Source: Planctomycetota bacterium
Lineage (GTDB): Bacteria > Planctomycetota > Phycisphaerae > Phycisphaerales > Phycisphaeraceae
Direction of reading: 5' to 3'
Assembly (NCBI GenBank): GCA_021413865.1
Contig: JAIOPN010000022.1
Location: 1 to 40,184 of the forward strand
Length of the DNA stretch: 40,184 nucleotides
Shown here: positions 1 to 40,184 of the stretch, one piece after another
Layout of the letters: every line of letters starts with the position of its first letter
Position numbering within the stretch: position 1 is the first letter of the stretch
Made by a program: the position numbers and the translations under genes
The notes under the pieces: model-generated
Seen by the model: the letters and a program-made list of their open reading frames with translations, nothing else
Databases searched by the model: none
Told to the model about the DNA's origin: nothing

Positions 1-75
1 CACGAGTTCAACCCGTTCGACATTCCACGGGGTGTTGATGCCCAAAATCTGCTGATAAAGTTCGGTGTCGCGCAA
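1..75 (-). CDS. ISL3 family transposase, N-terminal fragment cut by the window edge
   Basis: The minus-strand reading from a TTG at 75 gives MRDTELYQQILGINTPWNVE followed by RVELV, which then runs off the window. The pattern LYxQLLGIxxPWxVxxVEL is the usual opening of ISL3 (DDE) transposases, where it precedes the zinc-binding region. Only 25 residues are visible, so the catalytic domain cannot be judged. The TTG start is chosen because it sits exactly where family members begin, and no ATG lies nearby in frame. The plus strand is also open here (HEFNPFDIPRGVD...) but resembles nothing known and is probably a shadow. Confidence 0.65.
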   Translation of the reverse strand, partial: MRDTELYQQILGINTPWNVERVELV

Positions 76-141
76 GGCGCTGCTCCGGGGGAGCAGGCGT
101 TGTAGCTGCTGAAATCACCCATGCAAATCCCGGGAGGACCC
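1..141 (-). mobile_element. ISL3-type insertion sequence, 5' end only
   Basis: The window starts inside this element. The minus strand holds the first codons of an ISL3-like transposase. Upstream of that start, on the plus strand at about 116-141, the sequence CACCCATGCAAATCCCGGG followed by AGGACCC resembles the terminal inverted repeat typical of ISL3 elements (read outward as GGGTCCTCCCGGGATTTGC). The boundary near 141 is inferred. The other end and any 8-bp target duplication lie outside the window, so the copy may be intact or truncated. Confidence 0.55.
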
Positions 142-237
142 AAAACTCTTGTTCCAGGCAATGTTGCCGACTACGATGGCCACAGATCGTCGCCGCAGTA
201 TTTGACGTGCAGATCACATAAACAGTGTTAGCGAGCC

Positions 238-507
238 ATGGCGATGGACATTCACGAATCCTCGGACGAACCGATCAATACCTATCTTGATCGGTCCATC
301 TTCGCCTTTTTCGTGTTTTGGCCGTTAGGCATCGTCGCCTTAGTTTATTCGATCATGGCGCGGTCAAGCGTACGTCGCGGTGAACGTGCGCGAGCAGCCG
401 ACTATGCTGCTCTCGCCGTGGCGTGGGGAATGGCGGCACTCTGCGCCTTTGTCGTTGTTCTGATTGGAATTTTCGTAGCGCCGATGCTGTTCCCGCGTCT
501 GTTCTAG
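238..507 (+). CDS. small CD225/dispanin-like membrane protein
   Basis: An 89-residue protein with two hydrophobic segments. The first, about residues 22-40, reads FAFFVFWPLGIVALVYSIM. The second is about residues 59-85. Between them lies a short basic loop (ARSSVRRGERARAADYAALA). The arrangement 'F-PLGIVAlvys...G-...A...A' matches the CD225/dispanin fold, a re-entrant or transmembrane helix, loop and transmembrane helix. Bacterial members have no settled function. The start may be the ATG at 238 or the one at 244, and no clear ribosome binding site separates them. The gene follows the ISL3 end directly and stands alone on this strand until 617. The family call rests on pattern only. Confidence 0.6.
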   Translation: MAMDIHESSDEPINTYLDRSIFAFFVFWPLGIVALVYSIMARSSVRRGERARAADYAALAVAWGMAALCAFVVVLIGIFVAPMLFPRLF

Positions 508-616
508 GCTCACTAACCCGCCGTTGGAGCCGACCCCGGCAGCGGTATGATTCACTCGCGGTCGGGCCGGCGCGGCGCCGGCTCGGACACTGATCGGCCC
601 TACTTATCTCCCTGTA

Positions 617-1141
617 ATGCACATCCGTTCCCCGACATCGACGGAGCTTGACTCGATCGAGGCCACGCGACGCGCGTACCGGGCGATGTGGGCGGAGTTG
701 AAGGACGTGCCGCATCGCCCGTTTGACGGAAGCCGTGACGACATCGACGCGCTGGACTTCATCGACTACGAGGCGGGGCACCACCCCGAGGGGCTCGCGG
801 GCGCCGCGGTGATATGGGGCGGGGTCATCGTCGCCACCGGCGCGTTGTCGTGGGCCATCGGTGACGACCAGCACTTCGTGCTGGTCGGCGATCCGCACTG
901 GCCGCGCGCGTTGATCTTCCCCTACGCGCGCGTGGCCGAGCTTAGCGGGTCGTCCTCGCCGCAGTACGGTAAGTACCAATGGCTACTCGAAGAGGCGGTC
1001 CTCCGGCTCAGCATGCAGGGGTTCGGCGGAGATGTCGAGCAGAAGCTCCGTGCGCTGCTGCGGATCGAGTACGACGGGTTTACCGAACGGTCGCAGAGGT
1101 GGATCAAGTCGACGTATCCCGACCTCGGCCGGCCGGCGTGA
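617..1141 (+). CDS. hypothetical protein, 174 aa
   Basis: I do not recognise this family. The product is acidic and soluble, with no signal peptide. An alpha-helical N-terminus (residues 1-60) leads to a hydrophobic stretch GAAVIWGGVIVATGALSW at about residues 62-79. This is probably a buried beta-sheet rather than a membrane helix, because GDDQHFVLVGDP follows at once. The C-terminal third is helical and charged. The size, lone position and odd composition beside an insertion sequence resemble small immunity-type or orphan genes, but nothing proves that. No strong ribosome binding site precedes the ATG. The coding call rests on a long open frame with GC-rich third positions. Confidence 0.6.
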   Translation: MHIRSPTSTELDSIEATRRAYRAMWAELKDVPHRPFDGSRDDIDALDFIDYEAGHHPEGLAGAAVIWGGVIVATGALSWAIGDDQHFVLVGDPHWPRALIFPYARVAELSGSSSPQYGKYQWLLEEAVLRLSMQGFGGDVEQKLRALLRIEYDGFTERSQRWIKSTYPDLGRPA

Positions 1142-1289
1142 TAACCCGGCGCTGGAGCCGGATGCCACGGTCGATGTGCTCATCGACCAGTGCTCTTTGA
1201 GGCTCCCCCCTTCGCAGGCACTGGTCGGTCGAGTACGCCCGGCCAGTGGCACCCGGCTGACCATGCGCCGCGACGAGGCGAGAAGCAAC

Positions 1290-1697
1290 ATGTTCGCGAT
1301 CAAAGCCGAAGTAAACGACCCGCGGGCGAAAACTTTCACCTTCCGCGCCCAGAAGACGATGTACGGCGGCAAACGCATCACCCTGGGCGACGTGGTCTTC
1401 ATCTTCGCGAGCGAGAACGAGGGCGGGTCGGGCCTCATCGCCAGCGGGGTCGTCACGTCGGCCAAGGCGGTCGCGAGGAAACCCGGGATCGCCCGGCAGA
1501 CGCCGCGCGTCAGTGTCACCATCCGACGCACCGCACTCGTGAAGCGCCGCCTGGGGCGCGGAGAGCTTAGAACCTTCTCCAACTGGAACGATGGCCGGCC
1601 CGAGACGGAACTCAACTTCAAGTTCTACCGCCAGGCGACGAACAAGATCGCGGGCATCTCGGATGACGCGGCGGCGTTCCTGCGGGGATTCTTTTGA
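1290..1697 (+). CDS. hypothetical protein, possibly PUA/EVE-like fold
   Basis: The frame is open from 1032, but that start would overlap the previous gene, so internal starts are preferred: ATG 1263 or ATG 1290. The second gives MFAIKAEVNDPRAKTFTFRA and a 135-residue, basic, soluble protein. The N-terminal part has alternating beta-type segments with GDVVFIFASENEGGSGLIA and SGVV. This pattern is reminiscent of the EVE/ASCH group of PUA-like RNA- or modified-DNA-binding domains, but the resemblance is weak. The C-terminus (LNFKFYRQATNKIAGISDD) is helical. It lies 148 bp after the previous gene on the same strand and is followed by a 39-bp perfect palindrome. Confidence 0.55.
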   Translation: MFAIKAEVNDPRAKTFTFRAQKTMYGGKRITLGDVVFIFASENEGGSGLIASGVVTSAKAVARKPGIARQTPRVSVTIRRTALVKRRLGRGELRTFSNWNDGRPETELNFKFYRQATNKIAGISDDAAAFLRGFF

Positions 1698-1701
1698 CGC
1701 C

Positions 1702-1740
1702 CCCGCCACGCCGCGGGCTGACAGCCCGCGGCGTGGCGGG
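1702..1740. repeat. perfect 39-bp palindrome (CGCGGGCTGACAGCCCGCG core family)
   Basis: Two 19-bp arms (CCCGCCACGCCGCGGGCTG and its exact complement) flank a single A. The same core recurs at 3589-3617 with different outer bases. It starts 4 bp after the stop codon of the upstream gene and would form a very stable hairpin in RNA. Confidence 0.85.
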
Positions 1741-1752
1741 CTGTCGATCAAA

Positions 1753-1781
1753 GAAGCCCCGCATTGGCATGACGGGGCTTC
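1753..1781. terminator. hairpin, possible terminator
   Basis: The stem GAAGCCCCG/CGGGGCTTC has an 11-base loop containing TTGGCAT. A T-rich flank is present only when read on the minus strand (CTTCTTTG), yet neighbouring genes are on the plus strand. The sequence is nearly the reverse complement of the hairpin at 2518-2547. It may act as a weak plus-strand terminator together with the palindrome just upstream. Confidence 0.4.
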
Positions 1782-1854
1782 CCCCGGCCGCGCCGGGCGA
1801 TTACAATCTCCCCGTCACCTCTGCGTCCATCTTTTTTCATCAGTGGACCTTGCC

Positions 1855-2472
1855 ATGCACACGCTCGCCTGCGGACCCTACATCTCCAACGGCTTTCTGC
1901 TCAGCGTCGCCACCCTGCTCATCATCAAACCTGTCACCTATTTCGCCTTCATCCAGGCGTTCCGCTACCGCGTGACCGACTACATGCCCATGAGCTACTG
2001 GCGTGTCGCCGGCCTGGCTCTGCTGCGGGCGGGCGTCGGCGCGGTCATCATCGGGGCGTGCGCGTTTGTGCTGGCCTTCGTCCCCGGCGTGACCGGCGGC
2101 GGGAAAACCATGTACCAGGCGTGGAGCCTGCTCATCGCCGAGCGCTTGGGAATCTGGTACCTCATCGGCGCCTACTGCGCAGCCCTCACCGACCGCCGCC
2201 TTCTCGGCTGGACCCTCTCTGGCACGGCCATCGACATGGCGTACGACGTCGGCATCGTTTACGGCATGGACGACAACCTCTGGATCAACGGCGTGATCCT
2301 CATCGGCCTCGTCGCGTTCCTCGTCCCCCTGCACATCATCGGCCGGCGCAACGAGCTGCGGAACCAGTTCTCCCGCGAGCCGCGCTGCCGCAAATGCAGC
2401 TACAACCTCACCGGCAACCTCTCGGGTATGTGCCCCGAGTGCGGCGAGCCCGTCCGGGCCGCCTCCGCCTGA
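1855..2472 (+). CDS. membrane protein with C-terminal zinc ribbon
   Basis: A 205-residue protein. The ATG at 1855 is chosen because the first hydrophobic segment begins right after it, although the frame is open further upstream. It has about five or six membrane-spanning segments between residues 8 and 162 (for example GFLLSVATLLIIKPVTYFAF, GVGAVIIGACAFVLAFVPG and WINGVILIGLVAFLVPLHII). A cytoplasmic-type tail then carries CRKCSYNLTGNLSGMCPECG (residues 179-198), which has four cysteines for a zinc ribbon. This tail is a recurring feature of planctomycete membrane proteins. The function is unknown. A hairpin terminator follows at 2518. Confidence 0.75.
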   Translation: MHTLACGPYISNGFLLSVATLLIIKPVTYFAFIQAFRYRVTDYMPMSYWRVAGLALLRAGVGAVIIGACAFVLAFVPGVTGGGKTMYQAWSLLIAERLGIWYLIGAYCAALTDRRLLGWTLSGTAIDMAYDVGIVYGMDDNLWINGVILIGLVAFLVPLHIIGRRNELRNQFSREPRCRKCSYNLTGNLSGMCPECGEPVRAASA

Positions 2473-2517
2473 CAACGCTCGCGTGCGGTCAGGGCTCGAT
2501 TTCTCAATCCACCCGCA

Positions 2518-2547
2518 GCCCCGCCATGCCAATGCGGGGCTTCTTTT
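2518..2547 (+). terminator. Rho-independent terminator
   Basis: The stem GCCCCGC/GCGGGGC has loop CATGCCAAT and is followed by TTCTTTTC. It lies 45 bp after the stop of the zinc-ribbon membrane protein on the same strand. Confidence 0.7.
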
Positions 2548-2607
2548 CTGCGCCGGAATTGTGCGCACAAACCCGACGCTCCACCCCTGTAGGGAGGCGT
2601 GTGCTTC

Positions 2608-3603
2608 ATGGATGCGATCGCACCACCCGAACTCGAGACGCTCGACCGCAAACCCTCATGGGTGAACCGGGCCGGACGGGTGGACCGGTCGGCGTGCGTC
2701 GAACTGCTGGTGGGCGAGGTCTGGCGGTGGGCGGTGATGCGGCGGGTCCGCGCGGCGGACAAAATCGTCGAGGCACGTGGCGTGGCGGTCGTGCGGGCGT
2801 CGGTGCTCGAGGCGTCGCTGCGCGGGCGGCCGCCCCGGGTGCTCGTCGGGGACTTCCGCAGCGCGAAATCCAACGCGATGTCGCCCGGGCCCGGCACGCG
2901 CGCGGGGCGGTGGCGGGAGAAACGTCTGGGCAATCGCACACGCGCGAGCCGGGAGGTGGCCCCTTTTGAATTGGGTGGGGCGCGCGTCCCGCCCGCCGCC
3001 GGCCTTCCGAGGCCGGGTCCCTATTCAGAATGCAGTGAAGCAAAAGACAGACGAGACGCCCGCCCCACCGGATGCTCTGACATTTCACATGGGACCACTA
3101 CTGGAGGCGCGGCGCTGTTCGTGGTCGGCGGCGTGGGGTGGCGGCAGAGGAAGCGGGCGGCAAAAGAGCGCCCCGGCAGCGCGGAGGAGCGGGCGGTCGC
3201 CGCGCCCGGCGTCGAGATCGGGCGCGACGCCGGGCTGCGCGGGAACCCCAACCACGGGACGACGCGCTGGAAGGTGCTTGGGCTGAACGAAGGCTGGGAG
3301 CAGGCGGTGGTGATCGAACGGTTACGTCGGCACGCGAGCCTGGTGCGGCACGAAATGCTCTGCCCCGCCTGCGGCCGGCGGGCGCGGGTGCTGCTCATGC
3401 CGCTGGCGACTCAAGCTGAGGTGCGCGACGCGCGGACGGCGGCCGTGTGGTTGAACGGCGTGCGGCAAAGCCCCGGCAACCGCCCCGCCACGCCCGAGGA
3501 GACACGACTGGCGGCGCGGTACGGCCCGGTGTGGGATCGCGTGCTCAAATGCGCGAGCTGCTGGGCCGTGCGCTACGGCGAGAACCGCAAAGCCGCGGGC
3601 TGA
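2608..3603 (+). CDS. hypothetical zinc-ribbon protein containing a translated repeat element
   Basis: The ATG at 2608 is chosen because AGGGAGG lies 10 bases upstream. The GTG at 2599 would leave only one base of spacing. The 331-residue product is very Arg/Ala/Gly-rich and unrecognised. Its C-terminal half has two CxxC pairs, MLCPACGRRARV and LKCASCWAVRYG, which suggests a split zinc ribbon. Residues about 123-154 (GGARVPPAAGLPRPGPYSEC and following) are the translation of a degenerate copy of the intergenic repeat found at 10777, 13079, 15536 and 20103. That copy is 96 bp long, so the frame is kept. The stop codon sits in the centre of a palindrome. The gene could be genuine with a tolerated insertion, or two decayed reading frames joined by chance. 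Confidence 0.5.
   Translation: MDAIAPPELETLDRKPSWVNRAGRVDRSACVELLVGEVWRWAVMRRVRAADKIVEARGVAVVRASVLEASLRGRPPRVLVGDFRSAKSNAMSPGPGTRAGRWREKRLGNRTRASREVAPFELGGARVPPAAGLPRPGPYSECSEAKDRRDARPTGCSDISHGTTTGGAALFVVGGVGWRQRKRAAKERPGSAEERAVAAPGVEIGRDAGLRGNPNHGTTRWKVLGLNEGWEQAVVIERLRRHASLVRHEMLCPACGRRARVLLMPLATQAEVRDARTAAVWLNGVRQSPGNRPATPEETRLAARYGPVWDRVLKCASCWAVRYGENRKAAG
2974..3069 (+). repeat. REPIN-like element, family R, copy 1 (degenerate, inside an ORF)
   Basis: The outer arms GGTGGGGCGCGCGTCCCGCC and GACGCCCGCCCCACC are inverted. The internal hairpin GGCCTTCCGAGGCC lies next to the left arm. The copy has more substitutions than the other four family members, and its 96-bp length is divisible by three. 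Confidence 0.75.
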
Positions 3604-3617
3604 CAGCCCGCGGCTTT
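3589..3617. repeat. perfect 29-bp palindrome overlapping a stop codon
   Basis: The 14-bp arms AAAGCCGCGGGCTG and CAGCCCGCGGCTTT flank a single A. The core is the same as at 1702-1740. It encodes the last residues (KAAG) and supplies the TGA of the upstream gene. It may double as a terminator. Confidence 0.8.
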
Positions 3618-3623
3618 ACGCTT

Positions 3624-3677
3624 TCCCATAGCCCCCGGCTCGGCCGGGAGGGTCCGCGGGCGATCACCTGCAACACA
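3624..3677. repeat. REPIN-like element, family S, half copy
   Basis: CCCATAGCCCCCGGCTCGGC followed by CGGGAGGGTCCGCGGGCGATCACC matches the left half of the full element at 31907-32019. The second arm is missing, so this is a solo or truncated unit. Confidence 0.65.
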
Positions 3678-3681
3678 GACG

Positions 3682-3693
3682 CTACTCGCTATC
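3682..3693. repeat. 12-bp direct repeat, left copy
   Basis: CTACTCGCTATC is identical to 4316-4327. The copy covers the stop codon of the minus-strand membrane protein gene. The pair brackets that gene. Confidence 0.6.
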
Positions 3694-4240
3694 CTGCTCG
3701 CCGATTAGCCGGCAGCTTCCGCAGCTTCGGTTCCGGGGGGCGGTGGTTGCCGAATAGTGCCAAGTGAAGCTGCATCAAAGTGAACAGCACGCCGAATATG
3801 TGCCAAGCAATAACGTCGCTCGAGCCGATGACTAGGTACGTAGATCGGGAGACGACGGTGTGCTCCCCGTGGTTATTGAGGCGGTATGGCGGCTGTTGTT
3901 CAAAAACCGGGATCGTGCCGTCGGCAACCCCGGCCGGCGCGCCAGAGACAAAGAACCTGGCGATAAACGCAATTGCATACACAACGACGCACACGGCTAT
4001 CGCCGCACGAACGAGGAATCGATACCGTGCGACGCCGGGATAAGCCACCGAGAGCCCCTGAAGTTGCGATCTTTGTATTGCCTGCGGAATAGCACCGCCA
4101 CCAAGAACATGGCGAGAAAAGCCGGCACGCCCAGCAGGCGTCGGCCCGAAGAGCGACATGAACATCCCCGCCACGAAGGCAGCGATAATCGCAACGATCA
4201 GGGCGACGAGTGCGAAGGGTCCGGTGGCTGATGGGCGCAT
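3689..4240 (-). CDS. small multi-pass membrane protein, hypothetical
   Basis: I do not recognise this family. ATG 4240 (MRPSATGPFALVALIVAII) is preferred over an in-frame TTG at 4252, though neither has a good ribosome binding site. The 183-residue protein has hydrophobic segments near residues 9-30, 76-97 and 136-160. A polar exposed region of about 40 residues (GAPAGVADGTIPVFEQQPPY...) lies between the second and third. The C-terminus is basic. The gene is visibly AT-richer and less codon-biased than neighbouring housekeeping genes, which suggests later acquisition. It runs in tandem with the small membrane gene at 4327-4632, and both end at the same 12-bp repeat. Confidence 0.5.
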   Translation of the reverse strand: MRPSATGPFALVALIVAIIAAFVAGMFMSLFGPTPAGRAGFSRHVLGGGAIPQAIQRSQLQGLSVAYPGVARYRFLVRAAIAVCVVVYAIAFIARFFVSGAPAGVADGTIPVFEQQPPYRLNNHGEHTVVSRSTYLVIGSSDVIAWHIFGVLFTLMQLHLALFGNHRPPEPKLRKLPANRRAG

Positions 4241-4315
4241 GGTGACGGCCAACTAGGGTTACATAACGGGAGTGATGCGCCGCATGATGCCCACGCACCC
4301 TAACCTCGGACCACC

Positions 4316-4327
4316 CTACTCGCTATC
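4316..4327. repeat. 12-bp direct repeat, right copy
   Basis: CTACTCGCTATC is identical to 3682-3693. This copy lies at the stop codon of the next minus-strand gene. Confidence 0.6.
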
Positions 4328-4632
4328 TACTCAGCCAAAGATGAGGCACGCCCTCTCCACAAAAATCTCATGGCGCACAGAACCACGTAGAGCGGCGGCG
4401 CCCACACAACCGCCGCGAGGAGTGAAGCCGGGTAGGTGAGAAACATGGGTTTGTCTCGGTATACCCACCCGAGCGCATCAATGACCGGCCTGAGCGGTAT
4501 TGCCAACAATGCAAACAGCGTGAGTCGAAGTATCAGGGGATCGAGAACGGCAAGCAGCACGAGCAAAATCGGAGGCAATGCTGTTCCAGGCGTGGGTTTC
4601 AGGTATCGTCTGAAAGTACACATAGGCGTCAT
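4327..4632 (-). CDS. small membrane protein, hypothetical
   Basis: A 101-residue protein starting MTPMCTFRRYLKPTPG. Three hydrophobic segments lie near residues 18-33 (LPPILLVLLAVLDPLI), 36-50 and 66-90 (TYPASLLAAVVWAPPLYVVL). The basic N-terminus favours a cytoplasmic start. No family is recognised. Base composition is AT-richer than nrdJ next door. It is separated from nrdJ by a strong terminator, so it is probably transcribed on its own and perhaps together with the downstream gene at 3689-4240. The first ATG could equally be replaced by the second one, three codons in. Confidence 0.5.
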   Translation of the reverse strand: MTPMCTFRRYLKPTPGTALPPILLVLLAVLDPLILRLTLFALLAIPLRPVIDALGWVYRDKPMFLTYPASLLAAVVWAPPLYVVLCAMRFLWRGRASSLAE

Positions 4633-4674
4633 TTTGTTCCAGATGGACCGTCCCTCAACATCCTACCGCCCCGC

Positions 4675-4713
4675 TTAAATAAAATTCCCCGCGGGTGGTG
4701 GGGTCCCGCGGGG
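4675..4713 (-). terminator. Rho-independent terminator for nrdJ
   Basis: Read on the minus strand, the stem CCCCGCGGG/CCCGCGGGG encloses loop ACCCCACCA and is followed by AATTTTATTT. It lies about 210 bp after the nrdJ stop codon and also shields the small membrane genes beyond. Confidence 0.8.
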
Positions 4714-4865
4714 AGGAGGGGGAAGGAAGCGGACTTTTTGGCCGGCCTGGCCGGTGCTTGCCTGACGGCGGGCCGTTTTCGCGGTCCGCCGGGGAGGCTC
4801 GCGTCATTCCGTTGACGTCCTCCGTAACATCCCAACCTTTTTCCGTCCGACCTTCCTGAAATGCC

Positions 4866-4891
4866 CCGTCGGCGTGGGGTGACGCCGACGG
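4866..4891. other. stable hairpin in the nrdJ 3' region
   Basis: The perfect 10-bp arms CCGTCGGCGT/ACGCCGACGG enclose loop GGGGTG. The hairpin begins about 30 bp after the nrdJ stop and has no T-tract, so it is more likely an RNA 3'-end stabiliser than a terminator. The rest of 4714-4922 shows nothing recognisable. Confidence 0.55.
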
Positions 4892-4922
4892 AGCGGAGGA
4901 GAAAGAGCTTTCATAAAGACGA

Positions 4923-8555
<3,633 letters not shown>

Positions 8556-8653
8556 GCGTTCCCCTGTTTCTTCGCTTCTGCGTGTACTGGTCGACCCTTG
8601 AATGAATGCCCGTCAGCGTCCGTACCGGCGGGGAGAATTACACTATTACCGAT

Positions 8654-9571
8654 TTAGCCGTGTGGCTTTGCTCGAGGGAACAGCAAATTGCGGCAAGGCT
8701 CTTGTAGTCGCGGAGCTCCACTCAGAAGCCGTATCGCCCAATCAAAATTGTTGATTTCGGCGTAAAGAAATCTTTCCGATCCATGCAACTGGAATGCTCG
8801 AAAGATATTTACTCGTGTTGCTTTAACCTGTGCCGCCCGGCCGCTCCCATCCCACATAATTTCGCGTAAATAATCGTCAGATACGGACGATCGGGGGCAC
8901 ATCAGCCACAACGAAAGCGTAGAACTAATTGGACAGATCAACTCAGTGCCCCGCACCTTAAGCCCGCAATTAATCCGTCCGTTTCCTTTGCGAAGCTCTT
9001 CCTTATTAAAAAATGAAATCCACGAATCGCTAAGCCAAAATGGATAGCTTCTAGGGGTTTCAACCAACACCCATTTCTTTTCGCGAAGCGGCGGCATCAG
9101 ATTTCGCCATGCTTCACCCTTCAAGTAGCCTGCAAACAGGGATTGAGTAACAAAATCAATCGTGCTGCTAGGTGTCGATGGATCTGCCGCCGTAACAAAA
9201 CCCTGAATATCAGCTTTGGTAATCGGAGTGCGTGCAATGTGGCAGGCGACATAGCTCGCCAGAGACGTTTTTTCATCTTCGCTTAAGTTCGCCAAGCTTG
9301 AAGTCTGTTTGATCTTACTCAATACCTGCCCAACATCACTCTCGCTCTGCGTTAGCACCCCGTCCGCGCCAGATGCTCCGGCCCCATGAATTATTGAATC
9401 GTAATACCCGCACTCAGCACCCACGGCATCAACCGTCGTTAGTTCGGCTTGCAGAGTTGTCTTATCAAAACGATAGATTTTTCTATCTCGTTTGGTGCCG
9501 CGACCAAATCCGCGCAACAAAAGCCTTGGCGTAATGTGCTGATAGGTCGGGTTGTCTAAGCAAGTCTGCAC
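8654..9571 (-). CDS. DUF4238 domain protein
   Basis: A 305-residue protein. A GTG start at 9571 is supported by AGGAA about 7 bases upstream and by the family's opening pattern (here NPTYQHITPRLLLRGFG, compared with the usual 'HyvPqfyLr.F'). DUF4238 proteins have no established activity and some occur in defence or accessory contexts. The gene begins 27 bp after the dcd stop, in the same frame as dcd, and ends 98 bp before nrdJ. Its codons are clearly AT-richer than dcd or nrdJ, with many AAA, ATT and TTA-type codons. It therefore looks like a later insertion into a nucleotide-metabolism operon. No frameshift or internal stop was seen, so it is probably functional. Confidence 0.75.
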   Translation of the reverse strand: MQTCLDNPTYQHITPRLLLRGFGRGTKRDRKIYRFDKTTLQAELTTVDAVGAECGYYDSIIHGAGASGADGVLTQSESDVGQVLSKIKQTSSLANLSEDEKTSLASYVACHIARTPITKADIQGFVTAADPSTPSSTIDFVTQSLFAGYLKGEAWRNLMPPLREKKWVLVETPRSYPFWLSDSWISFFNKEELRKGNGRINCGLKVRGTELICPISSTLSLWLMCPRSSVSDDYLREIMWDGSGRAAQVKATRVNIFRAFQLHGSERFLYAEINNFDWAIRLLSGAPRLQEPCRNLLFPRAKPHG

Positions 9572-9598
9572 AGGCCGTTCCTGGGTTCCAATCGAATC

Positions 9599-10171
9599 TC
9601 AATCCACCTTCGGCAGCACAAGCCCCTTCTGGTTCTGGTACTTCCCGTTCTTGTCCGCGTAGCTCACGGCGCAGACCCGGTCGGCCTTGAGGAAGATCAT
9701 CTGGGCGATGCCCTCGTTGGCGTAGATCTTGGCGGGGAGCGGCGTGGTGTTGCTGATCTCGATGGTGACCTTGCCCCGCCACTCGGGCTCCAGGGGGGTG
9801 ACGTTGACGATGATGCCGCAGCGGGCGTAGGTGGACTTGCCGACGCAGATGGCCAGCACGTCGCGCGGGATGCGGAACTCCTCGACGGTCTCCGCCAGGG
9901 CGAAGGAGTTGGGCGGGACGATGATGTGGTCGCGCCCCGTGGCCTGGGTATCGACGGTGATGAAGGAGCTGTCGTCGAAGTGTTTGGGATCGACGATGGA
10001 GGAGCCGCCGTGCGCGGGGGCGTTGGTGAAGATCTTGAAGAGTGTGCCGACGCGGACGTCGTAGCCGTAGGAGGAGACGCCGAAGGAGACCTTGCCGGCG
10101 CGCTTGATGTTTTCCTCGAAGGGCTCGATGGGGACGAGTTCACGGATCTGGGTGTCGCAAAGAACGCTCAT
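9599..10171 (-). CDS. dcd: dCTP deaminase
   Basis: Deaminates dCTP to dUTP (or dUMP in bifunctional members), supplying dTTP synthesis. The 190-residue length is typical. [12 protein letters not shown] (31-42), [20 protein letters not shown] (111-130) and KVTIEISN (134-141) are the family motifs. Glu138 sits at the position of the catalytic glutamate of the E. coli enzyme. The ATG at 10171 is preceded by GAGGG, 5 bases away. dcd heads a minus-strand group with the DUF4238 gene and nrdJ. A 320-nt leader separates it from a putative NrdR-controlled promoter. The sequence alone does not settle whether it is mono- or bifunctional (with dUTPase activity). Confidence 0.95.
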
Positions 10172-10490
10172 GTTTCCCTCGCTTTGGTCTTCGGCCTGGA
10201 AGAAAAGTCACGCAATCCCACGCGATAGCCGCCACGGTGAGCGTCCGGCTCTCCACAGCGAACGGCCATGCTCGCCAATCAGTCAGGCTGCTCCACGGAA
10301 CGACGCCACCGAACGCACATCTAACACATCACCGACCCGACCCGCCGACCGACATGCTCCCCGTCCCCCCGGATTCGCCGCACCCGCCGAACACCCTATA
10401 AATCCCCTAACAATCATAGGCTCACTCGAGAATTTTCGCTGTCCGCGGGGTGTTGGGCTCTGTTAGACCTTCGTAAAACCCGCATTGGGG
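10172..10490 (-). other. long 5' leader upstream of dcd
   Basis: About 320 bp lie between the putative promoter and dcd. I see no cobalamin-riboswitch B12 box, no tRNA-like fold and no convincing small ORF. Stretches near 10380-10440 are AT-richer than the rest. It may hold an unrecognised RNA element, or a closer promoter may exist. Confidence 0.35.
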
Positions 10491-10518
10491 AGTCTACCAC
10501 TATATCTTGTGGTCGCAA
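10491..10518 (-). promoter_or_regulatory. putative sigma-70 promoter for dcd-nrdJ
   Basis: On the minus strand a -35-like TTGCGA (10513-10518) and a -10-like TAGACT (10491-10496) are separated by exactly 16 bp. The spacer is the NrdR-box-like sequence. Each hexamer matches the consensus only in part, so the promoter call leans on the operator between them. Confidence 0.5.
10497..10512 (-). promoter_or_regulatory. NrdR box 1 (strong)
   Basis: On the minus strand CCACAAGATATAGTGG. Positions 2-15 match the NrdR consensus CACwATATaTwGTG at 13 of 14 places. It fills the spacer between the putative -35 and -10, which is ideal for repression by NrdR when dATP is plentiful. Confidence 0.65.
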
Positions 10519-10527
10519 CGGTTTTCT

Positions 10528-10543
10528 TTACCAAATCTAGTAG
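10528..10543 (-). promoter_or_regulatory. NrdR box 2 (degenerate)
   Basis: On the minus strand CTACTAGATTTGGTAA, with about 9 of the 14 core positions matching. Its centre is exactly 31 bp from that of box 1 (15 bp edge to edge), which is the canonical spacing for NrdR box pairs. Confidence 0.45.
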
Positions 10544-10567
10544 ATTTTTTTGCTCCCGCCATAAACA

Positions 10568-10579
10568 GCGTTTTAACGC
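10568..10579. other. short palindrome GCGTTTTAACGC
   Basis: The 5-bp arms GCGTT/AACGC flank TT, 25 bp upstream of NrdR box 2. It could be a binding site, but no regulator is recognised. Confidence 0.3.
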
Positions 10580-10649
10580 AATGTTACGGTTTCGCGAGCA
10601 TTTGACCCACTTGGCGCAGGGGGGCAAGTACCGTCATGATTGAAACAGG

Positions 10650-10658
10650 TTTTCCACA
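10650..10658 (+). promoter_or_regulatory. single DnaA-box-like site
   Basis: TTTTCCACA fits the DnaA consensus TTWTNCACA. It is also part of an inverted pair TTTCCAC...GTGGAAA (10651-10674). No cluster of boxes is present, so it is not evidence for an origin. It lies about 130 bp upstream of the dcd-nrdJ promoter. Confidence 0.3.
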
Positions 10659-10689
10659 GGGATGGGGGTGGAAATGCGGTTTCCGGGGG

Positions 10690-10719
10690 AAAGCCCAGGC
10701 ATGGACATGCCCGGGCTTT
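10690..10719. terminator. bidirectional hairpin terminator
   Basis: AAAGCCCAGGCATG and CATGCCCGGGCTTT pair almost perfectly around GA. It probably ends the minus-strand nrnA-like transcript. The first 15 bases are repeated in the terminator at 27825-27857. Confidence 0.6.
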
Positions 10720-10776
10720 GCGGAGCGGTCGCGGGGCGCTATTGGTGGTTGGGAAGAGGGTTGCGGCTTGCTCTTT

Positions 10777-10886
10777 CCCAGTGGGGCAGGCGTCCCGCCT
10801 GTCGCCGGCCTTCCGAGGCCGGGTCTGGACTCAATTCAAAGATGAAGAAAAAAAAAAGAGACAGGCGGGACGCCTGCCCCACTGGG
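10777..10886 (-). repeat. REPIN-like element, family R, copy 2
   Basis: The inverted outer arms CCCAGTGGGGCAGGCGTCCC and its complement at the other end are near perfect. Each arm folds on itself (CAGGCG/CGCCTG). The internal hairpin GGCCTTCCGAGGCC lies next to the left arm, and the centre is A-rich. Orientation is opposite to the copies at 13079 and 20103. It lies between nrnA and its terminator. Confidence 0.85.
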
Positions 10887-10906
10887 CAAATGCAACAGGC
10901 AATCCC

Positions 10907-11965
10907 TCACGCGCCCGGCGTCAGCGCCGCCTCGACCGCCGCGCTGACGCGCTCGACGACCTGCTCGAGCGGGGCGTCGATCTTCGCCCCTGCGGCGCGG
11001 GCGTGGCCGCCGCCGCCGAAGGGGTGGGCGAGCTTCGTCACGTTGATCGCGTGCGGCCCGGGCTTGCTGCGGAAGCTCACGCGGATCGGGCCGCCCCCCT
11101 TCTCGCCGGTCTTCGGGGGTTCCGAGATCATCACCACGACCTGCACCGAGCCGACCACCTGCGGAATATCGACGAAGCGCTCCGTCTCCTCGACCAGCGC
11201 GGCGGTCTGCGCGAAGTCCTCGCCGCGCAGCACCATGACGGCCGCGCGCCCGCCGGCGATCAAACGCAGGCTCGACAGCGCCCGCACCATCAACTGCAGC
11301 TTCTCCGGGCGATCGGTCTGCTCGAGCTGCTGGTAGAGCGCCGCGTGGTCCGCGCCCAGGCGCAGGAGGCGTGCCGCCAGGTCGTGCGTCTGCGGGCGGG
11401 TGTTGGAGAAGCGGAACCAGCCGGTGTCCGCCGCGAGGCCGACGAAGAGCGCCTCGGCCACGGTGGTGTCGTAGATTTTTCCGCTCTGCCCCGGCGCGGG
11501 CGGGGGCAAGATTTTGTCGAGCACGTCGGCGACGACCTCGCAGCAGGCGGCCCCCTTGCCGTCGATGTAGCGCATCGCCGCGGGCACGTCGCCGGTGAGG
11601 TGGTGGTCGATGATGAGCGTGCGGTCGAGGCGTTTCTCGATGTAGGCGCGCATCGGCGAGAGCTGCGCCCAGGCGCCGGTGTCGAGGATGACGACCAGGT
11701 CGGGCTCGAAGGGGAGCACGTCGTGGCCCTGGTTGTAGAGCGTGTAGGCGTCGCCCCCCTTGAGCTGGCGGAAGTTGGCGGGGACGGGGGGCATGAAGAC
11801 GGCGTGCGGCTCACGGCCGAGGTTGCGCAGGCCCCGCGCCATCGCGATGACGGAGCCGAACGCGTCGCCGTCGGGCTTGGCGTGCGTGGTGATGAGCGGG
11901 CGCTTGGCGTCGGCGAGACGCTTGGCGACGGCGGCGAGGTCGGCGGTGGAGGTGTAGTCGTGCAT
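10907..11965 (-). CDS. nrnA: DHH/DHHA1 phosphoesterase, NrnA-like (oligoribonuclease / pAp phosphatase)
   Basis: Hydrolyses short RNA oligonucleotides and, in bifunctional members, 3'-phosphoadenosine 5'-phosphate. The DHH domain shows THAKPDGDAFGS (27-38, metal ligands), VVILDTGAW with Asp95, and IIDHHLTGD with Asp120-His121-His122. The C-terminal DHHA1 domain ends with GGGGHARAAG, which binds the RNA end. The 352-residue length is typical. ATG 11965 is preferred: the in-frame ATG at 11986 lies at the edge of a repeat element (11982-12096) and would add only seven unconserved residues (MGQKPTN). It runs in the same direction as ribF but a repeat separates them. Confidence 0.85.
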   Translation of the reverse strand: MHDYTSTADLAAVAKRLADAKRPLITTHAKPDGDAFGSVIAMARGLRNLGREPHAVFMPPVPANFRQLKGGDAYTLYNQGHDVLPFEPDLVVILDTGAWAQLSPMRAYIEKRLDRTLIIDHHLTGDVPAAMRYIDGKGAACCEVVADVLDKILPPPAPGQSGKIYDTTVAEALFVGLAADTGWFRFSNTRPQTHDLAARLLRLGADHAALYQQLEQTDRPEKLQLMVRALSSLRLIAGGRAAVMVLRGEDFAQTAALVEETERFVDIPQVVGSVQVVVMISEPPKTGEKGGGPIRVSFRSKPGPHAINVTKLAHPFGGGGHARAAGAKIDAPLEQVVERVSAAVEAALTPGA

Positions 11966-11981
11966 GTTCGTGGGTTTCTGC

Positions 11982-12096
11982 CCCATAGCCCCCGGCTCCG
12001 CGGGGGGGGTTCTTGTTGGATGTACGGACTCGCGGTGCGTGCAGGGTGTTTTGACGATCGCTCGCGGAGCCCCCCGGCGGAGCCGGGGGCTATGGG
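11982..12096. repeat. REPIN-like element, family S, copy 1
   Basis: Outer arms CCCATAGCCCCCGGCTCCGC and GAGCCGGGGGCTATGGG are inverted. Each arm contains its own GC hairpin. The centre, about 60 bp, includes TGTACGGACTCGCGGTGCGT and CGATCGCTCGCGGAG, as in the copy at 27673. It separates nrnA from ribF. Confidence 0.85.
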
Positions 12097-12098
12097 AA

Positions 12099-13058
12099 TC
12101 ACGCCATCACCACCGGTGTATTGTCGGCAAGATCGTCGAGCAAACCCAGCAATTGCCACTGCCGGACCTGCTCGATGTCCCGCGCGAGCTGGCCTTTGAG
12201 GGCGTCGAGCGTCGGGAACGATTGCTGGTCGCGCAGCCAGCGGTGGAAGCGCAGGACGATCGGCTGATGGTAGAGATCGCCCTGGAAATCGAGCAGGTGG
12301 GCCTCGATGGTGCGCTGGGTTTTTTCAAAGGTCGGTTTCACACCCACGGAGATGGCGGCGGCGAAGCGCGAGCCGTCGGGGGCGGCGGCGGTGCCGGCGT
12401 AAACGCCGTCGGCGGGCGTGACGCGGCCGACCAGCGCGGCGGGGTCGAGGTTGGCGGTGGGCACGCCGATGGTCCGGCCACGCTTCTCGCCGGGGATCAC
12501 CGGGGCGTCGATGGCGAAGGGCTGACGCATGCAGCGCGTCACGTCGGCGACCCGGCCCTGCTCCACGAGCCAGCGCACGATCGAGCTGCTCACCGGCGTG
12601 AGCAACTGGTCGTGCAGCGGCATGAGCACACGGCCGACGACGTGCGACTCGAAGCCCAGCTCACGCCCGAGCGCGGCGAGCAGGTCGTTGTCTCCCCGGC
12701 GGTCCTTGCCGAAGCGGAAGTCCGGGCCCTCGACGAAGGCGACGGGTTTGCGCTCGGCGACGACGCGGCGGATGAAATCCTCCGGCGTCAGCGCGAGCAA
12801 TTCCGGCGTGGGCACGAGGACGGCGACGCGGTCGGCGCCGGCGTGCTTCAGCGCTTCGGTCTTCTGCGCCAGGCTCATGAGGCGCGGCGGCTCCGCGCCG
12901 GGGCGGAGGATGGTGGCCGGGTGCGGGTCGAAGCACATGGCGAGGATGGGTGCGTCGAGCCGCCGCGCGACGCCGGCGGCGTGCGCGATGATCGCGCGGT
13001 GGCCGGCGTGGACGCCGTCGAAGTTGCCGATGGTGATGACGCTGCGCGGGGTGGTCAC
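12099..13058 (-). CDS. ribF: bifunctional riboflavin kinase / FAD synthetase
   Basis: Converts riboflavin to FMN and then FAD. The N-terminal FAD synthetase (nucleotidyltransferase) domain shows TIGNFDGVHAGH (9-20), FDPHP, EGPDFRFGKDRRGD and SSSIVRWLVEQGRV. The C-terminal flavokinase domain shows GEKRGRTIGVPTANL and YAGTA. The 319-residue length is typical. The start is a GTG at 13058 (MTTPRSVITIGNFDG) with no obvious ribosome binding site. The position just before the conserved HIGH-like motif supports it. The gene is flanked on both sides by repeat elements (families S and R). Confidence 0.93.
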   Translation of the reverse strand: MTTPRSVITIGNFDGVHAGHRAIIAHAAGVARRLDAPILAMCFDPHPATILRPGAEPPRLMSLAQKTEALKHAGADRVAVLVPTPELLALTPEDFIRRVVAERKPVAFVEGPDFRFGKDRRGDNDLLAALGRELGFESHVVGRVLMPLHDQLLTPVSSSIVRWLVEQGRVADVTRCMRQPFAIDAPVIPGEKRGRTIGVPTANLDPAALVGRVTPADGVYAGTAAAPDGSRFAAAISVGVKPTFEKTQRTIEAHLLDFQGDLYHQPIVLRFHRWLRDQQSFPTLDALKGQLARDIEQVRQWQLLGLLDDLADNTPVVMA

Positions 13059-13078
13059 GGGAGATGAGGATAGCGAAT

Positions 13079-13180
13079 CTGGTGGGGCAGGCGTCCCGCC
13101 TGTCTCTTCTCTTCATCTTTGAATTGAATCCAGACCCGGCCTCGGAAGGCCGGCGGCAGGCGGGACGCCCGCCCCACCAG
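13079..13180 (+). repeat. REPIN-like element, family R, copy 3
   Basis: The arms CTGGTGGGGCAGGCGTCCCG and GGCGGGACGCCCGCCCCACC are inverted. The internal hairpin GGCCTCGGAAGGCC is next to the right arm, and the centre carries TCTTCATCTTTGAATTGAAT. It lies between the divergent starts of ribF and the glycosyltransferase, so it may sit within their promoters. Confidence 0.85.
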
Positions 13181-13232
13181 CCCCCCGGCCGGATTCAACC
13201 AATCCCCGCGCCGAGCGGATACCATCCGCCCC

Positions 13233-14702
13233 GTGATACGCCGCATAACGACATGGCTGCGCAAGCCCGTGGTGTCGATGGCGCTCTTCGCCCTGGCGGT
13301 GTACGCCCTGGGCGTGGGCAAGGGGGACCTGCGCAACGACAGCGCGGTCTATGGCTGGATCGCCAAGCACATGGTGGTCAGCGGCGACTACCTCAACCTC
13401 TATTTCGACTGGGGGCAGAAGTCCTACTTCAACAAGCCCCCGCTGCTGTTCTGGCTGGCGGCGGCGTCGTTCCGCGTGTTCGGGTTCGAGCCGCTGGCGG
13501 CGCGGGCGGTGTCGGTGGCGTTCGCGCTGGGGTGCGTGGCGGTGACGTACCTGCTGGCGCGGAAGCGCTTCACGCCCACGGTATCGGCGACGGCGGGGAT
13601 GGTGCTGGCGGCGTCGTTCCCGTTCATGCGCTGGGCGGTGGGCTTCAGGCCCGACGCGGGGGTGGCGTTTTTCTTCCTGCTCTGCCTGCTGGCCGGCGCG
13701 GGCATGCTCGGATCGATGCGGACGCGCTGGCGCGACTGGCTGCTCATGGGCGCGGCGATCGGGCTGGGGTTCATGCTCAAGGGGCCGGTCGTTTTCACCG
13801 GGCCGATGATCGTCGCCGTGACATCGGCGTGGCTGCGCCGGCGTGACATCCTCTTCAACCCGCGCTGGCTGGCGGCGCTCCTCCTGGCGCTGGCGATCGC
13901 CCTGCCATGGCACATCCAGCAATACCTGCGCTGGGGGGATGAGTTCATCGCGGCCTACTTCGGCCGGGAGATCGCCTCGCGCTTCGACGGATCGAGCTTC
14001 AAGGCCGAGCCGATCTGGGGCTACGCGCACGAGCTGCTCCTGCTCTACTGGCCCTGGCTGCCGTTCACGCTGATCGGGGCGTGGGCGATGCTCAAGACGC
14101 GCCGCGCCCGCGCGGCGGGCCCCGCGTGGCACGCCCCGCCACGCGACACGACCACCGCCCTGTTCACGGCCTGGCTGCTCGTGTACGGCCTGGCGATCCA
14201 CCTGGTCACCCGGAAATACGACCGCTACCTCCTGCCCTGGATGCCCGCCCTGGCAATCCTCGCGGCGATCGGCCTCTACCGCTCGCCGCTGCGCGGGGTG
14301 TGGCGGCGGTGGCTGCTGCCCAACATGGGGTGGGTTTCGGTGATCGCCGCGGTTGTGCTGCTGGCGGCGGGCCTGCGGACCGGAATGGTCTATATGCCCG
14401 AGATCACCGACGCCGCGCCGGTCATCAACGCGGCGGTGCGTGAAGCCGGCCCCGCACGCACGCCGCCGGTGGTCTATCTGTACGAGAACACCCACGACGA
14501 CAAGGACACGCGCTGCACGATCATGTTCAGCACCGAGGCGCGGTGCGTGCCGCTCAAGGGGGGCGTGGGGTTCACCGCCGTGCCCCCGGGCCAGTTCGTG
14601 GTGGTGCCGGTGCAGTGGCGTGAAAAAGCGGAACGGGAGCTGCCCGCGCACGAGGTGGTGACGCGCGGGAAGCGGTACGTGATCTACCGGGTGACGGGGT
14701 GA
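13233..14702 (+). CDS. GT39/ArnT-like integral membrane glycosyltransferase
   Basis: The 489-residue protein has about ten transmembrane segments in the first 370 residues, then a soluble C-terminal part. The N-terminal periplasmic loop DSAVYGWIAKHMVVSGDYLN and the following KSYFNKPPLLFWLAA are the hallmarks of the PMT_2/ArnT group. That group uses polyprenyl-phosphate-linked sugars to modify lipids or proteins outside the membrane, and an acidic residue of this loop (probably the Asp of DSAVY) is expected to be catalytic. The donor and acceptor cannot be told from sequence. The start is GTG 13233 (MIRRITTWLRKPVV), with no clear ribosome binding site. The nearby GDP-fucose genes suggest surface glycan work, but they are not in one operon. 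Confidence 0.8.
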   Translation: MIRRITTWLRKPVVSMALFALAVYALGVGKGDLRNDSAVYGWIAKHMVVSGDYLNLYFDWGQKSYFNKPPLLFWLAAASFRVFGFEPLAARAVSVAFALGCVAVTYLLARKRFTPTVSATAGMVLAASFPFMRWAVGFRPDAGVAFFFLLCLLAGAGMLGSMRTRWRDWLLMGAAIGLGFMLKGPVVFTGPMIVAVTSAWLRRRDILFNPRWLAALLLALAIALPWHIQQYLRWGDEFIAAYFGREIASRFDGSSFKAEPIWGYAHELLLLYWPWLPFTLIGAWAMLKTRRARAAGPAWHAPPRDTTTALFTAWLLVYGLAIHLVTRKYDRYLLPWMPALAILAAIGLYRSPLRGVWRRWLLPNMGWVSVIAAVVLLAAGLRTGMVYMPEITDAAPVINAAVREAGPARTPPVVYLYENTHDDKDTRCTIMFSTEARCVPLKGGVGFTAVPPGQFVVVPVQWREKAERELPAHEVVTRGKRYVIYRVTG

Positions 14703-14709
14703 TGAGTCC

Positions 14710-14889
14710 CCCTCTCCCTCCGGGGGCTTTGCACAAAAAATCCCCCGGGTGCCACACTGCATCCTTCTTAGGTGCGGTGTGTCTTCATGGACCCCCAATT
14801 TCACAGTGAAATCGAAGACACACATCACGAAGACGATGATGTGTGGCACCCGGAAAAGACTTTTTGTGCAAAGCCCCCCCGGGAGAGGG
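14710..14889. repeat. outer inverted repeat enclosing another element
   Basis: The perfect 18-bp arms GGGGGCTTTGCACAAAAA (14722-14739) and its complement (14861-14878) are extended outward by CCCTCTCCC (14710-14718) and GGGAGAGGG (14881-14889). The family-T element at 14746-14852 occupies the space between the arms, which gives a nested structure. Confidence 0.75.
14746..14852. repeat. REPIN-like element, family T, copy 1
   Basis: The ends CGGGTGCCACACTGCATCC and GATGTGTGGCACCCG are inverted. GGTGCGGTGTGTCTTC and GAAGACACACATCACG continue the pairing imperfectly. It is related to the better conserved copy at 34190-34321. Confidence 0.75.
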
Positions 14890-15004
14890 CCGGGGTGAGG
14901 GGATCACCGGCCGGATTGGTCACACGAACGCGCGAGACCCTCGTGGCCGAAGGTTCCCTCACCCGGCGTCGAAGACGCCGCCACCCTCTCCCGGTGGGAG
15001 AGGG
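14881..15004. repeat. CCCTCTCCC-type repeat element, copy 1
   Basis: GGGAGAGGG and GGGGTGAGGG pair with CCCTCACCC and CCCTCTCCC about 100 bp away. GGCGTCGAAGACGCC forms an inner hairpin. The right end, CCCTCTCCCGGTGGGAGAGGG (split here as CCCTCTCCC, GGT, GGGAGAGGG), is a 9-bp hairpin that could end the minus-strand DUF2934 transcript. Together with the nested repeats this fills 14703-15014. Confidence 0.65.
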
Positions 15005-15014
15005 GCAACACGGA

Positions 15015-15266
15015 TTACTTCCGCAGCCCCAGCTCGCGTTCGGCGTCGTTCCAGTTTTCCAGGTCGCGGCCGACGGGCCGGCCCTTGCGGACCCAGACCT
15101 CGTAGGCACGACGGGCGATCTCGTCGTGCGTCGGCCGGGGCTTGAAAACGGGGGCCGCCGCGGCGCTGCGTGGCGCTGCGGTCGGGGCCGCCGCCGGGGC
15201 GGGGCTGCTCGGGGTTGCGGATGCTTTCTTGGTGGACTTTGCCGTGGTGCTGCTCTGCTTGGCCAT
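15015..15266 (-). CDS. DUF2934 domain protein with Ala/Lys-rich N-terminus
   Basis: An 83-residue protein. Residues 1-45 are a basic, Ala/Ser/Pro/Lys-rich tail (MAKQSSTTAKSTKKASATPS...), possibly disordered and nucleic-acid binding. Residues 46-81 form the DUF2934 domain: HDEIARRAYEVWVRKGRPVG followed by RDLENWNDAERELGL. The domain is common in planctomycetes, acidobacteria and rhizobia but has no proven role. A GGGGATT-type weak ribosome binding site precedes ATG 15266. The gene is monocistronic, with repeats on both sides. Confidence 0.8.
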   Translation of the reverse strand: MAKQSSTTAKSTKKASATPSSPAPAAAPTAAPRSAAAAPVFKPRPTHDEIARRAYEVWVRKGRPVGRDLENWNDAERELGLRK

Positions 15267-15535
15267 TGGAGAATCCCCTGTCTCGGACTAAGTTTCAGAA
15301 TGCCGTGGCGCGTCGCGCCCGGTGGAACGATCCGACTATTACGGTGACTGCTCCCCTGTTGGTTCCCATTTTACCACGATCCCCGCGATCCATCCGCCGG
15401 GGCGGCGTGAATTCTTGATGAATATTGGCAAACCCCGTGCCACCGCCCGCACGGTCGATTCCGGCGATGCCACGCTACCGCCCCGCCCGGTTTCCCAGCA
15501 GGGTGCCCGCCCGCTGCCCACACCTGCGGCAGTCC
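15267..15535. other. intergenic region without recognised features
   Basis: The region is upstream of the DUF2934 gene and probably carries its promoter. I see no convincing hexamer pair, RNA fold or repeat here. The repeat at 15536-15621 follows. Confidence 0.4.
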
Positions 15536-15621
15536 GGTGGGGCAGGCGTCCCGCCTGTCTCTTCCTCTGAATTCAGACCCGGCCTCGGAAGGCCCGCGGC
15601 AGGCGGGACGCCCGCCCCACC
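15536..15621 (+). repeat. REPIN-like element, family R, copy 4 (short)
   Basis: The arms GGTGGGGCAGGCGTCCCGCC and GGCGGGACGCCCGCCCCACC enclose a centre shortened to about 46 bp. The inner hairpin GGCCTCGGAAGGCC is kept. It sits 17 bp after the bcp stop codon and could end that transcript. Confidence 0.85.
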
Positions 15622-15638
15622 ATTTTGAAAACCGTCGC

Positions 15639-16145
15639 TCAACTCAACTCCGCGATCTTCTTCAGCACCTCCGCGTCGTGGTCGGTCACCTTCACCTTTT
15701 CCCACCGGTGCGCGACCTTGCCCTTGGGGTCGATGAGGTAGGTCGTGCGTTCGACGCCCATGTACTTCCGGCCGTACATCGACTTCTCCCGCCACACGCC
15801 GTACGCCTGGATGATGCGCTTCTCGGCATCCGCCAGCAGCGGGAAGGGCAGGCTGAACTTGTCGGCGAACTTCTTGTGCGCCTTCTCGTCGTCCGGGCTG
15901 ACGCCCAGCACGACGGCGTTGGCCTTGGCGAACGCCTTGTGCCCGTCGCGGAAGCCGCACGCCTCGGTGGTGCAGCCGGGGGTGTCGTCCTTGGGGTAGA
16001 AATAGAGGACGACCCACTTGCCGCGGTACTCCTTGACGGAGTGCGTCTTGCCCGCCTGGTCCATTGCCGCGAGTTCGGGGGCGGCGTCGCCGACCTCGAC
16101 GAACGCCTTGGACGCGGGCGGGACGGGGGGTTTGGTTTTGGCCAT
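15639..16145 (-). CDS. bcp: thioredoxin-dependent thiol peroxidase (peroxiredoxin Q/BCP)
   Basis: Reduces hydrogen peroxide and organic hydroperoxides with electrons from thioredoxin. The 168-residue protein is slightly longer than usual at the N-terminus (MAKTKPPVPPASKAF). WVVLYFYPKDDTPGCTTEAC (44-63) contains the peroxidatic Cys58 and the resolving Cys63, five residues apart as in the BCP subfamily with an intramolecular disulfide. YGVWREKSMYGRKYMGVERT is the usual BCP C-terminal motif. AGGAGA lies 6 bases before ATG 16145, a strong ribosome binding site. It is monocistronic, with repeat elements on either side. Confidence 0.95.
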   Translation of the reverse strand: MAKTKPPVPPASKAFVEVGDAAPELAAMDQAGKTHSVKEYRGKWVVLYFYPKDDTPGCTTEACGFRDGHKAFAKANAVVLGVSPDDEKAHKKFADKFSLPFPLLADAEKRIIQAYGVWREKSMYGRKYMGVERTTYLIDPKGKVAHRWEKVKVTDHDAEVLKKIAELS

Positions 16146-16188
16146 GTGAAATCTCCTGCGGGTGGGGCGACATCATACGGCACATCCG

Positions 16189-16220
16189 CCCATAGCCCCC
16201 GGCTCGCCGGGGGCTATGGG
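16189..16220. repeat. family S reduced to a perfect 32-bp palindrome
   Basis: CCCATAGCCCCCGGC, then TC, then GCCGGGGGCTATGGG. Only the two outer arms of the family-S element remain, and the 60-bp centre is gone. It lies between the bcp and gmd starts, so it may overlap either promoter. Confidence 0.85.
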
Positions 16221-16240
16221 CGGGAAACACGCTACGATAA

Positions 16241-17371
<1,131 letters not shown>

Positions 17372-17398
17372 GCCGCATGCAAACCGCATGCGGCTTTT
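17372..17398 (+). terminator. Rho-independent terminator of gmd
   Basis: GCCGCATGC, loop AAACC, GCATGCGGC, then TTTT. It starts immediately after the gmd TAA. Confidence 0.9.
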
Positions 17399-17403
17399 CG
17401 TTG

Positions 17404-17616
17404 CTACCTCCGAAACTTTCTCCCCAGCGCCACCAGCAGCCCCAGTACGAACCCAGCCCCCGCGGTGAGCAGGAGCAGCAGGATCTGCGGCATCTGGACC
17501 GTCACCAGCAGGAAGTGCGTCGTCACCGTCCCGCGGTTCTGCACGACCACGATGCCCAGCAGCAGCACCAGCACGATAATCGCGACGAGCTTGGCGGTCT
17601 TCATGGATTCTTTCAT
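17404..17616 (-). CDS. LapA-like (DUF1049) small membrane protein
   Basis: A 70-residue protein with two transmembrane helices (about 9-25, VAIIVLVLLLGIVVVQN, and 42-62, MPQILLLLLTAGAGFVLGL) and a basic tail (GRKFRR). The QN...V...F...P..LLLLL..G...G pattern is that of the lipopolysaccharide assembly protein A domain (formerly DUF1049). Many such small proteins in planctomycetes have no assigned role. ATG 17616 is used, and ATG 17604 (MKTAKLV) is an alternative. It lies antisense between gmd and fcl and converges with gmd. Confidence 0.7.
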   Translation of the reverse strand: MKESMKTAKLVAIIVLVLLLGIVVVQNRGTVTTHFLLVTVQMPQILLLLLTAGAGFVLGLLVALGRKFRR

Positions 17617-17661
17617 GGGGGCGGATTGTAACCCGTACGCCCCATGCGCCCATCGACTCTT

Positions 17662-17758
17662 GAGCCACGCCCGATGCTGAGGTCTTCCGAAGCGTCGGGG
17701 TCTTCGGCGACCCGATACGGCCCCCGACGACTCGCGGACTCGTCATCGGGCGTGGCTC
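17662..17758. repeat. inverted-repeat element, family V
   Basis: Perfect 15-bp arms GAGCCACGCCCGATG and CATCGGGCGTGGCTC enclose about 67 bp, with inner pairing between GTCTTCCGAAGCGTCGGGG and the following CCCCCGACGA region. It is the only copy in the window. With the next repeat it fills the 17617-17941 gap. Confidence 0.7.
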
Positions 17759-17770
17759 GGGGCGATGTAA

Positions 17771-17895
17771 CCCCCTCTCCTCCCGGAAGAGGGCAGGGGT
17801 GAGGGCGTTCGACGGCCGCAAATCGCACACCATCACGCGGATGATCTTCGATCGAAGACGCCCTCACCCCAGCCCTCCCCCGGAGGAGGAGGGGG
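17771..17895. repeat. CCCTCTCC-type repeat element, copy 2
   Basis: CCCCCTCTCCTCCCG pairs with CGGAGGAGGAGGGGG, and GGGTGAGGGCG pairs with CGCCCTCACCC inside it. It is related to the copy at 14881-15004. It lies just upstream of fcl, which leaves little room for a promoter. Confidence 0.7.
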
Positions 17896-17941
17896 CCCAG
17901 AAGTCACCCCGCCTCGCGATCTCGACGATAATATCCCCACC

Positions 17942-18886
17942 ATGATGGACCTCACCAAAGAGCGGATCGTCGTCACCGGCGGCGCGGGGTTCCTGGGCGT
18001 CTCGGTCTGCCGAATCCTGCGCGAACGCGGCGTGCCGGCGGAGTCGATCATCGTCCCCCGACGCAAAGAGTACGACCTGACGCGCGAGGCGGACGCCGAG
18101 CGGCTCTACGAAACCGTCAAGCCTACCGTCGTGATCCACCTCGCGGCCGAGGTCGGCGGCATCGGCGCCAACCGCGACCACCCCGGGCGCTTTTTCTTCG
18201 CCAACATGGCCATGGGGCTTCACCTCATCGAGCACGGACGCCGGCGCGGCCTCAAGAAATTCATCCACACCGGCACCGTCTGCGCCTACCCGAAGTTCAC
18301 CCCCGTCCCCTTCAACGAGGACGACCTCTGGAATGGATACCCCGAGGAGACCAACGCCCCCTACGGCGTCGCCAAGAAGGCGCTCTTCGTCATGCTCGAC
18401 GGCTACAAGCGCGAGTTCGCTCTCGACTCCGCCGTCGTCGTCCCCGTCAACCTCTACGGCCCGCGCGACAACTTCGACCCGCACACCTCGCACGTCATCC
18501 CCGCCCTGATCCGCAAGTGCGAGGAGGCGCGGCTCGCCAAGGCCGACCACATCACCTGCTGGGGCACCGGCTCGGCGTCGCGCGAGTTCCTCTATGTGGA
18601 CGACGCCGCCGAGGGCATCGTCCTCGCCGCCGAGAAATTGGCGACGCCCGACCCGATCAACCTCGGGACAGGGCGCGAGATCACGATCAAGAACCTCGTC
18701 GAGCTGATCGCGGGCTTGTGCGGCTTCAAGGGCCGTATCGAGTGGGACGCGAGCAAGCCCGACGGCCAGCCGCGCCGCTGCCTCGACACCGCCCGCGCGG
18801 CGAAGATGCTCGGCTGGCACGCCAAAACCGGTTTCGAGGAAGGCCTCCGCACCACGATCGACTGGTGGCGCAAGAACGGGAAGTGA
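17942..18886 (+). CDS. fcl: GDP-L-fucose synthase
   Basis: Epimerises and reduces GDP-4-keto-6-deoxymannose (the Gmd product) to GDP-L-fucose. The 314-residue protein has TGGAGFLG (12-19, NADP binding), HLAAEVGGIGAN (66-77), YGVAKK with Tyr141 and Lys145, NLYGPRDNFD and SHVIPALIRK, then SREFLYVDD. The usual GSSCIYP motif reads GTVCAYP here, so the catalytic Ser is Thr112 while the Cys (114) is kept. Either ATG 17942 or 17945 may start translation, and no strong ribosome binding site is seen. The pairing with gmd makes the pathway assignment firm. Confidence 0.88.
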   Translation: MMDLTKERIVVTGGAGFLGVSVCRILRERGVPAESIIVPRRKEYDLTREADAERLYETVKPTVVIHLAAEVGGIGANRDHPGRFFFANMAMGLHLIEHGRRRGLKKFIHTGTVCAYPKFTPVPFNEDDLWNGYPEETNAPYGVAKKALFVMLDGYKREFALDSAVVVPVNLYGPRDNFDPHTSHVIPALIRKCEEARLAKADHITCWGTGSASREFLYVDDAAEGIVLAAEKLATPDPINLGTGREITIKNLVELIAGLCGFKGRIEWDASKPDGQPRRCLDTARAAKMLGWHAKTGFEEGLRTTIDWWRKNGK

Positions 18887-18910
18887 CCGGGGTTCTTGTC
18901 AACCCAAAAC

Positions 18911-19022
18911 AACCACGGAGACGCGGAGGGAAGAGGAGAAAGCGGAGAAGACCAAGACATTGAATATGAGATTGCTTTTTGCCTTCTCCGCTATCTCCGT
19001 GTCTCTCCGCGCCTCCGTGGTT
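18911..19022. repeat. inverted-repeat element, family W (CACGGAG type)
   Basis: AACCACGGAGACGCGGAGGG pairs with TCTCCGCGCCTCCGTGGTT. AGCGGAGAAG pairs with CTTCTCCGCT inside it, and the centre is AT-rich. Purine-rich repeats of this type are scattered in many bacterial genomes. It ends 47 bp before fbp. Confidence 0.75.
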
Positions 19023-19069
19023 CAATTCAATAAACAGCAGTTGACCAGACGGATATAAGGACTCTCACC

Positions 19070-20083
19070 ATGGCGATTCGCAAGGACGGCGGCTTTGTCA
19101 CGATGCAGCAGCACGTCATCTCCAGCCAGGCCGAGCACATCAAGGCCTCCGGCGAGTTCTCCTGGCTGCTCAGCGCCATCACCCTCTCGACCAAGATCAT
19201 CTCCTCCTACGTCCGCCGCGCCGGCCTGATCGACATCATCGGCGAGGCGCACTCCGCCGACGGACACAACCAGACCAACGTCCAGGGCGAGATCGTCCAG
19301 AAGCTCGACCTCATCGCCAACGACACCCTCAAGCGCACCCTCGGCTACCGCGGCAACGTCGGCATCGTCGCCTCCGAAGAGGACAACGACCCCAAGGTCA
19401 TCCAGGAACTGGGCAAGGGCGGCAAGTACATCGTCATGTTCGACCCGCTCGACGGCTCATCCAACATCGACACCAACGTCTCCGTCGGCACCATCTTCAC
19501 CATCCTCGAACGCATCCCCGGCGAGAAGAGCGTCACCCAGGGCGTGCTCCAGCCCGGCTACAAACAGCTCGCCGCCGGCTACGTCGTCTATGGCTCCAGC
19601 ACCGTGATGGTTTACACCGTCGGCCACGGCGTGCACATGTTCACCCTCGACCCGCAGTTCGGGGCCTACCTGCTCGTGAAGGAAAACGTGAAGATGCCCG
19701 AGTACGCCAACCAGTACTCCTGCAACGAGGCCTACCTGCACACCTTCCCCGAGGGGTATGGCAAGTACCTCGGGTGGGCCAAGGACCACAAGGGCGGGCA
19801 GTGCAGCATGCGCTACATCGGCTCGCTCGTCGCGGACTTCCACCGCATCCTTCTCAAGGGCGGCGTCTTCCTCTACCCGCCGACGAAGAAAAACCCCGAG
19901 GGCAAGCTGCGGTTGATGTACGAGGCCAACCCGCTGGCGTTCATCGCCGAGCAGGCGGGCGGCGCCGCGACCGACGGCAGGGGCCGGGTGCTCGACATCC
20001 AGCCCACGAGCCTGCACCAGCGCACCCCGCTGATCATCGGCGGGAAGAAAAACGTGGACGAGGTGATGAAGTTTGTGAGGTGA
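19070..20083 (+). CDS. fbp: class I fructose-1,6-bisphosphatase
   Basis: Hydrolyses fructose-1,6-bisphosphate to fructose-6-phosphate in gluconeogenesis. The 337-residue length is typical of class I. VASEEDND (100-107), DPLDGSSNID (125-134), KYLGWAKDHK, the LMYEANPLAFIAEQAGGAAT segment and RTPLIIG near the end are the family motifs, including the metal-binding Glu and Asp residues. AAGGA lies 9 bases before ATG 19070. It is monocistronic, bounded upstream by a family-W repeat and downstream by a family-R repeat. Regulation by AMP cannot be judged from sequence. Confidence 0.97.
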   Translation: MAIRKDGGFVTMQQHVISSQAEHIKASGEFSWLLSAITLSTKIISSYVRRAGLIDIIGEAHSADGHNQTNVQGEIVQKLDLIANDTLKRTLGYRGNVGIVASEEDNDPKVIQELGKGGKYIVMFDPLDGSSNIDTNVSVGTIFTILERIPGEKSVTQGVLQPGYKQLAAGYVVYGSSTVMVYTVGHGVHMFTLDPQFGAYLLVKENVKMPEYANQYSCNEAYLHTFPEGYGKYLGWAKDHKGGQCSMRYIGSLVADFHRILLKGGVFLYPPTKKNPEGKLRLMYEANPLAFIAEQAGGAATDGRGRVLDIQPTSLHQRTPLIIGGKKNVDEVMKFVR

Positions 20084-20102
20084 GGCGAAAAGGATTTTGC
20101 CC

Positions 20103-20203
20103 GGTGGGGCAGGCGTCCCGCCTGCCTCTTGCTTCTCTGCTTTTTTTCTTGAATCCAGCCCCGGCCTCGGAAGGCCGGCGACAGGCGGGACGCCTGCCCC
20201 ACC
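20103..20203 (+). repeat. REPIN-like element, family R, copy 5
   Basis: The arms GGTGGGGCAGGCGTCCCGCC and GGCGGGACGCCTGCCCCACC are fully complementary. The internal hairpin GGCCTCGGAAGGCC is next to the right arm. It lies between the convergent 3' ends of fbp and rnc. Confidence 0.9.
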
Positions 20204-20219
20204 AGACGGAGGCGTGTCC

Positions 20220-20972
20220 CTACTTTGCCGTCTCCGGCGGGTTGCGCAGCGTCACCTTCCCCGCCGCGTCCACTTCCGCAAGGCCCAGCTCTTTCAGCGC
20301 CAGCAGCGCCGCGTGTTGCTCCGCTTCCTTCTTGGAGTTCGCCCACGTCGAGGGGAACCGCCGGCCGTCCATCTCCACGCAGACCTCGAAACACTTCGAG
20401 TGGTCCGGCCCCTTCTCGTCCAGCACCGTGTACTGCGGGTGCGACGGCAGGTTCCGCTGCGCGTGCTGCTGGAGCACGCTCTTGAAGTTCTGCTGGTGCG
20501 CCGAGATCGCCGCGTCGTCGATGTACGGGACCATGTGCTTGAGGATGAATGTCCGCGCCGGCTCGATCCCGCCATCCAGATATATGGCCGCGATGATCGC
20601 CTCCAGCACCGCCGCGATCACGCTGGGCGGCAGCCCCGGGCGGGTCGTCATCCCCTTGCCCAGCGTCAGCACGCTCACCAGCCCGATGTCCTGGCTGATC
20701 TTCGCGCAGACCTTACGGCTCACCACCGCGCTCTTGATCTTCGTCAGCTCCCCCTCCATCAGCTCGGGGTACTGCTTGAAGATGTAGCCGCAGACGACGT
20801 AGCCCAGGATCGCGTCCCCCAGGAACTCCATGCGCTCGTTGCTGCGCAGGCGGTGGTCGGCGCTGGAGGCGTGCGTGAGCGCCTCGGTGATGATTTGTTC
20901 GTTGGTGAAGTGGTAGCCCATGAGCTGGGCGACGCGCTGAACGAGGGTGTCGGTTTTTTCTTGTTCGGCCAT
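20220..20972 (-). CDS. rnc: ribonuclease III
   Basis: Cleaves double-stranded RNA in rRNA and mRNA processing. ATG 20972 (MAEQEKTDTLVQRV) gives a typical 250 residues; a TTG 69 bases upstream is unlikely. The signature NERMEFLGDAILG (45-57) supplies Glu46, Glu49 and Asp53. The second metal-binding segment reads SVIAAVLEAIIAAIYLDGG (117-135). Glu124 matches E. coli Glu117, but the residue three positions earlier, Asp114 in E. coli, is Ala121 here. A C-terminal double-stranded RNA-binding domain spans about 175-245 (HPQYTVLDEKGPDH..., then NSKKEAEQHAALLAL). The gene converges with fbp and diverges from the S55 peptidase gene. Confidence 0.93.
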   Translation of the reverse strand: MAEQEKTDTLVQRVAQLMGYHFTNEQIITEALTHASSADHRLRSNERMEFLGDAILGYVVCGYIFKQYPELMEGELTKIKSAVVSRKVCAKISQDIGLVSVLTLGKGMTTRPGLPPSVIAAVLEAIIAAIYLDGGIEPARTFILKHMVPYIDDAAISAHQQNFKSVLQQHAQRNLPSHPQYTVLDEKGPDHSKCFEVCVEMDGRRFPSTWANSKKEAEQHAALLALKELGLAEVDAAGKVTLRNPPETAK

Positions 20973-21148
20973 AAACTCGGGATCGCCCGTTGACGTATCA
21001 AACCCACCGGAATCAACCGGACGATCATGGTCCGTGAACAAGGCGGCGGATCAAACTGCTTCAGCGGATGCACAATATGCAGCGCAGACCGAGTATCCAA
21101 ACCGTCCCCGTGCTTGTCAATGCGGATTCTCCTGATTACGCTTCCCCC

Positions 21149-23170
21149 ATGAGAAGCGCCCCCGCCGCTGATCCCTCCCCCCGATTTCACCGCTCCATCC
21201 GACGCCTCCCGATGCTCGCCCTCGCGCTCTTTGCCGCGGCGGTCGCAGGCGTCGCGCGCGCCGAGCCGCCCGCCAAGGCGACGCCCACCATGTCGGTCGA
21301 AGAGGTGCGCCCGGGCATGAAAGGCTACGGCCTGTCGGTCTTCCGCGGCGTCGTCATCGAGCCCTTCGCCGTCGAGGTCGTCAACGTGATGCGCAACTTC
21401 AACCCCGGCGGCGACGTGGTCTGGATCCGCTGCCCGGAGGACCGGCTGCAGGAGAGCGGGCCTGTGCACGGCATGAGCGGCTCGCCGATCTACCTCTGGG
21501 CCGAGGGCGAGCCGCAGGTCATGGGCAAGGGCGGCCGTCTCATCGGCGCGTTCGCCTACGGTTTCGAGACATCCAAAAACTGCTACGCCGGCGTGCAACC
21601 GATCGCCAACATGATGGGCGTGGGCAGCCGCGCCCCCGAGGGCGACAAGGTCTCCGAAAGCACCGCCCCATCCGCCCCCGCGACGCCGTCGATCAAGGAA
21701 ATGCTCGCCTCCCCCGAGTTCCAGGATGTCAGGCCGTCGAACAGCTACCGCGCCCGCATGATGGCCCGGATGTTCGAGCAGCCGGCGCGCCCCGGCGAGA
21801 AGGAGCGGCCCGCCGCCGATTCTCAACCACGCCCCTCCTATGAAGTGCGCACGCCCGCGCTCACCGGCACCGCCAGGCCGATGATGATCCCGCTGAGCGT
21901 CGGCTCGCCGGCCGCCGCCAGGATTTTCGGCCCGCTGCTGGAGCGCATGGGCTTCGCCGCCACCTTTGCCACCGGCCCGATGCAGGCGGGCACCCCGCCC
22001 CCGGGACTGGACATCAAGAACATCCAGCTCGCCCCCGGCAGCGTGCTGGCCATCCCCCTGGGCTGGGGCGACGCCGACCTGAGCGCCTCGGGCACCGTCA
22101 CCGACGTGCTCCCCGACGGCCGCGTGCTCGCCTTCGGCCACGCGATGTTCGGCCAGGGCGACTCGGCCGTCCCCATGGCCACAGGCTTCGTCACCTTCGT
22201 CATGCCCTCGATCATCTCCAGCTTCAAGCTCGGCGGCAGCGGCATCATCCAGGGCACCATCGTCCGCGACGAGAACTCCGCCGTCGTCGGCAGGCCCGGC
22301 ATCCACTTCACCACCGCCCCGGTCCGCGTCGCCGTCTCCATGCCCGCCCAGCCGCGCCGCACCTACAACTACCAGGTCGTCAACCACCGTGAGTTGACGC
22401 CGATGCTCACCGCCATCCTCGCGCTCCAGAGCTCCACGGCCGCGCAGAGCGCGCCGAGCGAATCCACCGCCCACATGACCGGCGCCGTCACCTTCGCCGG
22501 CGGCAGGCGGCTGGAGTTCAACAGCCTCAGCTCCGGCGGCGGCGGCCGCGAGTACGTCATGGACCTCTACATGCCGCTGCTCATGCTCAACGGCAACCCC
22601 TTCGACCGCGTGGTCATGGAGTCGGCGGACCTGGACATCCGCGTCGAGCCGGGCACCAGGGTCGTCACCCTCGTCTCCGCCCGCCTCGACAACAACGAGG
22701 TCGCCCCCGGCGACAAGGTCGGCATCACCCTCAAGCTCCAGCCCTACGGCAAGCCCGCCTTCGAGCGCAGGCTCTCCTTCCCCCTGCCCCGCGCCCTGGA
22801 CGACGGCGACTACACCATCCAGGTCTCCGGCGCCTCCGAATACCTCGCGGCCATGTTCAACTCCCACCCCCACCTGCTCCAGCCCACCAGCGTGGACGAG
22901 CAGATCGCCACCCTCCAGCGCATCCTCTCCACCCGCGCCGACGCCATCTACACCGTGCTCCAGCTCCACGACCAGGGCCTGGCGATCGGCCGCCAGGAGC
23001 TGCCCCGCCTCCCCTCCAGCCGCCGCGCCCTGCTCTCCGCCCCGACCTCCACGCAGTCCACCGAGTTCGCCGAGACGCTCGAACGTATCGAGCCCAACGA
23101 CTCCGTCGTCGAGGGCGCGCTGGGCTTCACCGTCACCGTCCGTAAATCACTCGCCGACCGTTCACGCTGA
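21149..23170 (+). CDS. secreted SpoIVB-type (S55) serine peptidase domain protein
   Basis: A 673-residue protein with a signal peptide (RRLPMLALALFAAAVAGVARA, given here as RRLPMLALALFAAAV then AGVARA; cleavage near residue 38). VRPGMKGYGLSVFRG leads to GPVHGMSGSPIYLW, whose Ser110 matches the nucleophile of S55 peptidases. GTVTDVLPDGRVLAFGHAMF holds the likely catalytic His331. In SpoIVB the His precedes the Ser; here the order is reversed. The rest is beta-rich, with a helical C-terminus. ATG 21149 is chosen because the signal peptide follows. The frame is open from 21068 but that adds nothing conserved. Only 33 bp separate it from the next large exported protein, so they probably form an operon. 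Confidence 0.75.
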   Translation: MRSAPAADPSPRFHRSIRRLPMLALALFAAAVAGVARAEPPAKATPTMSVEEVRPGMKGYGLSVFRGVVIEPFAVEVVNVMRNFNPGGDVVWIRCPEDRLQESGPVHGMSGSPIYLWAEGEPQVMGKGGRLIGAFAYGFETSKNCYAGVQPIANMMGVGSRAPEGDKVSESTAPSAPATPSIKEMLASPEFQDVRPSNSYRARMMARMFEQPARPGEKERPAADSQPRPSYEVRTPALTGTARPMMIPLSVGSPAAARIFGPLLERMGFAATFATGPMQAGTPPPGLDIKNIQLAPGSVLAIPLGWGDADLSASGTVTDVLPDGRVLAFGHAMFGQGDSAVPMATGFVTFVMPSIISSFKLGGSGIIQGTIVRDENSAVVGRPGIHFTTAPVRVAVSMPAQPRRTYNYQVVNHRELTPMLTAILALQSSTAAQSAPSESTAHMTGAVTFAGGRRLEFNSLSSGGGGREYVMDLYMPLLMLNGNPFDRVVMESADLDIRVEPGTRVVTLVSARLDNNEVAPGDKVGITLKLQPYGKPAFERRLSFPLPRALDDGDYTIQVSGASEYLAAMFNSHPHLLQPTSVDEQIATLQRILSTRADAIYTVLQLHDQGLAIGRQELPRLPSSRRALLSAPTSTQSTEFAETLERIEPNDSVVEGALGFTVTVRKSLADRSR

Positions 23171-23203
23171 CGTGGACGCGCCGCGACCGTTCAGGGGTAT
23201 CGC

Positions 23204-26071
23204 ATGAGACTCTCGCCCACCGCCGTGCAGCGTCTGCTCCTGTCGTCGGCCGTCCTGGCCGCCGGCGTGCTGGCCGTCTCGCCCAGCCTCGCGGTCCAGC
23301 CCGCGCGCTGGGTCCACACCACCGAGGCCGACTTCGAGCCCGGCAAGCACGACAACACCGTCGTCACCAACCTAGGCGACGTGAAGCTCTCCGCCGGCAC
23401 GCACACCATCGGCAAGATGCCCGAGCAGGCGTCGGTCATCTACGACATGCAGGCCGTCGGCAAGGACCTCTTCCTCGCCTCCGGCCCCGAGGGCAAGCTC
23501 CTCCGCCGACGCGGCGACAAGATCGAACCCGTCGCCTCCTTCGACGGCGAGCAGGTCTTCTCCCTCGACACCACCGCCGACGGCAAGCTGCTGCTGGCCA
23601 TCAGCGGGACCGACACGCGTCTGGCCGTGCTCGACGGCGACAAGGTCAAGACCGTCGCCCAACTGCCGGGCATCCGCTACGTCTGGGACATGGCCGTCGA
23701 GGGCAAGATCGTTTACCTCGCCACCGGCACCGAGGGGCGTCTGCTCCGCGTCGATCTGGGCAAGGTCGTTCTCGGCGACACCGCCAAGAAGGACGGTAAA
23801 AAGAACGACGCCGCCACCAAACCCGCCGAGAGCACCACCAAGCCCGACGAGGCGAAGAAGGACGACGCGAAGGACGGGAAGGACGCGAAGAAGGACAAAG
23901 AAAAAGAGGAGGCCGAGTCCAGGCCCGAGGCGCTCAAGCTCCCGGGCATTACAGAACTGCTCCATTCCGCACAGGCGAACCTGCTCTGCCTGGCCCACGA
24001 CGGCAAGGGCCGTCTCTACGCCGGCACCGACACGGACGGCCTGATCTACCGCGTGACCGTCAACGACGGCAAGGCGACCGACGTCTTCGTGCTCTACGAC
24101 GCCAGCGAGCCCGAGATCGGCACGCTCCTGGTGACGCCCGACGGCGAGGTCTTCGCCGGCACCTCCGACGCCGACCAGGCGCGGCCCGGCCGCCTCTCCG
24201 AGGCCGAGTCCTCCTCGCCCGGACGACCCGAGACCATCGAGCCCCCCGCCAAGGGCAAGGTCGCGCCGCCCGAGCCCGGCGACATCCCCCAGCTCCCCCC
24301 CAAGCCCGACCCCAAGAACCCCAACGCCAAAGGCGACGCGGTGGACGACGGCGAGCCCGTCATGCTGCCCCCCGTCAAGCCCGACCCCAACGCCCCCGAG
24401 TCGAGCGACATCGGCGACGAAGAAGAAGAGCCGATGCCCGGCGCCGCCACTCCGCACGTCGCCCTCCCCTCGAACGCCGACCTCGACGCGCTGGCCGACC
24501 GCATGGCGGTACAACAGCTAGCCGAGCAGGCCAAGACCACCGGCGAGGAACCGACCAAGGAAGCGCACGACCGCCTCCGCGAAGTCATCCGCCAGCGCCT
24601 CGAATCGGCGCGCAAGTCCGGTGCACTCGCCGCATCCCCCATGCCCACCCGCAGGTCGGCGGCCCGCGCCGCCGCCGCCCAGCAGACCGGCCCGCGCATA
24701 CCCGGCATCAGGCCCCCCGGCGCCGGCCCCAAGGAGGGCAACGCCGTCTATCGCATCTCCCCCGACGGCTTCGTCCGCGAGGTCTTCCGTGAGTCGGTGA
24801 TGATCCTCAAGCTGCTCAACATCGACGGCAAGCTGCTGGTCGCCACCGGCAACGAGGGGAAAATCTTCCGCGTCGATCCCGCCGCGGGCGAGACCATCAT
24901 CATCGCCGACCTCGAGGCGCAGCAGATCCCCTCGATGCTCGCCGACGCGGACGGCACCATCCTCCTGGGCACCGCCAACCCCGCCACGCTCGTCCGCATG
25001 GACGCGGGCTTCTCCAAGATGGGCAAGTACACCAGCCCCGTGCTCGACAGCGAGCAGATCAGCCTCTGGGGCCGGCTGCACGTCACGCTCGACGTGCCCC
25101 AGGGCACGAGCGTGACCGTCCAGACCCGCAGCGGCAACGCCCAGGACCCGGACGTCGCCGCATGGTCCGCCTGGAGCGAGCCGGTGAAGCTCGACCCCGC
25201 CCCCGGCGACAGCCACGCCGAGCCGCGCGACCTGGCCATCACCTCGCCCCCCGCGCGGTTCCTCCAGTATCAGCTCACCTTCACCGGCGGCGGGACCTCC
25301 TCGGCCGTCGTCAACAGCGTCGAGATCAGCCACATCGTCCCCAATCTCAAGCCCGTGGTCGCCTCCATCCACGCCTCCTACCCCGACGGCTCGGGCGCCA
25401 GCTCGCCCGGCGGGGCGCAGCAGAGCCCCGCCGGGGCGCGCGGACCCGCCATGCCGCGCCCGTCACGCCCCATGGCCATGGGCGGCGGGAACGCCGGCGG
25501 CGCCGACAACGAGCCCGAGCCCACCCCCTCCCTCAACGTCGAGTGGGAAGCCTCCGACCCCAACAACGACGCCCTCTCCTACAAGCTCGACTACCAGCCC
25601 GCCGGCGCCAAGGTCTGGCTCCCCATGGAAAAGGACCTGACCACCAACAGCTACGAGTGGCAGACCCGCCGCGTGCCCGACGGCAGGTACGTCGTCCGCG
25701 TCACCGCCTCCGACGCCACCGACAACCCCGCCGACATGGCCCTCACCGCCACGCGGCAGACCGACCCGGTCGTCATCGACAACACCCCCCCGCAATTCGA
25801 AGGCCTCAAGGCCGCCGTCGAGAAGCAGACCGCCACCGTCACCGGCAAGATCACCGACGCCCTCTCGACCATCCGCGCCCTGCACTACGCCGTGGACGGG
25901 GAGAAGGGGTGGAAGCCCGCCCTGCCCGACGGCCTGATCTTCGATTCGACATCCGAGGCGTTCACCATTACAATCACGGGTCTTTCCACCGGCCACCACG
26001 CCGTCACGCTGCGCGGCCTGGATGCACGCGGGAACCCCGTGTACCAGACCCTGCTGGTCGAGGTGAAGTGA
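23204..26071 (+). CDS. large exported beta-propeller/Ig-like protein
   Basis: A 955-residue protein of unknown function. A signal peptide spans residues 1 to about 31 (ending PSLAVQPA). Repeated blade-like strands follow: [47 protein letters not shown] and [15 protein letters not shown]. They suggest a beta-propeller interrupted by a Lys/Asp/Glu-rich insert (about 190-245) and a Pro/Asp-rich insert (about 325-425). A beta-sandwich-like region (about 606-715) and a Gly/Pro/Ala linker precede a fibronectin-type III-like domain (about 775-862, with [20 protein letters not shown]) and a final Ig-like domain. AGGGG lies upstream of ATG 23204. Its pairing with the S55 peptidase suggests a shared envelope or secretion role. 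Confidence 0.7.
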
Positions 26072-26126
26072 CCGGCCCACGCACGCCAGACCCCCGGAAG
26101 CCCCGCGGGACGCAACGGAACACGAT

Positions 26127-27666
<1,540 letters not shown>

Positions 27667-27672
27667 TCTCCG

Positions 27673-27785
27673 CCCATAGCCCCCGGCTCCGCCGGGGGGT
27701 TCTTGTGGGACGCACGAACTTGCGGTGCGTACAGGGTATTTGGTGATCGCTCGCGGAACCCCCCGGCGGAGCCGGGGGCTATGGG
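27673..27785. repeat. REPIN-like element, family S, copy 2
   Basis: CCCATAGCCCCCGGCTCCGC and GGAGCCGGGGGCTATGGG are inverted ends. The centre shares CGGTGCGT and GATCGCTCGCGGA with the copy at 11982. It lies between convergent eno and the lipoprotein gene. Confidence 0.9.
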
Positions 27786-27824
27786 TGAAGACGCCGCCGC
27801 GCGTTACCCCGCGATATTCAAAAC

Positions 27825-27857
27825 AAAAAAATCCCCGGCATGGCCATGCCTGGGCTT
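27825..27857 (-). terminator. Rho-independent terminator of the lipoprotein gene
   Basis: On the minus strand CCCAGGCATG, GC, CATGCCGGGG, then ATTTTTTTG. It lies 30 bp after the stop codon. Confidence 0.9.
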
Positions 27858-27883
27858 TATTGCTTTCACACATACCGCCGCCC

Positions 27884-29014
27884 TCACGGCGACAGCGCCT
27901 TCAAATCGTCGTAGTGCCCCTTCTCCAGCCGCGCCTTGATCGGGCCGTGGCCCTGCTCCAGGTCGCCCGAGAGCGTCAGCGCGTCGCCGTCGTAGGTGTG
28001 CCGGAGCACCATCGTGTTGTTCTGCAGCAGGCTCCGCAGGTCGCGGCCGCTGGAGGTGTAGGTGTCGATGCGGAGGATGATGGTGTCCCCGCGCAGCTCG
28101 TACCGCCCGCCCGCGACGATGGCGATCTTCTTCTCCCCCGTGCGCGGCGTCGTGGCGGAGTAGAACCGGCCGTCCGCGCCGAACTGGTACTTGATGTTGT
28201 AGTTGTTGGTCAGCCCCTCCCACTTGCCGATCAGCCGGGGGTCCTCGTTCGGGTCCACCGCCACGGGCGCGACGGGGGCCGCGGCCGCGTCCGCCTTGGG
28301 CGCAACGGCGGCGGGCACCGGAGTGGGTGAAGGCGATGGCGATGAAACCGCCGCCGGCGGCGCGATCGACACGCTCGTGTGCCCCAGCTTCGTCACGCGG
28401 TCGGTCGTCGCCCTGCCGGCCCTCAGCCCGTCGGGCCGGATCGGCACGGTCAGCACGTCGTGTACCGACCACGTCGGGCCCTTGCACTCGACGAGCATCT
28501 CCAGGTTCACCACCACCTCCGTCGGCCGGATTTCCATGACCCGCACGAACCCACGCAGCCGGTCCGCCTCGATGAACATCCCACGCTCGATGTCGCCCCG
28601 GTCGTAGCCCGCGAGGAACTTATCCTCGATGTCCTCGAGCTTCAGCTCCTGGCCCACCTGCGCGTCGAACGGGATCGTGATCCACACCCGCTCCATCTGC
28701 CGATCCTTCTGCGGCAGCGGCCTGTCCTTGTACTCCTCTTCCTTCCCCTTGGGCGGGCGGTCCGCCCACGACGTGATCTGGCTGATCACCAGCAGCCGGT
28801 CCGCGCCGGGCACGAACACGTACCGCCCGTTGAGGATCGGCGACGTGTCCTGCCGCGCCAGCGCCGCGTTGGGGACCCACTCGTACTCACGCCGCGTCTG
28901 CGACGTGGTCGGCCCGTCGCTCCTGGCCTGCCACACGCCCTCGCACGCCGTCGTGAACATGGCCGTCAACACCAGCAGCGCCCCGCACGTCGTCCGCGAT
29001 GGATTAAATCTCAT
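27884..29014 (-). CDS. putative lipoprotein, hypothetical
   Basis: A 376-residue protein. ATG 29014 is chosen: AGAGG lies 8 bases upstream, and MRFNPSRTTCGALLVLTAMF followed by TTAC gives a lipoprotein-like signal with Cys24 (the residue three before the Cys is Thr rather than Leu, so the lipobox is imperfect). The frame is open further upstream only through a repeat element. The mature part has a beta-rich domain (about 45-220), a Pro/Ala/Ser linker (about 240-290) and a C-terminal domain beginning DPRLIGKWEGLTNNYNIKYQ. It continues with FGADGRFYSATTP and TLSGD, a lipocalin-like pattern of strands. The function is unknown. A strong terminator follows. Confidence 0.65.
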   Translation of the reverse strand: MRFNPSRTTCGALLVLTAMFTTACEGVWQARSDGPTTSQTRREYEWVPNAALARQDTSPILNGRYVFVPGADRLLVISQITSWADRPPKGKEEEYKDRPLPQKDRQMERVWITIPFDAQVGQELKLEDIEDKFLAGYDRGDIERGMFIEADRLRGFVRVMEIRPTEVVVNLEMLVECKGPTWSVHDVLTVPIRPDGLRAGRATTDRVTKLGHTSVSIAPPAAVSSPSPSPTPVPAAVAPKADAAAAPVAPVAVDPNEDPRLIGKWEGLTNNYNIKYQFGADGRFYSATTPRTGEKKIAIVAGGRYELRGDTIILRIDTYTSSGRDLRSLLQNNTMVLRHTYDGDALTLSGDLEQGHGPIKARLEKGHYDDLKALSP

Positions 29015-29154
29015 GTTGATCCTCTGATTCGGGTCTATAACCTTACGCCCGCCGAACGCGGGGGTTCGATGCCCTGCCAACATCATCGGCCCGATCAAGG
29101 GTGCGACTTGCCCGCCAGCGTCCGGAAACATTCGCCCTTCTCGTGCGTCTGCAT
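29015..29154. other. upstream region of the lipoprotein gene
   Basis: It probably contains the minus-strand promoter. An AT-richer patch near 29005-29045 is visible, but no hexamer pair is convincing. The family-S repeat at 29155 follows, and the remaining 29269-29321 precedes the HEAT-like gene. Confidence 0.3.
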
Positions 29155-29268
29155 CCCATAGCCCCCGGCTCCGCCGGGGGGTTCCCCGAGCGATCGCCAA
29201 ACACCCCGCACGCGCCGCAAGTTCGTACATCCAACGAAGAACCCCCCGGCCGAGCCGGGGGCTATGGG
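29155..29268. repeat. REPIN-like element, family S, copy 3
   Basis: The inverted ends CCCATAGCCCCCGGCTCCGC and GAGCCGGGGGCTATGGG enclose a centre in the opposite orientation to 27673 (CGAGCGATCGCC ... GCCGCAAGTTCGTACATCC). It lies between the divergent starts of two genes. Confidence 0.9.
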
Positions 29269-29321
29269 ACAGAACCCCGCGCGCAACTGACAACCACCCC
29301 CCAACCCGATACCCTTCCCTT

Positions 29322-31226
29322 ATGGCCCGACGATTCATCCCATCCTGGCGACGCCTGATGCTCAGCATGACCCTGCTGGCGCTGATCCTGCTCGTCGCCT
29401 CCTGGTTCGCCAAGCCCTACCTGGTCCGCTGGCGCACGCTCAACAACCTCGACTCCGACATCCCCGCGCAGCGCGAGCTGGCGCTGAACTACGTTTACCG
29501 CGCCGGCGCCAACGACCCCTCCGTGCTGCAAGGCGCGATCAACCGCATGGATCGCCTCCGCGACCCGCACTTCGCGAGCGTGATGCTGCTCTTCGACCGC
29601 ATGGGCAAATGGCGTCGGCCGCTGATCCCGCCCGGGCCCTGGCTGCGCTGGCTGGAGGTGATCGCGGCGGACAAGGACGCCAAGGCGCGCATCATCGCCG
29701 CGCAGCGCATGGCCGACCTGGCGGACATGCCCGGCGAGCCCCGGGTCATCGCCATGCTCGAACGCCTGATCGGCGACGAAAAGGAGGACGTGCGCTACAA
29801 CGCGATGATCGCCGCCGCCGAGCTCTGGGCCGGCGAGCGGAAGTCCCCCGTGCTGCGCGGCATCGTCGCCCGGGCCACCGGCGACGCCAACGCCGAGATC
29901 GCGCGGCAGGCGTGGATTTTCCTGGGCCTGATGGGCGTGCCCGACGGCCTCAAGTCCGACTGGCGCAAGACCGCCCCGCGCGCGGCGCTGCCCATGTTCT
30001 GGGCGGTGACGCGCGCGAGCCCGACCGCCGCCGGCCCCGCGCTCGAGGCGGCGCGCGACGCAAGCACGCCCGCCGCGCTCCGCGCCGAGGCGGTCTTCGC
30101 CCTGGCCTACAGCCGCAGCCCGGACGCCGCCGACGCCCTGCTCGCCATCCTGCACAAGCCGATCGACGGCTCGCTCAGCGAAGAGGACGCCGCGCTGCTC
30201 TGGCGCGCCGTGCTGGCCAGCGGCGCCATCACCGACCCGGCCCGCGCCAGCGGCGCGATGCTCGACATCCAGCGCATCGCCGAGCAGGCGGCCGCCAAGG
30301 CATACCCCAACGACCCTGCGCTCGCGCCGCTCGCCGTCGCGGCGGCCTACCGATTGGGCACGCCGCTCACCTTCAAGCCCAGCGACGCCATCCCCGCCGA
30401 CGCCGACCAGCGCGCCGCCTTCGCCGCGCTGGCCGCCGCGGAATCGACCAACGCCTCCGCCAAGCCACCGCCGCTCTACCCCGATTCACCCGGCATCTAC
30501 CGCCTCGCCGTCGTCGAACGGCAGTCCGCCTCTTTTTCCCCCGCGCTGCTCGACGACGTCTTCGGCTCCGACGACGCCGTGCTGCGCGACCAGGCCTGCC
30601 TCGTCGCCGCGACCAGGCTGAACGCCAAGGAGAATGAATCGCTGGCGCGCCGCCTGCTCCTGAGTTTCGACGACAACGAGCTGCGCTCCGGTGCGGTGCT
30701 CGCCGGCCTCACCGGTGCGCGGCCGCGCGGCCGCTCCAACGACGCCCCGGACCCCGCCGCGGAGTTCGACCTGCTCCCCAGGCGCGGCGAGATCGAGGAC
30801 GACTGGCTCGTCAAGCAGGTGCTCCTGCTCGCCCTCTGGATGCAGGGCCGCAACCCCGACCTCGACAACGCCAAGGTGCACAACCTCCTCACGCGCAGCG
30901 ACCTGCCCGGCACCACGATCCTGCTGGCGATGCTCCACAAGCGGGACCACGCGGCCTTCGAGTACCTGCTCAACCCGCGCGGCGAGCCGCGCATGGACCT
31001 GACCGACCTCTTCATCCACAAACGCTGGTGGCGCGTCTTCAAACACTACCTGCCCAAAGACGCCCCGCTGGACCTCTGGCTCTGGGCCGACACGGAGGTG
31101 CAGCAGTTCCAGATCGACGTGCTGCGCAACTGGTATTTGCTCGAACGCCGCAGACTCGGCGGCGGCGCCCCGGCGGAGATTCAGGCGGAAGAAGAGCCGG
31201 CCTCCCAGCCCGCGACGCGCCCGTGA
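29322..31226 (+). CDS. membrane-anchored HEAT-repeat-like protein
   Basis: A 634-residue protein. One transmembrane helix near residues 11-31 (LMLSMTLLALILLVASW) follows a basic start, so the bulk is probably exported. Repeated helical pairs rich in Ala, Leu, Arg and Asp cover about 45-330 (for example RIIAAQRMADLADMPGEPRV, EDVRYNAMIAAAELWAGE and LRAEAVFALAYSRSPDAADA), as in HEAT or TPR-like solenoids. The C-terminal 250 residues are less regular and end in a Glu/Ala/Pro tail. No catalytic motif is seen. Such proteins usually bind other proteins. ATG 29322 lacks a clear ribosome binding site. An AT-rich cassette begins 12 bp after the stop. Confidence 0.6.
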   Translation: MARRFIPSWRRLMLSMTLLALILLVASWFAKPYLVRWRTLNNLDSDIPAQRELALNYVYRAGANDPSVLQGAINRMDRLRDPHFASVMLLFDRMGKWRRPLIPPGPWLRWLEVIAADKDAKARIIAAQRMADLADMPGEPRVIAMLERLIGDEKEDVRYNAMIAAAELWAGERKSPVLRGIVARATGDANAEIARQAWIFLGLMGVPDGLKSDWRKTAPRAALPMFWAVTRASPTAAGPALEAARDASTPAALRAEAVFALAYSRSPDAADALLAILHKPIDGSLSEEDAALLWRAVLASGAITDPARASGAMLDIQRIAEQAAAKAYPNDPALAPLAVAAAYRLGTPLTFKPSDAIPADADQRAAFAALAAAESTNASAKPPPLYPDSPGIYRLAVVERQSASFSPALLDDVFGSDDAVLRDQACLVAATRLNAKENESLARRLLLSFDDNELRSGAVLAGLTGARPRGRSNDAPDPAAEFDLLPRRGEIEDDWLVKQVLLLALWMQGRNPDLDNAKVHNLLTRSDLPGTTILLAMLHKRDHAAFEYLLNPRGEPRMDLTDLFIHKRWWRVFKHYLPKDAPLDLWLWADTEVQQFQIDVLRNWYLLERRRLGGGAPAEIQAEEEPASQPATRP

Positions 31227-31345
31227 TACCCTCTCCCCCCCGGCCTAAATATATGTACTTATCCCCTTTTCTTCCTCGCGAAAGCTTCCGAAGGGTAGGA
31301 CAAGGCCCCGAGAATCCCGCAGTAACGGACTTTAAGGAGGTAGGA

Positions 31346-31528
31346 GTGATAGCAAGTCACGGCGCTATTGGCGGCGGACCGTGGGACAATCGGGGATTTG
31401 AAGATCGTATCGGCGCTATAACTTCGGACAAAGCGATGCGGCGAGCAGCCCGTATTACCGGAATGAGAATTACTGAGATGTCCTCGGCTGATTACGGTTA
31501 CGAGCTTGAGAAGTGGGCCAAACCATAA
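31346..31528 (+). CDS. small hypothetical protein in the AT-rich cassette
   Basis: The GTG at 31346 is chosen because TTTAAGGAGG, a near-perfect ribosome binding site, ends 5 bases before it. The product is 60 residues: VIASHGAIGGGPWDNRGFED followed by RIGAITSDKAMRRAARITGM and a charged end (YGYELEKWAKP). An ATG at 31253 in the same frame would give 91 residues but lies in the inverted-repeat end. No family is recognised. It has a Gly-rich start, a helical centre and no membrane segment. Unusually for this region, the ribosome binding site is stronger than those of neighbouring housekeeping genes. Confidence 0.5.
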   Translation: MIASHGAIGGGPWDNRGFEDRIGAITSDKAMRRAARITGMRITEMSSADYGYELEKWAKP

Positions 31529-31541
31529 CTTATATTAATCC

Positions 31542-31847
31542 ATGATAATGAGACGATTATTCTTTGGATGTTTCTTGCTGTCACTAGCATCCTTGCTCGG
31601 CGGTGCTGTAATAATCTCGGTCGTCGACAGGCTAAATCCACCTCCTGGCGCAGGAGCGGACTGGGGAATGGGAGTTACGATGGGAGTAATTGGTGTGTCA
31701 GGTATTTTGGCCGCTGTTTGTTTTCTAATTGCATGCTTTGCTGGAATTACGGCTGCCGTGCAGGGATCTCTGGATAAAGGGTGGCTGGTACTGCACCTCA
31801 TAGGAACTCTGGTGGTAGCTGTATTGGCGGCGGCGATTGCGCTTTAG
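31542..31847 (+). CDS. small membrane protein in the AT-rich cassette
   Basis: A 101-residue protein with three hydrophobic segments: LFFGCFLLSLASLLGGAVII (about 6-25), MGVTMGVIGVSGILAAVCFL (about 43-62, extending to 72) and WLVLHLIGTLVVAVLAAAIA (about 81-100). A short polar loop after the first (DRLNPPPGAGADW) is probably exposed. The start is ATG 31542 or 31548. The gene follows the previous one by 13 bp on the same strand, so they may be co-transcribed and act together, as membrane and soluble partners sometimes do. No family is recognised. Confidence 0.6.
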   Translation: MIMRRLFFGCFLLSLASLLGGAVIISVVDRLNPPPGAGADWGMGVTMGVIGVSGILAAVCFLIACFAGITAAVQGSLDKGWLVLHLIGTLVVAVLAAAIAL

Positions 31848-31864
31848 AAGTGGAAAAGGGATAG

Positions 31865-31899
31865 GTACATTTACCCGGCGTAAGTACATTTACCCGGCG
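31865..31899 (+). repeat. tandem 16-bp repeat at the cassette right end
   Basis: GTACATTTACCCGGCG occurs at 31865-31880 and again at 31884-31899, separated by TAA. The first copy is part of the right inverted-repeat end. The duplication may mark a boundary or a recombination scar. Confidence 0.8.
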
Positions 31900-31906
31900 G
31901 TGATTT

Positions 31907-32019
31907 CCCATAGCCCCCGGCTCCGCCGGGGGGGGTTCCGCGAGAGATCACCAACACCCTGCGCGCCGCAAGTTCGTGCATCCAACAAGAACCCCCCTGG
32001 CCGAGCCGGGGGCTATGGG
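31907..32019. repeat. REPIN-like element, family S, copy 4
   Basis: The inverted ends CCCATAGCCCCCGGCTCCGC and GAGCCGGGGGCTATGGG have the same orientation as the copy at 29155 (centre with GAGATCACC ... GCCGCAAGTTCGTGCATCC). It begins 7 bp after the tandem repeat and ends 13 bp before the helicase stop codon. Confidence 0.9.
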
Positions 32020-32032
32020 ACGGAGCGTGTGG

Positions 32033-34120
32033 TTACGGCGGCGAGCCCGCCGGCGACGCCCCCGTGACGTGCCTCACCGGCAGGTTGGGCAGCGCGGCGA
32101 TGAAGTGTTTGCCGTAGCTCTTGGTGAGGATGCGGCTGTCGAGCACGACGACCGTGCCGTGGTCCGTGCGCGAGCGGATCAGCCGGCCGAACCCCTGCTT
32201 GAATTTCAATATCGCCTCGGGCAGCGAGTACTCCGCGAAGGGGTTCCCGCCCCGCGCCTTGATGCGGTCCATCCGCGCCTCGATGAGCGGGCGGTCGGGC
32301 ACCGCGAAGGGCAGCCGCGTGATGACCACGTTGCGCAGCGCCTCGCCCTGCACGTCCACCCCCTGCCAGAAGGAGTCGGTGCCCAGGAGCACGCTGCGGC
32401 GGTCGCCGCGGAAGCGCTCCAGCAGCGCGGTGCGCTGCGTGCCGTCGCTCTGCACGAGCATCGGGATGCCCCGCGCCTCCATGAACGGCTTGAGCCAGTC
32501 GGCGGTGCGCTTGAGCAGGTCGTAGCTGGTGAAGAGCACGAACGCCCCGCCGTCGGAGCGGTCCAGGTGATCGAGCAACCGCGGCGTCATGCGCTCGAAG
32601 TGCGACGGGTCCGAGGGCTCGGGGAGCGACTTCTCGATGAGCAGCTCCGCCTGCGTGGAATAATCGAACGGCGAGCCGAGCAGGAGCGTGACGGCGTCGT
32701 CGCAGCCGATGCGGGATTCGAGGTGGGCGAAGGCGCGGTGCTCCGCCGCCGCGGCGCGGGCGGGCTGCGCCGGCGCGTGGCCGGTCGCGGCGGTGGCGAG
32801 CGTGGCGGAGGTGAGCACGACGCCGATGGGCTTGTCGCGGGCGCTGCGGGCGTTGAACAGCCGTTCGCGCAGCAGCGGGCCCACGTCGATCGGGGAGCAG
32901 CACATCTTCACGCGCCGCGTCCGCCCCTTCTCGCCGACCTCGACCCAGTACACGCTCTCGGGCTGCGTCTGCTCGACGATCGCACGCAGCGACGCGGCCG
33001 CCCCCTCGCACCGGCCGGCGTAGCCCGAGACCTCGAAGCGGTCCGCCTCCTCCGTCGCGTTGTCGCGCACGACCTTGAGCAGGATCACCAGGTCGTCCAG
33101 CGCCGGGGAGAGGCCGTTCTCCACCACGTTGGGGTCGTTGATCCGCCCGTTGCTCCGGCCGCGCGTCAGGTGGTAATTCACCAGTTGATCGAAGAACGCC
33201 TCGGCGGCGCGCATCGCGTCCTCCACCGCGTGGATGGCCTTGTTGAGCACGCCCTGCGCGTCGTCGCTCAGCCGGTGCTCCAGCGAGGGCAGGAACCCGC
33301 GCCCGGTGCGCTCCGCCAGCAGGCTGTGCAGCAGGAACCGCACCTGCGACTCCGAACAGGTGATGCCGAAGTGCTCGCTGGCGACGTCCTCGATGGTGTG
33401 CGCCTCGTCGAGGATGACGTGGTCGTACGGCGGGAGGAAGCCCACGCCCTGCGCCCGCAGCGCCAGGTCGGCGAAGAAGAGCGCGTGGTTGACGATCAGC
33501 AGGTCGCCGTTCTCCATCCGCCGGCGGGCGCGCTGGTAGAAACATTTTTCATACGTCGGGCAGCGCCGGCCCATGCAGTTGCCCGCGTCGCTCTGCGCCT
33601 TGTCCCACACGGAGGAGCGTTCCAATGGCGGCAGCGTCGCCAGCGAGCCGTCGTCGGTCTTGTAGGCCCAGTCCTCGATCGTGTGCAGCGAGCGGATCAT
33701 CTCCGGCTCGACGAAGAGCTGGTCCTGCCGCTGCGAGGTCATCGCCAGGCGGCGCAGCGAGACGTAGTTGCCCCGCCCCTTGACCAGCACGGCGGAGAAC
33801 TCGTCCTCCATCACCGCCTGCAAAAGCGGGATGTCCTTGGCGATGAGCTGCTCCTGCAGCGCGATGGTGTGCGTCGAGATGATCACACGCTCGCGGTTTT
33901 CCGGCGGGCTGTTGACGATGCGCTCGATGGCGGGGAGCAGGTAGGCGAACGATTTCCCGACGCCCGTGCCCGCCTCGGCGATGAGGTGGTGGCCGCTCGC
34001 CAGCGCGGCGCGCACGGACTCGAGCATGCGCGTCTGCTCGGGGCGCTGCTCGTAGCGCCCGTCCAGCCTGCGGGCGATGGGGCCATCGGGGGCGAGGATG
34101 TGGAGTGGGTCGAGGGGCAT
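32033..34120 (-). CDS. dinG: DinG/XPD-like superfamily 2 DNA helicase
   Basis: An ATP-dependent 5'-3' DNA helicase, probably for R-loop or damaged-DNA processing. ATG 34120 ([14 protein letters not shown]) has AAGGA 6 bases upstream; the longer frame enters a repeat. The 695-residue protein shows Walker [10 protein letters not shown] (49-57), DEAH (238-241), VVLTSATL, and [12 protein letters not shown] with [14 protein letters not shown] (motifs V and VI). The iron-sulfur region has [13 protein letters not shown] (Cys182, 187, 193). The first cluster Cys, normally in 'KGRxNYLC', is Ser121 here ([11 protein letters not shown]). The cluster may therefore be absent or bound by three Cys plus another ligand. 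The gene follows rplL on the same strand after a terminator. Confidence 0.85.
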
Positions 34121-34189
34121 CGCGTCCTTGCCGGGGGATTGTAGCGGGACGGGCGTGCTAAGCCGCGAGGGGCGGGCCCGGGTTCTTAT

Positions 34190-34321
34190 CGGGTGCCACG
34201 CTGCATCCCGAAGGGTGCGGTGTGCGGAGAACAGAGGACATCCGATCTCGGCACGGATCGGCATGAACTACGTCGGTCGCGGAGAAGACACACCGCACCC
34301 TTCGGGATGCAGTGTGGCACC
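34190..34321. repeat. REPIN-like element, family T, copy 2
   Basis: Two 34-bp arms with one mismatch: GGGTGCCACGCTGCATCCCG continuing AAGGGTGCGGTGTG, and its complement at 34288-34321. The centre has a small hairpin (CCGATC/GATCGG). It lies directly upstream of the helicase start, between it and the rplL terminator. Confidence 0.9.
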
Positions 34322-34338
34322 CAACAAAGCGGCCGCCC

Positions 34339-34374
34339 TAAAACAACAACGCCCAGGCTTGCACCTGGGCGTTG
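34339..34374 (-). terminator. Rho-independent terminator of rplKAJL
   Basis: On the minus strand CAACGCCCAGG, loop TGCAAG, CCTGGGCGTTG, then TTGTTTT. It lies 28 bp after the rplL stop. Confidence 0.9.
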
Positions 34375-34401
34375 CGGTATTTGGATGTCTGAACGGTCGT
34401 C

Positions 34402-34788
34402 TTACTTGAGCTCGACGTCGGCGCCCTGCTCCTTGAGAGCGGCGGCGAGCTTCTCGGCGTCGGCCTTGGGGAGGCCTTCCTTCACGGTCTTCGGGGCCCC
34501 GTCCACGAGGTCCTTGGCTTCCTTCAGGCCCAGGCCGGTCGCCTCGCGGACGACCTTGATGACCTGGATCTTCTTGTCGCCGGCGGCCTTGAGGACGACG
34601 TCGAAGTTCGTCTTCTCCTCGACGGCTGCCGCGGCGGCGGCGGGACCCGCAACGGCGACGGCCGCGCCGGCGGCGGGCTCGATGCCGTAGGTATCCTTCA
34701 GGTAGCCACCGAGATCGACGGCCTCCTTGAGGGTCAGACCGACGAGCTTGTCACCCAGTTCCTTGATTGCTGCTGCTACTTCGCCCAT
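34402..34788 (-). CDS. rplL: 50S ribosomal protein L7/L12
   Basis: Forms the flexible stalk that recruits translation factors. The 128-residue protein has a helical N-terminal dimerisation domain (1-35, [20 protein letters not shown]), an Ala-rich hinge (39-56, [18 protein letters not shown]) and the conserved C-terminal domain from [20 protein letters not shown] to the end. [20 protein letters not shown] is the factor-binding face. AAGGAAGG lies 6 bases before ATG 34788. It is last in rplK-rplA-rplJ-rplL and is followed by a terminator rather than rpoB. Confidence 0.98.
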
Positions 34789-34889
34789 GAAACACCTTCC
34801 TTACACTTGAGACACTCGCCCGAGAGGCGGGACACACGTCCCGTTTAACCCCGAAGGGCCCGTCGAGCAGATTTTTAGTAAACCGTAAA

Positions 34890-35438
34890 TCAGGCCAGCG
34901 CCGCGATCGGGGCGTCGCCGGTCTTCTCTTTGCGTTCCTCGATGGCCTTGATGAGCGACGCGAGCTTGCGGCCCGGCGCGACCAACTGGCCGGCGATCTT
35001 TTTCGCGGGGCTCAAGAGCAGGGTGACGACCTGGCCCTGCGCCTCGATCTTGGTCGGGTACTTCGCCAGCGCCTTGACCTGGTCGGCGGAGAAGACCTGG
35101 CCGTCCATGATCGCGCCCTTGACCTTGACGGTCTCGAGCGTCTTGATCGCCTCGATGACCTCGCGGGCGACGGTGACAACGCTCTCGGCGCTGTACACCA
35201 TCGCGCTGGGGCCCTCGATCAGCGAGTTGAGGTTTTCAAGGTTGGTCCCCTTGAACGCCTTGAGGGCCAGCGAGTTCTTGACGACCGTGACCCTGACCTT
35301 CTTGGAGAGCAGGCCGGCACGGAGGTTGTTGTTGTCGTTGCTGGTCAGGCCGCGGATATCGACGAGCACGGCGCCGTCGAGGTTGGCGAACTTCTTGCGG
35401 TAAACGTCGGTGATCAGGTTCTTGACTGGCTTGCTCAT
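34890..35438 (-). CDS. rplJ: 50S ribosomal protein L10
   Basis: Anchors L7/L12 to 23S rRNA. The 182-residue length is typical. Visible L10 features include LVDIRGLTSNDNNNLRAGLL (25-44), VRVTVVKNSLALKAFKGTNL, LIEGPSAMVYS, VKGAIMDGQVFSADQVKALA and a C-terminal helix that binds L7/L12. The leader between rplA and rplJ is only 60 bp and shows no obvious L10 autoregulatory fold. The 101-bp gap before rplL has two short GC hairpins (GGGCCCTTCGGGG and CGGGACGTGTGTCCCG) that could tune the L7/L12 excess. Confidence 0.97.
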   Translation of the reverse strand: MSKPVKNLITDVYRKKFANLDGAVLVDIRGLTSNDNNNLRAGLLSKKVRVTVVKNSLALKAFKGTNLENLNSLIEGPSAMVYSAESVVTVAREVIEAIKTLETVKVKGAIMDGQVFSADQVKALAKYPTKIEAQGQVVTLLLSPAKKIAGQLVAPGRKLASLIKAIEERKEKTGDAPIAALA

Positions 35439-35498
35439 GGCTTGTTACTCGGGCTGTTTTTCTGTTCGGGTCTTGCGACGCGGTCCGTTTGGGAGGGA

Positions 35499-36200
35499 TC
35501 AGGCGGTGGCCTGGGCGACGGCGACGTGCTCCACCTGGACGCCGGGCGTCATGGTGCCCGAGAGCGTGATCTTCTTGACGTAGTGGCCGCGGGCGGCGGC
35601 GGGCCGCATGCGGACGATGTTGTCGATGAACGCCTGGGCGTTGTCGATGATCTGCTTCTCGTCGAAGCTCTGCTTGCCGATGACCGCCTGGACGTTGCCG
35701 CCCGCGTCGTTGCGGAACTCGACCTTGCCGGCCGCGTATTCACGCACCGCACGCTCGAGCTCCGGCGTCACCGTGCCGCTCTTGGGCGAGGGCATCAGGC
35801 CCTTGGGGCCCAGCACCTTGCCGAGCTTGGAGACCACACGCATCATGTCGGGCGTGGCGATGGCGACGTCGAAATCCATCCAGCCGCCCTCGATCTTCTT
35901 GACGAGCTCCTCGCCGCCGGCCTCCATGGCGCCCGCGGCCTTGGCCTTGGCGGTCATGTCGTCCTTGCAGAAGGCGACCACGCGCTTGCTCGCGCCGATG
36001 CCGTGCGGCAGCGCGATCGCGCCGCGCAGGGCCTGATCCGCCTGCTTGGCGTCGATGCCAAGGTGCATGCAGATCTCGATCGACTGATCGAACTTGGTTT
36101 TCTTGAAGCCCTTGATGCGGGTGACCGCGTCGGTGAGGGGGTAGGCCTTCTCGCGGTCCCAACCCTCGATGTCGGCGCGGAAGCGTTTGCCGTGAGCCAT
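35499..36200 (-). CDS. rplA: 50S ribosomal protein L1
   Basis: Binds 23S rRNA at the L1 stalk and can repress its own operon. ATG 36200 gives the usual 233 residues (MAHGKRFRADIEGWDREKAY); the longer open frame adds unconserved sequence. Motifs include TKFDQSIEICMHLGID, LPHGIGASKRVVAFC, LGPKGLMPSPKSGTVTP and KVEFRNDAGGNVQAVIGKQS. AAAGG lies 8 bases before the start. It sits between rplK (89-bp gap) and rplJ (60-bp gap) on the same strand. Confidence 0.97.
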   Translation of the reverse strand: MAHGKRFRADIEGWDREKAYPLTDAVTRIKGFKKTKFDQSIEICMHLGIDAKQADQALRGAIALPHGIGASKRVVAFCKDDMTAKAKAAGAMEAGGEELVKKIEGGWMDFDVAIATPDMMRVVSKLGKVLGPKGLMPSPKSGTVTPELERAVREYAAGKVEFRNDAGGNVQAVIGKQSFDEKQIIDNAQAFIDNIVRMRPAAARGHYVKKITLSGTMTPGVQVEHVAVAQATA

Positions 36201-36289
36201 GTCTCGAACCTTTCGACAGCCGTGCGCGATCAGTGTCGGCGGCGGCGGGTCTCCCACGATTCAGGGCTCGTGGTGGGCCCCTAACAATC

Positions 36290-36721
36290 TCAGAAGCCTT
36301 CGACCGTGACGCCCATGGAGCGGGCGGTGCCGGCGATGGTGCGCATCGCGGACTCGACGGAGGAGGCGGTCATCTCTTTCATCTTCTCGGCGGCGATCGC
36401 CTGGAGCTGCGCCTTGGTGATCTTGCCGACCTTGTCCTTGTTGGGGACGCCCGAGCCCTTCTCGACCTTGGCGGCGTCGAGGATGAGCACGGCCGCGGGG
36501 GGCTGCTTGACCTCGAAGGAGAAGCTGCGGTCCTTATAGACCGTGATCACGCAGCCGACGACCTTGCCCTTGAGGGCCTTGGTGCGCTCGTTGAACTGCG
36601 AGATAAACTGGCCGGGGTTGACGCCGTTCTGGCCCAGGGCCGGGCCGATGGGCGGCGCGGGGGTCGCGGACCCGCCGGGCGCCTGGATCTTGAAGACAAC
36701 GGTGATTTCTTTCTTGGCCAT
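36290..36721 (-). CDS. rplK: 50S ribosomal protein L11
   Basis: Binds 23S rRNA at the GTPase centre. The 143-residue protein is typical: [20 protein letters not shown] (9-28), [20 protein letters not shown] (29-48), [20 protein letters not shown] and a C-terminal RNA-binding domain ending [26 protein letters not shown] lies 8 bases before ATG 36721. It is first in the rplKAJL operon. A sigma-70-like promoter is visible 44 bp upstream of the start codon. Unusually, secE and nusG are not upstream; a divergent secreted protein gene lies there instead. Confidence 0.98.
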
Positions 36722-36764
36722 GAGCAGACTCCTTCGCCCCGCTTCCCTGTGGAGCGAGCCGAAC

Positions 36765-36794
36765 AGTATAACAAGACCTTATTCAGTTTGCCAA
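36765..36794 (-). promoter_or_regulatory. sigma-70-type promoter for rplKAJL
   Basis: On the minus strand, -35 TTGGCA (36789-36794) and -10 TATACT (36765-36770) are separated by 18 bp. The surroundings are AT-rich relative to the window. It is about 44 bp upstream of rplK. Confidence 0.75.
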
Positions 36795-36810
36795 CCCCCT
36801 AAATCCACCC

Positions 36811-36895
36811 TTGGACGAGCCACGACCGTGAGGGAGTGGTTTTCTGGAGTCACGATTCTCGCGGAGCCGCTCCCTCACGGTCGCGGCTCGTCCAA
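36811..36895. repeat. inverted-repeat element, family X
   Basis: TTGGACGAGCCACGACCGTG continuing AGGGAG pairs with CTCCCTCACGGTCGCGGCTC continuing GTCCAA, with one mismatch. The centre is about 30 bp. It lies just upstream of the rplK promoter, and the remaining 36896-37064 before the cyclophilin gene shows nothing else clear. Confidence 0.8.
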
Positions 36896-37064
36896 CTGCC
36901 CCATCGTCAGCACCACCCGGGATCGGGGCGTCAATTTAGCCGCTTTTGCCCAAAATCTTTTGACCCACCCCCAAGGCGCGGATATTCTTGCCTACCTCGC
37001 CTTCGCCGACCCGCGGTAACGTCGGCCCCCGAAAATTGTTGCGAGCGGTGAAGGGCCCGTTGAC

Positions 37065-39953
37065 ATGGCCAAGAAGCGTCGTCCGCCAGCGTGGGTCGGT
37101 CTGGAGTCCCTCGAATCGCGCGACCTCCTTTCGGCCGTGCTGACCTCGCCCTTCAGCAACCTCCAGGCGTCCGTCAACCAGGCCACATCGAGCATTGATC
37201 TCGTACCGCACTTCGACGACCCGACCGTGACGGGCAAGGTGGTGAAGTTCGATACCGTGATGGGGGCGTTCTACGCCGAACTGTACAACGTGGCCAACGG
37301 GTCGAAGTCCGCGGCGCCGCTGAGCGTGGCCCAGTTCCTCAACCACGCCAACAACGCGCTGCTGCCCAACAGTAATACGACGCGCTTCAGCAGCTACGAC
37401 AACACACTGATCAGCCGGGTGGACACGGGCACGGGGCTGATCCAGGGCGGCGGGTACGACTACCCCACTTTCGAGACGCTGCCCATCGGGCCAACGGTCG
37501 TGGGTGAATATTCCGACACGCGTCCCAACGTGCGAGGCACCATCGGCTGGGCCAGGAACTCCTCCCCCAATAGCGCGACCAACCAGTGGTACATCAACAC
37601 CGAGGACAACACGACCGGCCTTGGTTCGAGCAACAACGGTGGCTACACCGTCTTCGGCCAGGTGCTCGGATCGGGCATGACGGTCGTGGACGCCATCGCC
37701 GCGCTGCCGGTCTTTAACGCCGACGCACTCAACCCCGACATCGGCAGCCAGTTCCCCCTCCGCAACACGCCCCCGGTCCAGGCCGGCGACAACAACGTGG
37801 TCCTGATCAATTCCATCCGCGAAACAACCGAGCTCGCCTTCACCGCCAGCAGCAGCAACACCGGCTTGGTCAAGACCAGCATCCTCGACGACGGCACGCT
37901 CCTGCTGGACTTCGGTCTCAACCAGACCGGCACCGCCACCATCACCGTCGTCGCCACCGACCGCGCCGGCGCGCTCACGCAGACCTCCTTCGACATCACC
38001 GTCGGCGCGGCGAGCAACCCGCCGACCATCGCCGCGCTCACCCCCTCGCTCACCGGCGTGGCCCGCGGCAAGAGCGTCACGCTCACCGCCACCGGCGTCG
38101 CCGACGCCTCCCCCGGCACCATCGACCGCGTCGAGTTCTTCATCGACTCGAACAGCAACGGCACGCTCGATCCCGGTGCCGACACCAAGCTCGGCATCGG
38201 CACGCTGGCCTCGGGCGCATGGACGCTCACCACCACCACCGCCGGGCTGCCCACCGGGGACGCCCACTTCTTCGCCCGCGCCGTGGACAATCTCAACCAG
38301 TCCTCCGACCCAGTGACCACGCTCGTGGCCGTCACCAACACCCCGCCCACGCTCAGCAAGATCCAGACGCTCGGGACGATCCAGCGCAACACACCCGCGA
38401 CGATCTCGTACGAGACGCTCGCCAACTACTCCAACGAGGCCGACGCCAACGGCGACACCATCCGCTTCCGCATCGACCAGGTGGTCTCGGGCACGCTCAC
38501 CAAGGGCGGGCAGCCCGTGGTGCCGGGCACGACGACCATCGGCCCGGGAGAGTCCGTCGTCTGGACCCCCGCCCTCGACGCCGACGGCACGCTCAGCGGC
38601 TTCGTCTTCCGCGCCTCCGACGGCGAGGCGACCTCCACCGGGACCGCGACCTTCAAACTCATCGTCAACAAGCCCCCCACCGTCTCCTCGCTCACCGCCA
38701 AGCCCGTCCCGCTCGTCCAGCCCGGCGCCTACCTCACCCTGACCGCCAAGCCCGCCGACGCCGACGGCACCGTCACCCTCGTCGAGTTCTACTACGACAC
38801 CAACAACAACGGCGTCCTCGACGTCGGCACCGACCTCAAACTCGGGCAGGACAACAACAAGTCCAGCGGCTGGTCGCTCGTCACCAACTCCACCAGCCTG
38901 ATCGCCACCGGGCAGGCGCGCTACTTCGCCCGCGCCACGGACAACACCGGGCAGACCAGCACCGCCGCCTCGCTTATCTCCCAGGTCAACGCGCCGCCGA
39001 CCCTGGGCGTTTTCTCCGGCAACCCACCCGTCGCCCGCCCCGGCTCACTCACCCTCACCCTCGCCGACGTCGTGGACGACGGCTCCATCAAGAGCGTCGA
39101 GTTCTTCCTCGACCTCGACGGCACCAACCAGATCAACGGCGTCAACCCCTCGCTGGGCAAGGCGTCGCGCCAGACCGGCACCAGCACCTACAGCCGGACG
39201 ATCTCCTCGACGAATATCCCCGCCGGCGAGACCCGCTTCATCGCCAAGGTGACCGACAACCTGGGCGCGGTCACCACCAAGTCGGTGGTCGTCACGGTCA
39301 CGCCCAACCCCGACAACACCGCGCCGAATCTTTCCTCCCTGACCATCAAACCCGCCGTCGTCAACCGCAGCGCGGGCATCAGCCTGGCCGCCGGCGGCGT
39401 GAGCGACCCGCACGGCTCGGTCAAGGTCGTCGAGTTCTACAAGGACAACGGCGACGGCCTCTTCGATCCCGCCACCGATACGCTCATCGGCCGAGACTTC
39501 TCCAGCAAGAAGGGATGGGCCGCCGCGTACGTCATCCCCGGCAACCAGGCCACCGGTCCGCTCAAGTTCTTCGCACGCGCGGTGGACCTCGACGGCGCGA
39601 CCAGCACCGCCGCCGTCAAAGAGATCATCGTCAACCCGCCCCCCACCATCGCCGCCCTCGCGGGACCGGCGAGCATCGCACGCGGCGCCACCCTCACCCT
39701 CAGCGCCATCACCGTCGCCGACACCCTTGGCGGCACCATCAAGTCCGTCGAGTTCTACCACGACACCAACAACAACGGCATCCTCGACAGCGCCGACAAG
39801 CGCGTGGCCAGGGGCACCCGCACCGGCAGCACCTACGCGGGCCACGTCTCCACGAGCAAGCTGCCCCTGGGCGTCAACCGCTTCTTCGCCGTCGCCATCG
39901 ACGATGACTTCGCCTATTCCGCCGTCGTGACCACCACCCTCACGATCACGTGA
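37065..39953 (+). CDS. large exported cyclophilin with Ig-like calcium-motif repeats
   Basis: A 962-residue protein. Residues 12-24, GLESLESRDLLSA, form the planctomycete N-terminal export signature (LExR-LLS). A cyclophilin-type peptidyl-prolyl isomerase domain spans about 45-250: VMGAFYAELYN, ISRVDTGTGLIQGGGYD, GTIGWARNSSPNSATNQWYI and YTVFGQVLGSGMTVVDAIAA. The usual FHRV His is Ser, but the Arg is kept. Five Ig-like repeats of about 95 residues follow, with one unrelated cadherin-like unit between the first and second. Four of the five carry VEFxxDxNNNGxLD-type loops (DSNSNGTLD, DTNNNGVLD, DNGDGLFD, DTNNNGILD) suited to calcium; the other (VEFFLDLDGTNQIN) is altered. It is probably a cell-surface or matrix protein. 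AAGGG precedes ATG 37065. Confidence 0.8.
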   Translation: MAKKRRPPAWVGLESLESRDLLSAVLTSPFSNLQASVNQATSSIDLVPHFDDPTVTGKVVKFDTVMGAFYAELYNVANGSKSAAPLSVAQFLNHANNALLPNSNTTRFSSYDNTLISRVDTGTGLIQGGGYDYPTFETLPIGPTVVGEYSDTRPNVRGTIGWARNSSPNSATNQWYINTEDNTTGLGSSNNGGYTVFGQVLGSGMTVVDAIAALPVFNADALNPDIGSQFPLRNTPPVQAGDNNVVLINSIRETTELAFTASSSNTGLVKTSILDDGTLLLDFGLNQTGTATITVVATDRAGALTQTSFDITVGAASNPPTIAALTPSLTGVARGKSVTLTATGVADASPGTIDRVEFFIDSNSNGTLDPGADTKLGIGTLASGAWTLTTTTAGLPTGDAHFFARAVDNLNQSSDPVTTLVAVTNTPPTLSKIQTLGTIQRNTPATISYETLANYSNEADANGDTIRFRIDQVVSGTLTKGGQPVVPGTTTIGPGESVVWTPALDADGTLSGFVFRASDGEATSTGTATFKLIVNKPPTVSSLTAKPVPLVQPGAYLTLTAKPADADGTVTLVEFYYDTNNNGVLDVGTDLKLGQDNNKSSGWSLVTNSTSLIATGQARYFARATDNTGQTSTAASLISQVNAPPTLGVFSGNPPVARPGSLTLTLADVVDDGSIKSVEFFLDLDGTNQINGVNPSLGKASRQTGTSTYSRTISSTNIPAGETRFIAKVTDNLGAVTTKSVVVTVTPNPDNTAPNLSSLTIKPAVVNRSAGISLAAGGVSDPHGSVKVVEFYKDNGDGLFDPATDTLIGRDFSSKKGWAAAYVIPGNQATGPLKFFARAVDLDGATSTAAVKEIIVNPPPTIAALAGPASIARGATLTLSAITVADTLGGTIKSVEFYHDTNNNGILDSADKRVARGTRTGSTYAGHVSTSKLPLGVNRFFAVAIDDDFAYSAVVTTTLTIT

Positions 39954-39967
39954 TGCGCGGAATCTTG

Positions 39968-39997
39968 TAGGGTGTGTGGAGCGGAGCGCAACGCACC
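39968..39997. repeat. dispersed 30-bp repeat (GTGGAGCGGAGCGCAACGC type)
   Basis: GTAGGGTGTGTGGAGCGGAG followed by CGCAACGCACC resembles a short repeat scattered through many bacterial genomes. Only one arm is present here. It lies 15 bp after the preceding stop codon. Confidence 0.45.
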
Positions 39998-40055
39998 ATT
40001 CCCGTCACCCACAACCACAAGCCATTCGCGATGGGTGGCTGGGGCTAGAGCATTC

Positions 40056-40184
40056 CTATTCCGTCTGTAGCGTATACCCGCAGTGGCGGAAGCAGTTCAT
40101 CGCGTCTGAAGCCGTCACGCGGTCCAGCACGCCCTGCATCGCCGACCACAGGGCCTCACCGGTCCGGCAGGCCAGCGAGCGCAG
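40056..40184 (-). CDS. IS630 family transposase, C-terminal fragment cut by the window edge
   Basis: On the minus strand the last 42 residues are visible: LRSLACRTGEALWSAMQGVL, then DRVTASDAMNCFRHCGYTLQ, then TE and a TAG stop. The pattern 'HLR...AR...LW.A....LD.IT..DA..CFRHCGY' is the standard C-terminus of IS630 DDE transposases (Tc1/mariner superfamily). The catalytic domain is outside the window. The element end probably lies shortly after the stop, near 40044 (GGGGCTAGAGCATTCC), but the inverted repeat cannot be confirmed without the other end. Confidence 0.8.
   Translation of the reverse strand: MRSLACRTGEALWSAMQGVLDRVTASDAMNCFRHCGYTLQTE

Follow-up and report, generated by a model that had tools for sequence, protein, structure and literature searches.

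Mobile insertion cassettes (MICs) lack a transposase: inverted ends like those of an IS enclose passenger genes, and the enzyme is presumably supplied from elsewhere. Their ends are those of DDE-type ISs and have the same polarity as in the parent IS. In TIRtron/TIRYT elements, inverted repeats with the motif GGGGWSAS flank genes for Y1 transposases of ~230 aa, and such repeats also occur as single and dimer copies, according to excerpts of two descriptions (Di Nocera et al. 2013, PMC3733652; Quentin et al. 2018, PMC6006769). REPINs and RAYTs likewise comprise inverted repeat pairs linked to Y1 transposases, as stated in part of a third source (PMC8266576), while orphan rhs-CT/rhsI and cdiA-CT/cdiI modules are treated in an extract of a fourth (Poole et al. 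2011, PMC3150448). No description of cargo cassettes with RAYT/TIRYT ends was found in the open-access full-text literature, as far as its searchable extracts reach.

Here we describe an AT-rich insert (31250–31899) in the window, the whole 40,184-nucleotide stretch of DNA that was analysed, which is contig C19 of a planctomycete draft genome of 4.37 Mb in 67 contigs. The insert is bounded by imperfect inverted repeats, and part of the right end is repeated in tandem. Its features and flanks are as follows.

29322..31226, plus strand: left host gene, a HEAT-repeat protein (flank, outside the cassette)
31250..31271, minus strand: left terminal repeat, its inner side GGGG pointing into the cassette; one difference from GAAAAGGGGATAAGTACATTTA
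31304..31528, plus strand: truncated 3′ tail of a Rhs/hydrolase-like gene; contains ORF1 (31346–31528)
31542..31847, plus strand: ORF2, a 101-aa hydrophobic protein; GC3 0.446; possibly with an orphan immunity role
31852..31880, plus strand: right terminal repeat, an inverted match to the left end
31881..31899, plus strand: second, incomplete copy of the right repeat, covering its outer part, in tandem (repeat search, family D2)
32033..34264, minus strand: right host gene, a helicase that we take to be DinG-like (flank, outside the cassette), convergent with the HEAT-repeat gene

Local alignment of the two ends (left 31250–31271, right 31852–31880) gave a score of 16.5. None of the dinucleotide shuffles, 1000 in number, scored as high, and among 5000 placements at the same spacing within the window 6 did; the likeness of the ends is thus above chance. 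The tandem copy at the right end (31862–31880 versus 31881–31899) agrees at 95% over 19 nt. GC content is 0.506 inside the insert versus 0.713 in the 1.5-kb flanks, and an AT-island caller that was blind to repeats drew the boundaries at 31246–31892. GC3 is 0.51 in the extended ORF1 and 0.45 in ORF2, as against 0.94 and 0.95 in the two neighbour genes, and the cargo is foreign in composition. The ORF list shows no transposase ORF inside the insert. These observations bear out an earlier note on this DNA, which had described inverted ends, a tandem copy of the right end, AT-rich DNA with a second ORF (ORF2), and no transposase inside. The window also holds a second AT-rich island (8470–9654, GC 0.50), which has no terminal repeats, and, at 31906–32020, two GC-rich inverted arms of 29 nt (93%) with 57 bp between them. 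These arms belong to a separate repeat family, which has 73 more short matches elsewhere in the genome, many as opposed pairs. An Rfam scan of 31150–32100 gave nothing at the gathering score.

The ends of the insert resemble RAYT/TIRYT-type repeats (AAAAGGGG...). Allowing up to one mismatch, AAAAGGGGWYARRWRCM matched 18 times in the genome versus once for a reversed-pattern control. The earlier note had held that ends unique in the genome would speak against a cassette: the left-end motif is not unique, whereas the exact right-end 16-mer GTACATTTACCCGGCG occurs in the genome only at its two window copies. The next best right-end match (C17:7226, one mismatch) lies in coding DNA, by eye ruvB, and was set aside. 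The exact repeat was absent from the viral contigs searched.

Repeats of this family flank a Y1 transposase gene in the genome that is spread over contig ends: its C-terminal part lies at the end of C11 and its N-terminal part at the start of C6 and of C64, and the parts have 57 bases in common. Inverted repeats also flank a Y1 gene in another genome (G030, L141); no Y1 gene lies between the window's pair. On contig C13, a repeat of the type seen in the window borders the C-terminal remnant of a transposase, which has 42–52% identity to three intact transposases over 61–71 residues; a truncated transposase is the only one found for this type. In two relatives, a Y1_Tnp gene lies directly outside a cassette: the one at L136 (231 aa) begins 37 bp beyond the right repeat, and the one at L139 (227 aa) begins 42 bp beyond it. 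These genes fit the enzyme encoded elsewhere that the earlier note had postulated. The polarity of the repeats in transposase units is opposite to that in the cassettes.

Several further repeats were seen in passing. Tandem partial copies of the AAAAGGTG/AAAAGGGG side adjoin repeats at L140, L141, L139, L071 and L074, as if insertion or slippage recurred at that end. The best Y1_Tnp gene of the genome (C56:3956; L049 3830–4520) lies, by eye, within another inverted repeat with a GTAG-like tag, apparently of a different repeat family. A single repeat (C4:481835; L073 2900–3357) stands where AT-rich DNA meets a GC-rich gene, and no second one was found in the surrounding 7 kb.

Compared with the described systems, the genome resembles TIRtrons, as far as the available excerpts describe them, in that its repeats of type AAAAGGGGTCAG conform to the motif and stand on either side of a Y1 gene (C11 with C6/C64). 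Genome repeats other than the window's read GGGGTCAG and fit GGGGWSAS, whereas the left repeat of the window, of type GGGGATAA, departs from it. Unlike in TIRtrons, the polarity of the cassette is reversed and cargo genes lie between the repeats, an arrangement that is absent from the parts of the TIRtron descriptions at hand (PMC3733652; PMC6006769). As in REPIN/RAYT systems (PMC8266576, in part), inverted repeat pairs are linked to Y1 transposases, and short opposed pairs of the window's repeat family do occur, for example at C13 135254/135333, 79 bp apart; the 650-bp coding interior of the window cassette and its reverse polarity are unlike the short hairpin of a REPIN. With MICs, the window cassette shares cargo, without a transposase, between inverted IS-like ends. 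It differs from them in that no autonomous counterpart with matching ends and matching polarity was found, the transposase units here being opposite, and in having ends of the Y1/HUH type rather than the DDE type attributed to MICs. Taken together, the cassettes are probably of the mobile-insertion-cassette kind, as a variant.

Similar ends surround different cargo elsewhere, as the earlier note had anticipated. Matches to the repeat pattern were present in at least 73 of 201 genomes, many of them single and, in other genomes, equalled by the reversed control. Among the matches listed, 14 neighbouring repeat pairs lie 300–2500 bp apart, comprising 9 inward pairs besides the window, 2 outward pairs and 3 in the same direction; against an expectation of one quarter, 9 inward of 14 has a binomial probability of 0.002, for pairs counted by eye and a test set up after the list was seen. 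The nine inward pairs and the window fall in four genomes (five in G000, three in G041, and one each in G035 and G032) of three genera in one family. One outward pair (G030, L141) encloses a transposase, as judged from comparison with L136; the other (G042, L140) was assigned by reading only. Twenty loci were rescanned, namely 5 inward pairs, 2 outward pairs, 3 loci for synteny, and 10 looser pairs, single repeats or same-direction repeats.

All ten inward pairs, window included, enclose DNA whose AT content exceeds that of the two flanks combined by 0.075 to 0.21. The rescan, which was looser, added an eleventh inward pair (L144, G045; three errors in the left repeat); it is not clearly AT-rich, because its interior GC of 0.58 falls between the 0.64 and 0.55 of its flanks. 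The interiors of the cassettes are coding, measure 0.3–2.2 kb, and hold genes for LRR, Sel1, ankyrin and FGE-sulfatase proteins together with many that have no family. DNA matches between cassettes lie at the ends (18–55 bp), apart from one 20-bp internal match between L070 and L138, and a translated comparison between cassettes gave no match at E 1e-4. Only in the window and L048B does the best AT segment come within ~30 bp of both repeats; elsewhere its edges are off the repeats by up to 487 bp (L138), and by about 60–180 bp at many cassettes. Two cassettes stand in a row on C13 (L048 3480–4924), separated by a short opposed repeat pair (partly by eye); the spacer of this pair is similar to the 3′ end of the transposase remnant next to it, and the pair is possibly a step from transposase unit to miniature element. 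In G041, the left flanks of two cassettes (L135 66–350 and L136) share ~300 bp at 77% up to the repeat.

These data bear on whether the repeats are later visitors, that is, whether the AT-rich genes came otherwise and RAYT-type repeats or dimers inserted independently on each side, junctions being tolerant. In 20 control stretches of the genome (400 kb), none of 13 AT-rich islands has these repeats at both edges; thus such repeats are not a general island trait, and repeat-bounded cassettes are a minority of AT-rich inserts. That most AT-rich islands lack the repeats would suit later insertion, as would the whole repeat dimers, rather than single ends, that flank several cassettes (C13, C28, C6) and the unlike repeat types at the two ends of two of the ten cassettes (L048A and L071). 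However, independent insertions would not be expected to give the constant inward polarity (9 of 14 pairs among the matches listed), nor the near-identical variant ends that occur within one cassette at L138 and L070. On balance, we regard later insertion as unlikely.

Alternatively, intergenic segments at convergent junctions might be swapped by homologous recombination via conserved flanks, the repeats being incidental. The L138 site speaks for such turnover. All four congeners in which both of its flanks were found carry other AT-rich genes there, mutually unrelated in DNA comparison, and none of the four has a repeat within four errors; a fifth congener (G048) gave no flank match. Thus, five species of one genus hold five different AT-rich genes (389, 149, 437, 341 and 128 aa; L138 1861–3430, L185, L186, L187 and L188) between the same two convergent genes, a gene-turnover hotspot at which the repeats are clear in one. 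A decayed repeat was indicated in one of eight boundary windows (p 0.003 by shuffling; 0.12 to 0.98 in the others), and decayed repeats are therefore not claimed for the site in general. The L138 gene has an 89% copy elsewhere in G045, where the repeat was not found.

The window insert also lies between convergent genes, and the HEAT-repeat and helicase genes are convergent neighbours in G007, G026 and G029 as well, about 1.2 kb apart in each of the first two and 59 bp apart in the third. Nevertheless, the gaps in G007 and G026 consist of DNA of ordinary GC, and junction turnover leaves the matched repeats at both ends unexplained; it is, in our estimate, unlikely. The comparison of syntenic loci lacking the insert, which the earlier note had proposed, yielded the 59-bp gap of G029, but this is too diverged to serve as an exact empty site. 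No exact empty site was found at these loci, and no target duplication was seen in the flanks by eye.

The coding content of the insert bears on a third possibility, namely that a larger foreign island with RAYT elements shrank by deletion up to the repeat copies, leaving a remnant between two ends. The earlier note had presented ORF1 as a soluble 60-residue ORF with an excellent ribosome binding site. Upstream of the GTG, its frame continues without a stop into the left repeat, and the Shine-Dalgarno-like AAGGAGG (31334–31340) reads as the in-frame codons K-E-V. The 60-aa ORF1 matched the C-terminus of a large ORF in a genome of the same order, G052 (E 5e-4). Moreover, the 74-aa stretch from 31304, which begins 14 residues before the GTG, aligns colinearly with this ORF through the supposed start: 23 of 80 columns are identical (29%; G052 residues 473–552; E 2e-10, single comparison), with 44.3 bits when the upstream residues are included versus 38.1 bits without them. 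The G052 ORF (563 aa) contains a Rhs-associated core (TIGR03696, E 3e-16), and its hydrolase matches lie below Pfam cut-offs. A third such tail, ending ADYGY, was found in G059, where it adjoins an IS630-type transposase (the latter by eye).

Matches to the tail occur in 4 of 392 genomes of the phylum, the own genome included; the context of the fourth, G458, was examined and not found convincing, and it was not taken as a homologue. ORF1 had no second match in its own genome at E 0.001, extended ORF1 had none among PDB sequences at E 5, and a genome contig search with the ORF1 alignment returned solely G052's own sequence. Judged from these alignments, ORF1 is the truncated end of a longer conserved Rhs/hydrolase-like frame; in view of the open upstream frame and the colinear G052 alignment, we reject it as a small gene or toxin–antitoxin partner. 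The case illustrates that the end of a broken gene can be mistaken for a small gene preceded by a good ribosome binding site.

That the ORF1 tail is cut short close to the left repeat would be in keeping with trimming, as would the transposase C-terminal remnant that adjoins repeats at C13 and the partial repeat copies in tandem. Trimming is nonetheless improbable, given that several cassettes (L138, L071 and L070) hold a single gene that looks full-length.

ORF2 has three membrane helices as judged by eye. Its sole convincing homologue, from G034, has 103 aa and aligns at 29% over 90 columns (E 1e-9, single comparison); it stands alone, without these repeats, between ffh-like and glycosyltransferase-like genes (by eye). 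The earlier note had reasoned that relatives with the same two genes but no repeats would count against a cassette: no relative with both was found among the genomes searched, though the distant ORF2 homologue of G034 lacks these repeats. A profile of ORF2 and this homologue had three further weak matches in 392 genomes, one of which was examined and did not convince. Weak profile matches lie in G122, G014, G019, G458 and G447; contexts were examined in the last two, and neither match was taken as a homologue. ORF2 had no second match in its own genome at E 0.001 and none in the genome contig or viral contig searches. Searches of Pfam, NCBIfam, PHROGs and PADLOC with ORF1 and ORF2 gave nothing above cut-off, and ORF2 matched no immunity family; it may be an orphan immunity gene.

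In this respect the cargo is reminiscent of the orphan rhs-CT/rhsI modules, as outlined in the extract available (PMC3150448): a Rhs-type C-terminal fragment without its own start signals is followed by a small gene, possibly for immunity. It is unlike them in that the fragment comprises only about the last 74 residues, with no complete toxin domain and no proven immunity family, and no neighbouring Rhs locus was seen in the window. An intact functional gene pair, such as a toxin–antitoxin module, is hardly tenable: the two ORFs are adjacent on the same strand, 13 bp apart, but ORF1 is the end of a longer conserved frame, which largely refutes it, and neither ORF has a defence or family match. 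The gene pair of the earlier note is thus wrong, because one member is a truncated tail.

We favour the reading, with a probability of about 0.5, that the insert is a non-autonomous, transposase-less, foreign AT-rich cassette between inverted TIRYT/RAYT-type repeats, in the gap of convergent host genes. Inverted and mostly matched ends, constant polarity and unrelated cargo are as a unit with ends predicts. Since the polarity is the reverse of that in the transposase unit, the cassette is best regarded as a segment enclosed by two such elements. A Y1 (HUH) transposase that acts on a pair of inward-polarity repeats would then have captured or moved this segment, much as happens with composite transposons or mobile insertion cassettes. 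The proposal of the earlier note, a non-autonomous unit possibly moved by a RAYT/IS200-like enzyme encoded elsewhere, stands for the cassette anatomy and the fitting enzymes, while movement as a unit is what we infer from them. Several observations count against mobility, namely the reversed polarity, the missing exact empty site and target duplication, the L144 pair, the congeners at the L138 site, the AT-segment edges that fall short of or beyond the repeats, and the unlike ends. The description of TnpAREP proteins as domesticated, in part of one source (PMC8266576), likewise counts against mobilisation.

We tentatively suggest that Y1 (HUH) TIRYT-type transposases in these planctomycetes may mobilise AT-rich single-gene cassettes between two inward repeats. 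If so, a gene-capture system would be based on enzymes that are otherwise known chiefly for multiplying their own repeats, and it would keep gene junctions supplied with orphan genes. RAYT/TIRYT enzymes, which are generally regarded as domesticated and limited to short repeats, would then carry ordinary genes, and the cassettes would offer a testable route for AT-rich orphan genes into GC-rich genomes.
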